This document shows, in pieces, positions 1 through 64,000 of a stretch of DNA of 64,000 bases (position 1 is the stretch's first letter; each line of letters opens with the position of its first letter). Source of the stretch: Pseudoalteromonas piscicida (lineage in GTDB: Bacteria; Pseudomonadota; Gammaproteobacteria; Enterobacterales; Alteromonadaceae); contig NZ_CP021646.1 in the NCBI RefSeq assembly GCF_002208135.1, positions 1,595,501 to 1,659,500 of the forward strand. Reading direction: 5' to 3'. The notes beneath the pieces are model-generated. The model did not search any database and was not told the DNA's origin. It saw only the letters and a list, made by a program, of their open reading frames with translations. The translations under genes and the position numbers were made by a program.

Positions 1-78
1 CTGGTTTCTCAGATAATCCATTCAGTTTTAACGATTTGAAAGTTACAATAATGCCATATAGAAAAGTAGAGGCTGGCA

Positions 79-1818
79 ATGCAACCAACCGACAAGCAGA
101 TTTACGCTAGATTATTTAGCTATGTAAAAGACTTTAAACTCGCCGCCATATTTTCAGTAATTGGCATGATAGGGTACGCAGCGATGGATGCTTCGTTCGT
201 CGCATTAATGGATCCGTTTATTGACGAGGGTCTAACCGCAGGCAATCGCGATGTACTAAAATTGGCTCCCTTTGTTGTCATCGCGTTAGTTATTGGACGC
301 GGTATCTTTAACTATATGGCATCGTATTGTTTGTCTTATGTTGGATCTCAGGTTGTGCGAGCTTTGCGACAGCAACTATTTGAACACATGTTGTATTTAC
401 CTGTATCGTTTCATGACCAACATTCTAATGGCGAATTGATATCAAAAATCACTTTTGATACGGAGCAGGTACAGCAGGCCGTTACTAAGGCACTCCAAGT
501 GCTGATCCGTGAAGGTGCATTTGTATTTTTCCTGCTCATTACGATGTTTTATGCAAGCTGGCAGCTCTCGCTCATTTTTTTAGTTGTAGTACCAATCGTG
601 GCAGTGATAGTCACAGTGGTGTCTAAGCGTTTTAAGAAGATCTCCAAGAATATTCAAGATGCGATGGGAGAGGTGACGAAAAGCTCAGAGCAAATGATGG
701 CAGGTCATAAGGTCATTCATGGCTTTGGTGGACAAGATAAAACCATCTCTCACTTTGCTAAGGTCAATAATCATAACCGTCAACAACGCGTAAAAATGGA
801 TGCGACTAAAGCGCTGAGCGTATCTATCATCCAAATCATCGCGGCGAGCGCAATGGCGGTGATACTCGCGATTGTCGCGATGCCTTCTATGGTGGATAAA
901 ATTTCATCGGGCACTTTTGTCACTTTGATCACCTCTATGATGATGATGCTGCGTCCATTAAAACAACTTGCCAATGTGAATAGCGACCTGCAACGCGGGA
1001 TCTCTGCGGCGAAAAGTGTGTTTGCGGTGATTGATCTTGAAAAAGAAAAGGACACTGGCACACAGTCTTTATCTCGTGCGCAAGGTAACCTGCAAGTCAA
1101 CGACTTAACCTTTACTTATCCATCTAAAAACGATCCGGTGATTGAGTCATTAAACCTTGAAATCAAAGCCGGGCAGAGTATTGCGCTGGTTGGGAGAAGT
1201 GGCTCGGGAAAATCAACGATTTCTAATCTATTACCGCGTTACTATGATATTGAAGCGGGTAGTATTGAGTTAGACGGCACGAATATAAATGAGTACCAGC
1301 TTGCGGATCTACGCGCGCAGTTTTCTATCGTGTCGCAGCAAGTCGTATTGTTTAATGACACCATTGCAAACAATATTATGTACTCGTTAAAACAACCGTT
1401 ATCGCAAGAAGCGCTAGAAAAAGTCGTAAAACAAGCTCACGTCTGGGAATTTGTTAAAGATCTTCCAGAGGGTCTAAATACCCTTGTTGGTGAAAATGGC
1501 GTGATGCTTTCTGGCGGACAACGACAACGTATCGCTATCGCGCGTGCTATTGTGAAAGATGCGCCTATCCTTATTTTAGATGAAGCAACATCAGCATTGG
1601 ACACAGAATCTGAGCGTTTGATCCAACAAGCGTTAGAAGAGCTGATGGCTGACAAAACAACCATAGTAATTGCCCATCGATTATCGACAATCGAACGTTG
1701 CGACTGCATCTATGTGCTAGATAAAGGCAAGATCATCGAACAAGGCAAGCATGCTGAACTGGTCGCGCAGGAAGGCGTCTATTACGCACTTTGCAAAATG
1801 CAGTTTGGTGAGCAATAA
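79..1818 (+). CDS. msbA: Lipid A export ABC transporter MsbA
   Basis: Homodimeric inner-membrane ABC exporter that flips lipid A-core from the cytoplasmic to the periplasmic leaflet. The 579 residues match the usual length (E. coli about 582). An N-terminal six-helix transmembrane domain (about 20-320) precedes the nucleotide-binding domain. Visible motifs are Walker A GRSGSGKST (about 372-380), signature LSGGQRQR (about 477-484), Walker B ILILDEAT followed by SALD, and the switch His in IAHRLST. The ATG follows a GAGG ribosome-binding site. The stop is immediately followed by the lpxK ATG, the same msbA-lpxK order as in enterobacteria, so the two are probably co-transcribed and translationally coupled. 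Confidence 0.96.
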   Translation: MQPTDKQIYARLFSYVKDFKLAAIFSVIGMIGYAAMDASFVALMDPFIDEGLTAGNRDVLKLAPFVVIALVIGRGIFNYMASYCLSYVGSQVVRALRQQLFEHMLYLPVSFHDQHSNGELISKITFDTEQVQQAVTKALQVLIREGAFVFFLLITMFYASWQLSLIFLVVVPIVAVIVTVVSKRFKKISKNIQDAMGEVTKSSEQMMAGHKVIHGFGGQDKTISHFAKVNNHNRQQRVKMDATKALSVSIIQIIAASAMAVILAIVAMPSMVDKISSGTFVTLITSMMMMLRPLKQLANVNSDLQRGISAAKSVFAVIDLEKEKDTGTQSLSRAQGNLQVNDLTFTYPSKNDPVIESLNLEIKAGQSIALVGRSGSGKSTISNLLPRYYDIEAGSIELDGTNINEYQLADLRAQFSIVSQQVVLFNDTIANNIMYSLKQPLSQEALEKVVKQAHVWEFVKDLPEGLNTLVGENGVMLSGGQRQRIAIARAIVKDAPILILDEATSALDTESERLIQQALEELMADKTTIVIAHRLSTIERCDCIYVLDKGKIIEQGKHAELVAQEGVYYALCKMQFGEQ

Positions 1819-2802
1819 ATGGCATCAAAAATAGAGCAAAGTTGGTATAAAAAACCGGGAATACTGACGCTATTATTGCTTCCGTTAAGCCTGTTATTTG
1901 GACTTATTAGCTTGATAAGAAAGGGGCTTTATCAACTCGGTTTTTGCCCTGCCTACCGTTCGCCTGTTCCGGTTATTATTGTCGGTAACATCAGTGTGGG
2001 CGGTAATGGCAAAACGCCATTTGTGCTTTGGTTAGTCCCTTTTCTTGAAAAGCTTGGCTTTAAGGTTGGGGTGATCAGTCGAGGCTACGGTGCGAAACCT
2101 AGTTCAACCCCCTTTTTGGTGACTGAAGCAACCTCAACGGAAGAGGGCGGTGATGAACCTTGTTTACTTGCCAAGCGTCTAAAATGCCCAGTGATGATTG
2201 GTGCCGATAGACAAGCGAGCATTGAAAAATTATTGGACACTAGCGATGTAAACATCATCGTCAGTGACGATGGACTACAGCACTATAAATTAGCACGAGA
2301 TATTGAATTGTGTATCGTTGATGCCGAGCGACGCTTTGGTAATGGTTTGTGGATGCCTGCAGGGCCCCTTAGGGAGTTACCTAAGCGTATACAGAGTGTC
2401 GATCTCGCCGTATACAATGGTGGATGCGAAAGTTATTCCTACACGCTAGAGACAGTTGGCTTTTTTCGTGTTGCAGATGATAGTCCAGCGTCCAATATAG
2501 AAATGGTTGGTGCTTCAGTCTGTGCAATCGGCAATCCCGTGCGATTTGAAAATACGCTACGAGATAGGGGGATTGTTCTGAGTGAAAGCCTACATTTTGC
2601 GGATCACCATCCATATCAAGCGTCCGACTTCTCGCAAATCGATAACGGCGCTATTTTTATGACAGAGAAAGATGCGGTAAAGTGTCGCGCATTTGCAAAA
2701 GATAATTGGTATTACCTCAAAGTAGATGCCAAACCTACATCAGCGCTTGAAAAAGCGGTATTAAATTTACTTAAAAAGAAAGAGATTTATCATGGCCTTT
2801 GA
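1819..2802 (+). CDS. lpxK: Tetraacyldisaccharide 4'-kinase LpxK
   Basis: Phosphorylates the 4' position of the tetraacyldisaccharide-1-phosphate lipid A precursor using ATP, at the inner membrane. The 327-residue length is normal. There is one N-terminal hydrophobic anchor (about 14-32), then a P-loop in [12 protein letters not shown] (about 57-68) and the family segment [29 protein letters not shown] is also typical of LpxK. The ATG starts directly after the msbA stop. The 3' end overlaps the next gene by 11 bp, which indicates a tightly coupled envelope-biogenesis operon. Confidence 0.95.
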
Positions 2803-2989
2803 TACCAAATTACTAGAAATAATCGCCTGCCCAGTATGTAAAGGCAAATTAAGATATGACAAAGAAAACAAAGAGTTGATAAGCACAGCAGCCAAGCTTG
2901 CGTACCCGATCAAAGATGATATTCCAGTGTTATTGGAAAACGAAGCGCGGGAGCTGAGCAGCGATGAGGTTGAGCAGTGGAATTCGTAG
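2792..2989 (+). CDS. ycaR: Trm112/YcaR family small zinc-ribbon-like protein
   Basis: A 65-residue protein of the Trm112-like (UPF0434/YcaR) family. The N-terminal [14 protein letters not shown] carries a CxxC pair, and the [11 protein letters not shown] block is the family hallmark. Its function in gammaproteobacteria is not established; eukaryotic Trm112 activates methyltransferases. It overlaps lpxK upstream (11 bp) and kdsB downstream (13 bp). This lpxK-ycaR-kdsB order is conserved widely, which suggests a link to LPS synthesis, but that is inference from context. Confidence 0.92.
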
Positions 2990-3738
2990 TCGTTATTCCA
3001 GCACGCTATGCTTCAAGCAGGTTACCTGGTAAACCACTTGCTGATATCGGCGGTAAACCAATGATCCAGTGTGTTTATGAACAGGCAATTCAATCTGGCG
3101 CTGCAGCAGTTTATATCGCAACAGACCACCGTGCAGTATTTGATGCAGCGAAAGACTTCACCGATAACGTGCTAATGACACGTGAAGATCACCAATCTGG
3201 TACTGAGAGACTCGCCGAAGTTGTTGAGCAACTGGGACTGGATGAACACACCTTGGTGGTAAACGTTCAAGGCGATGAGCCACTGTTAGAGCCTGATAAC
3301 ATCGCACAAGTCGCAGCACTACTGCATCATTCGGATGCACCGATGGCGACTTTGTGCGTTGATGTGGAAGATGTGGAAGAGGTGTTGAATCCGAACGCAG
3401 TGAAAGTGGTGTCTGATATTCAAGACAACGCGCTGTATTTCTCTCGCTCGTCTATTCCGTTTCAGCGTGACAGCATGTTAACGCTTGACAGAAATAGCAT
3501 TCCAGTGAGCCACTTTAAACGTCACGTTGGCATATATGCCTATCGAGCGGGGTTTATTAAAACCTATTTATCGCTAAGTGTTTCACCGCTAGAGGTACAA
3601 GAGTCACTAGAGCAGCTACGTGTACTGTATCATGGATACAAAATTAAGGTCGCTAAAGCGGCAAAGCCTGTGCATGCCGGAGTGGATACTCCCGAAGACT
3701 TGGCACGAGTCCAAGAGATGTTAAATGGAAAAGTTTAA
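2977..3738 (+). CDS. kdsB: 3-deoxy-manno-octulosonate cytidylyltransferase KdsB
   Basis: Activates Kdo with CTP to CMP-Kdo for attachment to lipid A; cytoplasmic. The 253-residue length fits the family (E. coli 248). The N-terminus [27 protein letters not shown] is split here into [15 protein letters not shown] and the following GGKPM, the nucleotide-binding signature. [10 protein letters not shown] carries the metal-binding Asp, and HVGIYAYR is also conserved. The start overlaps the end of ycaR and the end overlaps the next gene by 14 bp, continuing the chain of overlapping reading frames from msbA. Confidence 0.96.
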
Positions 3739-4390
3739 GCTAATTGCGGACGAAGTGGACTATGTGGTTGCATACAAACCACAAGGGGTAAGCTTCCACA
3801 GCGAGGATGGTGCAGGTTTTGTTGCCTTACTGACGGAGCAACTAGGCTATGCCTTATTTCCGGTTCATCGCCTCGATAAAGTCACATCGGGGCTTATTCT
3901 CTTGGCGAAGTCTAGCGAGGCTGCAAAACAGCTAACGAACCTGTTTTCCTCCCGGCAAATAGACAAATTTTATCTGGCATTAGTTAGTGCGAAGCCTAAG
4001 AAAAAGCAAGGCTGGATAAAAGGCGATATGGCTAAGTCGCGCAGAGGTACCTATAAACTGGTTAAAACTAAGCTAAACCCTGCAGTAACTCGATTTTATT
4101 CATGCTCTGTAGCGACCAATCTACGCGCTTGTATCGTTAAACCGTTTAGCGGTAAAACACACCAAATTCGGGTGGCACTAAAAAGCATCGGTGCGCCAAT
4201 TTTAGGTGATTTAGCCTATAGTGGAGAGCCTGCAGATAGAACTTATCTTCACGCATTTTGCCTTGAATTTGAGTGGCAAGGTAACCATCAGCACTATCAA
4301 GCGGCGCCTGAAGGTGATGGTGCATTTGGCCATTTATTGGCACATGAAATCTTTGCAAGTTGGCAAAATCCAAGTCAATTAGAGTGGTAA
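3725..4390 (+). CDS. RluA-family RNA pseudouridine synthase (TIGR01621-like)
   Basis: Predicted to isomerise uridine to pseudouridine in RNA; the target is unknown. The 221 residues contain the RluA-type core. HRLDKVTSGLILLAKS (about 42-57) carries the catalytic Asp, and KPFSGKTHQIRVALKSIGAPILGD is the usual C-terminal block, read here as GKTHQIRVALKSIGAPILGD. There is no N-terminal S4 RNA-binding domain, so this is the compact single-domain form. It starts inside the end of kdsB, and its stop is 1 nt before the tcdA ATG, so it probably belongs to the same transcript. Confidence 0.88.
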   Translation: MEKFKLIADEVDYVVAYKPQGVSFHSEDGAGFVALLTEQLGYALFPVHRLDKVTSGLILLAKSSEAAKQLTNLFSSRQIDKFYLALVSAKPKKKQGWIKGDMAKSRRGTYKLVKTKLNPAVTRFYSCSVATNLRACIVKPFSGKTHQIRVALKSIGAPILGDLAYSGEPADRTYLHAFCLEFEWQGNHQHYQAAPEGDGAFGHLLAHEIFASWQNPSQLEW

Positions 4391-4391
4391 C

Positions 4392-5189
4392 ATGACTGAT
4401 TCGAATAGAGAACTAAGATTTGGCGGCATTGCTCGGTTATACGGTAACGCCGAGTTAGAAGCATTAAGTAAAGCACACTTTTGTATCATTGGTATTGGTG
4501 GCGTTGGCAGTTGGGCTGTAGAAGCGCTAGTGAGAACGGGTATAGGTAAAATAACGCTTATCGATATGGACGATATTTGTGTAACCAACATTAACCGTCA
4601 GTTACATGCTCATAGTGAAAGTATCGGGATGCAAAAAATTGAGGCAATGCGAGATCGCTGTCTTGCGATTAACCCAGATTGTGAAGTTACCCTGATCGAT
4701 GATTTTTTGATGTTAGATAACATTAGAAACTACATTCAAGGCTTTGATTATGTTATCGACTGTATCGACGCGGTTAAAGAGAAAGCGGCGCTAATCGCGC
4801 ATTGTAAGCGCAATAAAATACCGGTGATCACTACAGGTGGTGCAGGCGGTCAAACCGATCCGAGCCAGATCCAATATGGGGATGTGGCAAAGACGACCCA
4901 TGATCCGCTGCTAGCAAAAGTACGCTATATCCTCAGAAAACAATATAACTTTAGCGATAATCCAAAACGTAAATTTGGTGTAGATTGCGTGTATTCCACA
5001 GAGCAACTCGTTTACCCAAGTACCGATGGCACCGTGTGCAAAGCAAAGCAACAAGCTGAAGGTGGGAAAAATATGGACTGCGCGACTGGGTTTGGCTCGG
5101 CTACTATGGTAACTGGGAGTTTTGGTTTTTTTGCCGCGTCCAAAGCAATACGTAAGTACCTAGATAAACAAAGCAAAAGCAGCGAATAA
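4392..5189 (+). CDS. tcdA: tRNA threonylcarbamoyladenosine dehydratase TcdA (CsdL)
   Basis: ATP-dependent E1-like enzyme that cyclises t6A to ct6A at position 37 of ANN-decoding tRNAs. The 265 residues include the adenylate-binding GIGGVGSWAVEALVRTGIG (about 35-53), the DMDDICVTNINRQ segment, and DCIDAVKEKAALI. In E. coli, TcdA works with the CsdA-CsdE sulfur-transfer pair. Those two genes lie immediately downstream on the opposite strand here, convergent with tcdA, which supports the assignment. Confidence 0.95.
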   Translation: MTDSNRELRFGGIARLYGNAELEALSKAHFCIIGIGGVGSWAVEALVRTGIGKITLIDMDDICVTNINRQLHAHSESIGMQKIEAMRDRCLAINPDCEVTLIDDFLMLDNIRNYIQGFDYVIDCIDAVKEKAALIAHCKRNKIPVITTGGAGGQTDPSQIQYGDVAKTTHDPLLAKVRYILRKQYNFSDNPKRKFGVDCVYSTEQLVYPSTDGTVCKAKQQAEGGKNMDCATGFGSATMVTGSFGFFAASKAIRKYLDKQSKSSE

Positions 5190-5191
5190 GT

Positions 5192-5207
5192 GTGCTCGTT
5201 TGAGCAC
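5192..5207. terminator. Short hairpin between convergent tcdA and csdE
   Basis: The 30-bp gap between two convergent genes holds a 6-bp stem (GTGCTC / GAGCAC) with a GTTT loop. There is only a short T-rich flank (CTTATAT). It may act as a weak bidirectional terminator. Confidence 0.45.
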
Positions 5208-5218
5208 CTTATATCACT

Positions 5219-5626
5219 TTATTTTAATATCTCCGCCTGCACTTGGATCTGTTCAACAATCGCACGTATACCATTACCTCTAGATGGACTTAGGTGAGCA
5301 ATTAATCCAAGCGACTCAAACAGTTCATAAGCATTAAACTGGCTTACTTGCTCTGGCGTTTTACCTGCGTACGCAGCAAGGATAATTGCAAGTAATCCTT
5401 TGACAATACGCGTATCTGAGTCGGCAATAAGTACGAGCTGCTGCGCGCTTTCATCTAAGTCCACATAGAGCCAAACTTTACTATCACAGCCAGACACTAA
5501 CGCTGAGTCGACTTTTAGCGCTTCTGGAAGTGCTGGAAGTTGTTTACCGAGCAGCATGATTTCACGGTATTTGGTTTGCCAGCCATGACTTTCAGATAAT
5601 TTTTTTGTGATATGTTCAATATTCAT
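5219..5626 (-). CDS. csdE: Sulfur acceptor protein CsdE (SufE family)
   Basis: Accepts persulfide sulfur from the cysteine desulfurase CsdA and passes it on; cytoplasmic. The 135 residues show the SufE-type core. LVSGCDSKVWLYVDLDE contains the acceptor Cys (about residue 47), and ADSDTRIVKGLLAIILAAYAG is the family helix region. It starts 4 nt after the csdA stop, so it is co-transcribed with csdA. It could be called SufE from sequence alone; the csdA and tcdA neighbours favour CsdE. Confidence 0.9.
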   Translation of the reverse strand: MNIEHITKKLSESHGWQTKYREIMLLGKQLPALPEALKVDSALVSGCDSKVWLYVDLDESAQQLVLIADSDTRIVKGLLAIILAAYAGKTPEQVSQFNAYELFESLGLIAHLSPSRGNGIRAIVEQIQVQAEILK

Positions 5627-5630
5627 AAGG

Positions 5631-6842
5631 TTAATCTAATAATTCTATTGTGGATTTTAACGCATTAATAAAATGCTCAATATCATCTTCATTATTATAA
5701 AACGCCAAACTTGCACGTACTGTCCCATTAACCTTGAGCATTTTCATAAGAGGTTGAGTACAGTGGTGACCGCTTCTGACTGCTACGCCATACGTATTGA
5801 GTAGCGTGGCAAGATCGTAGTGGTGCTCGTTTTTATAGTTAAAACTGACGACGCCAACATTGTTTTGTGTATCGCCATAAACCGTGATGCCTTCAATCAG
5901 TCTTAGCTTTGCTAAAAGGGAGTGATAGAGCGCTTGCTCATAACGTTGAAGTGCACTTGGATCAATCTCATTTACATAATCTATCGCTGCGGCAAAACCG
6001 ATGACGCCAGAAATATTGGGAGTGCCGGGCTCAAACTTGCCAGGTGCATCTCGATAGCTGGATCGCTCGAAACTCACTTCTTTTATCATTTCGCCGCCAG
6101 TTTTGTATACGGGGAGGGCATTTAGTTGCTGGTATTTACCATAAAGTCCGCCGACACCTGTTGGCCCTAATGCTTTATGAGCTGAAAAAGCATAAAAATC
6201 GCAATCCAGTGCCTTCAGATCAGGTCTTAAATGCAGTAAAGACTGTGCGCCGTCGATAACCGTGATGGTACCCAAGGCTTTGCAAACCGAGATGAGCGAC
6301 TCAACTGGATGAATGTTTCCAAGTGCGTTTGAAACATGACCCATTGCCAACACATCAGGTTTATGCTGCTTTAACAGCGCAATAGCGCCTTGCTCGTCGA
6401 GGACGCCGTCTAGCATAGGCAAGACAAGTAAAGTGGCGCCAGTACGTTGACAGGCTTCTTGCCAAGGCACTATGTTAGCGTGATGTTCAAAGGGACTGAT
6501 GGCAATTACGCTGTCTGAATTGAAGCGTGCACTCAGGCCATGAGCCAACAAGTTTAGTGATTCAGTTGCGCCGCTGGTCCATACGATTTCTCTTGTTTCT
6601 ACATTTAAAAAATTTGCAATTGTTTCTCGGGCACTTTCGTAGCGAACAGTGGCGTTTTCACTAAGCGTGTGTAAACCTCTATGTACGTTTGAATTCTCAT
6701 CTTGATAAAAAGTTTTTATGACATCAATGACTTTGTTCGGTTTTTGCGCTGTGGCAGCAGAGTCAAGATAGCAAAGCGGCTGTCCATCAAGTTGTTTGTT
6801 CAAAATTGGAAAGTCGTTGCGCAGAGATTGGATGTCAGTCAT
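5631..6842 (-). CDS. csdA: Cysteine desulfurase CsdA (SufS-like class V aminotransferase)
   Basis: PLP enzyme that removes sulfur from L-cysteine as an enzyme-bound persulfide. The 403-residue length is normal. The PLP-binding Lys is in FSAHKALGPTGVGGLYG (about residue 225). The PLP-contacting His is in FEHHANIVPW, and the persulfide-forming Cys is in RSGHHCTQPLMK (about 361). It forms a two-gene operon with csdE. No suf scaffold genes (sufBCD) are nearby, which favours CsdA over SufS. Confidence 0.93.
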   Translation of the reverse strand: MTDIQSLRNDFPILNKQLDGQPLCYLDSAATAQKPNKVIDVIKTFYQDENSNVHRGLHTLSENATVRYESARETIANFLNVETREIVWTSGATESLNLLAHGLSARFNSDSVIAISPFEHHANIVPWQEACQRTGATLLVLPMLDGVLDEQGAIALLKQHKPDVLAMGHVSNALGNIHPVESLISVCKALGTITVIDGAQSLLHLRPDLKALDCDFYAFSAHKALGPTGVGGLYGKYQQLNALPVYKTGGEMIKEVSFERSSYRDAPGKFEPGTPNISGVIGFAAAIDYVNEIDPSALQRYEQALYHSLLAKLRLIEGITVYGDTQNNVGVVSFNYKNEHHYDLATLLNTYGVAVRSGHHCTQPLMKMLKVNGTVRASLAFYNNEDDIEHFINALKSTIELLD

Positions 6843-6902
6843 AACGTACCTGAGTTAATTGAGCAGCGCGATTTTAACGAATACGCGGCGATATTAAAAC
6901 AA

Positions 6903-6927
6903 AAAAGGCCGCATTAAGCGGCCTTTT
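6903..6927 (-). terminator. Intrinsic terminator of gltA
   Basis: Perfect 10-bp stem (AAAAGGCCGC / GCGGCCTTTT) with a 5-nt loop, followed on the minus strand by a run of Ts. It lies 18 bp past the gltA stop and just upstream of csdA. Confidence 0.9.
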
Positions 6928-6944
6928 CAAACACAATAACGAGA

Positions 6945-8231
6945 TTATCTGTCGTTTTGTGTTTTGTAGTCGCGAGACGTGTAGCCTTTGTAAAGCTGAC
7001 GCGGACGACCAATTTTGTGTCCTGGCTGAGAAAGCATTTCGTTCCAGTGTGAAATCCAACCCACAGTACGAGACATCGCGAAGATAACTGTAAACATGCT
7101 TGTTGGGATACCGATTGCTTTAAGAATGATACCTGAATAGAAGTCTACATTCGGGTATAGCTTCTTCTCAATGAAGTAAGGGTCTTCTAGGGCAATCTGT
7201 TCAAGTTTCATTGCTACGTCAAGCAGTGGATCTTGAATGTTTAGCTCTTTAAGCACTTCGTGACACGTTTGACGCATTACCGTCGCACGTGGGTCAAAGT
7301 TTTTATAAACGCGGTGACCAAAGCCCATTAGACGGAACGGATCGTTCTTGTCTTTTGCTTTTGCAACGTACTCGTCAATACGATCAACAGAGCCGATTTC
7401 TTCAAGCATAGTTAAACATGCTTCGTTTGCGCCACCGTGTGCAGGACCCCAAAGTGATGCAATACCTGCCGCGATACACGCGTAAGGGTTTGCACCTGAA
7501 GAGCCAGCAAGACGAACTGTTGAAGTTGACGCGTTTTGCTCGTGATCTGCGTGAAGCATGAAAATACGATCCATTGCTTTAGCAAGTACAGGGCTGACGT
7601 TGTAGTCTTCAGCTGGCACAGAGAACATCATGTGGAGGAAGTTTTCTGCGTAGCTCAAGTCGTTACGTGGGTATACGAACGGTTGGCCAACGTTATATTT
7701 GTACGCCATTGCAGCAATTGTTGGTAGCTTAGCTACTAACTTGATTGCACAACGCATACGTTGATCTTCGTCAGAAATATCCAAATCTGAGTGGTAGAAC
7801 GAAGATAACGCACCAACTACACCACATAGCATTGCCATAGGGTGTGCATCTACACGGAAGCCTTGGAAAAACGCAGCTATCTTCTCGTGCATCATTGTAT
7901 TGCGAGTGATCTCATCTGAGAACTCAGCTAGTTGTTCTTCGCTTGGTAATTCACCGTTTAATAGTAGGTAGCAAAGTTCAATATAGTTAGAATTTTCAGC
8001 AAGTTGCTCAATTGGATAACCGCGATGAAGCAGTACACCTTTGGCACCGTCAATGTAAGTGATAGACGAGTCACAAGAGGCAGTCGACATAAATCCTGGG
8101 TCATACGTAAATAGGCCGTGAGCACCCAAAGAACGAACGTCAACTACGTCTTGACCAGCTGTACCTTCGTAAATTGGTAACTCAATCGGATCGTGACCAT
8201 CAATATGGACTGTGGCTTTTTTATCTGCCAT
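6945..8231 (-). CDS. gltA: Type II citrate synthase GltA
   Basis: Condenses acetyl-CoA and oxaloacetate to citrate, the entry step of the TCA cycle. The 428 residues match the hexameric, NADH-sensitive proteobacterial type (E. coli 427). Catalytic residues are visible in HGGANEACL (His about 264), [15 protein letters not shown] (His about 305) and [10 protein letters not shown] (Asp about 362). The ATG follows AGGAG on the minus strand. It is divergent from sdhCDAB-sucABCD across a 380-bp intergenic region, the same arrangement as in E. coli. Codon use is strongly biased, as in the neighbouring sdh/suc genes, which suggests high expression. Confidence 0.98.
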
Positions 8232-8249
8232 CTATTTGTCTCCTATTTA

Positions 8250-8271
8250 ATAACAATATTCTGATTGTTAT
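8250..8271 (-). repeat. Inverted repeat in gltA 5' leader
   Basis: 8-bp arms ATAACAAT / ATTGTTAT around a 6-nt centre, 19 bp upstream of the gltA start codon. It could be a regulator half-site pair or a weak mRNA hairpin. Its AT-rich composition means chance is possible. Confidence 0.4.
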
Positions 8272-8565
8272 GTTGTGATACTAATGTTAAGCAAATTCAG
8301 ATCATTCTAACTTATAACCTAGGTTAAAAGTCAATTTTTCTGTGATTTATGCATAAATGTATAATAAATATTCTACGACGATTAAATATTAGACCATTCG
8401 CTAATTCGCAAGCGTCTCTATCTAAACAAGAATTGTAAAAGGGCGCATAGCCTTATATACTGTCAACGGTTTTATACCGTATCGTCTGTGGGTAAACCTA
8501 TTTTTACATCAATTTTTACACTCGAGTGAACTTTTTGGTGTCCTAATTGGTTTATCTAGAGTGTG

Positions 8566-8592
8566 CCACCTACATTTGCAATATGTAGGTGG
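8566..8592 (+). promoter_or_regulatory. Stable hairpin in the sdhC 5' leader
   Basis: Perfect 10-bp stem (CCACCTACAT / ATGTAGGTGG) with a 7-nt loop TTGCAAT, ending 19 nt before the sdhC ATG. The 3' arm carries an AGGTGG purine stretch that could serve as a ribosome-binding sequence and would be hidden in the stem. The trailing sequence GTTTCAT is not a terminator T-run. A role in translational control is inferred. Confidence 0.6.
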
Positions 8593-8611
8593 GTTTCATA
8601 AAAACAAGTAG

Positions 8612-9025
8612 ATGAGCTCCTTTGTGGGCAAAGATGGGCAAGTAACTGTGAAAAAGCAAAGACCTGTAAATCTAGATCTTACGACTATATCTATGCCGCC
8701 AACGGCTAAAGCGTCGATTCTTCACCGTGTCACCGGTGTTGCTTTCTTCTTCGCTTTGACCTTTGTGATTTGGGCTTGGTCTGAATCCCTTTCTTCTCCT
8801 GAAGGCTTCGAGTTTGTAAAAGAACTGATGTCTGGCTTTATCGCGAAATTCATCGCGTGGGGCACCCTAACTGTATTGTCTTACCACATCATCGGTGGTA
8901 TCCGTCACATGATCCAGGATATGGGACATTGGGAAGAATTAGAATCAGGCAACAATAGCGCGAAGATTGCACTAGCACTTTGGGTTATCGTAGCAATTTT
9001 GGCTGGAGTATGGATATGGTCTTAA
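8612..9025 (+). CDS. sdhC: Succinate dehydrogenase cytochrome b556 subunit SdhC
   Basis: Membrane anchor of complex II that binds haem b and ubiquinone with SdhD. The KKQRPVNLDL block, ASILHRVTGVAFF (quinone-site Ser/Arg region) and SYHIIGGIRHMIQDMG (haem-ligand His) are visible. There are three transmembrane helices. From the ATG at 8612 it has 137 residues, slightly longer than E. coli (129). In-frame GTG codons at 8624 and 8648 are alternatives, and 8648 would start directly at the conserved KKQRPV. No start has a strong Shine-Dalgarno sequence. First gene of sdhCDAB. Confidence 0.93.
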   Translation: MSSFVGKDGQVTVKKQRPVNLDLTTISMPPTAKASILHRVTGVAFFFALTFVIWAWSESLSSPEGFEFVKELMSGFIAKFIAWGTLTVLSYHIIGGIRHMIQDMGHWEELESGNNSAKIALALWVIVAILAGVWIWS

Positions 9026-9363
9026 ATCAAGCGACTCTAAAGCGTGATGGCGTACAAGACTACGTGTCACTACGTACAACTGCGTTAATTATCCTAGCTT
9101 ACGCGGTATTCATCGTAGGCTATCTTCTAATAACTCCTGAACTAACTTATGAAGCTTGGTCAGGGTTGTTCGCAAATTTAGCTGTGAAAGCAGCAACGAT
9201 GATCACACTAGTATGTATCATGGTACATACACGCATCGGTTTGTGGCAGGTTCTAACTGACTACGTTAAGAACTCAACAACTCGCACTATTCTTGGCTTT
9301 GTATTAAACCTTATGGCTTTAGCTTACGTAGCTATTGGTCTGTTTGTTCTGTGGGGTGTTTAA
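9016..9363 (+). CDS. sdhD: Succinate dehydrogenase membrane anchor subunit SdhD
   Basis: Second membrane anchor of complex II. I place the start at the ATG at 9016 (MVLNQATLKRDGVQDY), because a GGAG lies about 7 nt upstream and the resulting 115 residues equal E. coli SdhD and align with its MVSNASALGRNGVHDF start. Upstream in-frame ATGs at 8980 and 9010 would lengthen it inside sdhC. Three transmembrane helices. HTRIGLWQVLTDYVK is the family hallmark with the His/Asp-Tyr region near haem and quinone. Overlaps the sdhC end by 10 bp. Confidence 0.93.
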   Translation: MVLNQATLKRDGVQDYVSLRTTALIILAYAVFIVGYLLITPELTYEAWSGLFANLAVKAATMITLVCIMVHTRIGLWQVLTDYVKNSTTRTILGFVLNLMALAYVAIGLFVLWGV

Positions 9364-11136
9364 GTGAAATATAACGTACGTGAATTTGACGCAGTTGTAG
9401 TCGGTGCAGGCGGTGCGGGTATGCGCGCGGCACTTGCTATCTCGGAATCAGGCAAAACTTGTGCTCTTATTTCAAAAGTTTTCCCAACTCGTTCTCATAC
9501 AGTATCAGCACAGGGTGGTATCACCGTTGCGCTAGGTAACTCTCACGAGGACAACTGGGAATGGCACATGTACGATACGGTTAAAGGTTCTGATTACATC
9601 GGTGACCAAGACGCTATCGAGTACATGTGTAAAACAGGTCCAGAAGCTATCACTGAACTTGAGAACATGGGTCTACCTTTCTCTCGTTTTGAGAATGGTC
9701 GCGTATATCAGCGTCCTTTCGGTGGTCAGTCGAAAAACTTTGGTGGCGAGCAAGCTGCACGTACAGCAGCCGCAGCGGACCGTACTGGTCACGCGTTGCT
9801 ACACTGCCTATACCAGCAAAACGTTAAAAACAAAACAAACGTTTTCTCTGAGTGGTATGCACTAGACCTAGTAAAAAATGACAATGGCGATGTAGTGGGT
9901 GTCACCGCAATCGACATCGAGTCAGGTGAAATCACCTATTTCAAATCAAAAGCAGTTGTTCTTGCAACTGGTGGTGCGGGTCGTATTTTCGCATCAACAA
10001 CGAATGCGCACATCAACACAGGTGACGGCGTTGGTATGGCGGTTCGTGCTGGCATTTCAATGCAAGACATGGAAATGTGGCAGTTCCACCCGACAGGTAT
10101 CGCAGGTGCGGGTGTACTAGTAACAGAAGGTTGTCGTGGTGAAGGTGGTTACCTTCTAAATAAAGATGGCGAGCGCTTCATGGAACGTTATGCGCCAAAC
10201 GCGAAAGACCTTGCGTCACGTGACGTTGTAGCACGTTCAATGATGACAGAAATTCGTGAAGGTCGTGGTTGTGAAGGTCCTTGGGGTCCACATATCAAGC
10301 TGAAGCTTGACCACTTAGGTGCTGAGACACTTAACCTTCGTCTACCTGGCGTATGTGACCTTGCGAAGACGTTCGCACACGTGGATCCAGCGGAAGAGCC
10401 AATTCCAGTAATCCCAACTTGTCACTACATGATGGGTGGCGTACCAACCAACGTAAACGGTCAAGTACTGAACGTAGACGGTCAAGGCAATGAAAAGATC
10501 GTAGAAGGTCTATTTGCAGTTGGTGAGATTGCCTGTGTATCTGTCCATGGTGCAAACCGTTTAGGCGGTAACTCACTCCTTGACCTTGTCGTATTCGGTC
10601 GTGCGGCGGGTAACTTCCTTGGTACTTACCTGAAAGACGCTGAAATCGCTAAAGAAGCGAGCAACGATAACGTAGATGCAGCACTTGCGCGTACTAATCG
10701 TTGGGAAACGTCTGCGAAAGGTCAGGGTGAAGATCCTGTACAAATTAAGAAAGATCTGCAACGTTGTATGCAGCTTAACTTCTCGGTATTCCGTGAAGGC
10801 GATGCAATGGCTGAAGGTCTTAAAGAACTTAAAGAGATTCGTGAGCGTCTACAGTACGCACGTCTTGACGATAAGTCTGCTGAATTCAACACGCAACGTA
10901 TTGAGTGTCTAGAGTTAGATAACTTGATGGAAACAGCGTACTCGACAGCGGTTGCTGCGAACTTCCGTACAGAAAGTCGTGGTGCACACTCTCGTTTCGA
11001 TTACCCAGAGCGTGATGATGAAAACTGGTTGTGTCATTCGATTTACAACCCAGAGTCTGAGTCTATGAGTAAGCGTGAAGTAAACTACGCGCCCAAGACT
11101 CGTGAAGCATTCCCACCGAAAGCACGTACATACTAG
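9364..11136 (+). CDS. sdhA: Succinate dehydrogenase flavoprotein subunit SdhA
   Basis: Oxidises succinate to fumarate with covalently bound FAD, on the cytoplasmic face of the inner membrane. The 590 residues match E. coli (588). The dinucleotide-binding motif is [13 protein letters not shown]. The FAD-linking His is in [10 protein letters not shown] (about 45). Substrate-site segments include [21 protein letters not shown] and [10 protein letters not shown]. It starts at a GTG immediately after the sdhD stop, which implies translational coupling. Confidence 0.98.
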
Positions 11137-11146
11137 GAGCTAAGCG

Positions 11147-11866
11147 ATGGCAACTTTAGAATTATCTGTTTATCGTTATAATCCTGATGAAGATGCAGCA
11201 CCACGCATGCAAGACTACTCTCTAGAAGTAGAGGAAGGTCGTGACATGATGGTGTTAGATGCTCTTATGCAGTTGAAAGAGCAAGATCCATCTTTATCTT
11301 TCCGTCGTTCATGCCGTGAAGGGGTATGTGGTTCTGACGGTATTAATATGAATGGTAAAAACGGCCTTGCATGTATTACCCCGATTTCTGCACTGCAGAA
11401 AGGTGGCAAAGGCAAGATCGTCATTCGTCCATTACCAGGTCTTCCGGTGATCCGTGACTTAGTAATCGATATGAGCCAGTTCTATACGCAATACGAGAAG
11501 GTTAAGCCATTCTTGATCAACGACAAGCCAACCGGTGGTGAAGAGCGTCTTCAATCTATTGAAGAACGTGAAAAGCTAGATGGTCTGTACGAATGTATTC
11601 TTTGTGCATGTTGTTCAACGTCTTGTCCTTCTTTCTGGTGGAACCCAGATAAGTTCATCGGTCCTGCGGGTCTTCTACACGCTTATCGTTTCTTGGCAGA
11701 TAGCCGTGATACAGCGACAGAAGAACGTCTTGCTGGTCTTGATGACGCGTTCAGCGTATTCCGCTGTCACAGTATTATGAACTGTGTTAGCGTATGTCCA
11801 AAAGGCCTTAATCCAACTAAGGCAATTGGACAAATTAAATCAATGTTGTTAAACCGTTCGGTATAA
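11147..11866 (+). CDS. sdhB: Succinate dehydrogenase iron-sulfur subunit SdhB
   Basis: Carries the three Fe-S clusters that pass electrons from SdhA to quinone. The 239 residues match E. coli (238). Cluster ligands are visible: SCREGVCGSDGINMNGKNGLAC for [2Fe-2S], shown in parts as CREGVCGSDG and GLAC; CILCACCSTSCPSFWW for [4Fe-4S]; and CHSIMNCVSVCPKGLNP for the third cluster. The ATG follows an AGGAG at 11136-11140. Last gene of sdhCDAB; a terminator-like hairpin follows. Confidence 0.98.
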   Translation: MATLELSVYRYNPDEDAAPRMQDYSLEVEEGRDMMVLDALMQLKEQDPSLSFRRSCREGVCGSDGINMNGKNGLACITPISALQKGGKGKIVIRPLPGLPVIRDLVIDMSQFYTQYEKVKPFLINDKPTGGEERLQSIEEREKLDGLYECILCACCSTSCPSFWWNPDKFIGPAGLLHAYRFLADSRDTATEERLAGLDDAFSVFRCHSIMNCVSVCPKGLNPTKAIGQIKSMLLNRSV

Positions 11867-11881
11867 CACATACTACTAGCT

Positions 11882-11914
11882 AAGATGGCAAGCAAAAGCT
11901 TGCCATCTTGTTTT
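11882..11914 (+). terminator. Intrinsic terminator or attenuator between sdhB and sucA
   Basis: Perfect 12-bp stem (AAGATGGCAAGC / GCTTGCCATCTT) with an AAAA loop, followed by GTTTTCG. It lies 15 bp after sdhB and 37 bp before sucA. It probably reduces readthrough so that sdh and suc levels differ; partial readthrough is likely because sucA has little upstream space for its own promoter. Confidence 0.75.
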
Positions 11915-11950
11915 CGTTTGAGTTTCTGCGCTAGATAAAAGGGCTAATAG

Positions 11951-14764
11951 ATGCACGAAGGTGTGATGAAGGCATGGCTAGAATCTTCGCATTTGTACGG
12001 CGGTAACGTTGCGTACGTAGAAGATCTATATGAGGCGTATCTAGATGATGCAGCTTCAGTGCCAGAAGAGTGGCGAGAGGTGTTTGATCAACTACCTAAA
12101 GTTGATGGTGTGGATGTTGACACTAAACATTCAGAAGTAAGAGCGCAATTCGCGGAGCTTGCTAAAAACAAACACAGAGAAGTCGTGGTTTCTGCAGAGG
12201 GTTCTGCTGATGCCAAGCAAGTTAAAGTTCTGCAGTTAATTAATGCATTCCGTTTCAGAGGTCATCAGAACGCTAACCTAGATCCTTTAGGGATATGGGA
12301 TAGAGAACGTGTTCGCGATCTTGACCCTGCTTTTCATGATTTAACCGATGCAGACTTAGATAAAGAATTTAATGTTGGCTCTTTTGCTTGTGGCAAAGAG
12401 ACAATGAAACTCAAAGACTTGTACGCTGCGCTTAAAGCGACATACTGTGGCTCTATCGGTGCTGAGTACATGCACATCACGTCTACCGAAGAAAAACGTT
12501 GGTTACAACAGCGTTTGGAATCGTCCTTCTCGAAGCCACAATTCGACAAAGAAACCAAACTAAGAATCTACAAAGGTCTAACTGCTGCAGACGGCTTAGA
12601 AAAGTATTTGGGTGCAAAATTCCCGGGTGCTAAGCGTTTCTCTCTAGAAGGCGGTGATTCGCTTGTGCCTATGCTGAAAGAGCTTATCCACCGTGCCGGT
12701 GAAAGCGGTCAGCAAGAAGCAGTAATTGGTATGGCCCACCGTGGTCGTCTGAACGTACTAGTGAATGTACTGGGTAAAAACCCACAAGAGCTATTTGATG
12801 AGTTTGCTGGTAAGTACGGCGAGCACGCAGGTTCTGGTGATGTTAAATACCACATGGGTTTCTCTTCTGACTTCGGTACGAAGGGCGGCAATGTTCACAT
12901 GGCATTGGCATTTAACCCATCTCACCTTGAAATCGTAAACCCGGTAGTAATGGGATCGGTACGGGCTCGTCTTGACCGCTTGAATTGCCAAAGTGGTTCT
13001 AAAGCATTGCCCATCACAATACACGGCGACTCTGCAATCGCAGGTCAAGGTGTCGTACAAGAAACGTTTAACTTATCGCAAACACGTGCATACGGCGTTG
13101 GCGGTTCTATTCGTATCGTAGTGAATAACCAAGTTGGTTTCACTACGTCAAAACGAGAAGATACACGTTCGACTGAATACTGTACTGATATCGCTAAAAT
13201 GGTTCAGGCACCAATCTTCCACGTGAACGCGGATGATCCTGAAGCTGTTGCATTTGTTACACAAGTTGCACTTGATTTCCGTAACAAGTTTAAGCGTGAT
13301 GTGGTGATTGACTTAGTATGTTACCGTCGTCACGGCCACAACGAAGCAGATGAGCCAAATGCAACGCAGCCGTTGATGTATCAGAAGATCAAAAAGCACC
13401 CTGTACCTCGCCAGTTATATGCTGACCAACTTGTACGCGAAGGTGTAATTTCTGAAGAAGATGCGAAACAAATTGCTGACGATTACCGAAATGGCCTTGA
13501 TAAAGGCGTTTGTGTAGTAGAAGAAATTCAAAAAGAAACCAAGCACTCTTCTGATTGGTCTAAGTATGTTGGTCACGATTGGGACACGCCTTATGAGCCA
13601 AAAGTTGCATTAGATAAACTCAAAGCGCTTGGTGAAAAGATTGCTAACTACCCTGAGAGCCACAAAGCACAATCACGCGTTAAAAAGATTTACGACGATC
13701 GTAAATTAATGGCGCAAGGCGAGAAAATGCTTGATTGGGGTATGGCTGAGACATTGGCTTACGCGACCTTGGTCGACGAAGGAACAGATGTACGTCTTAC
13801 TGGTCAGGATTCTGGTCGTGGTACATTCTTCCACCGTCATGCCGTAGTACATAACCAAAAAGACGCGTCTACTTACCTTCCGCTACAAAACATTCGTGAA
13901 GGTCAAGGTCTGTTTGAAGTGTACGATTCAGTACTATCGGAAGAAGCGGTACTGGCGTTCGAATATGGCTACGCAACGGCAGAGCCAACGTCATTAGTTC
14001 TGTGGGAAGCACAGTTTGGTGACTTCGCCAACGGTGCTCAAGTAGTATTCGACCAATTCCTTAGCTCAGGTGAGCAGAAGTGGGGTCGTTTATGTGGTTT
14101 AACACTCTTACTTCCTCATGGCTATGAAGGTCAAGGTCCAGAGCATAGCTCTTCGCGTTTAGAGCGTTATTTACAGCTCTGCGCTGACCACAATATGCAA
14201 GTATGTGTGCCGTCAACACCAGCGCAAGTATACGCAATGCTGCGTCGTCAATCTGTTCGTCCACTGCGTCGTCCATTGATTGTAATGACACCTAAGTCGC
14301 TACTACGTCATCCATTAGCTGTTTCTAGTCTAGAAGAGCTATCTGAAGGCGTGTTCAACAACATGATCGACGAGATTGATGATATCAATCCTGAAAACGT
14401 TGAGCGTGTAGTGTTCTGTAGCGGTAAGGTTTATTACGAACTACTGCAAGAGCGTCGTAAGCAAGAGCTTAACAACGTTGCTATCGTTCGTGTTGAACAG
14501 CTATACCCATTCCCTCACAAAGAGATGGATGAGATCATGGCTCGCTATCAGCACGTAAAAGATTTTGTTTGGTGTCAAGAAGAACCACAAAACCAAGGTG
14601 CTTGGTACTGTTCACAGCATCATTTCTGGGAAGCTATTCCAGCTGGCGCAAACCTGACGTATGCAGGCCGTAAGGCTTCAGCTGCACCAGCATGTGGATA
14701 CATGTCTACACATACTAAAGAACAAAACGCGTTAATTGCTGACGCTTTAACAATTAAGAAATAA
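11951..14764 (+). CDS. sucA: 2-oxoglutarate dehydrogenase E1 component SucA
   Basis: ThDP-dependent decarboxylase of the 2-oxoglutarate dehydrogenase complex. The 937 residues match E. coli (933). The N-terminal peptide (MKAWLESSHLYGGN) is the usual E2-binding start. Core motifs include IGMAHRGRLNVLVNVLGK and HGDSAIAGQGVVQE (ThDP/Mg region). CYRRHGHNEADEP and LPHGYEGQGPEHSSSRLERY are also present. The ATG at 11951 fits the homologous N-terminus. sucB follows after 10 bp. Confidence 0.98.
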   Translation: MHEGVMKAWLESSHLYGGNVAYVEDLYEAYLDDAASVPEEWREVFDQLPKVDGVDVDTKHSEVRAQFAELAKNKHREVVVSAEGSADAKQVKVLQLINAFRFRGHQNANLDPLGIWDRERVRDLDPAFHDLTDADLDKEFNVGSFACGKETMKLKDLYAALKATYCGSIGAEYMHITSTEEKRWLQQRLESSFSKPQFDKETKLRIYKGLTAADGLEKYLGAKFPGAKRFSLEGGDSLVPMLKELIHRAGESGQQEAVIGMAHRGRLNVLVNVLGKNPQELFDEFAGKYGEHAGSGDVKYHMGFSSDFGTKGGNVHMALAFNPSHLEIVNPVVMGSVRARLDRLNCQSGSKALPITIHGDSAIAGQGVVQETFNLSQTRAYGVGGSIRIVVNNQVGFTTSKREDTRSTEYCTDIAKMVQAPIFHVNADDPEAVAFVTQVALDFRNKFKRDVVIDLVCYRRHGHNEADEPNATQPLMYQKIKKHPVPRQLYADQLVREGVISEEDAKQIADDYRNGLDKGVCVVEEIQKETKHSSDWSKYVGHDWDTPYEPKVALDKLKALGEKIANYPESHKAQSRVKKIYDDRKLMAQGEKMLDWGMAETLAYATLVDEGTDVRLTGQDSGRGTFFHRHAVVHNQKDASTYLPLQNIREGQGLFEVYDSVLSEEAVLAFEYGYATAEPTSLVLWEAQFGDFANGAQVVFDQFLSSGEQKWGRLCGLTLLLPHGYEGQGPEHSSSRLERYLQLCADHNMQVCVPSTPAQVYAMLRRQSVRPLRRPLIVMTPKSLLRHPLAVSSLEELSEGVFNNMIDEIDDINPENVERVVFCSGKVYYELLQERRKQELNNVAIVRVEQLYPFPHKEMDEIMARYQHVKDFVWCQEEPQNQGAWYCSQHHFWEAIPAGANLTYAGRKASAAPACGYMSTHTKEQNALIADALTIKK

Positions 14765-14774
14765 GGAATAAGAG

Positions 14775-16268
14775 ATGACAACCGAAATTAAGGTTCCTGT
14801 TCTTCCTGAGTCTGTTGCCGATGCAACGGTTGCTACATGGCATGTAAGCGTTGGCGATAAAGTGACTCGTGATCAAAACTTAGTTGACATCGAAACTGAT
14901 AAGGTCGTTTTAGAAGTGGTAGCGCCAGAAGATGGTGTTATCGTTGCAATTTCTGAAGAAGAAGGCGCGACGGTTCTTGGCGAACAAGTTATTGCACAAC
15001 TAGGTGCTGCTGATGAAGCAGCAGCGCCTGCTCAATCAAATGAACAACCAGCAGCGTCAGAATCGGCGCCAGCAGCAGAAGGTAAAGAAGTGGACATTAA
15101 AGTACCTGTACTTCCTGAGTCAGTAGCAGACGCTACTATCGCAACTTGGCACGTTCAACCAGGTGAAGCGGTTAGCCGCGACCAGAACCTAGTTGATATT
15201 GAAACAGATAAAGTGGTTCTTGAAGTTGTTGCACCTGAAGATGGTGTGATGGGTGAGCATATCCACGCTGAAGGTGAGACAGTACTTGGTGATCAAGTTA
15301 TCGGTAAAATCGTTGCCGGTGGCGCACCAGCTGCATCATCAAGCGCAAAGAAAGAAGAAGCACCAGCTGCTGCTTCTGACGAGAACTCAGATGTACTAAC
15401 ACCATCTGTTCGTCGTCTTATCGCGGAAAAAGGCCTTGATGCGTCTAAGATCAAAGGCTCAGGTAAAGGCGGTCGCATTACTAAAGAAGACGTTGACGCT
15501 TTCCTTAAAGCACCTGCAAAATCAGAGTCTAAGCCTGCTGCGTCTGCACCAGCTGCACCAGTAGGTGAGCGTACACAAAAGCGTGTACCTATGACTCGTC
15601 TACGTAAAACAATCGCTAACCGCCTATTAGAAGCGAAGAACTCAACAGCAATGCTGACGACGTTCAACGAAGTAAACATGAAGCCAATCATGGACCTTCG
15701 TAAGCAATACCAAGAGGTATTTGAGAAGCGTCACGGTATTCGTTTAGGTTTCATGTCTTTCTACGTGAAAGCGGTAACTGAGGCACTTAAGCGTTTCCCT
15801 GAAGTAAACGCGTCAATTGATGGTGACGATATCGTTTATCACAACTACTTCGACATCAGCATCGCGGTGTCTACACCTCGTGGTCTAGTAACTCCGGTAC
15901 TACGTGATTGTGATAAGCTTTCTGTTGCTGAAATCGAGAAGAATATTCGTGAACTGGCTATCAAAGGTCGTGATGGTAAACTAACTGTCGATGATATGAC
16001 TGGCGGTAACTTCACTATCACCAATGGTGGTGTATTCGGTTCGCTACTTTCTACGCCTATTATCAACTTACCACAGTCTTCAATCTTGGGTATGCACAAA
16101 ATCCAAGAGCGTCCTATGGCAGTAAACGGTAAAGTTGAAATCTTACCTATGATGTACTTAGCGCTATCTTATGACCACCGTCAAATCGATGGGAAGGAGT
16201 CAGTTGGGTTCCTAGTAACAATTAAAGAGTTGCTTGAAGATCCAACACGTCTACTTCTAGACGTATAA
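14775..16268 (+). CDS. sucB: Dihydrolipoyllysine-residue succinyltransferase SucB with two lipoyl domains
   Basis: E2 core of the 2-oxoglutarate dehydrogenase complex; transfers succinyl to CoA. The 497 residues exceed E. coli (405) because there are two N-terminal lipoyl domains (about 2-75 and 110-183). Both contain [20 protein letters not shown] with the lipoylated Lys, and they are joined by Ala/Pro/Glu-rich linkers. Then come the peripheral-subunit-binding domain ([20 protein letters not shown]) and the catalytic domain ending in [16 protein letters not shown] with the active-site His. Double-lipoyl SucB is known in Alteromonadales relatives. An intrinsic terminator follows. Confidence 0.97.
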
Positions 16269-16284
16269 TATTTGTTTAAAGAAT

Positions 16285-16315
16285 AAGCTGTATGCTCGCA
16301 TACAGCTTTTTTTTT
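16285..16315 (+). terminator. Intrinsic terminator after sucB
   Basis: Perfect 10-bp stem (AAGCTGTATG / CATACAGCTT) with a CTCG loop, followed by seven further Ts. It lies 16 bp past the sucB stop, so sucCD must largely rely on another promoter. Confidence 0.93.
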
Positions 16316-16336
16316 GCGCCTTTGGTCTAAGTGGGG

Positions 16337-16365
16337 TTTTCATAAGAAGCCTTGGGATCTATACT
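16337..16365 (+). promoter_or_regulatory. Candidate sigma-70 promoter for sucCD
   Basis: A -35-like TTTTCA (16337-16342) and a -10-like TATACT (16360-16365) are separated by 17 bp. They lie downstream of the sucB terminator and upstream of a terminator-like hairpin. This would start transcription near 16372, giving a leader of about 70 nt. Assigned by eye from consensus only. Confidence 0.55.
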
Positions 16366-16383
16366 ATGTGCGCAATTTGGGAT

Positions 16384-16416
16384 AGCTGACTATTTGCATA
16401 AATATTCAGCTTTTTT
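16384..16416 (+). promoter_or_regulatory. Terminator-like hairpin in the sucC leader (possible attenuator)
   Basis: Stem AGCTGA-C-TATTT / AAATA-T-TCAGCT with a GCAT loop and one C/T mismatch, followed directly by six Ts. It ends about 25 nt before the sucC ATG. It has the form of an intrinsic terminator placed between a candidate promoter and the gene. It may be a regulated attenuator. A sucC leader RNA motif has been described in some gammaproteobacteria, but I cannot tell whether this matches it. Confidence 0.6.
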
Positions 16417-16441
16417 AGTATAAAAAATTGGATAAAGCATC

Positions 16442-17608
16442 ATGAATTTGCATGAGTATCAGGCAAAACAACTTTTTGCCGAATATGGTTTACCTGTATC
16501 AGAAGGCTTTGCTTGTGATACACCTCAAGAAGCAGTTGAAGCTGCTGGTAAAATCGGTGGAGACAAGTGGGTTGTTAAGTGTCAAGTACACGCAGGCGGC
16601 CGTGGTAAAGCTGGCGGTGTTAAACTTGCAGACAGCAAAGACGAAATCCGCGCATTCGCTGAAAACTGGTTAGGTAAAAACCTAGTTACTTACCAAACAG
16701 ACGAGAAAGGTCAGCCTGTTGCTAAAATCTTAGTAGAAAGCTGCACTGATATTGCAAATGAACTATACCTAGGTGCTGTTGTTGACCGTGGTTCACGTAA
16801 AATCGTGTTCATGGCATCAACTGAAGGTGGTGTAGAAATTGAACAAGTTGCAGAAGAAACGCCTGAACTAATTCATAAAGCTGAGATCGACCCACTAGTA
16901 GGTCCTCAAGCTTACCAAGGTCGTGAGCTAGCGTTCAAACTAGGTTTGAACCCAACTCAAGTTAAGCAATTCACTAAGATCTTCATGGGTCTAGCGCAAA
17001 TGTTTATCAATCACGACTTTGCTCTACTAGAAATCAACCCTCTAGTGATCACAGATGCTGGTAACCTGCACTGCCTAGACGGCAAAATCGGTGTAGACGG
17101 CAACGCATTGTTCCGCCAGCCTAAGATCCGTGAATTCCACGATCCTTCACAAGAAGACGCTCGTGAAGCACACGCAGCAAGCTTTGAACTTAACTATGTA
17201 GCACTAGACGGTAACGTTGGTTGTATGGTTAACGGTGCAGGCCTTGCGATGGGTACTATGGACATCGTAAACCTACACGGTGGCAAGCCAGCTAACTTCC
17301 TAGACGTTGGTGGCGGCGCAACTAAAGAGCGTGTATCTGAAGCATTCAAGATCATCCTTTCTGACGACAATGTTAAAGCAGTATTAGTTAACATCTTCGG
17401 TGGTATCGTACGTTGTGACATGATCGCTGAAGGTATTATCGGTGCGGTTAAAGAAGTTGGCGTAAACGTACCTGTAGTTGTACGCCTTGAAGGTACTAAC
17501 GCTGAAGCTGGTCGTGAAGTACTAGCTAACTCTGGCCTTGACATCATTGCAGCTGAGTCACTAACTGACGCTGCTGAGAAAGTAGTTGCTGCTGCGGAGG
17601 GCAAATAA
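16442..17608 (+). CDS. sucC: Succinyl-CoA synthetase beta subunit SucC
   Basis: ADP-forming succinate-CoA ligase, beta subunit; makes ATP from succinyl-CoA together with SucD. The 388 residues equal E. coli. N-terminal [19 protein letters not shown] and the ATP-grasp segment [17 protein letters not shown] are typical. [20 protein letters not shown] (Mg/nucleotide site) and [16 protein letters not shown] are also present. It overlaps sucD by 1 nt (TAATG), so the two are translationally coupled. Confidence 0.98.
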
Positions 17609-18480
17609 TGTCTGTACTAATTAACAAAGATACTAAAGTAATCTGTCAAGGTTTCACTGGTGGTCAGGGTACTTTCCACTCTGAGCAAGCTATCCAGTAC
17701 GGTACGCAAATGGTTGGTGGTGTTTCTCCTGGTAAAGGCGGCACAACTCACCTAGGTCTACCTGTATTTAACACAGTACGTGAAGCGGTAGAGTCAACTG
17801 GTGCAACTGCATCTGTTATCTACGTACCTGCTGCGTTCTGTAAAGATGCTATCCTTGAAGCTATCAGCGCAGGTATCGAACTAATCGTATGTATCACTGA
17901 AGGCATCCCTACACTAGATATGGTTGATGTTAAAGTGAAGTTAGAAGAAACTGGCGTTCGCATGATTGGTCCTAACTGCCCAGGTGTTATCACTCCAGGT
18001 GAAACTAAGATCGGTATCATGCCAGGTCACATCCACTTGCCTGGTAAAGTAGGTATCGTGTCACGTTCTGGTACTTTGACTTACGAAGCAGTTAAGCAAA
18101 CAACTGACGCTGGCTTCGGTCAATCTACTTGTGTTGGTATCGGTGGTGACCCAATCCCAGGCACTAACTTCATCGACGTACTAGAGATGTTCCAAAACGA
18201 TCCGCAAACTGAAGCTATCGTAATGATCGGTGAGATCGGCGGTACAGCTGAAGAAGAAGCGGCTGAGTACATCAAGCACAACGTAACTAAGCCTGTCGTT
18301 TCTTACATCGCAGGTGTTACAGCTCCTCCAGGTAAGCGTATGGGTCACGCTGGTGCAATTATCGCAGGCGGTAAAGGTACAGCTGACGAGAAATTTGCAG
18401 CACTTGAAGCTGCGGGTGTTAAAACCGTTCGCTCTCTTGCAGAAATCGGTTCTGCACTAAAAGAGAAAGCGGGTTGGTAA
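17608..18480 (+). CDS. sucD: Succinyl-CoA synthetase alpha subunit SucD
   Basis: Alpha subunit carrying the CoA site and the phosphohistidine. The 290 residues match E. coli (289). The CoA-binding Rossmann region begins [37 protein letters not shown] and [10 protein letters not shown] are conserved. The phosphorylated His is in [18 protein letters not shown] (about 247). Followed by an intrinsic terminator, so it closes the suc block. Confidence 0.98.
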
Positions 18481-18496
18481 GTTAATACCACACGTT

Positions 18497-18523
18497 AAAA
18501 AGGCTCCTCAAGGAGCCTTTTTT
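18497..18523 (+). terminator. Intrinsic terminator after sucD
   Basis: 11-bp stem (AAAAAGGCTCC / GGAGCCTTTTT) with a TCAA loop and a trailing T. It lies 16 bp past the sucD stop. Confidence 0.93.
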
Positions 18524-18549
18524 GATCTGCTCAACTCAGCGAGGGGATT

Positions 18550-19134
18550 ATGCCTTTTCACACACTTGGTCAGCTTTGTGAAACCACAAAAAATGAATTA
18601 TTGATGCTTATTCAGCAAAACCCAGCGTTCGGCACTAAACGCTACGGACGCAATGAAATAGTATTGCAACAAGGGCAAGTGCAACGTTATGGTTTCTTTA
18701 TCAACTCGGGCAAGCTCGTCTCATCTGTGGTAAATGATGCAGGAGAGCTGAGACATAAGGAGTTCTATTTTGCTGGCGAGCTTTGTATTTTATTCGCTGA
18801 ATGGATCCAAAAATCTCCTAGTTTCTATCAAATCTCTGCGCTGGATGATGTAGAGATAGTACTCGTCCCATTAGCCTTACTAGAACAAGATCATCTTCGA
18901 ACACTTAAATTAAAATTATTGGAACAACAGTTGCTATTTAAAGAAGCAAAAGAAGCTTTTCTACTACTAAATACGCTTGCGCAAAGGTATTGCTTCTTGC
19001 GTGACAAACGTCCGCATTGGGTTAATGGTTTAGCAAATTATGATCTTGCGAACTATTTGGGGGTAACACCTCAAGGACTATCGCGATTAAAGTCGCGAGT
19101 AAATAAAGCACAAGCGACTATAACTATGCGCTAG
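18550..19134 (+). CDS. Crp/Fnr-family transcriptional regulator
   Basis: A 194-residue protein with an N-terminal cyclic-nucleotide-binding-like beta-roll (about 25-110, containing IVLQQGQVQRYGFFINSGKL). The C-terminal winged helix contains LANYLGVTPQGLSRLKSRV as the recognition helix. No Cys cluster for an Fnr-type Fe-S centre is seen, and the effector is unknown. The start has a good GAGGGG ribosome-binding site. It stands alone between the suc terminator and a convergent monooxygenase gene, 1 bp away. No target can be named. Confidence 0.8.
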   Translation: MPFHTLGQLCETTKNELLMLIQQNPAFGTKRYGRNEIVLQQGQVQRYGFFINSGKLVSSVVNDAGELRHKEFYFAGELCILFAEWIQKSPSFYQISALDDVEIVLVPLALLEQDHLRTLKLKLLEQQLLFKEAKEAFLLLNTLAQRYCFLRDKRPHWVNGLANYDLANYLGVTPQGLSRLKSRVNKAQATITMR

Positions 19135-19135
19135 T

Positions 19136-19446
19136 TCAAAGACTATATTCACGCTCTACCTTGGCAATACGAGTTGTATAACTTTGATACCATTTTTTAT
19201 TGCCGTTCTTTTGCGCCTCAATATGCTCAGCATTGGCTTTCCATGCTTTGATTGATTCTAGGTCGCGCCAATAAGAAACGGTGATCCCAACCTCTTCACG
19301 CGCCGATTCGAGCCCTAAAAATCCAGGTTGGAGCTGTGCAAGCTCGACCATTCTCGAAGCGGTTTGAGCATAGCCTTCATCGTCTTCATTTTTAATATTG
19401 GTAAAAATTACGGCGTAATAGGGGGTGGTGGAGTAGTTGCTATCAT
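19136..19446 (-). pseudogene. Antibiotic biosynthesis monooxygenase (ABM) family protein, 5' frameshift
   Basis: A small ferredoxin-like fold ABM protein of about 103 residues. The readable part includes YYAVIFTNIKNEDDEGYAQT, then RMVELAQLQPGFLGLESARE and ITVSYWRDLESIKAWKANAE, all typical of the family. The frame has no ATG, GTG or TTG before that block. An ATG at 19446 in the neighbouring frame reads MIATTPPPP and would join PYYAVIF if the minus-strand C5 run (plus 19430-19434 region) had one more C. So a single-base deletion in a homopolymer appears to break the start; it may be real or a sequencing error. The family has no settled function. Confidence 0.75.
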
Positions 19447-19517
19447 AAGTTGTGATGCAGTAAATTGCAGGTGTTAAGTTTATACCAATTAACCCCTGCT
19501 TAAATCAATTAGGATAA

Positions 19518-19549
19518 ATGATGAGTTGCTTATCAGAGCATCTCATCAT
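19518..19549 (-). terminator. Hairpin downstream of the peptidase gene
   Basis: An 8-bp stem (ATGATGAG / CTCATCAT) continues past a T/T mismatch into TGCT / AGCA with a 6-nt loop. It lies 16 bp beyond the end of the minus-strand peptidase gene. It has only a weak T-rich tail on the minus strand, so terminator function is tentative. Confidence 0.5.
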
Positions 19550-19565
19550 GTAGCTATCGCTAAGG

Positions 19566-20777
19566 TTATTCAGCCCCAAAAGGATTGTCTATGCTATGTG
19601 CAGGTTCAGTAAACCAACGTGGACCATCGTCGGTCATATAGAAATGGTCTTCCAAGCGAATGCCAAATTCATAAGGAATAACCAGCATAGGTTCATTTGA
19701 AAAACACATTCCAGCGGCAAGCGGTTCTGGGTTATCTTTGACTAAATAAGGCCATTCGTGGATATCTAAGCCGATGCCATGTCCAGTGCGATGCGGACAG
19801 CCTGGTAGTTGATAATCAGGGCCGAGTCCATTGCTGGCAATATACTCTCTCGCGGCCTTATCAACAGCGCCACAGGGCGCACCAATTTTGGCTGCATTAA
19901 ATGCTGCGATTTGCGCTTGCTTCTCGATTTGCCAAACGGACTTTTGCTTTTCACTGGGTTCGCCAAAAACATAAGTACGGGTGATATCACTAAGATAGCC
20001 GTGTAACTTACAACCTGTGTCGACGAGAACCACATCGCCTTTTTTCAGCGTTTGTGGGTTTTTTACACCATGTGGGAATGACGACGCCACACCAAATAGC
20101 ACAATACAAAAATAATTGCCCGGCGCCCCCACTTTTTTGTGCGCTTCATTAATAAAGGCTTCAACTTCGGTTGTCGTGATCCCTTCATACAGCATAGATG
20201 CCGTTGCTTTATGTACGGCAAGTGTCATGTCCATTGCACGTTGAATAAGGGCAATTTCATTTTCCGATTTATGCATTCTACAATGCGCGGTTACTGCCTT
20301 TGCATTGATAAGCGAAAGCTCAGGTGCCGCGAGTCTGATCCCATCAGCAACAAAAAACGCAGTGCTTTCGTCAATGGCGAGTGTGCCTGTGCTATCAATA
20401 TTGAGTGTGTTAAGTACGTTTGCGACGAGCTCGTAAGGAGATGCTTCTTCTTGCCAAGCATGAATAGGACCTTCAATCAGCCAATAATCCTTAATAGAGC
20501 CAATCTCAAAAAATGGGACGATAAACTGAACTTGTCCATTGGCGGGTAAAATAGCACCGACCAACCGCTCACTGGCGTACCATTGCAAACCGGTAAAGTA
20601 TTTCAAATTTGTACCAGCATTTAAATAGAGTGCATCAATATTGTTTTGCTGCATATATTGTTGTGCTTTCTCTATTCTTGCTAAATACTCGCTTTCGCCA
20701 ATTGGCGCTACGCCTTTGGTCATATCTTCTAAGTTGTCCAGCGCTTGCTGCGCGCTTTGATATGCAATACCTTTCAT
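19566..20777 (-). CDS. M24-family Xaa-Pro peptidase (prolidase/aminopeptidase P-like)
   Basis: Predicted di-metal peptidase that cleaves X-Pro or X-hydroxyproline bonds; cytoplasmic, with no signal peptide. The 403 residues have a creatinase-like N-terminal domain (about 25-170) and a pita-bread catalytic domain. Metal ligands are visible in VDTGCKLHGYLSDITRT (two Asp), HRTGHGIGLDIHEWPY (His), NEPM (Glu) and GIRLEDHF (Glu). It is the second gene of a minus-strand operon after the D-hydroxyproline oxidase. Its context suggests it releases hydroxyproline and proline from collagen-like peptides for the adjacent pathway; that role is inference. Confidence 0.88.
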   Translation of the reverse strand: MKGIAYQSAQQALDNLEDMTKGVAPIGESEYLARIEKAQQYMQQNNIDALYLNAGTNLKYFTGLQWYASERLVGAILPANGQVQFIVPFFEIGSIKDYWLIEGPIHAWQEEASPYELVANVLNTLNIDSTGTLAIDESTAFFVADGIRLAAPELSLINAKAVTAHCRMHKSENEIALIQRAMDMTLAVHKATASMLYEGITTTEVEAFINEAHKKVGAPGNYFCIVLFGVASSFPHGVKNPQTLKKGDVVLVDTGCKLHGYLSDITRTYVFGEPSEKQKSVWQIEKQAQIAAFNAAKIGAPCGAVDKAAREYIASNGLGPDYQLPGCPHRTGHGIGLDIHEWPYLVKDNPEPLAAGMCFSNEPMLVIPYEFGIRLEDHFYMTDDGPRWFTEPAHSIDNPFGAE

Positions 20778-20795
20778 TTTGTTGGTGATCCTTAG

Positions 20796-22031
20796 CTAGT
20801 TAAATCGAGCAATACTAAAGGGAGTAAGATCGATGTCGTTGGGCTTGTTGTCAATAAGATCTGCGATACATTCACTTGAAATTGCGGCTTGAGTCAGTCC
20901 TAAGTGCTGATGACCCAGTGCAAAATAAAGGTTATGATGATTTGGCGCTTGTCCGATGACAGGTAAATAGTCAGGGAGTGAAGGCCGGCAACCGACCCAC
21001 AACGCTTCACCGTGTTGTGGCAGAGCTTGACTTAATAGTTTACTTGCGTGATGTAACAATGCGCGAGCACGGCTGTAATTAGGCTTACTATCAAGGGCTG
21101 CAAATTCTACCGTTCCTGCCAGTCGCAAACCTTGTGACATGGGCGTCATGATAAACCCTCGTTCACTTGATGCGACAGGTCGTGTAAGCGTATTATTCAC
21201 TGCCAACATGTTGTGATAACCGCGCTCGGCAATCATGGGCAGTGAGTAACCTAAAGACGCACAGAGCGTTTTACTTGCAGCACCTGTTGCCACAACGACT
21301 TTGTTAAAGGTCATCTTGTGGTTATTCGAGTTGAGTGTGTAGCCATGCTCTGTGTGGGTAATATGGTCGATTGAGCCTTGTCTGAATGTGCCCCCTAACT
21401 GAATAAACTGCTCATATAAAGTCAAACAAAGGGTGTAGGGATCTGTGTTGTGCGCGACTTTATCAAAATACAGTGCCGACGTAATGGAACTTGATAGGCT
21501 CGGCTCCATTTCTCGGGCTTGCTCACCTGTAAGTAAGCGCACTGATATGTCTTGTTCGGCGTATTTGTTATAGCTTTGACGGGCAGAGCTTTCGTCACCT
21601 TCAAAAACCAGTAAACTGCCGTTGCTAGATATAAGTGTATGATACTTATCACCAAGTAAACGCTGATATGCGGGTAGCGCGCGTTCATTTAAACTTCTAA
21701 GTGCGATTGTGCCTTTGTGGAAACAGCTACTTTTCATTTGCTTTAAGAATCGTACAAACCAAGGAATATTGTTGAGTAAAGAGGTGGTCTCTATTCGCAA
21801 AGGCCCCACCGGATTGACTAACATGGCAGGCACTTTTGTTAGTAAAGCTGCATCAGCCATGGGGAATACCTGTTCTGTGGCAAAATGCCCAGCGTTACCC
21901 TTAGAGCATCCCTCCGCGGGCCGGTTTTTATCGAACAAGGTAACAGCGTGGCCTCGTCGAGCTAATTGCAGCGCGGTGGTGATCCCAATGATCCCTGCGC
22001 CGATCACTGCAATTTTATTATTACTTTCCAC
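20796..22031 (-). CDS. FAD-dependent D-amino acid (cis-4-hydroxy-D-proline) oxidoreductase
   Basis: DadA/DAO-type flavoprotein predicted to oxidise cis-4-hydroxy-D-proline to 1-pyrroline-4-hydroxy-2-carboxylate. The 411 residues begin with the FAD-binding motif IAVIGAGIIGITTALQLARRG. The C-terminal block WVGCRPSLPDYLPVIGQAP and LYFALGHQHLGLTQA is typical of the DadA group. The start is a GTG with a GAGGTG just upstream on the minus strand. It is divergent from the deaminase-epimerase-dehydrogenase genes, with a palindromic operator candidate between. D-proline or D-alanine dehydrogenase activity is an alternative by homology; context favours D-hydroxyproline. Confidence 0.88.
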   Translation of the reverse strand: MESNNKIAVIGAGIIGITTALQLARRGHAVTLFDKNRPAEGCSKGNAGHFATEQVFPMADAALLTKVPAMLVNPVGPLRIETTSLLNNIPWFVRFLKQMKSSCFHKGTIALRSLNERALPAYQRLLGDKYHTLISSNGSLLVFEGDESSARQSYNKYAEQDISVRLLTGEQAREMEPSLSSSITSALYFDKVAHNTDPYTLCLTLYEQFIQLGGTFRQGSIDHITHTEHGYTLNSNNHKMTFNKVVVATGAASKTLCASLGYSLPMIAERGYHNMLAVNNTLTRPVASSERGFIMTPMSQGLRLAGTVEFAALDSKPNYSRARALLHHASKLLSQALPQHGEALWVGCRPSLPDYLPVIGQAPNHHNLYFALGHQHLGLTQAAISSECIADLIDNKPNDIDLTPFSIARFN

Positions 22032-22194
22032 AATTCACCTCACCATCCTAAATTGTATTTCCACATAGACATCAATCAGGCCTCGTTTAAATACCAAAAA
22101 GAAAAAAATTACCACTTATAAATCATAAGATTACAGACATTTAGGCCAGTCATTTGAGTTGATGGCTAAAAAAATCTCTCTTTTGAATATTGAT

Positions 22195-22208
22195 TATTGT
22201 ATACAATA
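22195..22208. promoter_or_regulatory. Candidate GntR/FCD operator in the divergent hydroxyproline promoter
   Basis: Perfect 14-bp palindrome TATTGTATACAATA, fitting the TNGT-(N)-ACNA form typical of FCD-type GntR regulators. It sits 53 bp before the deaminase ATG, downstream of a -35-like TTGAAT at 22183-22188, and 164 bp before the oxidoreductase start. It could control both divergent operons through the GntR protein encoded at 25850. Confidence 0.65.
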
Positions 22209-22260
22209 TACCTATGATGGCAAGCATAATAACTAAACAACCTAATGAAAGGCGAGAACC

Positions 22261-23175
22261 ATGAACGTAAATTGGCAGGGTGTATATCCAGCAGTAACCA
22301 CTCAATTCCATGATGACGAAAGCATCAACTTTGATACCACCAAAGCGATGATAGATAACCTGATTAACGAAGGGGTTCATGGCATCATAGTATTAGGCAC
22401 CGTCGGTGAAAACTGCTCACTCACGGCTGACGAGAAACGCCAAGTTTTAAAAGCTGCAAAAGAAGTGGTAGGTGATAGAGTGCCACTACTTAGTGGTGTG
22501 GCTGAAACCACAACAGCGCTTGCTGTCGAGTTTGCCAAGGATGCAGAAGTGCTCGGCATAGATGGACTAATGGTATTGCCGGGGATGGTTTATCGCTCAA
22601 CCGAGCGTGAAGCGATTCATCATTACCAACAGGTAGCACGAAGCACATCATTACCTATTATGATTTACAACAATCCGGTGACCTACGGTGTCGATGTGTC
22701 TATTGAAGGCATGAAAATCTTAGCTGAAGAGTCCAATATTGTTTCAGTAAAAGAGGCTACGGAAGATACCCGCCGTATTAGCGAGCTGTTTAGCGAATTT
22801 GGCGATCGCTACGTTGTATTTGGTGGTGTTGATGATATCGCACTGGAAAGCCTAATGCTTGGTGCGACAGGTTGGATCTCGGGATTGACCAATGTATTCC
22901 CACGCGAGTCAGTGGCTATTTACAAACTTGCTGAACAAGGTCGCTATGAAGAAGCGCGTGCGCTGTGGCGTTGGTTTTTACCTTTGCTACGCTTAGATAC
23001 TATTCCGACCCTGGTGCAGTGCATCAAATATGCAGAACATTTGGCCGGACGCGGTAGTGAAGTGACTCGTTCTCCAAGATTGCCACTCACCCAAGAGCAA
23101 AAGGCTTATGTGAGTCGTTTGTACGATGAAGCGATGGCAAATCGAATTGACTTAAGCCAGTATAACTTGGACTAA
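22261..23175 (+). CDS. Dihydrodipicolinate synthase-family 1-pyrroline-4-hydroxy-2-carboxylate deaminase
   Basis: DapA-superfamily Schiff-base enzyme predicted to convert 1-pyrroline-4-hydroxy-2-carboxylate to 2-oxoglutarate semialdehyde plus ammonia. The 304 residues form a TIM barrel. GTVGENCSLT is the substrate carboxylate loop. The catalytic Tyr is in IMIYNNPVTYGVDV, and the Schiff-base Lys is K164 in SVKEATED. The ATG follows AAAGGCGAG. It is 4 bp from the epimerase gene and precedes a semialdehyde dehydrogenase. This context, rather than lysine synthesis, decides the assignment. Confidence 0.88.
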   Translation: MNVNWQGVYPAVTTQFHDDESINFDTTKAMIDNLINEGVHGIIVLGTVGENCSLTADEKRQVLKAAKEVVGDRVPLLSGVAETTTALAVEFAKDAEVLGIDGLMVLPGMVYRSTEREAIHHYQQVARSTSLPIMIYNNPVTYGVDVSIEGMKILAEESNIVSVKEATEDTRRISELFSEFGDRYVVFGGVDDIALESLMLGATGWISGLTNVFPRESVAIYKLAEQGRYEEARALWRWFLPLLRLDTIPTLVQCIKYAEHLAGRGSEVTRSPRLPLTQEQKAYVSRLYDEAMANRIDLSQYNLD

Positions 23176-23179
23176 GCGT

Positions 23180-24181
23180 ATGATTTTAGGCACCTACTAT
23201 TGTATAGATGGCCACACCTGTGGCAATCCCGTGCGCTTGGTCACAAGCGGTCATCCAACGCTTTTGGGCGAGAGCATGAGTGAAAAGCGCCAGCATTTTT
23301 TACGTGACTACGATTGGATAAGGCGCGCATTGATGTTTGAGCCCAGAGGCCATGACATGATGTCGGGTGCCTTTTTATATCCACCGACCACTGCTGATGG
23401 GGATGTGGCAATCCTATTTATTGAAACTTCTGGGTGCTTGCCTATGTGTGGGCACGGCACTATCGGGACAGTCACTTTTGGCCTTGAAAGCGGCCTTATT
23501 ACTCCAAAGGAACAGTGTGTACTCAAGCTTGACACCCCTGCGGGGCGCGTGAATGCCTATTATGAGATGAAGGCTGGTAAAGTGACTTGGGTAAAGCTCT
23601 ACAATGTGCCGGCATTTTTGGCGCACCAAGCGGTGCCTGTTCATGTGGATGGGCTAGGAGAGCTCATCGTTGATATTGCCTATGGCGGTAACTTTTACAT
23701 TATTGTTGAGCCTCAAAGTCTATTTGCTGGTGTGGATCAAAGCTGCGCCGCGGAATTACTGGCGTGGAGCCCCAAAGTGCGCGCGGCAGTTAACAAGCAA
23801 ATAAACCCAATTCACCCTCAAGACTCTACTGTGTGTGGCGCCTCCCATGTGTTGTGGACAGGCAAGCCACAACATCCAGATAGTCATGCGGCCAACGCCG
23901 TTTTTTATGGCGATAAAGCGATTGATAGGTCGCCTTGTGGCACCGGCACAAGTGCACGAATGGCACAGTTGTTTGCAAAAGGACTGCTAAAAGATGGCGA
24001 TACGTTTGTTCACGAGAGCATCATAGGCAGCCAATTTATCGGTAAGGTTGAAGGCACAACTGAAGTCGCTGGAAAAGCCGCAATTCAGCCAAGTATTCAA
24101 GGCTGGGCACGTCAAACGGGGAGTAACTGTATCACTGTAGATGACGAAGATCCGTATGCATTTGGTTTTCAGGTGCTCTAG
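23180..24181 (+). CDS. 4-hydroxyproline 2-epimerase (proline racemase family)
   Basis: Interconverts trans-4-hydroxy-L-proline and cis-4-hydroxy-D-proline, the first catabolic step. The 333 residues contain both catalytic cysteines: C90 in MCGHGTIG and C253 in DRSPCGTGTSARMA. The first-Cys/second-Cys pair separates racemases/epimerases from the trans-3-hydroxyproline dehydratases, which carry Thr at the second site. The pathway context (oxidase, deaminase, semialdehyde dehydrogenase) supports hydroxyproline as substrate over proline. Cytoplasmic; no cofactor is needed. Confidence 0.92.
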   Translation: MILGTYYCIDGHTCGNPVRLVTSGHPTLLGESMSEKRQHFLRDYDWIRRALMFEPRGHDMMSGAFLYPPTTADGDVAILFIETSGCLPMCGHGTIGTVTFGLESGLITPKEQCVLKLDTPAGRVNAYYEMKAGKVTWVKLYNVPAFLAHQAVPVHVDGLGELIVDIAYGGNFYIIVEPQSLFAGVDQSCAAELLAWSPKVRAAVNKQINPIHPQDSTVCGASHVLWTGKPQHPDSHAANAVFYGDKAIDRSPCGTGTSARMAQLFAKGLLKDGDTFVHESIIGSQFIGKVEGTTEVAGKAAIQPSIQGWARQTGSNCITVDDEDPYAFGFQVL

Positions 24182-24213
24182 CCATTAAGACTGAAAGAAA
24201 ACAGGAGCTAACA

Positions 24214-25710
24214 ATGAATTTATCAGGAAAGAGCTACATCAACGGTGCGTGGCAAGCCGCACAAACGGCAACTACGTTTTACGCATTTTGCCCAGCAACC
24301 AATGAACCGTTAACGCAAGCATTTTTTAACGCCAGTGAAGCACAAGTAGAAGAAGCCGTTGATGCAGCAGAGCTGGCTTTTAAGGCTTATCGTAAAACCT
24401 CGATGACTGCTCGAGCAGAATTTTTAGAGACGATAGCCCAAGAAATTCTCGCCTTCGGTGATGAGCTAATCACCACCACAATGGCAGAGACTAACCTGCC
24501 AAGACCAAGGCTTGAGGGCGAGCGCGGCCGCACGGTAAACCAGTTAAACGCATTTGCCGCTGCGCTGAGAGATAACCTAGCTGAGCTTTGCCTTGTTAAG
24601 GAAGAGCAAGCGGACCCAAATCGCACGCCGTTGCCTAAGCCAAAAACACAGCTTAAGCATATTCCTATTGGCGTTGTTGCGGTGTTTGGTGCATCAAACT
24701 TCCCTTATGCTTTCTCAACGCTTGGAGGCGATACCGCAGCTGCGTTAGCCGCTGGTTGCCCCGTGGTGTATAAAGGTCACCCAGCACATCCGGCAACGTG
24801 TGAGCTAATGACCAAGGCCATTGCCGCAGCAATAAGCAAGTGTGATATGCCAAGCGGGGTGTTTTCAATGTTGCAAGCGAATGCGTACGATGTCGCGCAT
24901 TGGCTGGTTAAAGCTGAGCCTATCAAAGCGGTTGGATTTACGGGCTCCTTTGGCGTCGCAAAAGCATTGCAGGACACCATCGCAAAGCGCCATGAACCTA
25001 TCCCGCTTTACGGTGAACTTGGTAGCGTAAACCCGCAAATCGTCTTGCCTGAAAAAATACAGTCGCAAGGCGCAGAGCTTGGTGCACAATTTGTCCAGTC
25101 TTTACTTATGGGCAATGGTCAATTTTGTACTAGCCCCGGTATTTGGTTGGTGCCAAGCAATCATTCACAAACATTTATCGAGACAGCTAAGCAAAATATT
25201 AGCGCAGCGCCTTCAGATACTTTATTGACTCCGGGCATTTTAAAAGCTTATCAAAACAGCATCGCGGCGCTAAAATCACACCCTCAGGTAACCTTATTGA
25301 GCTCTGGCGAACAAGCACAGCCGTTTCACGCAAGCGCCCACTTGTTCTTAACGGATAGTGAAAGTTTTGCAACCGATGCAACGCTTAAAGAAGAAGTATT
25401 TGGGCCAAGTGCTCTAGTGGTGAGCTATGACAACATAGCGCAGCTTAAAGCTTTAATCGCAGACTTAGATGGACAGCTCACCGCCAGTATTCATGGCACT
25501 GATTCTGACTTACATCAAGCCGAAAACATCATAGAGGCGTTACAATACCGCGTAGGTCGATTGATTTACGGGCAAATGCCAACGGGCGTTGAAGTGTGTG
25601 CCACCATGAACCATGGCGGGCCGTTTCCGTCATCAACTGATGTACGTTCAACGTCGGTAGGGTTAGAAGCGCTAAAACGATTCGTAAGACCAATTTGTAT
25701 ACAAAGTTAA
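24214..25710 (+). CDS. 2,5-dioxovalerate (alpha-ketoglutaric semialdehyde) dehydrogenase
   Basis: NAD(P)-dependent aldehyde dehydrogenase that oxidises 2-oxoglutarate semialdehyde to 2-oxoglutarate, feeding the TCA cycle. The 498 residues are typical of this ALDH branch. GVVAVFGASNFPYAFSTLGG is the nucleotide/oxyanion region. GFTGSFGVAKAL is the cofactor loop, and ELGSVNPQ carries the general-base Glu. The catalytic nucleophile is C305 in NGQFCTSPG. A good AGGAG precedes the ATG. The last codons contain a perfect palindrome that may be a regulator site, and a terminator follows. Confidence 0.93.
   Translation: MNLSGKSYINGAWQAAQTATTFYAFCPATNEPLTQAFFNASEAQVEEAVDAAELAFKAYRKTSMTARAEFLETIAQEILAFGDELITTTMAETNLPRPRLEGERGRTVNQLNAFAAALRDNLAELCLVKEEQADPNRTPLPKPKTQLKHIPIGVVAVFGASNFPYAFSTLGGDTAAALAAGCPVVYKGHPAHPATCELMTKAIAAAISKCDMPSGVFSMLQANAYDVAHWLVKAEPIKAVGFTGSFGVAKALQDTIAKRHEPIPLYGELGSVNPQIVLPEKIQSQGAELGAQFVQSLLMGNGQFCTSPGIWLVPSNHSQTFIETAKQNISAAPSDTLLTPGILKAYQNSIAALKSHPQVTLLSSGEQAQPFHASAHLFLTDSESFATDATLKEEVFGPSALVVSYDNIAQLKALIADLDGQLTASIHGTDSDLHQAENIIEALQYRVGRLIYGQMPTGVEVCATMNHGGPFPSSTDVRSTSVGLEALKRFVRPICIQS
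25694..25705. promoter_or_regulatory. Second candidate GntR operator at the 3' end of the dehydrogenase gene
   Basis: Perfect 12-bp palindrome TTTGTATACAAA overlapping the last codons of the dehydrogenase. It shares the TTGTATACAA core with the site at 22195. It lies 145 bp before the gntR start codon. It could be an auxiliary or autoregulatory site; coding constraint alone does not require the palindrome. Confidence 0.5.
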
Positions 25711-25717
25711 GCAAACC

Positions 25718-25746
25718 AAGCCCATAGTATTGCTATGGGCTTTTTT
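25718..25746 (+). terminator. Intrinsic terminator of the hydroxyproline operon
   Basis: 10-bp stem (AAGCCCATAG / CTATGGGCTT) with a TATTG loop and a T-tract. It follows the dehydrogenase stop by 7 bp and separates it from gntR. Confidence 0.93.
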
Positions 25747-25849
25747 ATTCAGACATAATTCGCACATCAAACTTATATACTCGACAAACATGCAATTTGA
25801 ACTCAGATACGTTTATAATGAGTTCATAAAACAATAATTACTAAATACT

Positions 25850-26515
25850 ATGGCGATTGTACATAAAACTCGAACTCAATTAGTTGCTGAAGCAATTCGT
25901 GAAAAAATCCTCACAGGCGAAATCAAAGCGGGCGAGCCGCTGAGGCAAGCCGCGCTGGCAGATGAGTTAAATGTAAGTCGTATTCCCGTTAGAGAAGCAC
26001 TTCTGCAACTAGAAGCCGAAGGCTTAGTTAACTTTGAAGCGCACAAAGGCGCGACGGTCACACGTTTAAGCGCTGAGCAAATCGACGAAATTTTTGACCT
26101 ACGCGCATTGTTGGAAGCCGAGCTTTTATGCCATTCAATCGATAAGTTAACGGCGCGCGACTTGCTAGAAGCTGAGGCCATCTTAGCCGAGCTTGAAGAA
26201 GCAATGGCAGCTGGCGATACACAACTGGCAACTGGCAAGCTTAACGCCGAATTTCACAGCAAACTCTACAGCAAAGCACAGCGCCCACAGACTCGTGAGC
26301 TGGTGGATGTGTACAGTAAAAATTCCGAGCGTTATGTGCGCATGCATATCCTACTTGCAGGTGGCATTAAAACCGCACCAGATGAACATCGCCAACTACT
26401 AGAATTGTGCCGCGATAAAAATACCAAAGGGGCCTGTGACTTTTTGAAAAAACATATCACCGGCGCAAAAGATGATATTAAAGCGCTGCTGCTAAAGCTT
26501 GAAAGCGAGCAGTAG
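25850..26515 (+). CDS. GntR-family (FCD-domain) transcriptional regulator of the hydroxyproline cluster
   Basis: A 221-residue regulator. The N-terminal winged helix (about 10-75) has REKILTGEIKAGEPLRQAAL and LNVSRIPVREALLQLEAEGL as the HTH. The C-terminal FCD helical domain (about 85-210) includes EIFDLRALLEAELL, NAEFHSKLY and the metal-binding His near DEHRQLLEL. FCD regulators usually bind an acidic or amino-acid-derived ligand. It sits next to the hydroxyproline genes, so control by hydroxyproline or a pathway intermediate is inferred. Two TTGTATACAA palindromes nearby are candidate targets. The ATG at 25850 lacks a strong ribosome-binding site. Confidence 0.88.
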   Translation: MAIVHKTRTQLVAEAIREKILTGEIKAGEPLRQAALADELNVSRIPVREALLQLEAEGLVNFEAHKGATVTRLSAEQIDEIFDLRALLEAELLCHSIDKLTARDLLEAEAILAELEEAMAAGDTQLATGKLNAEFHSKLYSKAQRPQTRELVDVYSKNSERYVRMHILLAGGIKTAPDEHRQLLELCRDKNTKGACDFLKKHITGAKDDIKALLLKLESEQ

Positions 26516-26649
26516 GTAACATAATCACTTCCTGATGATTTCATATATTGATGTAAATCGATTGCAAATTTTGAATCTGAGACGGTATTTTTACAAAAAT
26601 ATTTTCAGAGAAAAATCTTCTTCCAATAATACTTAGAAAGGACTTTTAT

Positions 26650-28043
26650 ATGTTAAAGAAAACTCTACTTACGAGCTGTATCCTTGCTGGTACTTCTGCT
26701 AATGCATTTAATCTGGCTGAGTATACCGTAACAGATCAACATATTGTGATTGCTAAAACTCAAAAGCAGGTGCTAGTTACTGGTGTTGCAAGTTTAAATG
26801 ATGCTGAGCCTGGTAACGTGATGGTCTCAGATAATGGAAATGGCTCTGTGTCGGTACGATTTGCAGAGTGGGATTATTTGGATGGGGGCCATCAAGGGGA
26901 GACTATATCTACGTTCACGCTAGAGAAAGGCCGTTACGAAATGGCGGATGGCTCAATATGGGAAGTTGGCAGTATTGTACTGGGGACTTCTGAAAAAGAG
27001 TTCCGTTTCACGCAGCAATTGCCACAGGTGCCTTATCTATTTTTGAGTGGTCAAAGTGATACTAATCAGTCTTCTTATGTTGCTCGTGCGAGTAATGTTA
27101 ATCAGCTAGGTTTCAGTGCTTACGTACAGTACCAAGAGCAACCAGTTGCAGGTCGTGCTACTACACAACAGACAGTCGCATATTTGGCTATCTATGCACC
27201 AAGTAAGGAAGGGACGCTTGATTCAGGTCAGGCATATTATGTAGATCAAGTTGTTATGGACCACACTGGTACGACATTTAAACAACACGAGCTTACCCTA
27301 TCCGAAGAGCAATCAAAAGACACCGAGCTAACACACATTGAGGAAGTCATCAACGTACTAACGATAGACGGTCACTTGTTTGCCCAAGACGTGACTTCAT
27401 ATGGCTCAGATACTGTAAATATTCGAGCAAATAAAGAAGCTATTACTTTACCAAGCCCTTACTATACAAGTTGTAATGAGTTACTACAAAATGAACCACA
27501 GTCTCCATCAGGGTTCTATATCCTTGATCAAGACGGCAACGATATCATGCCAGAGTTCACAACTTATTGTAATATGGATGAACAGGGGGAGGCTGGACAC
27601 TGGTTGGCTTGCGTCGAGTGGTTGGTTATAACTATGCTAACAGTAACACGACGCTGGATGGTTGGTTTGAAGCAACACAAAATATCACGAGTTTTGATGC
27701 AAACTACCATCTGACGGATGCACAGTGGGTTAACTACAAAAGCAACATGCGAGAAATGTATATGGTGATGCCTGCTATTAATAATTACGCCATTGCAGAT
27801 ATCAGCGTGTTAAACACGGCAAACTGTATACCACTTCAAGATACACTTGGAGAGAATAAAAATCGCACAGGCGAAGCGAGATTTCGTTTGTTTTGGCACG
27901 AATCGTCAGGTTGCTCTGGTAGTGGCCGCGATTACGGCATGCTGAATTATGCTAATATCTACAACTTTAATGGTAGCATGTATAAATCAAGCAATGTCAA
28001 TGGTTACGCTGCAAGTCAGGTAACCTATATCTATGTAAGGTAA
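26650..28043 (+). pseudogene. Exported fibrinogen-like domain protein, single frameshift
   Basis: An N-terminal signal peptide (MLKKTLLTSCILAGTSANA) starts a secreted protein of about 464 residues when repaired. Residues about 30-270 form a beta-rich region I cannot assign. From about 275 there is a fibrinogen C-terminal-like start: CNELLQNEPQSPSGFYILDQ and then TTYCNMDEQGGGWTLVG. In the given sequence a G5 run near 27585-27589 shifts the frame after CNMDEQG, so ORFs of 354 and 144 residues result. One extra G restores GGGWTLVG and joins the two without other change. It could be a surface or secreted carbohydrate-binding protein; no partner genes are adjacent. The frameshift may be real or a base-calling error. 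Confidence 0.72.
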
Positions 28044-28481
28044 AGCTGATTAGGCTTAGCAGCGCCTCTTAGGTGCTGCTGTTAAATCAATGATGCTGAA
28101 CTATTAATATCAAAAAATAAATTGGTTTTGTCCTTCGATGCTACCGTTGCTTATGCTAAAACGATATCGTTGAATATTGCCAACACAACCTAAGCTTATT
28201 CCTCAAAATATACTACCATAAATCACAGACACCCACTTCAAATTTGGACGTTCCTAAAAAGGCTGCAGTACCCAAATAGAGTTGTGTCATCATTGTTTAT
28301 TTGTTTGCTCATGTTTTCAGTCTAAAAAACTTATTACCATTTTTGAAAGTGGTTATTGTTATTCTTATGAAAAATAAGAGAAATTAGTTGCGTAGGTCAT
28401 TTGCTCTATGGTCAAAGGTTGAATTGGAACGCCACAATAGTGTCTATTACAAAATTCACCTTGTTCAAACAGGAGCTGATC
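28044..28481. other. Intergenic region between fibrinogen-like gene and cytochrome b561
   Basis: 438 bp without a credible gene. Near its start there is a hairpin listed separately. The rest is AT-rich with no clear promoter elements beyond what is needed for the downstream cytochrome gene. A leftward extension of that gene to 28401 is unlikely because the AGGAG-preceded ATG at 28482 fits the family start. Confidence 0.6.
28058..28080 (+). terminator. Hairpin after the fibrinogen-like gene
   Basis: 10-bp stem (AGCAGCGCCT / AGGTGCTGCT, one G-T pair) with a CTT loop, 14 bp past the stop. It lacks a T-run, so it is only a possible terminator. Confidence 0.5.
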
Positions 28482-29219
28482 ATGAAACGCGTATACGACC
28501 TTCCAACTCGCTGCTTTCACTGGCTATTTGCTGGCTGTTTTTTTATTGCCTTTGTTATCGGTAAATGGGTAGACGATGATAACGCATTGTTTTCCTATCA
28601 TATGATCGCAGGCATCACCTTATGTTTCGCATTATCTTGGCGGTTAATTTGGGGAGTGATAGGGAGTAAACACGCCAAGTTTTCAGACTTTTTACTGCAA
28701 CCTAAAGCGTTAATTAACTATTTAAAAAATAGCGTATCAGGTGAAAACCAACGATACGCTGGGCATAACCCTGCATCTAGTTGGGCATCAGTGGTGATGA
28801 TGCTGTTGAGTATTTGCCTAGGCATTACTGGTTTGTTGATGATCACAGGTCCATTTGATGATGCCATTGAAGAAATACACGAATTTTGCGCTAACGCTTT
28901 TATATTAATCGTAGTACTGCATTTAGTTGGTATTGTATTACATACCATTAAATACAAAGATCCAATTGGCAAAAGCATGATAACGGGAGAAAAAAACTTG
29001 CCAAACACCGAGGCATCGGTACCAAAGCACACTTTATTAGCAGTTATTTATTTAGTATTTATCTTAAGTTGTAGCACCATTTTATCGAAAAACTTTGATC
29101 CAGTCAGTCGAACCACATCGGTATTTGGCATAACATTAAGTTTGTTTGAATTTGAAGCTGCAGGTGAAAACGAACATGATGAATATGACAAACACGGAAG
29201 CGGATCTGAACATGAGTAA
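28482..29219 (+). CDS. Cytochrome b561-family membrane protein
   Basis: Di-haem b-type cytochrome of the prokaryotic b561 (CybB/HupC-like) family. The ATG at 28482 has AGGAG upstream and gives 245 residues. The N-terminus MKRVYDLPTRCFHWLFAGCF carries a haem-ligand His (HW). Four core helices include FSYHMIAGITLC and VLHLVGIVLHTIKYKDP with further His ligands. A fifth hydrophobic segment and an acidic, His-rich tail (HDEYDKHGSGSEHE) follow. It probably moves electrons from quinol to a partner that is not encoded nearby. A LuxR-type regulator begins 3 bp downstream. Confidence 0.85.
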   Translation: MKRVYDLPTRCFHWLFAGCFFIAFVIGKWVDDDNALFSYHMIAGITLCFALSWRLIWGVIGSKHAKFSDFLLQPKALINYLKNSVSGENQRYAGHNPASSWASVVMMLLSICLGITGLLMITGPFDDAIEEIHEFCANAFILIVVLHLVGIVLHTIKYKDPIGKSMITGEKNLPNTEASVPKHTLLAVIYLVFILSCSTILSKNFDPVSRTTSVFGITLSLFEFEAAGENEHDEYDKHGSGSEHE

Positions 29220-29222
29220 AGC

Positions 29223-29729
29223 ATGAGCAGTAAAGACCGGATAATATTACTAACAACCCTGTTAATCATTGCGGTGTTAATTAGCTTTGATGTAATGACC
29301 GACTTAAAAGAAGGTGTTGAAATTTGGCACCTTATCGTTGAAGGAGCGGCAGGGCTGTTAGCATTAGCAGGTGTGTTTTACATTTTTAAAGATCTTTTTA
29401 AGCTTAAGCAAGATTTAAAGTCTGAGCGCCAACTAACCGAAAATTTAAGGCTGGAAGCAGCACAATGGCGACAGCAGTCAAAAGAATATTTAGATGGTTT
29501 ATCTAAGCTGATTAACGAACAATTAGATCATTGGCAACTCACCCCTGCTGAGAAAGAAGTGGCTTTTTTACTACTCAAGGGTATAAGCTTAAAAGAAGTA
29601 GCAAACGTGCGTGGGACCAGTGAAAAAACCGCTCGCGCACAATCCTTGTCTGTTTATGCTAAAGCAGGTTTAAATGGCCGCTCAGAGTTATCCGCCTTTT
29701 TCTTAGAAGATTTGCTGCCGGCACAATAA
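29223..29729 (+). CDS. Membrane-anchored LuxR-type HTH protein
   Basis: A 168-residue protein with two predicted N-terminal transmembrane helices (about 7-25 and 38-57) and a charged coiled-coil-like linker (about 60-100). The C-terminal LuxR/NarL-type HTH contains LTPAEKEVAFLLLKGISLKE followed by SEKTARAQSLSVYAKAGLNG. No receiver or ligand domain is seen. It is predicted to be a membrane-tethered DNA-binding protein, possibly reading a membrane or redox signal from the cytochrome b561 encoded just upstream in the same operon. The sensing role is inference. Confidence 0.8.
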   Translation: MSSKDRIILLTTLLIIAVLISFDVMTDLKEGVEIWHLIVEGAAGLLALAGVFYIFKDLFKLKQDLKSERQLTENLRLEAAQWRQQSKEYLDGLSKLINEQLDHWQLTPAEKEVAFLLLKGISLKEVANVRGTSEKTARAQSLSVYAKAGLNGRSELSAFFLEDLLPAQ

Positions 29730-29904
29730 AATTAGAACGCGCAAATATGTAGTTGCTAAGTTAACCTATCCCTTATCTAAATCTCAACTGCATATAACCA
29801 CCTAGATTTTGATCTATATCATCCCCGCAAGACTAAAGTCTCATCAAAACTTGGCGGTTTTTTATCTATCTTTACTAAGTTCCAGCGAAACTGAGTAACC
29901 TATT

Positions 29905-31800
29905 ATGACAACAGCAACCTATCAACAGGCATACCACACATTTACCCAAGACCCAGAGGCGTTTTGGCTCAACGAAGCGACACGGCTTGATTGGCATACG
30001 CCACCAAAAATCGGACATACCCAAGACCAAGAGGGGCTGAGTCATTGGTTTAGTGATGGCTTGATGAATACCAGTTATTTGGCACTCGACCATCATGTAC
30101 ACCAAGGCCGAGGCGAGCAAGCCGCGCTAATTTATGACTCGCCGGTGACGAATACCAAACGCACAATTAGCTATCGTGAGTTGCTCTCTCAAGTGAGCCA
30201 TTTTGCGGCTGGCTTAAATCAGCTTGGTGTAAGTGTTGGTGATAGGGTGGTTATTTATATGCCCATGGTGCCTGAGGCGGTCGTTGCTATGCTTGCATGT
30301 GCGCGCATTGGTGCTATTCATTCGGTGGTGTTTGGCGGCTTTGCGCCCCATGAGCTTGCGGTGAGAATAGACGATGCTAAGCCAAAACTGGTGATCAGCG
30401 CCTCTTGCGGAATTGAAATAGACCGTACCATTGAATACAAACCTATGCTGGATGAAGCGCTGTCGTTGGCAAAGCATCAAGTTGAACATTGTATTGTTTT
30501 ACAGCGTGAGGCATACCAAGCGCAGATGTCATCGCCAAGAGATGTAGACTGGACGGTGGTGGCAAACACGCCAGAATCCTTTGATGCAGTGCCGTTACCT
30601 AGCACCCACCCGCTTTATATTTTATATACCTCCGGCACCACAGGTACGCCCAAAGGAGTAGTGCGAGAGCAGGGCGGCCACGCAGTGGCATTAAACTATA
30701 GTATGAAAACCGTTTACGGCATGGAGCCCGGTGAAGTGTTTTGGGCTGCATCCGACATTGGCTGGGTTGTGGGGCATTCTTATATTGTTTATGGCCCGCT
30801 GATTTATGGTTGCGCTAGCGTATTATACGAAGGAAAACCGATTAAAACTCCAGATGCAGGGGCGTTTTGGCGAGTGGTCGAAGAATACCAAGTGGCAGCA
30901 CTTTTTAGTGCACCGACAGCATTTCGTGCCATTAAAAAAGAAGACCCGAGTGCAGCACTTTTAGCTAACTACAATACCAGCAGCTTAAAAACCTTATTTT
31001 TAGCTGGTGAGCGACTCGATCCCGCCACCTACGACTGGCTACAATCAACCACAAAGCTGCCGATAATTGATCACTGGTGGCAAACCGAAACAGGCTGGGC
31101 TATTGCGTGTAACCCAGTTGGGATTGAATTGATGCCAACTAAGGCGGGTAGTGCAACTGTTCCCACGCCCGGCTATCAAGTTGAGATCCTTGATGTAGAC
31201 GGCAGTCCTTGTGAGGCGAATCAACAAGGCGTTGTTGCGGTAAAATTGCCACTTCCTCCCGGTTGTTTAACCACTATTTGGAATAACACAGCACGCTTTA
31301 AGGGCAGTTACTTGGCACAATACCCCGGTTATTACCTCTCTGGCGACGGCGGTTATTTTGATGAAGATGGATATCTGTTTATTATGGGCCGCACCGATGA
31401 CGTAATAAACGTAGCCGGACATAGACTGTCAACCGGTGAAATGGAAGAAATCGTTGCAGGTCATCAAGCAATTGCAGAATGCGCCGTATTTGCCGGTAAA
31501 GATGAGTTAAAAGGCCAAGTGCCCATTGCTATGGTGGTATTGAAAGATGGCGTAAGCACTACAGAAGTGGCCATTGCAGAGGAAATAAGAAGCCTGATCC
31601 GCGAAAAGATCGGCGCGATTGCCAGCCTTAAAACCATTAAAGTAGTCGAACGTTTACCCAAAACCCGTTCGGGTAAAATTCTCAGAAAGAACCTGCGCCA
31701 GCTAGTGGACGGAGAAGACATCGTCGTACCATCGACCATTGACGATCCCGCCATTATTGAAGAGTTGAAGCAATTGTGGGATGTGAGCCAACATCAATAG
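29905..31800 (+). CDS. prpE: Propionyl-CoA synthetase PrpE
   Basis: AMP-forming acyl-CoA ligase that activates propionate (or acetate) with ATP and CoA. The 631 residues match PrpE (about 628). The N-terminal ACS domain shows FWLNEATRLDWHTPP. The adenylation motif YTSGTTGTPKGVVREQGGHA contains the phosphate loop. ASDIGWVVGHSYIVYGPL, WWQTETGW and YLSGDGGYFDEDGYLFIMGR are conserved, and the acetylatable Lys is in PKTRSGKILRKNLR. The usual methylcitrate genes (prpBCD) are not in this window, so it is an orphan prpE here. AcsA-type acetate use cannot be excluded. Confidence 0.9.
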   Translation: MTTATYQQAYHTFTQDPEAFWLNEATRLDWHTPPKIGHTQDQEGLSHWFSDGLMNTSYLALDHHVHQGRGEQAALIYDSPVTNTKRTISYRELLSQVSHFAAGLNQLGVSVGDRVVIYMPMVPEAVVAMLACARIGAIHSVVFGGFAPHELAVRIDDAKPKLVISASCGIEIDRTIEYKPMLDEALSLAKHQVEHCIVLQREAYQAQMSSPRDVDWTVVANTPESFDAVPLPSTHPLYILYTSGTTGTPKGVVREQGGHAVALNYSMKTVYGMEPGEVFWAASDIGWVVGHSYIVYGPLIYGCASVLYEGKPIKTPDAGAFWRVVEEYQVAALFSAPTAFRAIKKEDPSAALLANYNTSSLKTLFLAGERLDPATYDWLQSTTKLPIIDHWWQTETGWAIACNPVGIELMPTKAGSATVPTPGYQVEILDVDGSPCEANQQGVVAVKLPLPPGCLTTIWNNTARFKGSYLAQYPGYYLSGDGGYFDEDGYLFIMGRTDDVINVAGHRLSTGEMEEIVAGHQAIAECAVFAGKDELKGQVPIAMVVLKDGVSTTEVAIAEEIRSLIREKIGAIASLKTIKVVERLPKTRSGKILRKNLRQLVDGEDIVVPSTIDDPAIIEELKQLWDVSQHQ

Positions 31801-31816
31801 TTTTTTGTGTGTTCAC

Positions 31817-32405
31817 GGGTTTCCCCTAACGCTAAACGCGCATCAACATTAGTTAGGAGCGGGTTCACCCCGCGATTTTTTGAGTGCGGTTACCTCAAAA
31901 ATCTAATGTCGTGATAACTCACAACCCACCAGTTTTAGTCACGACCCAGCTGTGTTGCTGAGCTATTAGGGTAAACCTTGTGCTAAACGTGAATCAACAT
32001 TAGGTGGGAGCGGGTTCATCCCGCGATCTTTGGAGTGCTGTTCCTTCTAAAATCTGATGTCGCGATAAATCACGACCTACCTGTTTTAGTCACGATCTAC
32101 CAGTGTTGCTGAGCTATTAGGGTAAAACTTGTGCTAAACGCGCATCAACATTAGGTGGGAGCGGGTTCACCCCACGATCTTTGGAGTGCTGTTCCTTCTA
32201 AAATCTGATGTCGCGATAAATCACGACCTACCTGTTTTAGTCACGATCTACCAGTGTTGCTGAGCTATTAGGGTAAACCTTGAGCTAAACGAGCAGCTGT
32301 ATTAGGTGGGAGCGGGTTCACCCCGCGATCTTTTAATTGTGGTTCCCACTAAAATTTGATGTTGCGATAAGTCACGAACAGCCAGTTTTAGTTACGTTCA
32401 GCTAT
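31817..32405. repeat. Four tandem ~151-bp intergenic repeats (REP/BIME-like)
   Basis: Four head-to-tail units begin at about 31817, 31969, 32120 and 32271, a period of 151-152 bp. Units 2 and 3 differ at only about five positions, all in the first 70 bases, so the duplication is recent; units 1 and 4 are more diverged. Each unit carries two hairpin cores: GCGGGTTCACCCCGC and the inverted TCGCGATAAATCACGA, the latter flanked by CTAC (GTAG on the other strand). This resembles REP pairs in BIME elements. Two more copies are at 39901-40139. Confidence 0.85.
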
Positions 32406-32429
32406 TGTCCGCAAACTGTCCGGTGTCCG
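32406..32429 (+). promoter_or_regulatory. TGTCCG direct repeats: candidate activator-binding sites
   Basis: Three TGTCCG boxes start at 32406, 32417 and 32424, about 65-88 bp upstream of a sigma-54-type promoter. That is a normal distance for NtrC-type upstream activator sites. The same hexamer forms an inverted repeat at 32530-32549. The response regulator at 37221 is the likely binder; inference. Confidence 0.6.
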
Positions 32430-32493
32430 TCCAATCTCCTTGAGTAAAGCCGTTGAATCTCATAAATGCGATATAAAACAACAGCATAAATTC

Positions 32494-32508
32494 TGGCACG
32501 CTACTTGT
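32494..32508 (+). promoter_or_regulatory. Candidate sigma-54 promoter of the efflux operon
   Basis: TGGCAC-N5-TTGT matches the -24/-12 consensus TGGCAC-N5-TTGC except for the final base (GT instead of GC). Start would be near 32520, about 40 bp before the adaptor ATG. The operon's own regulator is a sigma-54-dependent activator, which supports this reading. Confidence 0.72.
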
Positions 32509-32529
32509 TATTAGTTATTCATGATAATC

Positions 32530-32549
32530 GCGGACACCCACTTGTCCGC
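32530..32549 (+). promoter_or_regulatory. Perfect inverted TGTCCGC repeat at the ribosome-binding region
   Basis: 7-bp arms GCGGACA / TGTCCGC with a 6-nt spacer, ending 2 bp before the AAGGAGG ribosome-binding site of the adaptor gene. It may be an extra regulator site that represses in the promoter-proximal region or an mRNA hairpin next to the Shine-Dalgarno sequence. Confidence 0.6.
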
Positions 32550-32560
32550 AAGGAGGTAGC

Positions 32561-33829
32561 ATGATTAAAGATACAAGTGCGCAAGACAAACAAATCGTAA
32601 AGAAGCGAACCATAAAAAAGCCTGTGATTGCGTTGTTGGCCGTTGGCATCACCTTAGGTGGATTAACTAGTGCTTGGCCAAGCATTAACACGATTTTATC
32701 TGCAGAGCAGACGGTATCGCGGGAGCAAGTACGTCTCGCCACGGTAGTGAGAGGTGATATCAGCGAAGATATTCGCGTTGAAGGGCGTACGCTCGCTGCG
32801 AATAACCCAGACCTATACGCCATTGCATCGGGCACAGTGACATTAAACGTTAAACCCGGTGATGCCATCAAAGCGGGGCAAACGTTGCTTAGCATCGACA
32901 GTCCGGAGTTGACTAACCGTTTACTACAAGAAGAGGCGACATTTGAACGCTTAAAGACGGAAGTTGAGCGCCAACGGATCTCGATTAAACAGCAGCTACT
33001 CGATACCAAACAACGCATGGAAATGGCGAAAGTAGACCTAGAAGCGGCAGAGCGGGAAATGGCGCGCTCAAAACAGAGCATCGAAAAGCAAATTATCTCA
33101 AAACTAGAGCTTGAACAGTCAATGGTTGAACTTAAGCGCGCGCAACTACAAGAGCGGCACGCCATCGATTCGCTAAAGCTTGAGCAAGAGCGACTCGCGT
33201 TTGAGCTAAAAAGTAGTGAGCTGAGCCTAACCAGACAACAGCATATTTTAGAAGAAGTGCAGCGTCAGGTAGCCGCACTTAACATTGTATCGCCGTTGTC
33301 AGGTATTGTTGGTACGGTGCATGTCCAGCAAAAGCAGTTTGTACAGCGAGATGCGGCGTTAATCTCCTTGGTTGACCTTTCAGAGCTTGAGGTTGAAGCG
33401 CAAATACCAGAAATTTACGCCGACAATCTAGGAGTCGGCATGGCCGCTGAAGTATTTATCAATCAATACCAATATCATGCGAAGCTGGTCGCTATTTCCC
33501 CTGAAATCGAAGCTGGCCGTGTCAGTGCGCGAGTACGCTTTGATGAACAACCAAGTGGTCTTCGCCAAAACCAAAAGGTATCTACAAGAATTATTCTGTC
33601 GCAAAAGCAAGACGTGCTCAAAGTAAGGCGTGGTGCATTTGTTGAAACTGGCGCTGGGCGTTTTACCTATGCGGTTGTCGGTGAGCAGGCTGATCAAACC
33701 CCCATTCAGCTCGGTGTAAAAAGTATCTCTGAAGTAGAGATTATCGAGGGCCTGAGTGAAGGACAAGAAATCGTGATCTCAAGTTTAGAACCGTTCAATA
33801 ACAAAGCGCGAGTGCTACTCGGGAAGTAG
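32561..33829 (+). CDS. HlyD/MacA-type periplasmic adaptor subunit
   Basis: Periplasmic adaptor for an ABC efflux pump; one N-terminal membrane anchor (about 23-42). The 422 residues show a split biotinyl-lipoyl domain (ASGTVTLNVKPGDAIKAGQT near 90 and NIVSPLSGIVGTVHVQQKQF near 250). Between them is a long coiled-coil hairpin (about 125-240), and beta-barrel and membrane-proximal domains follow. AAGGAGG precedes the ATG. First gene of the operon with a MacB-like ATPase and two permeases. No outer-membrane TolC-like gene is in the operon. Confidence 0.88.
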   Translation: MIKDTSAQDKQIVKKRTIKKPVIALLAVGITLGGLTSAWPSINTILSAEQTVSREQVRLATVVRGDISEDIRVEGRTLAANNPDLYAIASGTVTLNVKPGDAIKAGQTLLSIDSPELTNRLLQEEATFERLKTEVERQRISIKQQLLDTKQRMEMAKVDLEAAEREMARSKQSIEKQIISKLELEQSMVELKRAQLQERHAIDSLKLEQERLAFELKSSELSLTRQQHILEEVQRQVAALNIVSPLSGIVGTVHVQQKQFVQRDAALISLVDLSELEVEAQIPEIYADNLGVGMAAEVFINQYQYHAKLVAISPEIEAGRVSARVRFDEQPSGLRQNQKVSTRIILSQKQDVLKVRRGAFVETGAGRFTYAVVGEQADQTPIQLGVKSISEVEIIEGLSEGQEIVISSLEPFNNKARVLLGK

Positions 33830-33870
33830 CCTCATCTTGCGTACCGAATAAGAATGAGAAGGAATAGACA

Positions 33871-34566
33871 ATGTTAAAAATGAATGAAGTAAGCAAAATT
33901 TATCGCACAGATCTGATTGAGACCCATGCACTCAGTAATGTCAATTTAACCATTGAAGAAGGGGAGTTTATTGCGGTCACAGGCCCGTCAGGATCAGGCA
34001 AAACGACCTTTTTGAACATTGCCGGTTTGTTAGAGCGTTTTGAGCGCGGTGACTATTTTCTAGATGGTGAAAACGTTGCCAATCTTAACGATAAAAAGCT
34101 GTCACAGCTAAGAAACGAAAAAATTGGCTTTATCTTCCAAGGCTTTAATCTTATCAGCGACTTATCTTTATATGACAACGTTGAAGTCCCCCTTATTTTT
34201 AGGGGAATAAAAGCCAGTGAGCGTAAAAAGCGCATTGAAGAAGCCTTAGAACTTGTTGGACTTGCAAGCAGAATGAAGCACCACCCAGCACAGTTAAGTG
34301 GCGGGCAACAGCAGCGCGTGGCCATTGCCAGAGCGCTGGCGGGGAAACCGCGCTTCCTTTTAGCGGATGAACCAACGGGTAATTTAGACAGCTTAATGGC
34401 AAGGCAAGTGATGGATTTATTACAAGAAGTGAATCAGGCGGGCACTACATTGATTATGGTCACCCATGACAATGAGCTGGCACGACGAGCGGGTCGTAAT
34501 ATCCAAATTCTTGATGGTGAGCTAACCGACATCACTAAATCTCAGTTAACCGAACTGGCAGTGTAG
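33871..34566 (+). CDS. MacB/LolD-type ABC transporter ATP-binding protein
   Basis: Stand-alone ATPase of 231 residues for an FtsX-type exporter. Walker A GPSGSGKTTFLNIAG (about 38-52), Q-loop FQGFNLI, signature LSGGQQQRVAIARALAGKP, Walker B LLADEPTGNLD and switch THD are all present. The LADEPTGNLDS form is characteristic of the MacB/LolD/FtsE family. It lies between the adaptor and two permeases, with small gaps, so it is one operon. Substrate unknown; candidates are peptides, antibiotics or siderophore-like compounds. Confidence 0.92.
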   Translation: MLKMNEVSKIYRTDLIETHALSNVNLTIEEGEFIAVTGPSGSGKTTFLNIAGLLERFERGDYFLDGENVANLNDKKLSQLRNEKIGFIFQGFNLISDLSLYDNVEVPLIFRGIKASERKKRIEEALELVGLASRMKHHPAQLSGGQQQRVAIARALAGKPRFLLADEPTGNLDSLMARQVMDLLQEVNQAGTTLIMVTHDNELARRAGRNIQILDGELTDITKSQLTELAV

Positions 34567-34575
34567 GAGCAGGCA

Positions 34576-35937
34576 ATGAAAGAGCTAATATTGTTAGCTT
34601 GGCAGGGATTAAAACAAAAACTCAAGCTAAGCGCACTGATGGTAATTAACCTTGCGGTTGGGATCACCTTAATGTTGACGATGTCAGCCATTGTAAAACA
34701 AAGTAGTAGCGAAGTGATTGGTTATAAGGGAGACAGCTTATATACGGCAGGTCTTAACTATTTTGAAGCCGATGAGGATGTTGCTGATTTTAGACAATTT
34801 CCTCGCTGGACTTATCAAGATACCCAAGCGCTTAAGCAAGCTGATTTACCATACGAGTATCTATCGTTTAACTACACCACAGAGTTTATTGCGGGCCTTG
34901 CTGATAACTCAGTTAGGCCTATTAGTGTAGAAGCTTCTGCTACAGATAGAGAGATGTTTAGTGTACTAGATGCGCCGTTTATTCACGGAGCTTCTTGGAG
35001 TGAACAAAACCAAAAAAGTGGCGAAGCGGTGGCTGTGATCAGTAAAAATGCTAATGACCATCTATTTGGTGGAGCGAATTCTGTCGGGCAGTTTATTCAA
35101 GTTCAAGGCGAACAAATACAAGTCGTTGGCGTGGTTGACTTAAGCAATTATAAGCGCCGCTTCCAAGATTTGAGCTTTAGTAATAATTACAATCACGATG
35201 TTTTTATTCCGTTAAATTATGCTTATGCGCAAAACTTTCCAAGAACGGGGCAAGTAACGTGCAGAACCGACGATTTATACACTGCAACCAACCCACGTAG
35301 CGGCAGTGTCGACATGCTGAAAAGTGCTGAATGTGGTTATTTGACGGTGTGGTTCCAGTACCGAGAAGACAAAAAGACGGCACATCTTGCAGTACTAAAA
35401 ACGTGGTTGAATAGCTATATTGAAAAGCAACAAGCGGTTGGTCGCTTTCAACATAAAAATCTTACCGACTTTTATAGCATGGGCGAGCTCTATATTTTGA
35501 TCCAGCGTTTTATGGCATGGGAAGCCATTTATCTAACGTTTTCGTATTTACTATTTGGCATTTGTTTAGTGAATACCGTTGGCATTTTGCTGGCTAAATT
35601 CCAAGCTAATCGCAAGCTTATTTCCCTTTATCGAGCGCTCGGCGCAAACCGTGGGGTAATAATGAAAATTCACTTTTTAGAGATTTTGATGCTCACGGTT
35701 GCGTCTGTAGCACTTGGCTTTGTATTGGCGTTCGCAGGGCTTGAATTAATGTTCCACTTGCGTATGTATCAGGCGGATTATATGGCCCTTGCTGAGCAAG
35801 TCCGTCAAATCTATCAGTTCGATGGTGAGCTGGCACTTTGGACGACGACAGGCATTTTCTTGGCGGTTGGGATATCTGGATTATATCCGATATACCGTAG
35901 TAGCCGTGTGTCACCAGCTGCGGAATTAAGGGGGTAA
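34576..35937 (+). CDS. FtsX/MacB-type ABC transporter permease (first)
   Basis: A 453-residue inner-membrane protein. One N-terminal helix (about 17-40) precedes a large periplasmic MacB_PCD-like domain (about 45-310). Three C-terminal helices (about 320-440) are the FtsX domain, including LFGICLVNTVGILLAKFQAN followed by RALGANRGVIMKIH. The ATG is 9 bp after the ATPase stop. It probably forms a heterodimer with the following permease. Cysteines at C235 and C253 in the periplasmic domain could pair; inference. Confidence 0.88.
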   Translation: MKELILLAWQGLKQKLKLSALMVINLAVGITLMLTMSAIVKQSSSEVIGYKGDSLYTAGLNYFEADEDVADFRQFPRWTYQDTQALKQADLPYEYLSFNYTTEFIAGLADNSVRPISVEASATDREMFSVLDAPFIHGASWSEQNQKSGEAVAVISKNANDHLFGGANSVGQFIQVQGEQIQVVGVVDLSNYKRRFQDLSFSNNYNHDVFIPLNYAYAQNFPRTGQVTCRTDDLYTATNPRSGSVDMLKSAECGYLTVWFQYREDKKTAHLAVLKTWLNSYIEKQQAVGRFQHKNLTDFYSMGELYILIQRFMAWEAIYLTFSYLLFGICLVNTVGILLAKFQANRKLISLYRALGANRGVIMKIHFLEILMLTVASVALGFVLAFAGLELMFHLRMYQADYMALAEQVRQIYQFDGELALWTTTGIFLAVGISGLYPIYRSSRVSPAAELRG

Positions 35938-35939
35938 GT

Positions 35940-37160
35940 ATGGCGATTAAACATATTTTAAAATTGATCTTAAAGCAAAAAAGTATTGCACTGTTAATCA
36001 TTCTACAAATCGCGATTACCGTGATGATTGTCAGCAATACGGCCTTTATCAGCTATGCGACGCTGCAAAACTGGCTAATTCCTTCCAAGTTGGAAGAGCA
36101 ACAAATTCTCAATGTAACGACGCGTGTGTTTGATACCTCGGTAGACGTGCAGTCACTTATTGAAAAGGATATTCAAGCGATTGAAAAAGTGCCTGGGGTG
36201 GTTGCCGCATCTTATGCTGGTAGAGAGCTGGTATTAAACAGTTTAGGCCCTGGGTGGACGATTTTTAAAAATACTCAACCAGAAACAGACTACAGCGTGT
36301 TCGGCTACTTTGGCTTAGATGAAAAAGGCGTAGATGTACTTGGACTTGAACTGGTTGAGGGGCGTAGATTTTATGCCAGTGAATATATCAAAGGAGATGA
36401 AACAACCAAAAATGCAGGCGTTATTATGATAAGTGACGACCTTGCTTCGTCGTTATTTGGTGATGATTCTGCCCTTGGACAGACGGTGTATATTTCAAGA
36501 CAGCGCATTCCACATCAAGTGGTTGGGGTATATGGAGGTAAAATGCTTGGAGAAGGAGCAACATACAATCAACAACCCTACAATTCAGGGGTTGTACCTG
36601 AAGTCATTTGGGGTAACCGTCAACGAGCCAATTATTTAGTCAGAGTCGAAGAAGGTGTGTCTGAGCGAATTTTAGAAGAAGTTGAAACGGCACTTTATCA
36701 CACCAACGGACGAATGGTTGAGCGAGTTGAGTTCGTTGCTAGGGCAAAAAAACGTTTGTGGGATGGCCGTAGCACCTTTGCACTTACCATGGCAGGCATA
36801 AGCATCATCGCTTGCGTGGTCACCGCGCTTGGTATTGTCGCACTTGTCAGCTTTTCAGTTAGCCTAAGAAAGAAAGATCATGGTGTGCTTCGTGCGCTAG
36901 GTGCATCTAAAGGTAAAGTGATGTGGTCTTTAATTAAAGAAAATACAATTTTAGTCTTTATCGGTTTAGTGCTAGGCTTTGGTCTCTCGATTTTGCTTTA
37001 CTATTTTTTGATGAATAATGTTCGCGTGCAAAGTGTGGTAGAGATCCCGTTATTGGTTGGGGTAGCTATTTTTACTTGGCTTGTGAGTACATTGGCGGTA
37101 TACCTGCCAGCCAAAGAAGCCGCGAAAGTGTCGCCGGCACAAGTAACTAAATCGAGTTAA
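35940..37160 (+). CDS. FtsX/MacB-type ABC transporter permease (second)
   Basis: A 406-residue partner permease with the same layout: one N-terminal helix (about 16-38), a periplasmic domain, and three C-terminal helices with LVSFSVSLRKKDHGVLRALG and ASKGKVMWSLIKEN as the FtsX motif. It begins 2 bp after the first permease. The two are clearly diverged from each other, which suggests a heterodimeric mechanotransmission-type exporter. A short hairpin follows before the regulator genes. Confidence 0.88.
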   Translation: MAIKHILKLILKQKSIALLIILQIAITVMIVSNTAFISYATLQNWLIPSKLEEQQILNVTTRVFDTSVDVQSLIEKDIQAIEKVPGVVAASYAGRELVLNSLGPGWTIFKNTQPETDYSVFGYFGLDEKGVDVLGLELVEGRRFYASEYIKGDETTKNAGVIMISDDLASSLFGDDSALGQTVYISRQRIPHQVVGVYGGKMLGEGATYNQQPYNSGVVPEVIWGNRQRANYLVRVEEGVSERILEEVETALYHTNGRMVERVEFVARAKKRLWDGRSTFALTMAGISIIACVVTALGIVALVSFSVSLRKKDHGVLRALGASKGKVMWSLIKENTILVFIGLVLGFGLSILLYYFLMNNVRVQSVVEIPLLVGVAIFTWLVSTLAVYLPAKEAAKVSPAQVTKSS

Positions 37161-37176
37161 TAATAAAAACAACATA

Positions 37177-37190
37177 GCCCCGAAAGGGGC
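37177..37190 (+). other. GAAA-tetraloop hairpin between transporter and regulator genes
   Basis: GCCCC-GAAA-GGGGC, a 5-bp GC stem with a GNRA tetraloop in the 60-bp gap between the second permease and the response regulator. No T-run follows, so it may stabilise or set the level of the upstream mRNA rather than terminate. Confidence 0.5.
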
Positions 37191-37220
37191 AAAATTTACA
37201 AATTAGGATCAAAAGCGTTC

Positions 37221-38540
37221 ATGAGTGTATTGGTAATTGACGATAATCCGGATGTAATTCAAGCCATTAAAGTCCTTTTGTTGCTCAATGATATTCCGTG
37301 TGAAGGTGTTACCTCTCCGCAACTGGGTCTAGAGAAGGTGCGTAGCAAACAGTTCGACTTAGTTATTCAAGATATGAACTTTACCCGAGACACCACCAGC
37401 GGCGCGGAAGGTAAAGCCCTGTATAAAGCGATTCGAGATTTAGAGCCAGACTTGCCTATCATCTTACTGACCGCTTGGACGAATCTTGAAATGGCGGTAG
37501 AGCTAATTAAAGATGGTGCGGCAGACTACTTAGCTAAACCTTGGAAAGATCATAAACTCGTCACTTCAGTGAAAAACTTGCTCGAAATGCGAGAACTACA
37601 AGAGCAAGTAAGTAGCGCCGCAAATCAGCGCAATGCCAGATTACAAAAGCTAAAGGCGCAATACGACCTGTGTGGTGTGGTGGTTGCCGATCCGGCCATG
37701 TTGAGCTTGCTTGAAATGGCGACTCAGGTTGCGCACTCCGATGCGCCAATTCTGATTACAGGACCAAACGGCGCTGGGAAAGAGAAAATTGCAGAAATCG
37801 TGCAAGCCAATAGCAGCTATAAAAATCAACCCTTTATTAAAGTGAATGCCGGGGCCATTCCGGCGGACCTCATTGAGGCCGAGTTATTTGGGGTTGAAAG
37901 TGGTGCTTATACAGGCGCACAAAAATCGAGGGCTGGGCGCTTTGAAGCCGCCGATGGTGGCACCTTGTTTTTAGACGAAATCGGCAACTTGTCTTTGGCA
38001 GGTCAGCAAAAATTACTTCGGGTTTTACAAAGCGGCGAGTTTGAACGCGTTGGCAGCACGGTAACAAGAAGGGTAAATGTTAGGGTGATCAGTGCCACCA
38101 ACAGTAATTTACCAGAGGCCATTCGCGCAGGCACTTTTAGAGAAGATTTGTATTATCGGATCAATATGATTGAGCTTAAATTGCCGCCACTATCTGAGAG
38201 AAAAGAAGATATTACCGTGTTAGTAGATCACTTTTTGCCTAGCAACAAGAGTTTGAGTAACGCAGCAATGAAGCAGTTAAAGCATCATACTTGGCCTGGA
38301 AACGTTAGGGAGCTTGAAAACACCATAGGTCGTGCTGTGTTGTTGAGTCCAGGTCAAGAAATCGAGTGTGCGCATTTGGCGATTCAAACACCACAACATG
38401 AAGAGCCGCTTGAATATACACAGGCAGATATCGAAGCAGCATTAGACAGCGCTGATGGCGTAGTCAGTAAAGCTGCAAGAAAGCTTGGATTAAGTCGGCA
38501 AGCACTATACCGGAGAATGGAGAAGTTTGGTTTAAAATGA
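37221..38540 (+). CDS. Sigma-54-dependent NtrC-family response regulator
   Basis: Three domains in 439 residues. The receiver (about 1-120) has acidic D7/D8, phosphoacceptor D51 in VIQDMNF and switch Lys in LAKPW. The AAA+ domain (about 150-375) has Walker A GPNGAGKE, GAYTGA as a variant of the sigma-54-contacting GAFTGA loop, and Walker B GGTLFLDEIG. The Fis-type HTH is at the end (AARKLGLSRQALYRRMEKFG). It probably activates the upstream efflux operon through the sigma-54 promoter at 32494, and itself if readthrough occurs. The histidine kinase gene overlaps it by 4 bp. Confidence 0.93.
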   Translation: MSVLVIDDNPDVIQAIKVLLLLNDIPCEGVTSPQLGLEKVRSKQFDLVIQDMNFTRDTTSGAEGKALYKAIRDLEPDLPIILLTAWTNLEMAVELIKDGAADYLAKPWKDHKLVTSVKNLLEMRELQEQVSSAANQRNARLQKLKAQYDLCGVVVADPAMLSLLEMATQVAHSDAPILITGPNGAGKEKIAEIVQANSSYKNQPFIKVNAGAIPADLIEAELFGVESGAYTGAQKSRAGRFEAADGGTLFLDEIGNLSLAGQQKLLRVLQSGEFERVGSTVTRRVNVRVISATNSNLPEAIRAGTFREDLYYRINMIELKLPPLSERKEDITVLVDHFLPSNKSLSNAAMKQLKHHTWPGNVRELENTIGRAVLLSPGQEIECAHLAIQTPQHEEPLEYTQADIEAALDSADGVVSKAARKLGLSRQALYRRMEKFGLK

Positions 38541-39874
38541 CGGTATCTCTTCAAGCAGCGGTGTCTGCATGCTTATTTGTATCACTAACGGTGTTCGCGG
38601 CTATTTTATGGCTGGCTGCTTCGTTTGCAATACCACTTACTCTGGCAATTCCGGTGGGACTGCTTGTTGCGACGTTAGTAGGCATTGTCGGTATCAGTTA
38701 CTTTTTCTCTCGCCAACAGCGGATCATCGATTGCTTAACGGACGGGATCCGCAGTTTTAAAGATCAAGACTTCTCAGTTCAAATCACGCATTTTGAAAGT
38801 ATAGAAATGTCGGATTTAATTCTGGAATATAATCGTTTATCGACAACACTAAAAAAGCAGCGCCACGCCACCAGCCAAAGGGAGTTATTACTCGATACCA
38901 TTTTGCAGGTGTCGCCAGTGTCGATTATATTACTCAATCAGTTTGATCAGGTTGTATATGCCAATGATAAAGCCGGAAAATTACTTGATAACAAAAAATC
39001 TTTAAGTGGCCTTGTGCTTCATCATGCCATTACGAATGCAGATCCTAAACTGCAAACTATTTTGCTACAAAAAGAATCTGGGTTTGTGACCTTTCAAGCT
39101 AACGATGAAAAGCAGAGCTATTACTTTTCGAGGCAGAGCATAACGCTCAACCACCAGCCGCATGTGTTGCTTATGTGTCAAAACCTATCTAGCGAAATGA
39201 GCCGCCAAGAGGTGGGGCTTTGGAAAAATGCCATCCGTCTTATCAGTCATGAACTCAATAATTCATTAGCGCCCATCTCTTCGCTGACTAACTCCGCAAA
39301 TACAATTGTTGAGCGTAGTGCCAAAGAACAAAATCATGCCCTCATTCAACTGCTGCCCGAAATGCTTTCGACCATTAATCGTCGCACCGAGAACTTAAGT
39401 GAGTTTGTCGCCAAATATAGTGAGTTTGCGAGGTTGCCAGCGCCTAATATTACAGAGCAACCCTTGCAGCCCTTACTGGATACCGTTAGTAAGCTATACG
39501 CATTTACCTTGCTGGCCCCACTTCCTGTTGAGCGTGCGTTTTTTGATTCGGTACAGGTAGAGCAGGTGATGATAAACTTAATAAAGAATGCACACGAATC
39601 AGGCTCAGAGGTGGGCGAAATAGGTGTGAAGCTGCTGGTTGATTATCAACGTCTGATAGTCGTGGTTGTTGATAGAGGTGTAGGAATGGAAGAAGAAAAG
39701 CTAGCAAACGCAGTACTGCCATTCTTTTCTACTAAACCTAGTGGCACAGGGGTAGGATTGAGTATTTGTAATGAAGTCGCCATTGCTCATGGTGGACAAC
39801 TTAAGCTATTTAATCGCGAAAAAGGCGGGTTAATGGTGCAGTTTGATTTACCACTCGTCGCACCTAAAGCATAG
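38537..39874 (+). CDS. Membrane sensor histidine kinase
   Basis: Cognate kinase of the NtrC-type regulator. The 445 residues start with two transmembrane helices (about 8-30 and 35-57), with almost no periplasmic loop. A HAMP-like/linker region, a PAS-like domain (about 110-220) and the catalytic core follow. The H-box is in LISHELNNSLAPISSLTNSA (His about 238). The ATP-binding lid is in VVDRGVGMEEEKL and FFSTKPSGTGVGLSICNEVA. It overlaps the regulator gene by ATGA. The short periplasmic part suggests it senses a membrane or cytoplasmic signal. Confidence 0.9.
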   Translation: MTVSLQAAVSACLFVSLTVFAAILWLAASFAIPLTLAIPVGLLVATLVGIVGISYFFSRQQRIIDCLTDGIRSFKDQDFSVQITHFESIEMSDLILEYNRLSTTLKKQRHATSQRELLLDTILQVSPVSIILLNQFDQVVYANDKAGKLLDNKKSLSGLVLHHAITNADPKLQTILLQKESGFVTFQANDEKQSYYFSRQSITLNHQPHVLLMCQNLSSEMSRQEVGLWKNAIRLISHELNNSLAPISSLTNSANTIVERSAKEQNHALIQLLPEMLSTINRRTENLSEFVAKYSEFARLPAPNITEQPLQPLLDTVSKLYAFTLLAPLPVERAFFDSVQVEQVMINLIKNAHESGSEVGEIGVKLLVDYQRLIVVVVDRGVGMEEEKLANAVLPFFSTKPSGTGVGLSICNEVAIAHGGQLKLFNREKGGLMVQFDLPLVAPKA

Positions 39875-39900
39875 CGTTGTTATTACACTAACCCATATCG

Positions 39901-40139
39901 GGTGGGAACGGGTTCACCCAGCGATCTTTGGGTTTTAATACCGTATCTCAGGCCGCGGGAATTTTTGTGCCCAGATAAAGCACGACCTACAAACAAGGAG
40001 CTTCACAGGTTTATTCTGTTAACTTCACTTTTTGCTAAACGCATGTAGGGTGGGAGCGGGTTCACCCGCGATCTTTGGGTTTTAATACCATATCTTAGGC
40101 GACGAAGATCATTTTGTTGTGATAAGTCACGACCCACAA
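39901..40139. repeat. Two further copies of the REP/BIME-like repeat
   Basis: Two direct units begin at 39901 and 40049 (period 148 bp). Both start GGTGGGA(A/G)CGGGTTCACCC and run through CGATCTTTGGGTTTTAATACC to an end with a CACGACC(T/C)AC block, the inverted hairpin arm. They match the outer parts of the four units at 31817-32405, though their central part differs. Together the two arrays flank the sigma-54 efflux module. The 343-bp gap contains no gene. Confidence 0.8.
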
Positions 40140-40217
40140 ATAATGCCTGTTGAGCGCATATCTATCGACAGGTAACGGAAGAGCAGCGATACTCAAGCAA
40201 GTTGACAATTGAGGGAA

Positions 40218-40664
40218 ATGAACTTGAACGCGCAAACTCAAACGACCAACCACTTTTTACTCTTCGCGGGTGTGTGTACAGCCATTGCGGCAGTGGCGCA
40301 CATTGGCTGCATTATCTTTGGCGCGCCTTGGTATCGCTTTTTTGGTGCTGGCGAGGAAATGGCTACTATGGCCGAGCAAGGGCTTATTTATCCTCATCTT
40401 ATCACTGCCGTTATCGCTACGATTTTACTGCTCTGGTCATGCTATGCGTTTTCAGGGGCGAAATGGACTCGACAATTACCTTTGATGAAAATTGCCCTGT
40501 GTGTAATAAGTGCAATCTTTTTAATAAGAGGAATTGGGTTTGTTTTTATCATGCCAACCATCCCAGATAACAGCATGACGTTTTGGCTGGTGAGTTCCTC
40601 AATTTGCTTGGTAATAGGCGGGGCTTATGCGCTTGGAACCAAAAAAGCATGGTCACAAATTTAG
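40218..40664 (+). CDS. Small four-helix membrane protein of unknown function
   Basis: A 148-residue integral membrane protein with four hydrophobic segments (about 14-34, 57-75, 84-105, 115-135). I place the start at the ATG at 40218; the in-frame TTG at 40209 is part of the GAGGGA ribosome-binding stretch, and a TTG at 40224 is a third option. It has a conserved-looking AHIGCIIFGAPWYRFFGAGE segment after helix 1. I do not recognise a named family. It is alone, convergent with catalase. Confidence 0.72.
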   Translation: MNLNAQTQTTNHFLLFAGVCTAIAAVAHIGCIIFGAPWYRFFGAGEEMATMAEQGLIYPHLITAVIATILLLWSCYAFSGAKWTRQLPLMKIALCVISAIFLIRGIGFVFIMPTIPDNSMTFWLVSSSICLVIGGAYALGTKKAWSQI

Positions 40665-40674
40665 CAGTGTTAAA

Positions 40675-40697
40675 AGCTAGCACTTCAGGCGCTAGCT
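40675..40697. terminator. Bidirectional hairpin between membrane protein and catalase
   Basis: 7-bp stem (AGCTAGC / GCTAGCT) with a 9-nt loop in the 63-bp gap between convergent genes, with A-rich left and T-rich right flanks. Confidence 0.6.
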
Positions 40698-40727
40698 CTT
40701 TATTCGGTTCAAGGTTAACTACCTGAA

Positions 40728-42170
40728 CTATTTACTCAGTGCAGTTCTAACACCAGCTTCGAGTTCTTCGTGAACAGATTTAAATAACCCGAGTTGACGT
40801 TCAATAATATGCTCAGGGACACCCGCCATGGCGCGCGCGATGTTGCCGTACAAACGCTGCTTTTGAGCATCATCAAAAAGGCAATATAAAGCACGAGGCT
40901 GTGAAAAGTCATCATTGTCTTTGCGATGGTCGTACCTATCTGCCATTCCTTCAAGCTCAAGAGCGGGGCGCTTGTACTCGGGATTCTCTTTTGGGCCACC
41001 CATTGAATTTGGCTCGTAGTAAGCATCTTCGTTGCCACCGGGTTCATTGTTAAAGAACCGCATCGCACCGTCTTTGTGGTAATGATGGACAGGGCATTTT
41101 GGGCGATTAACGGGTAATGCCTCATAGTGCGTGCCGAGTCGGTAGCGGTGAGCATCGGCATAGGAGAAAATGCGTGCTTGCAACATTTTATCCGGAGAAA
41201 ACCCAATTCCCGATACCACGTTAGACGGACTGAATGCGGCTTGTTCTATTTCAGCAAAATAATTGTCTGGTACGCGATTTAATTCTAGTGTGCCGACATC
41301 GATAAGGGGAAAGTCATCATGCGGCCAGACCTTGGTTAAATCAAACGGATTGTGTTGGAACTGTTTTGCTTGTGCTTCAGTCATCACCTGAATTTTCATA
41401 TCCCATTTCGGATAATTTCCGCGTTCTATGGCCTCAAGTAAGTCTTCTTGAAAACTTTCTCTGCTTTCGCCAATCACTGTTTTAGACTCTTCATCGGTAT
41501 GATGCTGGTGGCCTTGTTGGGTTTTCATATGAAACTTCACCCAAACTCTTTGGTCCTCTTCGTTGATCAAACTAAAGGTATGAGAGCCATAACCGTTCAT
41601 GTGTCTCACATCCGTTGGCAAGCCACGGTCAGACATTAAAATTAATACTTGATGCAGGCTTTCTGGCGACAATGACCAAAAATCCCATTGCGCGGTGTTG
41701 GAGCGCAGATTGGTTTTAGGGTGGCGCTTTTGGGTGTGAATAAAATCTGGGAATTTATACGGATCACGAACAAAAAATACGGGGGTATTATTGCCAACCA
41801 AATCCCAGTTTCCTTCTTCAGTGTAGAACTTTATCGAAAAACCTCTTACATCACGCTCTGCATCCGCAGCCCCTTTTTCACCCGCTACCGTTGAGAAGCG
41901 CATCAAAATGTCGGTTTGCTTGCCGACCTCAGCAAATAGCTTTGCCTTGGTATATCGGCTTATATCGTTTGTTACCGTAAATGACCCAAACGCACCCCAT
42001 CCTTTGGCATGCACGGTACGCTCTGGTATACGTTCTCTATTTTGATGCGCCAGTTTTTCGATTAACTGGTAATCCTCAACCAATAGTGGGCTTCTAGGAC
42101 CTGCTGTTAGACTATTTTGATTATCGGCGATTGGATTACCTGCAGTGGTGGTTAATGGACACTTCGTCAT
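40728..42170 (-). CDS. katA: Monofunctional haem catalase (KatA-type small subunit)
   Basis: Splits hydrogen peroxide to water and oxygen. The 480 residues are the small-subunit clade. Distal catalytic H54 is in [12 protein letters not shown] and N127 is in [15 protein letters not shown]. The proximal haem-ligand Tyr is in [14 protein letters not shown] (about 337). There is no signal peptide, so it is cytoplasmic. It sits alone with an upstream gap of 190 bp. Probably OxyR-controlled, as usual for the family, but I see no clear OxyR site by eye. Confidence 0.95.
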
Positions 42171-42321
42171 TGCTCATTTCCTTCATTAAAATTTAGGAAC
42201 TAACAGCAATAAATAAACCACAATAAAATTTCAATTAAAACAATTGGTTGAGTAGTGGCTTAGCGGTGGGTGTGATTTTTACAGAGCAAAGTTTTCAAAA
42301 GCGTTGTAAGAGCTACGTAAG

Positions 42322-42346
42322 TGGTGAGCTAGGATTTTGCTCACCA
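42322..42346 (-). terminator. Hairpin downstream of the acyl-CoA ligase
   Basis: 8-bp stem (TGGTGAGC / GCTCACCA) with a 9-nt loop, 15 bp past the ligase stop on the minus strand. No T-run, so only a possible terminator. Confidence 0.45.
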
Positions 42347-42360
42347 TTTACTCACCTTAG

Positions 42361-44077
42361 TTACTGAGACTCGACAAATGCATCAAGCTCACTTTCCATT
42401 TGCTCTCGCATTTTGAACTTTTGCAGTTTGCCTGTGACCGTCATCGGATAATTTTCAACGAGCTTGATGTGTTTTGGCACTTTGAAGTAGGCGAGCTTAT
42501 CTTTTAAAAATACACGAATATCATCTTCCGAAATATAGTGTCCGGGTTTAAGTTGAACCCAAACACATACTTCCTCACCATATTTTTCGTCCTTGATCCC
42601 AAAGACGGCGGCATCTTGAATATCGTTATGATGATAAAGCACTTCCTCAATTTCTCGGGGTAAATATTCTCACCACCGCGAATGATCATATCTTTTATAC
42701 GGCCGACAATGCTGACGAACCCTTCGTCGTCCATCACGCCTAAATCGCCAGAATGTAGCCAGCCATCGTCATCAATGGTTGCTGCTGTTTTTTCTGGGTC
42801 TTGCCAATAGCCTTTCATGACGCAATACCCACGAGCACATACTTCACCTGGTGTACCGATAGGTGCGATATGTCCAAGCTCGTCAATAATTTTGACCTCG
42901 GTATGTGGCATAGCGCGACCAACAGTCTGCACGCGTTTCTCTACAGGCGAATTGATTTCGGTAATATTGTTGATTGGGCTGCACTCGGTTTGCCCGTAAC
43001 CAATGAGTACATCGGTCATATGCATTTGTGTTTGTACTTGGCGCATGACTTTTTCGGGGCAGGTGGAACCTGCCATCACGCCTGTGCGCAATGAAGATAA
43101 ATCAAACTGCGTAAAGTCTGAGTGTTCTAATTGCGCAATAAACATAGTTGGCACGCCATGAAGCCCTGTACATTTTTCTTGTTCGACAACTTGTAAAGTA
43201 ACAAGCGGATCAAAGCTATCGTTAGGGAACACAGCGCACGCCCTTTACTGATACAAACGAGATTACCGAGCACCATGCCAAAACAATGATAAAGCGGCAC
43301 GGGAATACAAAGCTTGTCTCGCTCTGTGAGCTTCATTGCGTTGGCGACCAGTAATCCGTTATTTAGGATATTGCTGTGGGTGAGGGTGGCGCCTTTAGGG
43401 TTGCCTGTGGTCCCAGAAGTAAATTGAATATTGATAGCATCACTGGCACTGAGATTGGCCGCAATCGCATTTGCCTCAAGATAGTGTGCCTCATTTGCTT
43501 TAGACAACAAGGCGCTAAAATTCATCAGGCCTGGCTCAACATCGTCGTCAATCAGCACAATCTGCTTGAGCGAGGGAAGGCGCTGTGAGGACAATTCGCC
43601 AAACATGCAGCCATAAGATTCTGGTGCCAGCTCTCTTATCATGTCAACGTAATGGCTATGTTTAAAAGATTTCGCCATGACTAACATTTTACATTCAACG
43701 TTGTTTAGCACGTATTCAAGCTCGCTTGGGCGATAGGCGGGGTTAATGCACACCATGATTGCGCCAATTTTAGCGGTTGCAAATTGCACTAGACTCCATT
43801 CAAGATTGTTTGGAGACCAAATCCCAACTCTATCCCCTGGTTGTATGCCCACAGCTAAAAGGCTTGCGGCAAGTTGATTTATTTTTGCGAGATACTCACG
43901 ATAATTTAAGCGAACTGACTGATGAGAGACAACAATGGCTTCTCTTTCCGGATAATTGTCGACAATATCTTCTAGATATTGCCCTATGGTGAGTTGAGTT
44001 AGGGGTTCTCCTTGTGGGCCCTTGAAGTAACTTTTTGTCAGTGCATTTGCATTTAATACTTGGCTCTCTGTTGTCAT
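42361..44077 (-). pseudogene. Fatty acyl-CoA synthetase-type AMP-binding protein, two frameshifts
   Basis: AMP-forming acyl-CoA ligase of about 570 residues when repaired, split into three frames. The start MTTESQVLN at 44077 has AAGGA upstream. Piece 1 holds INIQFTSGTTGNPKGATLTH (ATP loop). Piece 2 holds GYGQTECSPINN, DDDGWLHSGDLGVMDDEG and GRIKDMIIRGGENIYP. Piece 3 has the C-terminal catalytic region with MTVTGKLQKFKMRE (Lys). The first break is at a GGG run near 43241 (one more G gives KGACAVFPNDSFD). The second is at a C4 run near 42657 (one more C gives NIYPREIEEVLYHH). Both repairs are exact family matches. The substrate is probably a medium or long acyl chain. Confidence 0.85.
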
Positions 44078-44252
44078 ATCTTGTCCTTGCTGTTGATCTC
44101 TAGTTGTTATCATTATGCTTTACCAGTGATAACCTAATTGTCGACAAAATCAAGTGTAATTGGACGAAAAGCATGAAATTAAGACTAATGGATAGTGATA
44201 AAGTGTGTGATGGCGAAGTAGTGGAAAGGCGGAGAGCAGCTTTAATTGATAT

Positions 44253-44281
44253 AAAAAAACGCCTGAAAGTTCAGGCGTTTT
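44253..44281 (-). terminator. Intrinsic terminator of the RND efflux operon
   Basis: 11-bp stem (AAAACGCCTGA / TCAGGCGTTTT) with an AAGT loop and an A-run that reads as Ts on the minus strand, 24 bp past the pump gene. Confidence 0.92.
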
Positions 44282-44304
44282 ACAGTTTAACTTAAGGGAC
44301 GTTA

Positions 44305-47300
44305 TTAAGCTAACCCTTCATCTGTATCGACATGCTCATCTTTATGATGCCTAGCGATTTCATCTGAAAGTTCTTGCTTAGAACGCTTCTCTGACATACG
44401 TCTTGCCATTAACCAATAGAAGAACAGCGGCAAGAAGAATACTGCGAGGAAGGTAGCCGAGAGCATACCACCCATAACACCAGTACCTACACTGTGCCTT
44501 GCTCCTGCACCAGCTCCAGAACTCATAACCAGTGGAACTACGCCAAGTATGAAAGCAAGTGAAGTCATGATAATAGGTCTAAAACGCAGTCTTGCCGCTT
44601 CAAGGGCTGCGGTTGCTGGACTCCAACCTTCTTGATACTTCATTAGCGCATATTCGACAATAAGAATGGCGTTCTTACTGGCAAGGCCGAGTAGAGTAAC
44701 CAAACCGATTTGGAAGTACACATCGTTGGTTAGTCCCGCAATCCAGATTGAGACCAGTGCACCGAAAGTACCAAACGGCAGTGCCAACATAACCGAGAAT
44801 GGCAATGACCAGCGCTCGTACAGTGCTGCGAGGATCAAAAATACCATGATCACGGCCATACCAAGTGCAATACCAGTTGTGCCAGAGTTTTGCTTTTCTT
44901 GAAACGCGGAACCTGTCCACTCGTAAGTCATATCTGGTGGTAGCACTTTGTTGGCGATACGCTCAAACTCCGCGATAGCTTGGCCGGAGCTGTAGCCAGG
45001 TGCTGCTTCGCCCATTAGCTTAACTGCAGATAAGTTATTGTAACGATTCATGGTTTCTGGGCCCCGACTATACTCAACATCCGTAAATGCAGAAATTGGT
45101 ACCATTTCGCCACGATTGTTTTTCACATAAATGCGTCCCACATCTTCCGGCGTCATTCTAAACTCGGCTTCTGCAGACATAATCACTTGCCATGCCCGAC
45201 CAAACTTATTGAAGTCATTGACGTAGTAATTACCTAAATTAGCCGCAAGTGCATTAAACGCAGAGTTGATATTGACCCCCATGGCACGCGCTTGCTCTCG
45301 ATCCATATGCACCTTTAGCTGTGGAGCATCAGGACGCCACAGCGTTTGAATACCGGTAAGAATAGGGCTCTTCTGCGCTTCGGCCATGATCATCTGCATG
45401 CCTTGCTTTAATTTAGCAGGATCGGAGCCGCCTTTATTTTGCAAGAAGACTTCAAACCCGCCTGTCGTGCCCAAGCCGAAAATTGGCGGTGGGTTAAACG
45501 CCAGCACAAGCGCTTCGTTGATATGCGCGGTTTTCATAAACAGCTCACCAACCAGTTCTTTCGCTGACACATCACGTTGATCCCAATGTGTTTGCGTCAC
45601 GAACATAGTGGCCGCGCTATTTTTGAAGCCACCACCGATGAAGTCCATCCCCGTAAACGACACGACGTTTTCGTTTGCTGGATTTGATTTCGCAGCGGCA
45701 ATCACTTCATCTGCCACTTTAGCGGTGCGCTCTAATGACGACCCATCTGGTAAGAACACTGCAATCATGTAGTAACCTTGGTCTTCGTCTGGTACTAAAG
45801 AGCTTGGCGTTTTTTGCCACAGGAATACCGTCGCACCAATCATCGCTACCATCAGTGTTAGGCCTACAAGACCACGGCGAACCATAAAGCTAACCGCACC
45901 AACATAGCGTCCAGTTACACGATGGAACCAGTCATTGAACCACAAGAAAAACTTGGCATCTTGTTTGTGCTCGTGCTTAAGCAGCAATACACACAGTGCA
46001 GGCGTCATCGTCAGTGCAACCACACCGGATAAACTTACAGAGATGGAGATAGTGATCGCAAATTGGCGGAATAGCTCGCCTGTTAACCCACCTAGGAAAG
46101 CGATAGGTACAAACACCGAACACAATACCAATACAATCGCGACAACGGGGCCGCTGACTTCTTGCATCGCTTTAACCGCCGCTTCTCTAGCCTGCAAGCC
46201 TTGCTCATGCATAATACGTTCGACGTTCTCAAGTACCACGATGGCGTCATCTACCACGATACCAATCGATAATACCATGCCAAACAGTGTCAGCGTGTTA
46301 ATTGAATAACCGAGCATATACAGACCTGCAAATGTACCGAGTAAAGAGACGGGTACAGCAAGCGTTGGAATGAGCGTTGCACGCCAGTTTTGCAAGAATA
46401 GGTAAACTACTAAGAATACCAAGATCATTGCTTCACCAAGCGTTTTTAACACCTCTCGAATTGATACTTCTACAAAGCGCGTGGTGTCGTAGGAATTAAC
46501 GTGAGCAAGACCAGTAGGGAACTGAGGTTTGATCTGTTCAATTTCAGCTTCTACAGCTTTGGCTACATCTAGCGCATTCGCGCCCGGTTGCAGGAAGACA
46601 CCGAGTAATACGGCTTCCTTACCGTTAATGGTACCTTGGAAGTTATAGTCTTTAGAGCCAAGTTCTACGCGAGCAACATCCTTAAGGCGCAGTGTTGAGC
46701 CATCTGGGTTTGCACGAACAATAATATTTTCGAACTCTTCAGCCGTCGATAAACGTCCTTTTGCGGTGACACTATAAACTAGCGATTGCGCGTCTTGAGA
46801 AGTCGGTGTCGCACCAATACTACCCGCTGCATACTGAGAGTTTTGCTCTCTGATCGCACCTGCTATATCGTCTGCTGTGACTTGTAGTTGACTCATAATA
46901 TCAGGACGCAACCAAATACGCATGGCGTAGTCTTTAGCACCGAAGATTTGCACGTTAGTCGTGCCAGGAATACGCTTGACGCGATCGAGAATATTCATGG
47001 TGACATAGTTAGATGTCCAGAGGCTATCTCGTGTCCCATCTGGCGAATAGAACGCGTGGACTTGCAAGAAGTTAGAAGATGTTTTTTGAACCACCACGCC
47101 TTGGCGTCTAGTTTCTTCAGGGAGACGCGCTTCTACTTGCTTCACCCGGTTGTTTACATCTACAGCAGCCTGATCAACATCCGTTCCAATCTCAAAAGTA
47201 ACCGCGATAGTTGTTACGCCCGAGTTAGTACTGGTTGATGTCATATACATCATGCCTTCAACACCGGTAATCGCGTTCTCGATAGGGGTTGCAACGGTTT

Positions 47301-47478
47301 GTTCCAATACATCCGCAGATGCACCAGGATATACCGCACGTACCTCAACTTGAGGTGGCGCAATTTCGGGATACTGTGCGACAGGTAAACTGCGCATTGC
47401 CGCAAGGCCCGCGAGCACAATCACGATAGAGATAACAAAGGCGAAAATAGGCCTGTTTATAAAATATTTGGAGAACAT
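44305..47478 (-). CDS. RND multidrug efflux pump inner-membrane transporter (AcrB/MexB type, HAE1)
   Basis: Proton-driven trimeric exporter of hydrophobic or amphiphilic compounds. The 1057 residues fit the family. The N-terminus MFSKYFINRPIFAFVISIVI, FLQNWRATLIPTLAVPVSLLG and the TM4 motif GIVVDDAIVVLENVERIM with the paired Asp of the proton relay (about 408) are visible. Two large periplasmic porter domains and twelve helices are present, with a charged C-terminus. Co-transcribed with the adaptor (4 bp gap). No outer-membrane factor is encoded nearby, so it likely borrows a TolC homologue. Confidence 0.96.
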   Translation of the reverse strand: MFSKYFINRPIFAFVISIVIVLAGLAAMRSLPVAQYPEIAPPQVEVRAVYPGASADVLEQTVATPIENAITGVEGMMYMTSTSTNSGVTTIAVTFEIGTDVDQAAVDVNNRVKQVEARLPEETRRQGVVVQKTSSNFLQVHAFYSPDGTRDSLWTSNYVTMNILDRVKRIPGTTNVQIFGAKDYAMRIWLRPDIMSQLQVTADDIAGAIREQNSQYAAGSIGATPTSQDAQSLVYSVTAKGRLSTAEEFENIIVRANPDGSTLRLKDVARVELGSKDYNFQGTINGKEAVLLGVFLQPGANALDVAKAVEAEIEQIKPQFPTGLAHVNSYDTTRFVEVSIREVLKTLGEAMILVFLVVYLFLQNWRATLIPTLAVPVSLLGTFAGLYMLGYSINTLTLFGMVLSIGIVVDDAIVVLENVERIMHEQGLQAREAAVKAMQEVSGPVVAIVLVLCSVFVPIAFLGGLTGELFRQFAITISISVSLSGVVALTMTPALCVLLLKHEHKQDAKFFLWFNDWFHRVTGRYVGAVSFMVRRGLVGLTLMVAMIGATVFLWQKTPSSLVPDEDQGYYMIAVFLPDGSSLERTAKVADEVIAAAKSNPANENVVSFTGMDFIGGGFKNSAATMFVTQTHWDQRDVSAKELVGELFMKTAHINEALVLAFNPPPIFGLGTTGGFEVFLQNKGGSDPAKLKQGMQMIMAEAQKSPILTGIQTLWRPDAPQLKVHMDREQARAMGVNINSAFNALAANLGNYYVNDFNKFGRAWQVIMSAEAEFRMTPEDVGRIYVKNNRGEMVPISAFTDVEYSRGPETMNRYNNLSAVKLMGEAAPGYSSGQAIAEFERIANKVLPPDMTYEWTGSAFQEKQNSGTTGIALGMAVIMVFLILAALYERWSLPFSVMLALPFGTFGALVSIWIAGLTNDVYFQIGLVTLLGLASKNAILIVEYALMKYQEGWSPATAALEAARLRFRPIIMTSLAFILGVVPLVMSSGAGAGARHSVGTGVMGGMLSATFLAVFFLPLFFYWLMARRMSEKRSKQELSDEIARHHKDEHVDTDEGLA

Positions 47479-47482
47479 CAGA

Positions 47483-48661
47483 TTATTCTCCTTGCTCGCT
47501 CACAGACACCGGCATTCCTGGGAAGAAGATCCTCGCCATTCCTTCAACAATGACAGGTTGTCCTTCTTTTAAGCCTTCGCGAATAACCCACATATTCTCA
47601 TTATTAAGCTTGACCCATTCACCAACTTTGACCGGTGCGGGTAGGGCAACGGTTGCACCTTGTTCATTTTCGGTGGCAATGTACACAAATTTACCTGTAC
47701 CGTTGTCTAGTACCGCTCTTTGCGGAACTACAATGGCGTTATTACGTACTGCACCAGAGAGCTTAACTCGGACAAACTGACCAGGTCTTAGCTCGCCGTT
47801 TTCGTTAGGAATACGTGCTTGTAATTCACTAGTACCTGTGAAGCGGTTTACACGAACGTCGCTAAAGTTTACTTTACCGACTTGTCCATATAGTGAACCG
47901 TCTTGCAGAATAATCGTGGTATCAAATTCATTATGAGCTGGTAATGACAATGAGCCGTTTTCTACATCTTGGCGCATTGTTAGTTGCTCACGCTCTGAAA
48001 AGCCAAATCGAGCACGAATAGTGCTGATGTCGGTAAGCTCAGTTAAAAGCACACTGGGACCTGAAACATAACTGCCTTCAGACATCAACTCACGCCCCAC
48101 AATGCCTGAAACCGGCGCTTCAACTTTGGCATATTCCAGGTCCAGCTTGGCTTCACTCAATGCTACTTTCGCAGATTCTAAATTCGCAACCGCAATGTCG
48201 TAGGCAGATACTGAATTATCAAAGTCGCGTTTTGATACTGAACGCTCGTTTTTCAAGCGCTCAAGCCGCTCACTTTCGCGCTTAGTTTGATCAACGTTTG
48301 CTTTTGCTGCTTGAAGTGCTGCTTGTGCTTTATCTACCGCTAATTCAAAAGGCTTAAGCTCGATAGTAAATAGTGAATGACCAGCTTTCACAAACTGACC
48401 TTCCTCAAAGTTGCGAGATTCGATAATCCCAGAAACTCGAGAGCGAATTTCTACTTCTTTATCACCCGCGAGCGTTGCCGGAAGTTCGATATCGAATGGC
48501 ACTGATTGAGTAGTTACTTGTTGCACACTCACTTGTGCAGGTGGCATTGCATGGCCGCCTTGCTGTGGTGCTTCTGAACACGCTGACAAAGTGCCTAGCG
48601 TGAGCATTAAAAAAGATAGGTGTTTAACACGACTGCGTATTGATGCTGGATACATGAACAC
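47483..48661 (-). CDS. RND efflux periplasmic adaptor (AcrA/MexA type lipoprotein-like)
   Basis: Membrane-fusion protein for the adjacent RND pump. The 392 residues have an N-terminal hydrophobic signal with LGTLSACSEAPQQ, a lipobox-like LSAC (Cys about 28). The split lipoyl domain, a short alpha-hairpin (about 105-170), a beta-barrel and a membrane-proximal domain follow. Motifs include RVSGIIESRNFEEGQFVKAG and KVEAPVSGIVGRELMSEGSY. It begins the minus-strand operon and is divergent from the tetR gene. Three operator-like palindromes lie in the 417-bp gap. Confidence 0.93.
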   Translation of the reverse strand: MFMYPASIRSRVKHLSFLMLTLGTLSACSEAPQQGGHAMPPAQVSVQQVTTQSVPFDIELPATLAGDKEVEIRSRVSGIIESRNFEEGQFVKAGHSLFTIELKPFELAVDKAQAALQAAKANVDQTKRESERLERLKNERSVSKRDFDNSVSAYDIAVANLESAKVALSEAKLDLEYAKVEAPVSGIVGRELMSEGSYVSGPSVLLTELTDISTIRARFGFSEREQLTMRQDVENGSLSLPAHNEFDTTIILQDGSLYGQVGKVNFSDVRVNRFTGTSELQARIPNENGELRPGQFVRVKLSGAVRNNAIVVPQRAVLDNGTGKFVYIATENEQGATVALPAPVKVGEWVKLNNENMWVIREGLKEGQPVIVEGMARIFFPGMPVSVSEQGE

Positions 48662-48823
48662 TCCAATTCCTATATTATCATTTTATGCTGCCCCGGCTTT
48701 AGCGGGGAACTACCTTGCAATTTGCCTTTAATAACGCACACTCGACTGGATGCAATCAGACAAGCGACTTCATTTCATACCTTAACCACACCAAAGTAAA
48801 GGCAATTTGTTCGACAATTAAAC

Positions 48824-48845
48824 AAGTAAACGGTAGTGTATACTT
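48824..48845. promoter_or_regulatory. TetR operator-like palindrome 1
   Basis: Imperfect 22-bp inverted repeat with arms AAGTAAAC and GTATACTT. First of three sites with the same form at exact 33-bp intervals. Confidence 0.75.
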
Positions 48846-48856
48846 AAAGAAATAAA

Positions 48857-48878
48857 AGGTAAACGGTTGCGTGTACTT
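48857..48878. promoter_or_regulatory. TetR operator-like palindrome 2
   Basis: Imperfect 22-bp inverted repeat with arms AGGTAAAC and GTGTACTT. Starts 33 bp after palindrome 1. Confidence 0.75.
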
Positions 48879-48889
48879 TTCTTAAATTT

Positions 48890-48911
48890 AGGTATACGAT
48901 CATGTGTACTT
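48890..48911. promoter_or_regulatory. TetR operator-like palindrome 3
   Basis: Imperfect 22-bp inverted repeat with arms AGGTATAC and GTGTACTT. Starts 33 bp after palindrome 2 and lies 168 bp before the tetR ATG. Confidence 0.75.
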
Positions 48912-49078
48912 TTTATTAACGACTTTATTGATTAAAATAAAGGGAATGTTGATTTATTACGAAGAGGACTTATCTCTAAATAACATAGAGAAATCGTTCT
49001 TGGTATGCAACTGACCATGTGAGTAGCAGCTATCGATGGCTCGCTATTCCCACCATTAATTAAAGACAGAATAAGTAG

Positions 49079-49681
49079 ATGACGCAACTTTCACCAAAAC
49101 AGCAGTCAATTTTATGTGCAGCGATAGAAGAGTTCGCTCAAAAAGGCTTGCAGGCGACGACGATGGAGTCGATCAGTCAATCTGCGGAGGTATCTAAGCG
49201 CACGTTATACAAACATTACTCGACCAAAGACGAGCTCTTTGATGCCGTTGTTGAGCTGTTAATTGAGCGGATTAAGCCGATAACTGCTATACAATTTATC
49301 CCAAACTATGACTTTTCAGTGCAACTGCAGCACCTTGCGAAAAGTGCAATGACTTTGTTGAATGACGAGGATTACATGCGTTTGTCGCGCATTGTGATGA
49401 TTGAATCAATGCGCAGTTTTGAGCAAGCACAGAACCTAAATGAGAAGTTTAGTCACTGTGAGGCCGCGATGATCCAATGGTTCGAAGATGCGGCGAATTC
49501 GGGGTGCCTTGGTAGTTTTGATGCGGATTTTTCCGCGGCGTACTTCTGGGGAGCGCTGAAAAAGCTAGGCTATTGGGAGCGCGCGATAAAATGGCAAGCT
49601 CCACTTCCAGAAGCAGAGCTTGATATCTTGGTTGAAAAGGCGGTAGCGCTATTTTGTAATGGCGTTACTCAACACCAATAA
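49079..49681 (+). CDS. TetR/AcrR-family regulator, likely repressor of the RND pump
   Basis: A 200-residue protein. The N-terminal HTH is TMESISQSAEVSKRTLYKHY (about 28-47), preceded by ILCAAIEEFAQKGLQATT. The C-terminal ligand domain resembles the AcrR C-terminal form (YFWGALKKLGYWERAIKW near the end). It is divergent from the RND adaptor and pump genes, the standard layout for a local repressor relieved by a pump substrate. Its 3' end overlaps the convergent ABC exporter gene by 17 bp. Confidence 0.9.
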   Translation: MTQLSPKQQSILCAAIEEFAQKGLQATTMESISQSAEVSKRTLYKHYSTKDELFDAVVELLIERIKPITAIQFIPNYDFSVQLQHLAKSAMTLLNDEDYMRLSRIVMIESMRSFEQAQNLNEKFSHCEAAMIQWFEDAANSGCLGSFDADFSAAYFWGALKKLGYWERAIKWQAPLPEAELDILVEKAVALFCNGVTQHQ

Positions 49682-51509
49682 ATCCACCGGTTTGATGCGA
49701 CCAAAGCTTGGCGTAAATACCACCTAAGGCTAGCAAGGATTGATGGCTTCCTTCTTCAACTATCCGACCTTCATCCATCACGATTAGTCTGTCCATTTGT
49801 GCGATCGTAGATAATCTATGGGCAATCGCAATAACGGTTTTACCTTCCATCAGTGCATCTAAGCTCTCTTGGATCGCTTGTTCAACCTCTGAATCCAAAG
49901 CAGATGTGGCTTCGTCTAAAATTAAAATTGGCGCATTTTTTAACAAGACACGAGCAATGGCGATACGTTGGCGTTGACCACCTGATAGTTTCACACCGCG
50001 TTCACCAACTTGTGCGTCAAAGGCGGTATTACCATGACTATCTTCTAAGTCTTGGATAAAGTCGTAAGCCTGTGCTTCCTTTGTTGCTGCAATTAGCTCG
50101 TCCTCAGATGCATCAGGGCGGCCATAAAGGATATTGTCGCGAACGCTGCGATGGAGCAAAGAAGTATCTTGGGTCACCATGGCGATATGACGTCGTAAAC
50201 TTTCTTGTTGGACCTTAGCGATATTTTGGCCATCAATTTCGATGCTGCCACCATCAGTATCATAGAATCTCAATAGTAAGTTCACTAAGGTCGATTTACC
50301 CGCACCAGAGCGGCCAACCACACCAATTTTTTCACCAGGTTTGATAAGTAGATTTAGATTGTCGATGACGTTATGTTGTCTCGCTGCATCTTTACGCTTA
50401 TAAGCGAAGGTAGTGTTACAAAATTCGATTTTTCCGGCTTTAAAATCTAACTGTGGCGCTGTTTGTTGATCAACAATATCAAGCGGTCTAGAGAGCGTGT
50501 TCATGCCGTCTGCAACCGTACCAATATTTTCGAATAGACCGCTAATTTCCCACATTATCCACTGTGCCATACCATTTAGTCGTAAAGCTAAGCCTACCGT
50601 AATTGCTATTGCGCCAGCGGTTATGGCATTAAAAGACCATAAATAGATGGAAAGTGCCGCGACGGAAAAGACCAGCAGATAATTTAAGGCTTGAATACTC
50701 ACGTTTAAGCTTGTAGCTAAGCGCATTTGCTTATATACAGGTTGAATAAATACATCCATGCTGTCTTTGGCATATTCCTCTTCTCGCTTGGTATAAGAGA
50801 AAAGCTTTACGGTTGAAATATTGGTATAGCTATCAACGATCCTCCCCGTCATTTCTGAGCGAGCATCAGCCTGTTCGCTAGAAACACGTTTTAATTTAGG
50901 AACAAAATAGAATTGGAAACAGATATAGCATCCAAGCCAAATAATCAGTGGGATCATCAAACGTAAATCACTGCTTGCAACAAGTGCGAGCATAGCGGTG
51001 AAATACACTAAAATATAAACCAGCACATCGAGTAGCTTCATGACTGACTCGCGCACAGCTAGGGCGGTTTGCATCACTTTAGTTGCAATGCGGCCAGCAA
51101 ACTCGTCTTGATAAAATGTCATAGATTGTTTTAGCAAGTAACGGTGGGCTTGCCAGCGAATAGCCATTGGGTAGTTGCCCAATAAACTCTGATGTAAAAT
51201 GGCGCTGTGGAAAAATACCAATAGCGGCAAGGCCACTAACGTGATCACAGACATTCTGATTAACTCAGTTTGTTTGGCTTCAAATAGAGTTTGTGGTGTA
51301 TAAGTGGAGAGCCAGTCAACTAAATCACCCATAAAGCCAAACAATGTTACTTCTAAAATTGCGAGGACCGCAGCACTTAGCGACATAAATACTAAGGGTA
51401 ATTCCATTCCTTTAGTATAGAAGCGACAAAAAGCCAACAGACCTTGTGGTGGCTGACCTACTTCTTGCTCGGGAAAGGGTTTGGTAAAGCGTTCAAAAAC
51501 TCGATACAT
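49665..51509 (-). CDS. ABC-type multidrug exporter (fused permease-ATPase)
   Basis: Half-transporter of 614 residues with six membrane helices (about 30-340) and a C-terminal ATPase (about 370-600). Motifs are Walker A GRSGAGKSTLVNLLLRFYD, Q-loop MVTQDTSLLHRS, signature LSGGQRQRIAIARVLLKNAP, Walker B ILILDEATSALDSE and switch IAHRLST. It works as a dimer, probably exporting a drug or lipid; MdlB-like exporters are the closest type I recognise. The gene stands alone. Its end overlaps tetR. Confidence 0.88.
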   Translation of the reverse strand: MYRVFERFTKPFPEQEVGQPPQGLLAFCRFYTKGMELPLVFMSLSAAVLAILEVTLFGFMGDLVDWLSTYTPQTLFEAKQTELIRMSVITLVALPLLVFFHSAILHQSLLGNYPMAIRWQAHRYLLKQSMTFYQDEFAGRIATKVMQTALAVRESVMKLLDVLVYILVYFTAMLALVASSDLRLMIPLIIWLGCYICFQFYFVPKLKRVSSEQADARSEMTGRIVDSYTNISTVKLFSYTKREEEYAKDSMDVFIQPVYKQMRLATSLNVSIQALNYLLVFSVAALSIYLWSFNAITAGAIAITVGLALRLNGMAQWIMWEISGLFENIGTVADGMNTLSRPLDIVDQQTAPQLDFKAGKIEFCNTTFAYKRKDAARQHNVIDNLNLLIKPGEKIGVVGRSGAGKSTLVNLLLRFYDTDGGSIEIDGQNIAKVQQESLRRHIAMVTQDTSLLHRSVRDNILYGRPDASEDELIAATKEAQAYDFIQDLEDSHGNTAFDAQVGERGVKLSGGQRQRIAIARVLLKNAPILILDEATSALDSEVEQAIQESLDALMEGKTVIAIAHRLSTIAQMDRLIVMDEGRIVEEGSHQSLLALGGIYAKLWSHQTGGFIGVE

Positions 51510-51598
51510 GGATAATCCCTAAATTTGTTCAGCTGCTAGTCTACCTTGATAGTATGAAATGCGCGAGTCACAGATTGGTGCTCAATTCGCACTAATTA

Positions 51599-52786
51599 TT
51601 ATAGCGGCTTTTGGTTTAGCAGTTTTTGTGTAATTAGCTCACCTGTGACAGCATTATAACTACTTAAAGTCAGTGGCGTAGAATAGTGTTTCAAATAAAC
51701 CTGATCATATGGTTTTTCTACCGTTATTTTGTCGATTGGGACGAGTTTTTTACCTTCCTCGACAAAAAATGATAGCTCTAAGTAGCATGGAAAAACCTTT
51801 TTACATACACCGAGCGACTGCTTTTGCAGGTCAAATGTTGAAGAAAGCCAACTGGGCCTGTTATTGATTTTTGTGGTTTTGGGCCAGGTTACAGAAAGAT
51901 CAAACTTTTCCGGATCTGAAGAATAGTGCTGAGATTGACTTGCTACGCGTGCAAGCAGCAGAGGAGTATTGCTACTCACTGATTTAACCTCAGATAAGCG
52001 CACCTGATCCACGGTAAGTGGGTTAATTTTTAATATCTGCTTGAGTTCACTCGCCAGCTGGTTTTGTTCATCTAGTTGAGAAAACCCTAAATGGACGAGT
52101 AATTTAGCATCGTGGTTGTTATTAAAGACTTTTTCTTTTAATTGTTCAGCCGCTGCTTTGGCTCTATCATTTTGTGAGTCGTGATCGTAACTAATAATCT
52201 CATAGCCAAGTGATTTGGCTTCAAATATTAAGCTAGCGTATGTGGCTTCCATGGTGTAAATCCCATGTTCGTATGTTGTAAAGCCATGTTTATTTATTTG
52301 CTGCTCAACGGCTGTCTGAGGGGTAAGCGCCTCTAATGCGAGGTAGCGGTAGCCTTGTACATATAAAGGCTTCAATAGGGCAATCGTTAGCGCTCTGTGT
52401 TTAGCATTGTGATACGCTTCGTTGACCATAGTAATACGCGTTTCAGTTGCCTTTTGCTCTATCACTTCTAGCGCAGGAACCAGCTGATAATCGTTCAGCA
52501 ACATGTCCGGGTTGATGACCCCTGAGGTAAGTTTTTCTGCTTCAAAATAATTACCGACGATAGAATGGTAGGTTGCTGCATATTGAATGTTTGCTGAGCT
52601 GCTGTCTAGATGTCCTTTGATTGGTATTTGGTTTTCAAGTGACTGCGTGTTTTCAAACACACGTTTATCCGAGTTGACACTAAAGATTAACGAAGCTGGG
52701 CTAGTACTGGAGTTTGCTAAAGCATGCATTGATATCAGCAAACATGCGCAAAAAATAACGGCTTTTCCATATTGTTGAAGTAACAC
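51599..52786 (-). CDS. Exported protein, possible EreA/ChaN-like superfamily member
   Basis: A 395-residue protein with a signal peptide (AVIFCACLLISMHALA, cut near 25); GTG start with AAGGAG upstream. The middle reads ITMVNEAYHNAKHRALTIAL, then YLALEALTPQTAVEQQ, and later AKLLVHLGFSQLDEQ. The pattern of an E-x-x-H near a predicted first beta strand, an ALE strand and a later GxS/GH strand recalls the EreA/ChaN/TraB-like fold. I do not recognise a named family. The C-terminal part (about 290-395) is predicted beta-rich with two Cys (KKVFPCYLEL, GVCKK) that may form a disulfide. Function unknown. Confidence 0.65.
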   Translation of the reverse strand: MLLQQYGKAVIFCACLLISMHALANSSTSPASLIFSVNSDKRVFENTQSLENQIPIKGHLDSSSANIQYAATYHSIVGNYFEAEKLTSGVINPDMLLNDYQLVPALEVIEQKATETRITMVNEAYHNAKHRALTIALLKPLYVQGYRYLALEALTPQTAVEQQINKHGFTTYEHGIYTMEATYASLIFEAKSLGYEIISYDHDSQNDRAKAAAEQLKEKVFNNNHDAKLLVHLGFSQLDEQNQLASELKQILKINPLTVDQVRLSEVKSVSSNTPLLLARVASQSQHYSSDPEKFDLSVTWPKTTKINNRPSWLSSTFDLQKQSLGVCKKVFPCYLELSFFVEEGKKLVPIDKITVEKPYDQVYLKHYSTPLTLSSYNAVTGELITQKLLNQKPL

Positions 52787-52920
52787 CTAAATCCACTCCT
52801 TGCGGTTTATTACGATAATATTAATAACATAAAAGCGAGTAGTGCTGAATAAAATCAAAGCGAAATTTTTACAAGGATTTTATATTTTGATTATTTAGAG
52901 AGGCGGGGAGTGGAAGAAAA

Positions 52921-52952
52921 TAAAAAGGCCAGAAGGTATATCACTTCTGGCC
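52921..52952 (-). terminator. Intrinsic terminator of the DUF3010 gene
   Basis: 9-bp stem (GGCCAGAAG / CTTCTGGCC) with an 8-nt loop and an A-run that reads as Ts on the minus strand, 11 bp past the stop. Confidence 0.9.
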
Positions 52953-52962
52953 ACTGATATGA

Positions 52963-53409
52963 TTATTCTTCTTTGCCGTATGTTTTACGAAGGATGTAAA
53001 CATAGGCATTGATGAAAGCTTGCTCTTGAAATTTTTTCAACCCGGTGTCCTCATAGTCAACAGGGATCGGGTTTCTTTTTAATTGCTCTTTAACCTCGGT
53101 GCCTGATAGTAATTGTACATCAACACCTGGAATTAATTGGATTGCAGCTTCCATTTTAAAACCAGCTGCACTACCTGCGAATTTACCTTTGTGTGGGCGC
53201 TGACGGATGGCGATGGAATCGACGCCGTAATCTTCTACTAGTTTTGCAAAGTCGAATTGGAACTTGCGCATTTCATCAAGTTCGGTCCCTTGGTTGCTTA
53301 AAGTAAAGCGGCGCTGGCGGATGTCTCTGATATCAAAAACATCATCTTCTTTCGTTAGCATACAAAGCAGGGCTTCGCTGCCTGAAATTTCAACCCCAAG
53401 TGTTCTCAT
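52963..53409 (-). CDS. DUF3010 family protein
   Basis: A 148-residue cytoplasmic protein of the DUF3010 family found in marine gammaproteobacteria; function unknown. I start at the ATG at 53409 (MRTLGVEISGSEALLCMLTK), because that is the usual family start; a TTG 21 bp upstream would add seven residues. Conserved-looking segments are GVEISGSEAL, IAIRQRPHKGKFAGSAAGFK and LKKFQEQAFINAYVYI. The beginning resembles an RNase H-like first strand, which is only a guess. Confidence 0.83.
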   Translation of the reverse strand: MRTLGVEISGSEALLCMLTKEDDVFDIRDIRQRRFTLSNQGTELDEMRKFQFDFAKLVEDYGVDSIAIRQRPHKGKFAGSAAGFKMEAAIQLIPGVDVQLLSGTEVKEQLKRNPIPVDYEDTGLKKFQEQAFINAYVYILRKTYGKEE

Positions 53410-53443
53410 TTTCGTGTCCAGATTATGCAAAAATTGAATTATC

Positions 53444-54436
53444 TCACAGTGTTATTTCTATTGCTATCGCTGCATGGTCAGAATAGCAAATATCTTCGTC
53501 GGTGCGCTTTGGATCAAGGTGGGCATCGTAGCTGTAATAGTGTAAAGACTTCACTCTGGGCGCTTCTCGGTTGGGATTAAATTCTTTTGAACAGAGAATG
53601 TAATCAAGTACGTTGCCTTCACCTTGATAGTAATGGCTGGCAGGCTTTGCTTTGTGATTGTTATCGGCATAAAGAAAACTGTCGAACAAACCGACACTGT
53701 CGAATCCATTACTAGAAAGGACGGGAGGAAAAGCTTGCGTCATAAACGATAACGCGGGGCTGTCTAATGCATCATTGAAGTCGCCCATCACCAATGTTGC
53801 AGCTTGCTTCTCTCGTTGTGTCTTTAATGCATCGTAATAAATGATTGAAGCTTCGAGCGAACGTGATATCTGGGACTGCATCGTACCTACGGTTTCGTGA
53901 AGTAATGTCAGTAGCGGGTCATCTTGATTGGATTCACCAAGCATGTGGGCCATAGAATGGACTCGTTGAGATTTAAAATGAACTGCATAGCAAGCGAGTA
54001 AACCAAACCCAGGTATATCGAACTTACATTTTATCGGTGTACGATTGAATTTGAATTGATGTTGATTATTAAGGTATTCGAGTAATTCAGGGCAGGGCTC
54101 TAAAGGCGCAAAAGATTTAAACGGTAGTTTTGATGCGATAGCGACCACCGGTTTAAATAGTACCGATGGATAAACGAGATCAGGACTTGGCGCGTCTACC
54201 GTGGCAAAGTGGACGAGACCTAAGTCTTCGCACAGCATTTGTAAGCTATCAGGTGAGAAGACCTCTTGAAACACAATGACATCAGGATTTATATGCTGAA
54301 TGAGCCCCGTGATGAACTGAGTTTTGGTTTGCCACTGTGTTTCATTATAGTGCTCATGAAGTTGATAAAAAGAATAAGGCGGTGCTGCAAAATTTAGTAG
54401 ATTAAAGGTTGCAAACCGATAACGCTTTTTGGTCAC
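53444..54436 (-). CDS. Endonuclease/exonuclease/phosphatase-family protein
   Basis: Metal-dependent phosphodiesterase fold of about 330 residues without a signal peptide. Motifs are RFATFNLLNFA (Asn), PDVIVFQEVFSPD (catalytic Glu), VMGDFNDALDSPAL (Asp/Asn) and the C-terminal SDHAAIAIEI (Asp-His pair). Substrate unknown; nucleic acid, phospholipid or inositol phosphate are possible. I choose the GTG at 54436 (a GGA lies 7 nt upstream); a TTG at 54448 would add four residues but has no ribosome-binding site. Gene ends 35 bp before the DUF3010 start. Confidence 0.82.
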   Translation of the reverse strand: MTKKRYRFATFNLLNFAAPPYSFYQLHEHYNETQWQTKTQFITGLIQHINPDVIVFQEVFSPDSLQMLCEDLGLVHFATVDAPSPDLVYPSVLFKPVVAIASKLPFKSFAPLEPCPELLEYLNNQHQFKFNRTPIKCKFDIPGFGLLACYAVHFKSQRVHSMAHMLGESNQDDPLLTLLHETVGTMQSQISRSLEASIIYYDALKTQREKQAATLVMGDFNDALDSPALSFMTQAFPPVLSSNGFDSVGLFDSFLYADNNHKAKPASHYYQGEGNVLDYILCSKEFNPNREAPRVKSLHYYSYDAHLDPKRTDEDICYSDHAAIAIEITL

Positions 54437-54665
54437 GGATAATTCCAAAATAGTTTTTGTAAATTAATAGATTAATTTTAGCTCTAGGCTTGCACTTAGC
54501 CAAGTAACACGCGAGAATAGTGCTTCTTATTCGAAAGTCCTCGGATGAGCCGTGATAATTCGCGCAAGACAATGCTTATTCGTAAAAGCGTTGATAGGCA
54601 CACTTTAAAATTAATTAAATACATGTGATGCATTGTAGGTGTCACCACTGTAAATAGGATTTATC

Positions 54666-56576
54666 ATGCCAGTTATTACTCTCCCTGACGGCAGTCAGCG
54701 TATTTTTGAAAACCCTGTAACTACTCTAGAAGTCGCTCAAGACATTGGTCCTGGCCTTGCCAAAGCAACGATTGCTGGCCGTGTTAATGGCGTTCGTGTT
54801 GATGCTTGTGACCTCATTGAAAATGACTCAGCACTTGAAATCATTACCGCTAAAGACGATGACGGCCTTGAGATTATTCGCCACTCGTGTGCGCACTTGA
54901 TTGGTCACGCTGTAAAACAATTGTTTCCAGAAGCAAAAATGGCGATTGGTCCTACCATCGATAACGGTTTCTATTACGATGTTGACCTAGAGCACTCGCT
55001 TACTCAAGAAGATCTTGAAGCAATTGAAAAGCGTATGTTGGAGTTGGCAAAGACCGACTATGACGTAGTGAAGAAAAAAGTGAGCTGGCAAGAAGCGCGC
55101 GATGCATTTGCAGCACGCGGTGAAACCTATAAGATGGAAATCCTAGACGAGAATATCGCTAAAGATGACCGCCCAGGTTTGTATCACCACGAAGAATATG
55201 TCGATATGTGTCGTGGTCCACACGTACCAAATATGAAGTTCTGTCACCACTTCAAAATTATGAAAGTGGCAGGCGCATACTGGCGTGGCAATTCAGAAAA
55301 CAAGATGCTACAGCGTATCTATGGTACAGCGTGGGCTGACAAGAAGCAGCTAAAAGCGTATCTTAAACGTTTGGAAGAAGCCGAAAAGCGTGATCACCGT
55401 AAAATTGGTAAAGCACTCGATCTGTGGCACTGGCAAGAAGAAGCGCCCGGTATGGTATTCTGGCACAACGATGGTTGGAGTATTTATCGCGAGCTTGAAG
55501 ATTTTGTTCGTGAAAAACTACGCGAATATCAGTACGAAGAAGTAAAAGGTCCTTTGATGATGGACCGAGGCTTGTGGGAAAAATCAGGTCACTGGGACAA
55601 GTATTCAGATGCCATGTTCACGACGGAGTCAGAGAAGCGTGAGTATGCTATTAAGCCGATGAACTGTCCAGGTCACGTACAGATCTTTAACCAAGGTCTA
55701 AAATCGTACCGTGATTTACCACTGCGTATGGCTGAGTTTGGTTGTTGTCACCGTAATGAGCCATCAGGCGCACTACATGGATTGATGCGCGTTCGTGGCT
55801 TTACTCAAGATGATGCGCATATCTTCTGTACAGAAGAGCAAATCATGGATGAAGTATCTGCCTGTATCAAAATGGTATATGACACGTACTCAACATTTGG
55901 TTTTGACAAGATCGTTGTAAAACTATCTACTCGTCCAGAAAAGCGCATTGGTGAAGACGAAATGTGGGATAAAGCCGAAGCTGCATTGGCTGAAGCGTTG
56001 AAAGCTAACGACATTGAGTTTGAATATCTACCTGGTGAAGGGGCGTTTTACGGTCCTAAGATTGAATTCACGCTGTATGACTGTTTAGAACGTGCGTGGC
56101 AATGTGGTACAGTACAATTAGACTTTGCACTACCTGGTCGCTTAGGTGCAACTTATGTTGCTGAAAACAATGAGCGTAAAACGCCCGTGATGATCCACCG
56201 CGCAATTCTAGGTTCACTGGAGCGGTTTATTGGTATTCTAACGGAAGAGTACGCTGGTCAATTCCCAACTTGGCTTGCGCCTAAGCAAGTTGTGATCATG
56301 AATATCACGGATAAACAAGCGGATTATGTCCACGAAGTTGTACAAAAGTTGAATAAACTTGGAATAAGAGCTTGTGCCGACTTGAGAAATGAGAAGATTG
56401 GTTTTAAAATCCGCGAGCATACTTTAAAACGTATACCTTATTTACTAGTGGTGGGTGACAAAGAAGTCGAGCAACAAGAAGTTGCGGTAAGAACCCGTAC
56501 TGGTGAAGATTTAGGTAAATTCTCGATTGACGATTTCATCGTTAAAGTTAGCGAAGAGATTAAAAATCGACTATAA
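54666..56576 (+). CDS. thrS: Threonyl-tRNA synthetase ThrS
   Basis: Class II synthetase that charges tRNA-Thr. The 636 residues match E. coli (642). Domains in order are TGS (about 1-61), the editing domain with [20 protein letters not shown] (HxxxH), the class II catalytic core with [10 protein letters not shown] (zinc Cys), [20 protein letters not shown], and the C-terminal anticodon-binding domain. The 217-bp leader has no gene. E. coli thrS is autoregulated through a tRNA-like leader, but I could not fold this one by eye. First gene of thrS-infC-rpmI-rplT. Confidence 0.97.
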
Positions 56577-56647
56577 ATATAAACTTGCGTGTACATTACT
56601 TTTTCTGGTGCACGCATTTACTTTTGAATTTTTTGGAGGAACGTACC

Positions 56648-57196
56648 ATTAGAGGCGGCAAAAAAGGGCAAAATAACGCTCAGAAAAATCGTATTAACGA
56701 AGAGATTACAGCGAAAGAGGTTCGCTTAATTGACGCTGAAGGCGAGCAAGCTGGCATTGTCTCAACAAGAGACGCACAAAACATGGCGGAAGAAGCAGGT
56801 CTAGATCTGGTTGAGATCAGTCCAAACGCGGAACCTCCGGTTTGTAAAGTGATGGACTACGGTAAGTTCCTTTTTGAAAAAGCAAAAATCCAAAAAGAAC
56901 AAAAGAAAAAGCAAAAGCAAATTCAGGTTAAGGAAGTCAAATTCCGTCCTGGTACTGATGTTGGTGATTACCAAGTTAAGCTACGTAGCCTTCGCAAGTT
57001 TCTTGAGGGTGGCGACAAAGCTAAAGTCACAATTCGCTTCCGTGGTCGTGAAATGGCGCACCAAGAAATTGGTATCGACCTGTTAAACCGTATCAAGACT
57101 GAGTTGGAAGATATCGCATCTGTTGAGTCTTTCCCGAAAAGAGTAGAAGGTCGTCAGATGATAATGATGATGGCACCTATTGCTAAAAAGTCTTAA
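56648..57196 (+). CDS. infC: Translation initiation factor IF-3 with AUU start codon
   Basis: Binds the 30S subunit and checks the initiator tRNA and start codon. The conserved N-terminus ([20 protein letters not shown]) begins right after an ATT at 56648. A strong GGAGGA lies 7 nt upstream. E. coli infC uses AUU for autoregulation, since IF-3 discriminates against it. From the ATT there are 182 residues (E. coli 180). An upstream in-frame ATG at 56585 would add 21 unrelated residues and ignore the ribosome-binding site. Both N- and C-terminal domains are complete, with a Lys-rich linker. Confidence 0.95.
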
Positions 57197-57220
57197 TCTC
57201 GGCATAATACGCATCGAATT

Positions 57221-57256
57221 TAACGCAGGTCTCAAGTGCTAACGCCACCTGCGTTA
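57221..57256 (+). promoter_or_regulatory. Hairpin in the infC-rpmI leader, possible L20 control element
   Basis: Perfect 10-bp stem (TAACGCAGGT / ACCTGCGTTA) with a 16-nt loop in the 181-bp gap between infC and rpmI. A second stem AAGGT-ATTGA-ACCTT follows at about 57271-57285. In E. coli, ribosomal protein L20 represses rpmI-rplT translation by binding structures in this region. Similar use here is inference from position. Confidence 0.55.
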
Positions 57257-57377
57257 TCCGGTTTTAAAGTAAGGTATTGAACCTTCACCGGTTTTAGGAA
57301 GTAAGCTAGGCCTACAAGTGAGTTTATCTCCGCCTACTTACATTGTGTTAAAGCAATATCATTCGGAGTTATTGCAA

Positions 57378-57578
57378 ATGGCTTATAAGCTAAAATCACA
57401 CAGAGGTGCTGCTAAGCGCTTCAAAAAGACTGCTTCTGGCGGTTACAAGCGTAAACAGTCGCATCTTCGTCACATTCTGACTAAGAAATCTTCAAAGCGT
57501 AAATTACACCTTCGTGCTAAGTCTATGGTTCATAAGAATGACCTAGGCCTAATCGATCGTATGTTACCATTCGCTTAA
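57378..57578 (+). CDS. rpmI: 50S ribosomal protein L35
   Basis: A 66-residue basic protein of the large ribosomal subunit. The start at the ATG at 57378 gives [20 protein letters not shown], the family N-terminus. An upstream in-frame GTG at 57318 would add 20 non-conserved residues and is rejected. GGAG lies about 10 nt before the [18 protein letters not shown] is also conserved. Followed by rplT after 15 bp. Confidence 0.96.
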
Positions 57579-57593
57579 TAGAGGATATCAGAA

Positions 57594-57953
57594 ATGGCAA
57601 GAGTTAAACGCGGCGTAGTTGCACGTGCACGTCACAAAAAAGTATTAAAGCAAGCTAAAGGTTACTATGGAGCGCGTTCACGCGTTTACCGCGTAGCTTT
57701 CCAAGCGGTAACTAAAGCTGGTCAATATGCTTACCGTGACCGTCGTGCTAAGAAACGTACTTTCCGTCAACTATGGATTGCTCGTATCAACGCAGCTGCA
57801 CGTCAAAATGGTCTTTCTTACAGCCGTTTCATCAATGGCCTTAAAAAGTCATCGATTGAAATCGATCGTAAGATCCTAGCTGATATCGCAGTATACGACC
57901 AAGTAGCTTTCGCAGCACTAGTTGCAAAAGCAAAAGATGGTCTAGCTGCTTAA
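57594..57953 (+). CDS. rplT: 50S ribosomal protein L20
   Basis: Large-subunit assembly protein and, in E. coli, autorepressor of rpmI-rplT. The 119 residues show [40 protein letters not shown], and [19 protein letters not shown] [20 protein letters not shown]. Near-identical in length to E. coli (118). Last gene of the operon; a palindrome and a strong terminator follow. Confidence 0.97.
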
Positions 57954-57964
57954 TAAGCAGAACT

Positions 57965-57988
57965 AGATTTAGTCTTAAGACTAAATCT
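57965..57988. repeat. Perfect 24-bp palindrome downstream of rplT
   Basis: Two 12-bp arms (AGATTTAGTCTT and its complement) with no spacer, 12 bp past the rplT stop and just before the terminator. It could be a second transcript-end structure or a protein-binding site. Confidence 0.65.
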
Positions 57989-57995
57989 GGTATTG

Positions 57996-58020
57996 AAAAG
58001 GAGCCTATGGCTCCTTTTTT
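57996..58020 (+). terminator. Intrinsic terminator after rplT
   Basis: 10-bp stem (AAAAGGAGCC / GGCTCCTTTT) with a TAT loop and trailing Ts. It also faces the end of the convergent SDR gene. Confidence 0.95.
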
Positions 58021-58049
58021 AGTTTTACATTCAATATTTATTCTAACCG

Positions 58050-58883
58050 TTAGCGGTTTTTCATTAAGACTTTATCCAGCATCTTGCTACTCAATATTCG
58101 TTTCAAATATCCCATCAAATAGGTAGGAAACGTAACGTAATATCTCGGCTTTGCAGTTGTAGCATTCAGTGCGTGTTGCAGCGCTTTATAAACAGCTTCT
58201 GGTCCTAAGGTAAATTTTTGCGGAGCTTCTTCTGAACCTAAGCGGTTAAGCTGCGCCTGATACGCTTTGTGATGTGCGCTATTTTGGTGGTCGATATTAG
58301 CCAAAAAGGCGCGTTTCGCGTTTTCTCTAAATTTAGACACGATTGGACCTGGCTCTATTAGGCTAACTTGAATATTGCTACCCGAAAGCTCCATGCGTAG
58401 GGTGTCGGTAAGTCCTTCAAGTGCAAATTTGCTCGCATTATAGGCGCCACGATATGGCAGTGCGACTAATCCAAGCACGGATGAGTTATGAATAATACGG
58501 CCTGCGCCTTGCTTACGCATTTGCTCAACCGCAAGACAGGTGAGCGTATGCCAGCCAAAAAAGTTAACTTCGAATTGTTGCCGTAACACGTCTGTAGATA
58601 AGTCTTCTACCGCACCGGGTTGACCGTAGGCACCGTTATTAAATAGCGCGTCGAGCCGACCATTTGCGATTGCCAAAGCTTGGGAAAATCCCTCATGTAT
58701 ACTTTGCTCGCACGCCAAGTCTAGCAAAATACATTGGATGTCTGTGCCTTCAAATTTATTCAAGTCTTCTGCATTTCTAACTGAAGCAATAACTTGATAT
58801 CCTGCTTTTGACAATTGCACAGCGCAGTAATAACCAATCCCGCTAGAACAACCCGTGATTAAAATTGATTTTTGTACGCTCAT
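58050..58883 (-). CDS. Short-chain dehydrogenase/reductase family oxidoreductase
   Basis: NAD(P)-dependent oxidoreductase of the classical SDR type. I start at the ATG at 58883 (MSVQKSILITGCSSGIGYYC) with AGGGAT just upstream; a TTG at 58922 would add 13 residues. The 277 residues show the cofactor motif TGCSSGIG, the NNGAYG motif, catalytic Ser in HNSSVLGLVALP, and YNASKFALEG (Tyr/Lys). Short C-terminal extension with a hydrophobic stretch. Substrate unknown. The gene is convergent with rplT. Confidence 0.87.
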   Translation of the reverse strand: MSVQKSILITGCSSGIGYYCAVQLSKAGYQVIASVRNAEDLNKFEGTDIQCILLDLACEQSIHEGFSQALAIANGRLDALFNNGAYGQPGAVEDLSTDVLRQQFEVNFFGWHTLTCLAVEQMRKQGAGRIIHNSSVLGLVALPYRGAYNASKFALEGLTDTLRMELSGSNIQVSLIEPGPIVSKFRENAKRAFLANIDHQNSAHHKAYQAQLNRLGSEEAPQKFTLGPEAVYKALQHALNATTAKPRYYVTFPTYLMGYLKRILSSKMLDKVLMKNR

Positions 58884-59006
58884 TTGATCCCTAAAGTTAT
58901 GGTTATCTGCGATTAACTGCAAATTTTTGTTGAATCACCGCACATTGTAAGCCGATATCTAAAATATTGATATAATTGGCAGATAAAAGCAGAGGAATAG
59001 AGAAAT

Positions 59007-60797
59007 ATGATGAGTTCCAGCATTATTATGCTTACTGCAATGCTTGGTATGAATGGTCATTTACCACCCTTGATGGAGTGGCAGGGCAAAAGCGAACAAC
59101 TATTACAACAACAGGGCCCATTAACGACTGACTTTGAACTAAGCGGCGCGATAGATTCTCCTAATTATGCAGACACGATGGCATTTGTTGATCGTCTAGT
59201 GGCCGCTAATCCGACTCAATTTAAGCTGGAGACTATTGGGTTTAGCAATAGTAATCGCGCAATTAAGATGATTGTTGCGACGGAGCAGGGCGGCGATAAG
59301 TCAAACGTTATTAACAATGGCAAGCCAACCATTTTAGTGCAAGCTGGTATTCATGCCGGGGAAATTGACGGTAAAGATGCCATGTTTATGATGCTGCGCG
59401 ATATTGCAACCGGTAAGCGTCGTGATATTTTGACGAAAGTGAATTTACTCTTTATTCCTATTCTAAACGTAGATGGGCATGAAAGGCGCAGTGAGTTTAA
59501 CCGTATAAATCAACGCGGACCGACCGTTATGGGCTTTAGAACCAATGCCAATAACTTAAATCTCAATCGTGATTACACTAAATTAGACACGCCGGGAGTT
59601 AAGGCGGTCATGCAGGTGATTAACGAATACAATCCGGATCTCTACATTGATGTCCATGTAACGGATGGCGCTGACTATCAATACGATGTCACTTATGGTT
59701 TTAACCCCACTTTTGCAAGTGAGTCTCCGGCGATAGCCGAGGTATTAGAGAATCAGATTTCGCCACAAATTAACGCAGCGCTTGCCGCTCAAGGACATAT
59801 TCCAGGTCCACTCGTGTTTGTGATGGATAAGCGAGACTTTAAAAAAGGGCTAGCTGGTTGGGTGGCAACGCCGCGATTTTCAAATGGTTGGGGAGATTTA
59901 AAAGGGCTGCCGACCATATTGGTAGAAAATCACTCTTTGAAACCGTATAAGCAGCGTGTGCTAGGCACCTATGTTTTTATGGATGGTGTTATCAGTGGCC
60001 TTTCAAGCAATATTCAGGCACTACGAGAAGCCGTTCAAAAAGAGGCTGAATTTACACCTAAACAATTGGTTGTTGAACGCAGCTATGCAAAAGAGCCTGA
60101 CTACGTTCAATTTAAAGGCATTAAATACAAGCAGTTTGAAAGCGCATTGTCTGGACATGTGGAAGCCAAGTATTTAGGCGAGCCACAAGACTATGATAAG
60201 TTGCCAATTTATTGGCAGAAGGAAGCAAAAACAACGGTTAATGTACCTGAGCAATTTTACATTCCACCGGCATACCCAGAAGTTGTCGAGAAGTTAAAGC
60301 TGCACGGAATAGTCGTTTCTAAACTACCGGACGGATCGGTACTAGAAAATGTAAGCCAAGCATCAGTAAAAGACTACAAGTTCGATATTGCTCCTTTTGA
60401 AGGGCGCTTTAGAGTGAATGCGACTTTTGATATTAATGAGTTAACAGACAAGGTCGACCTAAGTGGCTGGTATAAAGTCGCAACAGCGCAAAAATCTGGA
60501 GAGCTGGTGACTCACTTATTGCACCCAGAAGCACCTGACTCATTTTTTGCTTGGGGAGATTTCAACACTATTTTCCAACGTACAGAATATGTTGAAAATT
60601 ATGCACTTGAACCTTTTGCGCGAAAAATGCTAAAACAAAATCCAGCTATGGCATTGGCTTTTGATAAAAAAATACGCGAAGACAAGCAGTTTGCAAACGA
60701 TCCAAAAGCGAGGATGGAGTGGCTTTATGCAAGAACTCCATTTTATGATAATGCGTATCTTAAATATCCCATTTTGATGTCGTTTGGAGCGAATTAA
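59007..60797 (+). CDS. M14-family zinc carboxypeptidase-like protein
   Basis: A 596-residue M14 peptidase. The start has a short hydrophobic segment (MMSSSIIMLTAMLGMNG), perhaps a weak signal peptide. Zinc ligands are visible in AGIHAGEIDGKDAM (HxxE) and DVHVTDGADYQYD (His). The catalytic Glu is probably in TILVENHSLKPYKQRV. NLNRDYTKLDTP holds the substrate-binding Asn-Arg. The long C-terminal part (about 340-596) is beta-rich and not assigned. A start at the second ATG (59010) is equally possible. It ends 2 bp before the hydrolase gene, so the two may be co-transcribed. Confidence 0.85.
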   Translation: MMSSSIIMLTAMLGMNGHLPPLMEWQGKSEQLLQQQGPLTTDFELSGAIDSPNYADTMAFVDRLVAANPTQFKLETIGFSNSNRAIKMIVATEQGGDKSNVINNGKPTILVQAGIHAGEIDGKDAMFMMLRDIATGKRRDILTKVNLLFIPILNVDGHERRSEFNRINQRGPTVMGFRTNANNLNLNRDYTKLDTPGVKAVMQVINEYNPDLYIDVHVTDGADYQYDVTYGFNPTFASESPAIAEVLENQISPQINAALAAQGHIPGPLVFVMDKRDFKKGLAGWVATPRFSNGWGDLKGLPTILVENHSLKPYKQRVLGTYVFMDGVISGLSSNIQALREAVQKEAEFTPKQLVVERSYAKEPDYVQFKGIKYKQFESALSGHVEAKYLGEPQDYDKLPIYWQKEAKTTVNVPEQFYIPPAYPEVVEKLKLHGIVVSKLPDGSVLENVSQASVKDYKFDIAPFEGRFRVNATFDINELTDKVDLSGWYKVATAQKSGELVTHLLHPEAPDSFFAWGDFNTIFQRTEYVENYALEPFARKMLKQNPAMALAFDKKIREDKQFANDPKARMEWLYARTPFYDNAYLKYPILMSFGAN

Positions 60798-60799
60798 CA

Positions 60800-61441
60800 A
60801 TGCAAGTGTTCACTATTCCAGTTACCCCGTTTATGCAAAATTGTCGTGTTATTGTATGCCCAGAAACACAGGCTGCAGCAATTGTAGACCCAGGTGGTGA
60901 ACCGGAAAAAATTATTGCGCGGTTGAATGCGCAGGGAATAGTGCCAAGCATGATTTTGCTCACCCATGCACACCTCGATCATGTGGGGGCGAGTACAGCA
61001 TTAAGTAAACATTTTAACATCGAGATTATTGGGCCTCATCAGGGCGACCAGTTTTGGTTGGAAGCCTTGCCAATGCAATCGCAAATGTTTGGTTTTCCTA
61101 ATCATGCTGCTTTTTTACCAACTAAGTGGCTAAATGATGGTGATAACGTTAAAGTGGGAAACCTAGAACTCGAAGTCAGACATTGTCCAGGGCATACTCC
61201 GGGGCACGTGGTGTTTTATGAACCGAGCTCAAAGCAGGTCTTAGTGGGAGATGTGTTGTTCAAAGGCTCTGTTGGTAGGACCGACTTTCCAAAAGGCGAT
61301 GCTGTTCAACTTAAACAGTCTATTGAAGATAAGCTGTTTACTTTACCTGATGAAGTAGTGGTGCATTCGGGACATGGTGAAAATACCTCAATTGGCTTCG
61401 AAAAGGCGACAAACCCTTTTATGAGTGGCCGATTTGGTTAA
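60800..61441 (+). CDS. MBL-fold hydrolase, YcbL-like (type II glyoxalase-related)
   Basis: Metallo-beta-lactamase-fold hydrolase of 213 residues. The metal motif is LTHAHLDHVGAST (HxHxDH, about 53-59). Further ligands are in CPGHTPGHVVFY (His), VLVGDVLFKGSVGRTDFPKG (Asp) and VVHSGHGENTSIGFEK (His). Its closest known type is YcbL, a single-domain glyoxalase II-like thioesterase; the usual C-terminal substrate domain of GloB is absent. The ATG is 2 bp after the peptidase stop. Confidence 0.88.
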   Translation: MQVFTIPVTPFMQNCRVIVCPETQAAAIVDPGGEPEKIIARLNAQGIVPSMILLTHAHLDHVGASTALSKHFNIEIIGPHQGDQFWLEALPMQSQMFGFPNHAAFLPTKWLNDGDNVKVGNLELEVRHCPGHTPGHVVFYEPSSKQVLVGDVLFKGSVGRTDFPKGDAVQLKQSIEDKLFTLPDEVVVHSGHGENTSIGFEKATNPFMSGRFG

Positions 61442-61551
61442 AATAGTGGAAGTGGCATAGTGGTGATGTGGATTTTTTAATTTGCTATGCTTCAGGGAAT
61501 AACAATCAGCATCGGTTAAAAGACTGATGTGCTAATTAAACTAGAATAAAT

Positions 61552-62010
61552 ATGTCATTAAACCAAGTAGATCGCCAAATACTGGCATTGTTACAGCAAG
61601 ACGCAAGTCTTTCTACCGCTGAAATCGCTGATCAAGTGGGACTATCTCAGTCACCTTGTTGGCGTCGCATCGCTAAATTAGAGCAAGACGGCTATATCAA
61701 AGGCAAAGTTGCATTGCTGGATGAGAAAAAACTCGGATTTGATATGTTGGTTTATGCGCATGTTAGACTCTCAAATCATGGCCGTAATAATCTTGCTGAA
61801 TTTGAAAAACTGATTTTGAGCTATGACGAAGTGACAGAGTGCTACTCTATGGCAGGTACCATGGACTTTATGCTGCGTATCATTTCGAAAGGGATTGAAG
61901 GCTATGAGCAATTTGTTCGTGACAACTTACTAAATTTAGAGTTCGTACAGGAAGTTCACTCGAATGTTACGATGACTTGCGTCAAGCGCAGCACTTCCTT
62001 ACCTCTTTAA
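61552..62010 (+). CDS. Lrp/AsnC-family transcriptional regulator
   Basis: A 152-residue regulator. The N-terminal HTH (LSTAEIADQVGLSQSPCWRR, about 19-38) and the C-terminal RAM/ligand domain (about 65-145, with CYSMAGTMDFMLRIISKGIE) are clear. SPCWRR is typical of the Lrp/AsnC group. Binds amino acids in family members; its ligand and targets are unknown. It stands alone downstream of the hydrolase. Confidence 0.9.
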   Translation: MSLNQVDRQILALLQQDASLSTAEIADQVGLSQSPCWRRIAKLEQDGYIKGKVALLDEKKLGFDMLVYAHVRLSNHGRNNLAEFEKLILSYDEVTECYSMAGTMDFMLRIISKGIEGYEQFVRDNLLNLEFVQEVHSNVTMTCVKRSTSLPL

Positions 62011-62213
62011 TACAATCGTTGCCCTGCTTTGTTGAGTAGGGCTTCCCGTCATCTTTTCACCATTGTTTTATACTACAATACAAGCCACTTTATTAAGCTA
62101 TGTATCGCAAACGAGTTCGCAGAACAAGCTTGTATCTTATTTGTTAAAGGCGTTGATTTTTGCTAAAATCCGCCGCCTTTGTGTTCATAGTCAATTCACA
62201 CCAGAGGATATTG

Positions 62214-63770
62214 ATGTTTAATCTTATCAGCAAAGCACCTAGCTCTGCTAAAAACGATGTACTGTCTGGGCTTACGGTCGCTTTGGCACTTGTGCCTGAG
62301 GCTGTGGCTTTCGCTTTTGTTGCACAAGTGGACCCGTTAGTCGGTTTATACGCAGCATTTATTGTAGGTCTTGTGACTTCAATCTTTGGTGGTAGGCCAG
62401 GTATGATCTCCGGTGCAACGGGGGCGCTAGCCGTTGTAATGGTGAGCCTTGTTGTTGAGCATGGTGTAGAGTATCTCTTTGCAACAGTATTACTCATGGG
62501 CTTCTTACAAATACTCGCGGGTATATTTAAACTCGGCAAGTTTATACGTATGGTACCGCATCCAGTGATGTTAGGCTTTGTTAATGGCTTGGCTATCGTT
62601 ATCTTCTTGGCCCAGCTTGGACAATTCAAAGTACTTGATGACCAGGGTAATCTTACGTGGATGCAAGGCGAGGCACTATACATTATGGCTGGCTTGGTGG
62701 CATTGACTATGGCCATCATTCACTTTTTACCAAAGCTAACAACCGCTGTACCTTCTAGCCTTGTGGCAATTTTAGTGGTAACCGGTATTGTTATTGGTTT
62801 AGATTTAGATGCTCGTAATGTACTTGATTATCTTAAAGATATGTCGGGTAATGCAGATGCAACAATTGCCGGTGGTTTTCCTGCTTTTCATATCCCAGAA
62901 GTGCCTTGGACATTTGAAACATTTAAAATCATCTTCCCATACGCGCTTATATTAGCAGCGATTGGCTTGATTGAATCCTTATTAACGCTCACGCTAATCG
63001 ACGAAATCACCGAAACACGTGGTCACAGCAACCGTGAATGTATTGGACAAGGCGCAGCTAATGTCACGTGTGGTGTGTTTGGTGCGATGGGTGGTTGTGC
63101 AATGATTGGGCAATCAATGATTAATATTAATTCAGGTGGGCGTAGCCGTTTGTCAGGTATCACAGCGGCATTGTTACTACTAGTATTTATTCTATTTGCA
63201 GCAAGCCTTATTGAGATGATCCCGCTTGCGGCTTTAGTTGGTGTAATGTTTATGGTTGTATTAGGGACTTTTGAATGGTCAAGTTTTAGATTAATTAGAA
63301 AGATCCCTAAATCAGATGCCTTTGTAATTGTCTTGGTGTCGGGTGTTACCGTAATTACAGATTTGGCAATTGCGGTTTGTGTTGGTGTTATTGTTTCTGC
63401 ACTCGTATTTGCGTGGGAGCACGCGAAACATATTTACACTAATAACTATATTGATGAGCAAGGCTCAAAAGTGTACGAATTACACGGGCCACTGTTTTTT
63501 GGTTCAGTGAAAAACTTTGCTGAGCTATTTGATGTTAATAACGACCCAGATGACATCATTGTCGAGTTTAAACATAGCCGTGTTGCCGATCACAGTGCAA
63601 TTGAAGCGATCGATGCTTTAGCTGAACGTTATAAAAAGGCAGGCAAAACGTTACATCTTCGTCACTTAAGCCATGACTGTAAAGTATTGCTGAGCAAGGC
63701 TAAAGATCTAGTTGAGCTAGATGGCCAGGCAGATCCTACTTATAAAGTGGCGTCTGACAAACTTGCTTAA
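62214..63770 (+). CDS. SulP-family anion transporter with STAS domain
   Basis: Inner-membrane transporter of the SulP (SLC26-like) family for sulfate, bicarbonate or a similar anion. I start at the ATG at 62214 ([20 protein letters not shown]) with AGAGGAT just upstream; an earlier in-frame start at 62160 adds 18 unrelated residues. The 518 residues have about 12-14 helices. Family segments are [40 protein letters not shown] and [14 protein letters not shown]. The C-terminal STAS domain (about 430-515) has [19 protein letters not shown]. No carbonic anhydrase gene is adjacent; the anion is not decidable. Confidence 0.92.
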
Positions 63771-63820
63771 TAGCGATAGTTTGAATAAATGAATATAAAT
63801 TAACTGGTTAATTTATTTCG

Positions 63821-63846
63821 AAAAAAGGCACTGAGGTGCCTTTTTT
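63821..63846 (+). terminator. Intrinsic terminator after the SulP gene
   Basis: 11-bp stem (AAAAAAGGCAC / GTGCCTTTTTT) with a TGAG loop, 50 bp past the stop. The remaining 154 bases of the window show no recognisable gene. Confidence 0.93.
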
Positions 63847-64000
63847 ATTTGCGGCAAGGTGTGTAAAAACTGAGACCACCAGCAGTGAATAGAGACGACA
63901 TGCTGAGATATAATCCAGTTAAGATAGAAGAGGTATAATCATTTTGAAGTGGCAATCACTGGTTGATAACAGGCAGAGATTTTTCTGGGTATTACAAATA

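Follow-up and report, generated by a model that had tools for sequence, protein, structure and literature searches.

The window, the whole 64,000-nucleotide stretch of Pseudoalteromonas piscicida DNA that was analysed, contains two genes of an efflux pump on the minus strand and a gene for a TetR-family regulator on the plus strand. The intergenic region between them carries three 22-bp palindromes, O1, O2 and O3, together with candidate promoter elements. The genes are located as follows:

44305-47478, minus strand: RND (HAE1) pump permease (NF000282, 1397.5 bits, cut-off 1250; TIGR00915, 1264.8 bits, cut-off 940)
47483-48655, minus strand: RND pump periplasmic adaptor (TIGR01730, 239.8 bits, cut-off 94.9)
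49079-49681, plus strand: tetR, AefR-like TetR-family regulator of 200 aa (PF00440 and PF14246 above cut-off; best relative by sequence PDB 3cdl, AefR)

The sequence-only reading had described a pump and its regulator diverging from the sites, and this arrangement was confirmed, with the pump genes on the minus strand and tetR on the plus strand. It had also spoken of AcrR-type regulators, a loose label here. The N-terminal helix-turn-helix matches PF00440 with 58.1 bits (cut-off 24) and the C-terminal domain matches the AefR-like PF14246 with 56.8 bits (cut-off 22), whereas the AcrR model NF007949 reaches 36 bits against a cut-off of 271. The adaptor and permease models both assign the pump to the RND (HAE1) efflux type, and the pump operon lacks an outer-membrane gene. 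A 13-nt inverted repeat (48718-48730 and 48797-48809, 92% complementary, 66 nt apart) is present in the pump leader, and a terminator-like hairpin lies on the plus strand at 48702-48718. No Rfam family was matched between 48600 and 49100. Beyond the permease, an AMP-binding (acyl-CoA ligase) gene at 42504-44113 is split into two overlapping frames (42504-43232 and 43127-44113), as if interrupted.

The palindromes are unstranded candidate operators:

48824-48845, no strand: O1 (site 1), AAGTAAACGGTAGTGTATACTT, candidate operator scoring 13-16 of 16 in 57/57 orthologous loci
48857-48878, no strand: O2 (site 2), AGGTAAACGGTTGCGTGTACTT, candidate operator scoring 14-16 of 16 in 57/57 orthologous loci
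48890-48911, no strand: O3 (site 3), AGGTATACGATCATGTGTACTT, derived candidate operator, present in 32/57 loci and gained once on the tree

The claim of three palindromes starting at 48824, 48857 and 48890 was borne out both by the coordinates and by shuffle tests. In the window, the start-to-start spacing is 33 bp from O1 to O2 as well as from O2 to O3, which leaves a gap of 11 bp between neighbouring 22-bp palindromes. Within a palindrome, 7 (O1), 6 (O2) and 6 (O3) of the 8 arm positions pair, and between the three sites the arms are identical at 13-15 of 16 positions. A consensus-free search for three similar palindromes with an equal spacing of 28-39 bp found one triple in the 423-bp intergenic region and none in 3000 mononucleotide shuffles; the triple pattern is beyond chance. 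The consensus ARGTAHAC-N6-GTDTACYT, which was derived from O1-O3 themselves, has three perfect matches in the window, every one at O1-O3. When up to two mismatches were allowed, six matches were found compared to 0.50 expected, with a maximum of three in 100 dinucleotide-preserving shuffles. Five perfect matches occur in the window's own genome; a backwards control pattern gave five perfect matches in total in 108 genomes of the genus, one each in five of them. Because the consensus came from O1-O3, the conservation tests outweigh these match counts.

Orthologues of the regulator were detected in 57 of the 108 Pseudoalteromonas genomes searched (E up to 3.5e-52; 45-100% identity), with the next matches at E 7e-25 or weaker, and all 57 loci were examined. 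Conservation of the sites, their co-occurrence with TetR and their spacing can be read directly from these genomes. The adaptor gene is divergent from tetR in 57/57 loci. A search for homologous tetR/pump pairs lacking the sites returned none, as each of the 57 pairs carries at least two. In this respect the palindromes behave as predicted for operators of the adjacent TetR. The spacing between O1 and O2 is 33 bp in 56 loci and 32 bp in one. On the tetR side, a third site scores at least 13 in 32 of the 57 loci and at most 11 in the remaining 25; among shuffled flanks, about 0.2% reach a score of at least 13. O2 and O3 are 33 bp apart in 21 of the three-site loci and 32 bp apart in 11, and O3 is perfect in 11/11 loci of the window's clade. 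Alignment of relatives, which had been proposed as a check on number, form and spacing, thus upheld the 33-bp distance between O1 and O2; three as a kept number did not survive it (25/57 loci have two sites, and 4/4 Bowmanella loci have one). The arrangement expected of an autoregulated divergent TetR/pump locus, with operators conserved together with the pair, was found in all 57 pairs. These comparisons point to a locus type that is already known, in which a TetR putatively represses both its own gene and an RND pump.

Candidate promoter elements were located from sequence at and beside the palindromes:

48835-48840, minus strand: candidate pump -10, TACACT, inside O1 (TACACT in 56/57 loci, TAGACT in 1/57)
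48858-48863, minus strand: candidate pump -35, TTTACC, inside O2 (TTTACC in 44, TATACC in 12 and TTTACT in 1 of 57 loci)
48910-48915, plus strand: weak candidate tetR -35, TTTTTA, over the last 2 bp of O3, with a 17-bp spacer to the candidate -10; inferred from sequence
48933-48938, plus strand: candidate tetR -10, TAAAAT, a conserved TTAAA(A/C)T-type element after the last operator

A sigma-70 scan of 48650-49090 at a threshold of at least 9/12 returned no promoter, and the candidates score about 8/12. The palindromes overlap the conserved candidate pump elements in 57/57 loci, with none of these reaching 9/12 in the scan. The two pump elements are separated by a spacer of 17 bp in 56 loci and of 16 bp in one. 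For the offset scan and the identity figures, 22 near-duplicates were removed from the 57 loci to leave 35 representatives, and in these the chosen placing of -35 and -10 is the best of the scanned offsets (mean 7.74/12, z 3.3). In support of this placing, the centre bases of O1 that fall within the -10 element are invariant in the 35 representatives, and the identity of the centre is 0.84 in O1 versus 0.53 in O2. The 11-bp gap between O1 and O2 keeps its length, while its sequence drifts (identity 0.42). Since O1 and O2 would occupy a -10/-35 pair with a 17-bp spacer, their 33-bp spacing would follow from the promoter. On the other side, 31 of the 32 three-site loci have the TTAAA(A/C)T-type element 20 bp past the last operator, the exception reading TTACAAT (L011); in the sister group with two sites, the distance is 19-21 bp in 11/11 loci. 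Another 14 two-site loci, which are more distantly related, fall outside this count.

The history of the sites was followed on a tree that joins the 57 regulators with eight relatives from outside. Counting the fewest changes, the third site requires one, the spacing between sites 1 and 2 one, the spacing between sites 2 and 3 four, and the tolC site described below one, where the genome with a weak tolC-upstream site (G054) and three unscored genomes were entered as having no tolC site. The branch joining the 32 three-site rows has a support of 92/84 and is not starred. Read from this tree, the two-site pair is the putative old form and the third site a later gain in one branch of the genus. 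The distance from the last operator to the tetR ATG is 57 bp in 21 of the 32 three-site loci and 54-60 bp in 11/11 two-site loci of the sister group. As this distance is alike in both forms, the third site would have arrived with added length, about 33 bp. It thus appears that the third operator was not born inside old sequence and came with roughly one unit more length, and we infer tandem duplication of a 33-bp operator-plus-spacer unit as the simplest account. In the 11 three-site loci of the window's clade, the tetR leader measures 162-348 bp and not 57 bp; this clade has since lengthened the leader, after gaining the third site. In the window the leader spans 48912-49078, and leaders of the clade exceed those of the other three-site loci by about 110 bp.

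To place the motif beside relatives outside the genus, named genomes were scanned with the TetR alignment. The scan kept 80 of 358 relatives, 41 of them from outside Pseudoalteromonas; the remaining 39 kept loci belong to the genus and were left out of the upstream motif scan. Because peptides from the DNA-reading helix went into the scan, this helix is common to the kept relatives by construction. The motif was found upstream with at least 14/16 in 41/41 out-of-genus relatives, paired in 36 of them. The paired sites are spaced by 33 bp in two Psychrosphaera loci, 29 bp in two unclassified gammaproteobacteria, 40-41 bp in 12 Rhodanobacter and Dyella loci, 39-47 bp in 19 Vibrionaceae loci and 39 bp in Parendozoicomonas. 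Single sites occur in four Bowmanella loci and one Lacimicrobium locus. A family-wide rule of 33 bp is ruled out by this range (29, 33, 39-41 and 45-47 bp, with 5/41 loci single-site), and the promoter geometry proposed above does not fit the two relatives with 29-bp spacing (L211, L216). An RND pump is present at only eight of the 41 loci. Six of the non-pump loci were tested for their neighbours, and a divergent metallo-beta-lactamase-fold hydrolase was found at five; the sixth (L219) has neither pump nor hydrolase and carries an aldehyde dehydrogenase upstream. With the motif in 41/41 loci and the pump in eight, the motif seems to travel with the regulator and not with the pump, which argues for the regulator as its constant partner. 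More distant paralogues within Pseudoalteromonas (28-32% identity; six loci) have similar paired sites 39-40 bp apart, with a T after AAGTAAAC, and the single paralogue neighbour tested was again a metallo-beta-lactamase-fold hydrolase.

The adaptor gene is present without a TetR orthologue in 16 genomes. In three of these, both sites remain, 33 bp apart: G011, which retains a 49-aa TetR remnant, has scores of 15 and 15 for O1 and O2, G039 has 13 and 14, and G049 has 14 and 14, hardly below the weakest TetR-positive loci (13 and 16 in one case, 14 and 14 in another). The other 13 genomes (L254, L255, L257-L259, L262-L269) have lost the outer half of O1 and kept the -10 half as well as the 11-bp gap, and their O2 is a perfect palindrome in which the G following the arm is replaced by T. 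Decay of the sites after TetR loss is therefore weaker than hoped, as three of 16 are slightly weakened and 13 of 16 lose half of O1 yet keep O2 perfect. The loss of half of O1 with retention of the -10 half fits the proposed promoter map; an intact O2 would not follow from it. The 13 TetR losses are probably one event. The T beside the arm is the base also found in the sites of the paralogues, and all 13 genomes contain a more distant TetR paralogue elsewhere (one was read). These two findings make a handover to another TetR possible, in which the pump would have passed to the paralogue. Altogether, 15 of 51 TetR-less genomes have at least one perfect motif match, and 13 of these are explained by the pump site; of the other two genomes, G043 has its match within a reading frame, and the second is G064.

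Beyond the pump, the window's genome has another perfect site 171 bp upstream of the start of tolC (C1:2965580-2965601; L080:2581-2602). DNA upstream of tolC was obtained for 57/57 TetR-positive and 33/51 TetR-less genomes, of which three and two, respectively, were unscorable. A tolC site scoring 15-16 is visible in the sequences of 11 of the 54 scorable TetR-positive genomes, which are exactly the window's clade (10 perfect, one 15/16). G054 has a weak site (14/16), and none of the 31 scorable TetR-less genomes has one (best score 13). Control of tolC as a genus-wide trait is ruled out by the same counts. In 11/11 genomes of the clade, the right arm of the site begins a TTTACC-17-TACAAT pair, and the tolC element known from the relatives, TATATTCTGTTACACTT, sits 58-59 bp downstream. 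From this it seems that the window's clade has an extra, repressible tolC promoter, which offers a testable link between pump and tolC in one clade. A wider regulon was also considered and dropped: beyond pump and tolC the sole perfect match in the window's genome is at C1:1046449, and this match is probably due to chance because it lies inside a reading frame. One-mismatch near matches are also present in this genome.

We consider it likely that the locus belongs to a known kind, in which a TetR represses its own gene and a neighbouring RND pump, and that its triple operator is a derived form. O1-O3 would serve as operators for the AefR-like TetR repressor that is encoded divergently from the pump. 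Bound to O1, a dimer would cover the -10 element of the pump, and bound to O2 its -35 element, so that the pump promoter would be shut when O1 and O2 are both filled. O3, which adjoins the candidate -35 of tetR, would contribute repression of the regulator's own gene. The dimers would be freed by an inducer, for which a pump substrate or a metabolite is presumed, and pump and repressor would be induced together. In the older form, two operators would have served, with the inner one beside both promoters. In one Pseudoalteromonas branch, duplication of the 33-bp operator-plus-spacer unit would have given each promoter its own inner operator, and the third operator would thereby separate the tasks of pump and tetR repression. 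In the window's clade, the regulator may also have acquired a site of action at a second promoter of tolC, tying the channel to a pump that has no outer-membrane gene of its own.

The regular spacing could be read differently, as in the sequence-only reading, which had suggested a phased array for cooperative binding, looping or graded control. The three dimers would then share one face of the DNA, touching each other or looping the region, and 33 bp, about three helical turns, would be kept for helical phase. The conservation of 33 bp between O1 and O2 in 56/57 loci, with O2-O3 at 32 or 33 bp, agrees with this, as do the two Psychrosphaera loci at 33 bp. The 17-bp promoter spacer explains the same 33 bp, however, and relatives with the same motif have spacings of 29, 39-41 and 45-47 bp or, at five loci, a single site. 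Moreover, Tn10 tet has a like layout with two operators that overlap promoters, and cooperativity between them is not indicated in the available part of the source (PMC3037858). Promoter geometry appears to be a better explanation of the 33 bp than helical phase. The data give no indication that the sites are phased to allow cooperativity, looping or graded control, and we regard a phased array as improbable.

The perfect pump site in 13 TetR-less genomes suggests that some other protein may use the site there, and on this basis the sites could belong to another regulator common to pump and tetR. The presence of the motif at all 57 TetR-bearing loci and its company with AefR-like TetR in pump-less loci of other families make such an assignment very improbable. 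A role for O1 and O2 as operators, with O3 as a weakly used by-product of duplication without a role of its own, is somewhat less remote, though still unlikely. The arms of O3 vary more than those of O1 and O2 (identity 0.80 versus 0.94 and 0.95 in the same loci), and the left arm is worn in many loci (scores 13-15). Against this, O3 retains at least 13/16 in all 32 loci of its clade, it is perfect throughout the window's own clade, and it stands at a constant distance from the tetR -10 element.

A broader proposal goes beyond this reading and is put forward tentatively, as a possibility that we hold less probable than its contrary. The 22-bp site might be a portable operator-promoter module of the AefR-like TetR subfamily in Gammaproteobacteria, which multiplied as a 33-bp unit at the pump and, in one clade, appeared at an additional tolC promoter. 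In a clade without the regulator, a paralogous TetR might have taken over the pump, accompanied by a single-base change of G to T beside the arm. Since the arm reads as a -35 element (TTTACC), a site copy 17 bp before a -10 element could yield a new repressible promoter.

The operator sequence of Tn10 differs from the 22-bp sites of this locus. Its tetR/tetA arrangement is nevertheless similar in that a pump and a TetR repressor diverge from overlapping promoters and operators, with more than one operator; according to the available part of the source, one of the operators tetO1 and tetO2 acts on both genes and the other mainly on the pump (PMC3037858). Two operators are present there compared to three here, and the pump here is of the RND type with an AefR-type C-terminal domain in the regulator. 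PmeR of Pseudomonas syringae is likewise a TetR-type repressor divergent from an RND operon, mexAB-oprM, with two palindromic sites between them; as far as the accessible text goes, there is overlap between those palindromes, and the name of the operon includes an outer-membrane gene of its own, whereas here the palindromes are 11 bp apart and an outer-membrane gene is lacking (PMC12421961). In QacR-type systems, a pair of TetR-family dimers sits on a single pump promoter, which is comparable to the arrangement proposed here. QacR dimers cooperatively bind overlapping palindromes within 28 bp, as stated in the portion of the source at hand (PMC6018408), whereas the palindromes here are separate. 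Relatives with solved structures were identified by sequence as AefR (PDB 3cdl, 85.6 bits over residues 5-193), which gives PF14246 its name, and NalC (PDB 8ke8, 39.1 bits). In the literature searched, as represented by its available excerpts, we found no AefR operator for a comparison of the DNA code, and neither the operator described here nor any RND pump with a triple TetR operator was reported. A search for 'AAGTAAAC' together with 'TetR' gave nothing related among the matches listed.

What is unusual here is the phylogenetically single third operator together with the clade-specific tolC site. The locus offers a dated, single-origin case of an operator added at a repressor-pump locus, and because the two-site form survives in sister species, the effect of the third operator is measurable between natural relatives. 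It also provides a concrete 22-bp candidate for the DNA code read by a large subgroup of AefR-like TetR regulators, which is found beside pumps and metallo-hydrolases in several families. AefR-like TetR genes of Rhodanobacter, Dyella, Vibrionaceae and Parendozoicomonas (L222-L253) share this putative operator, with the hydrolase as neighbour where tested (five loci).
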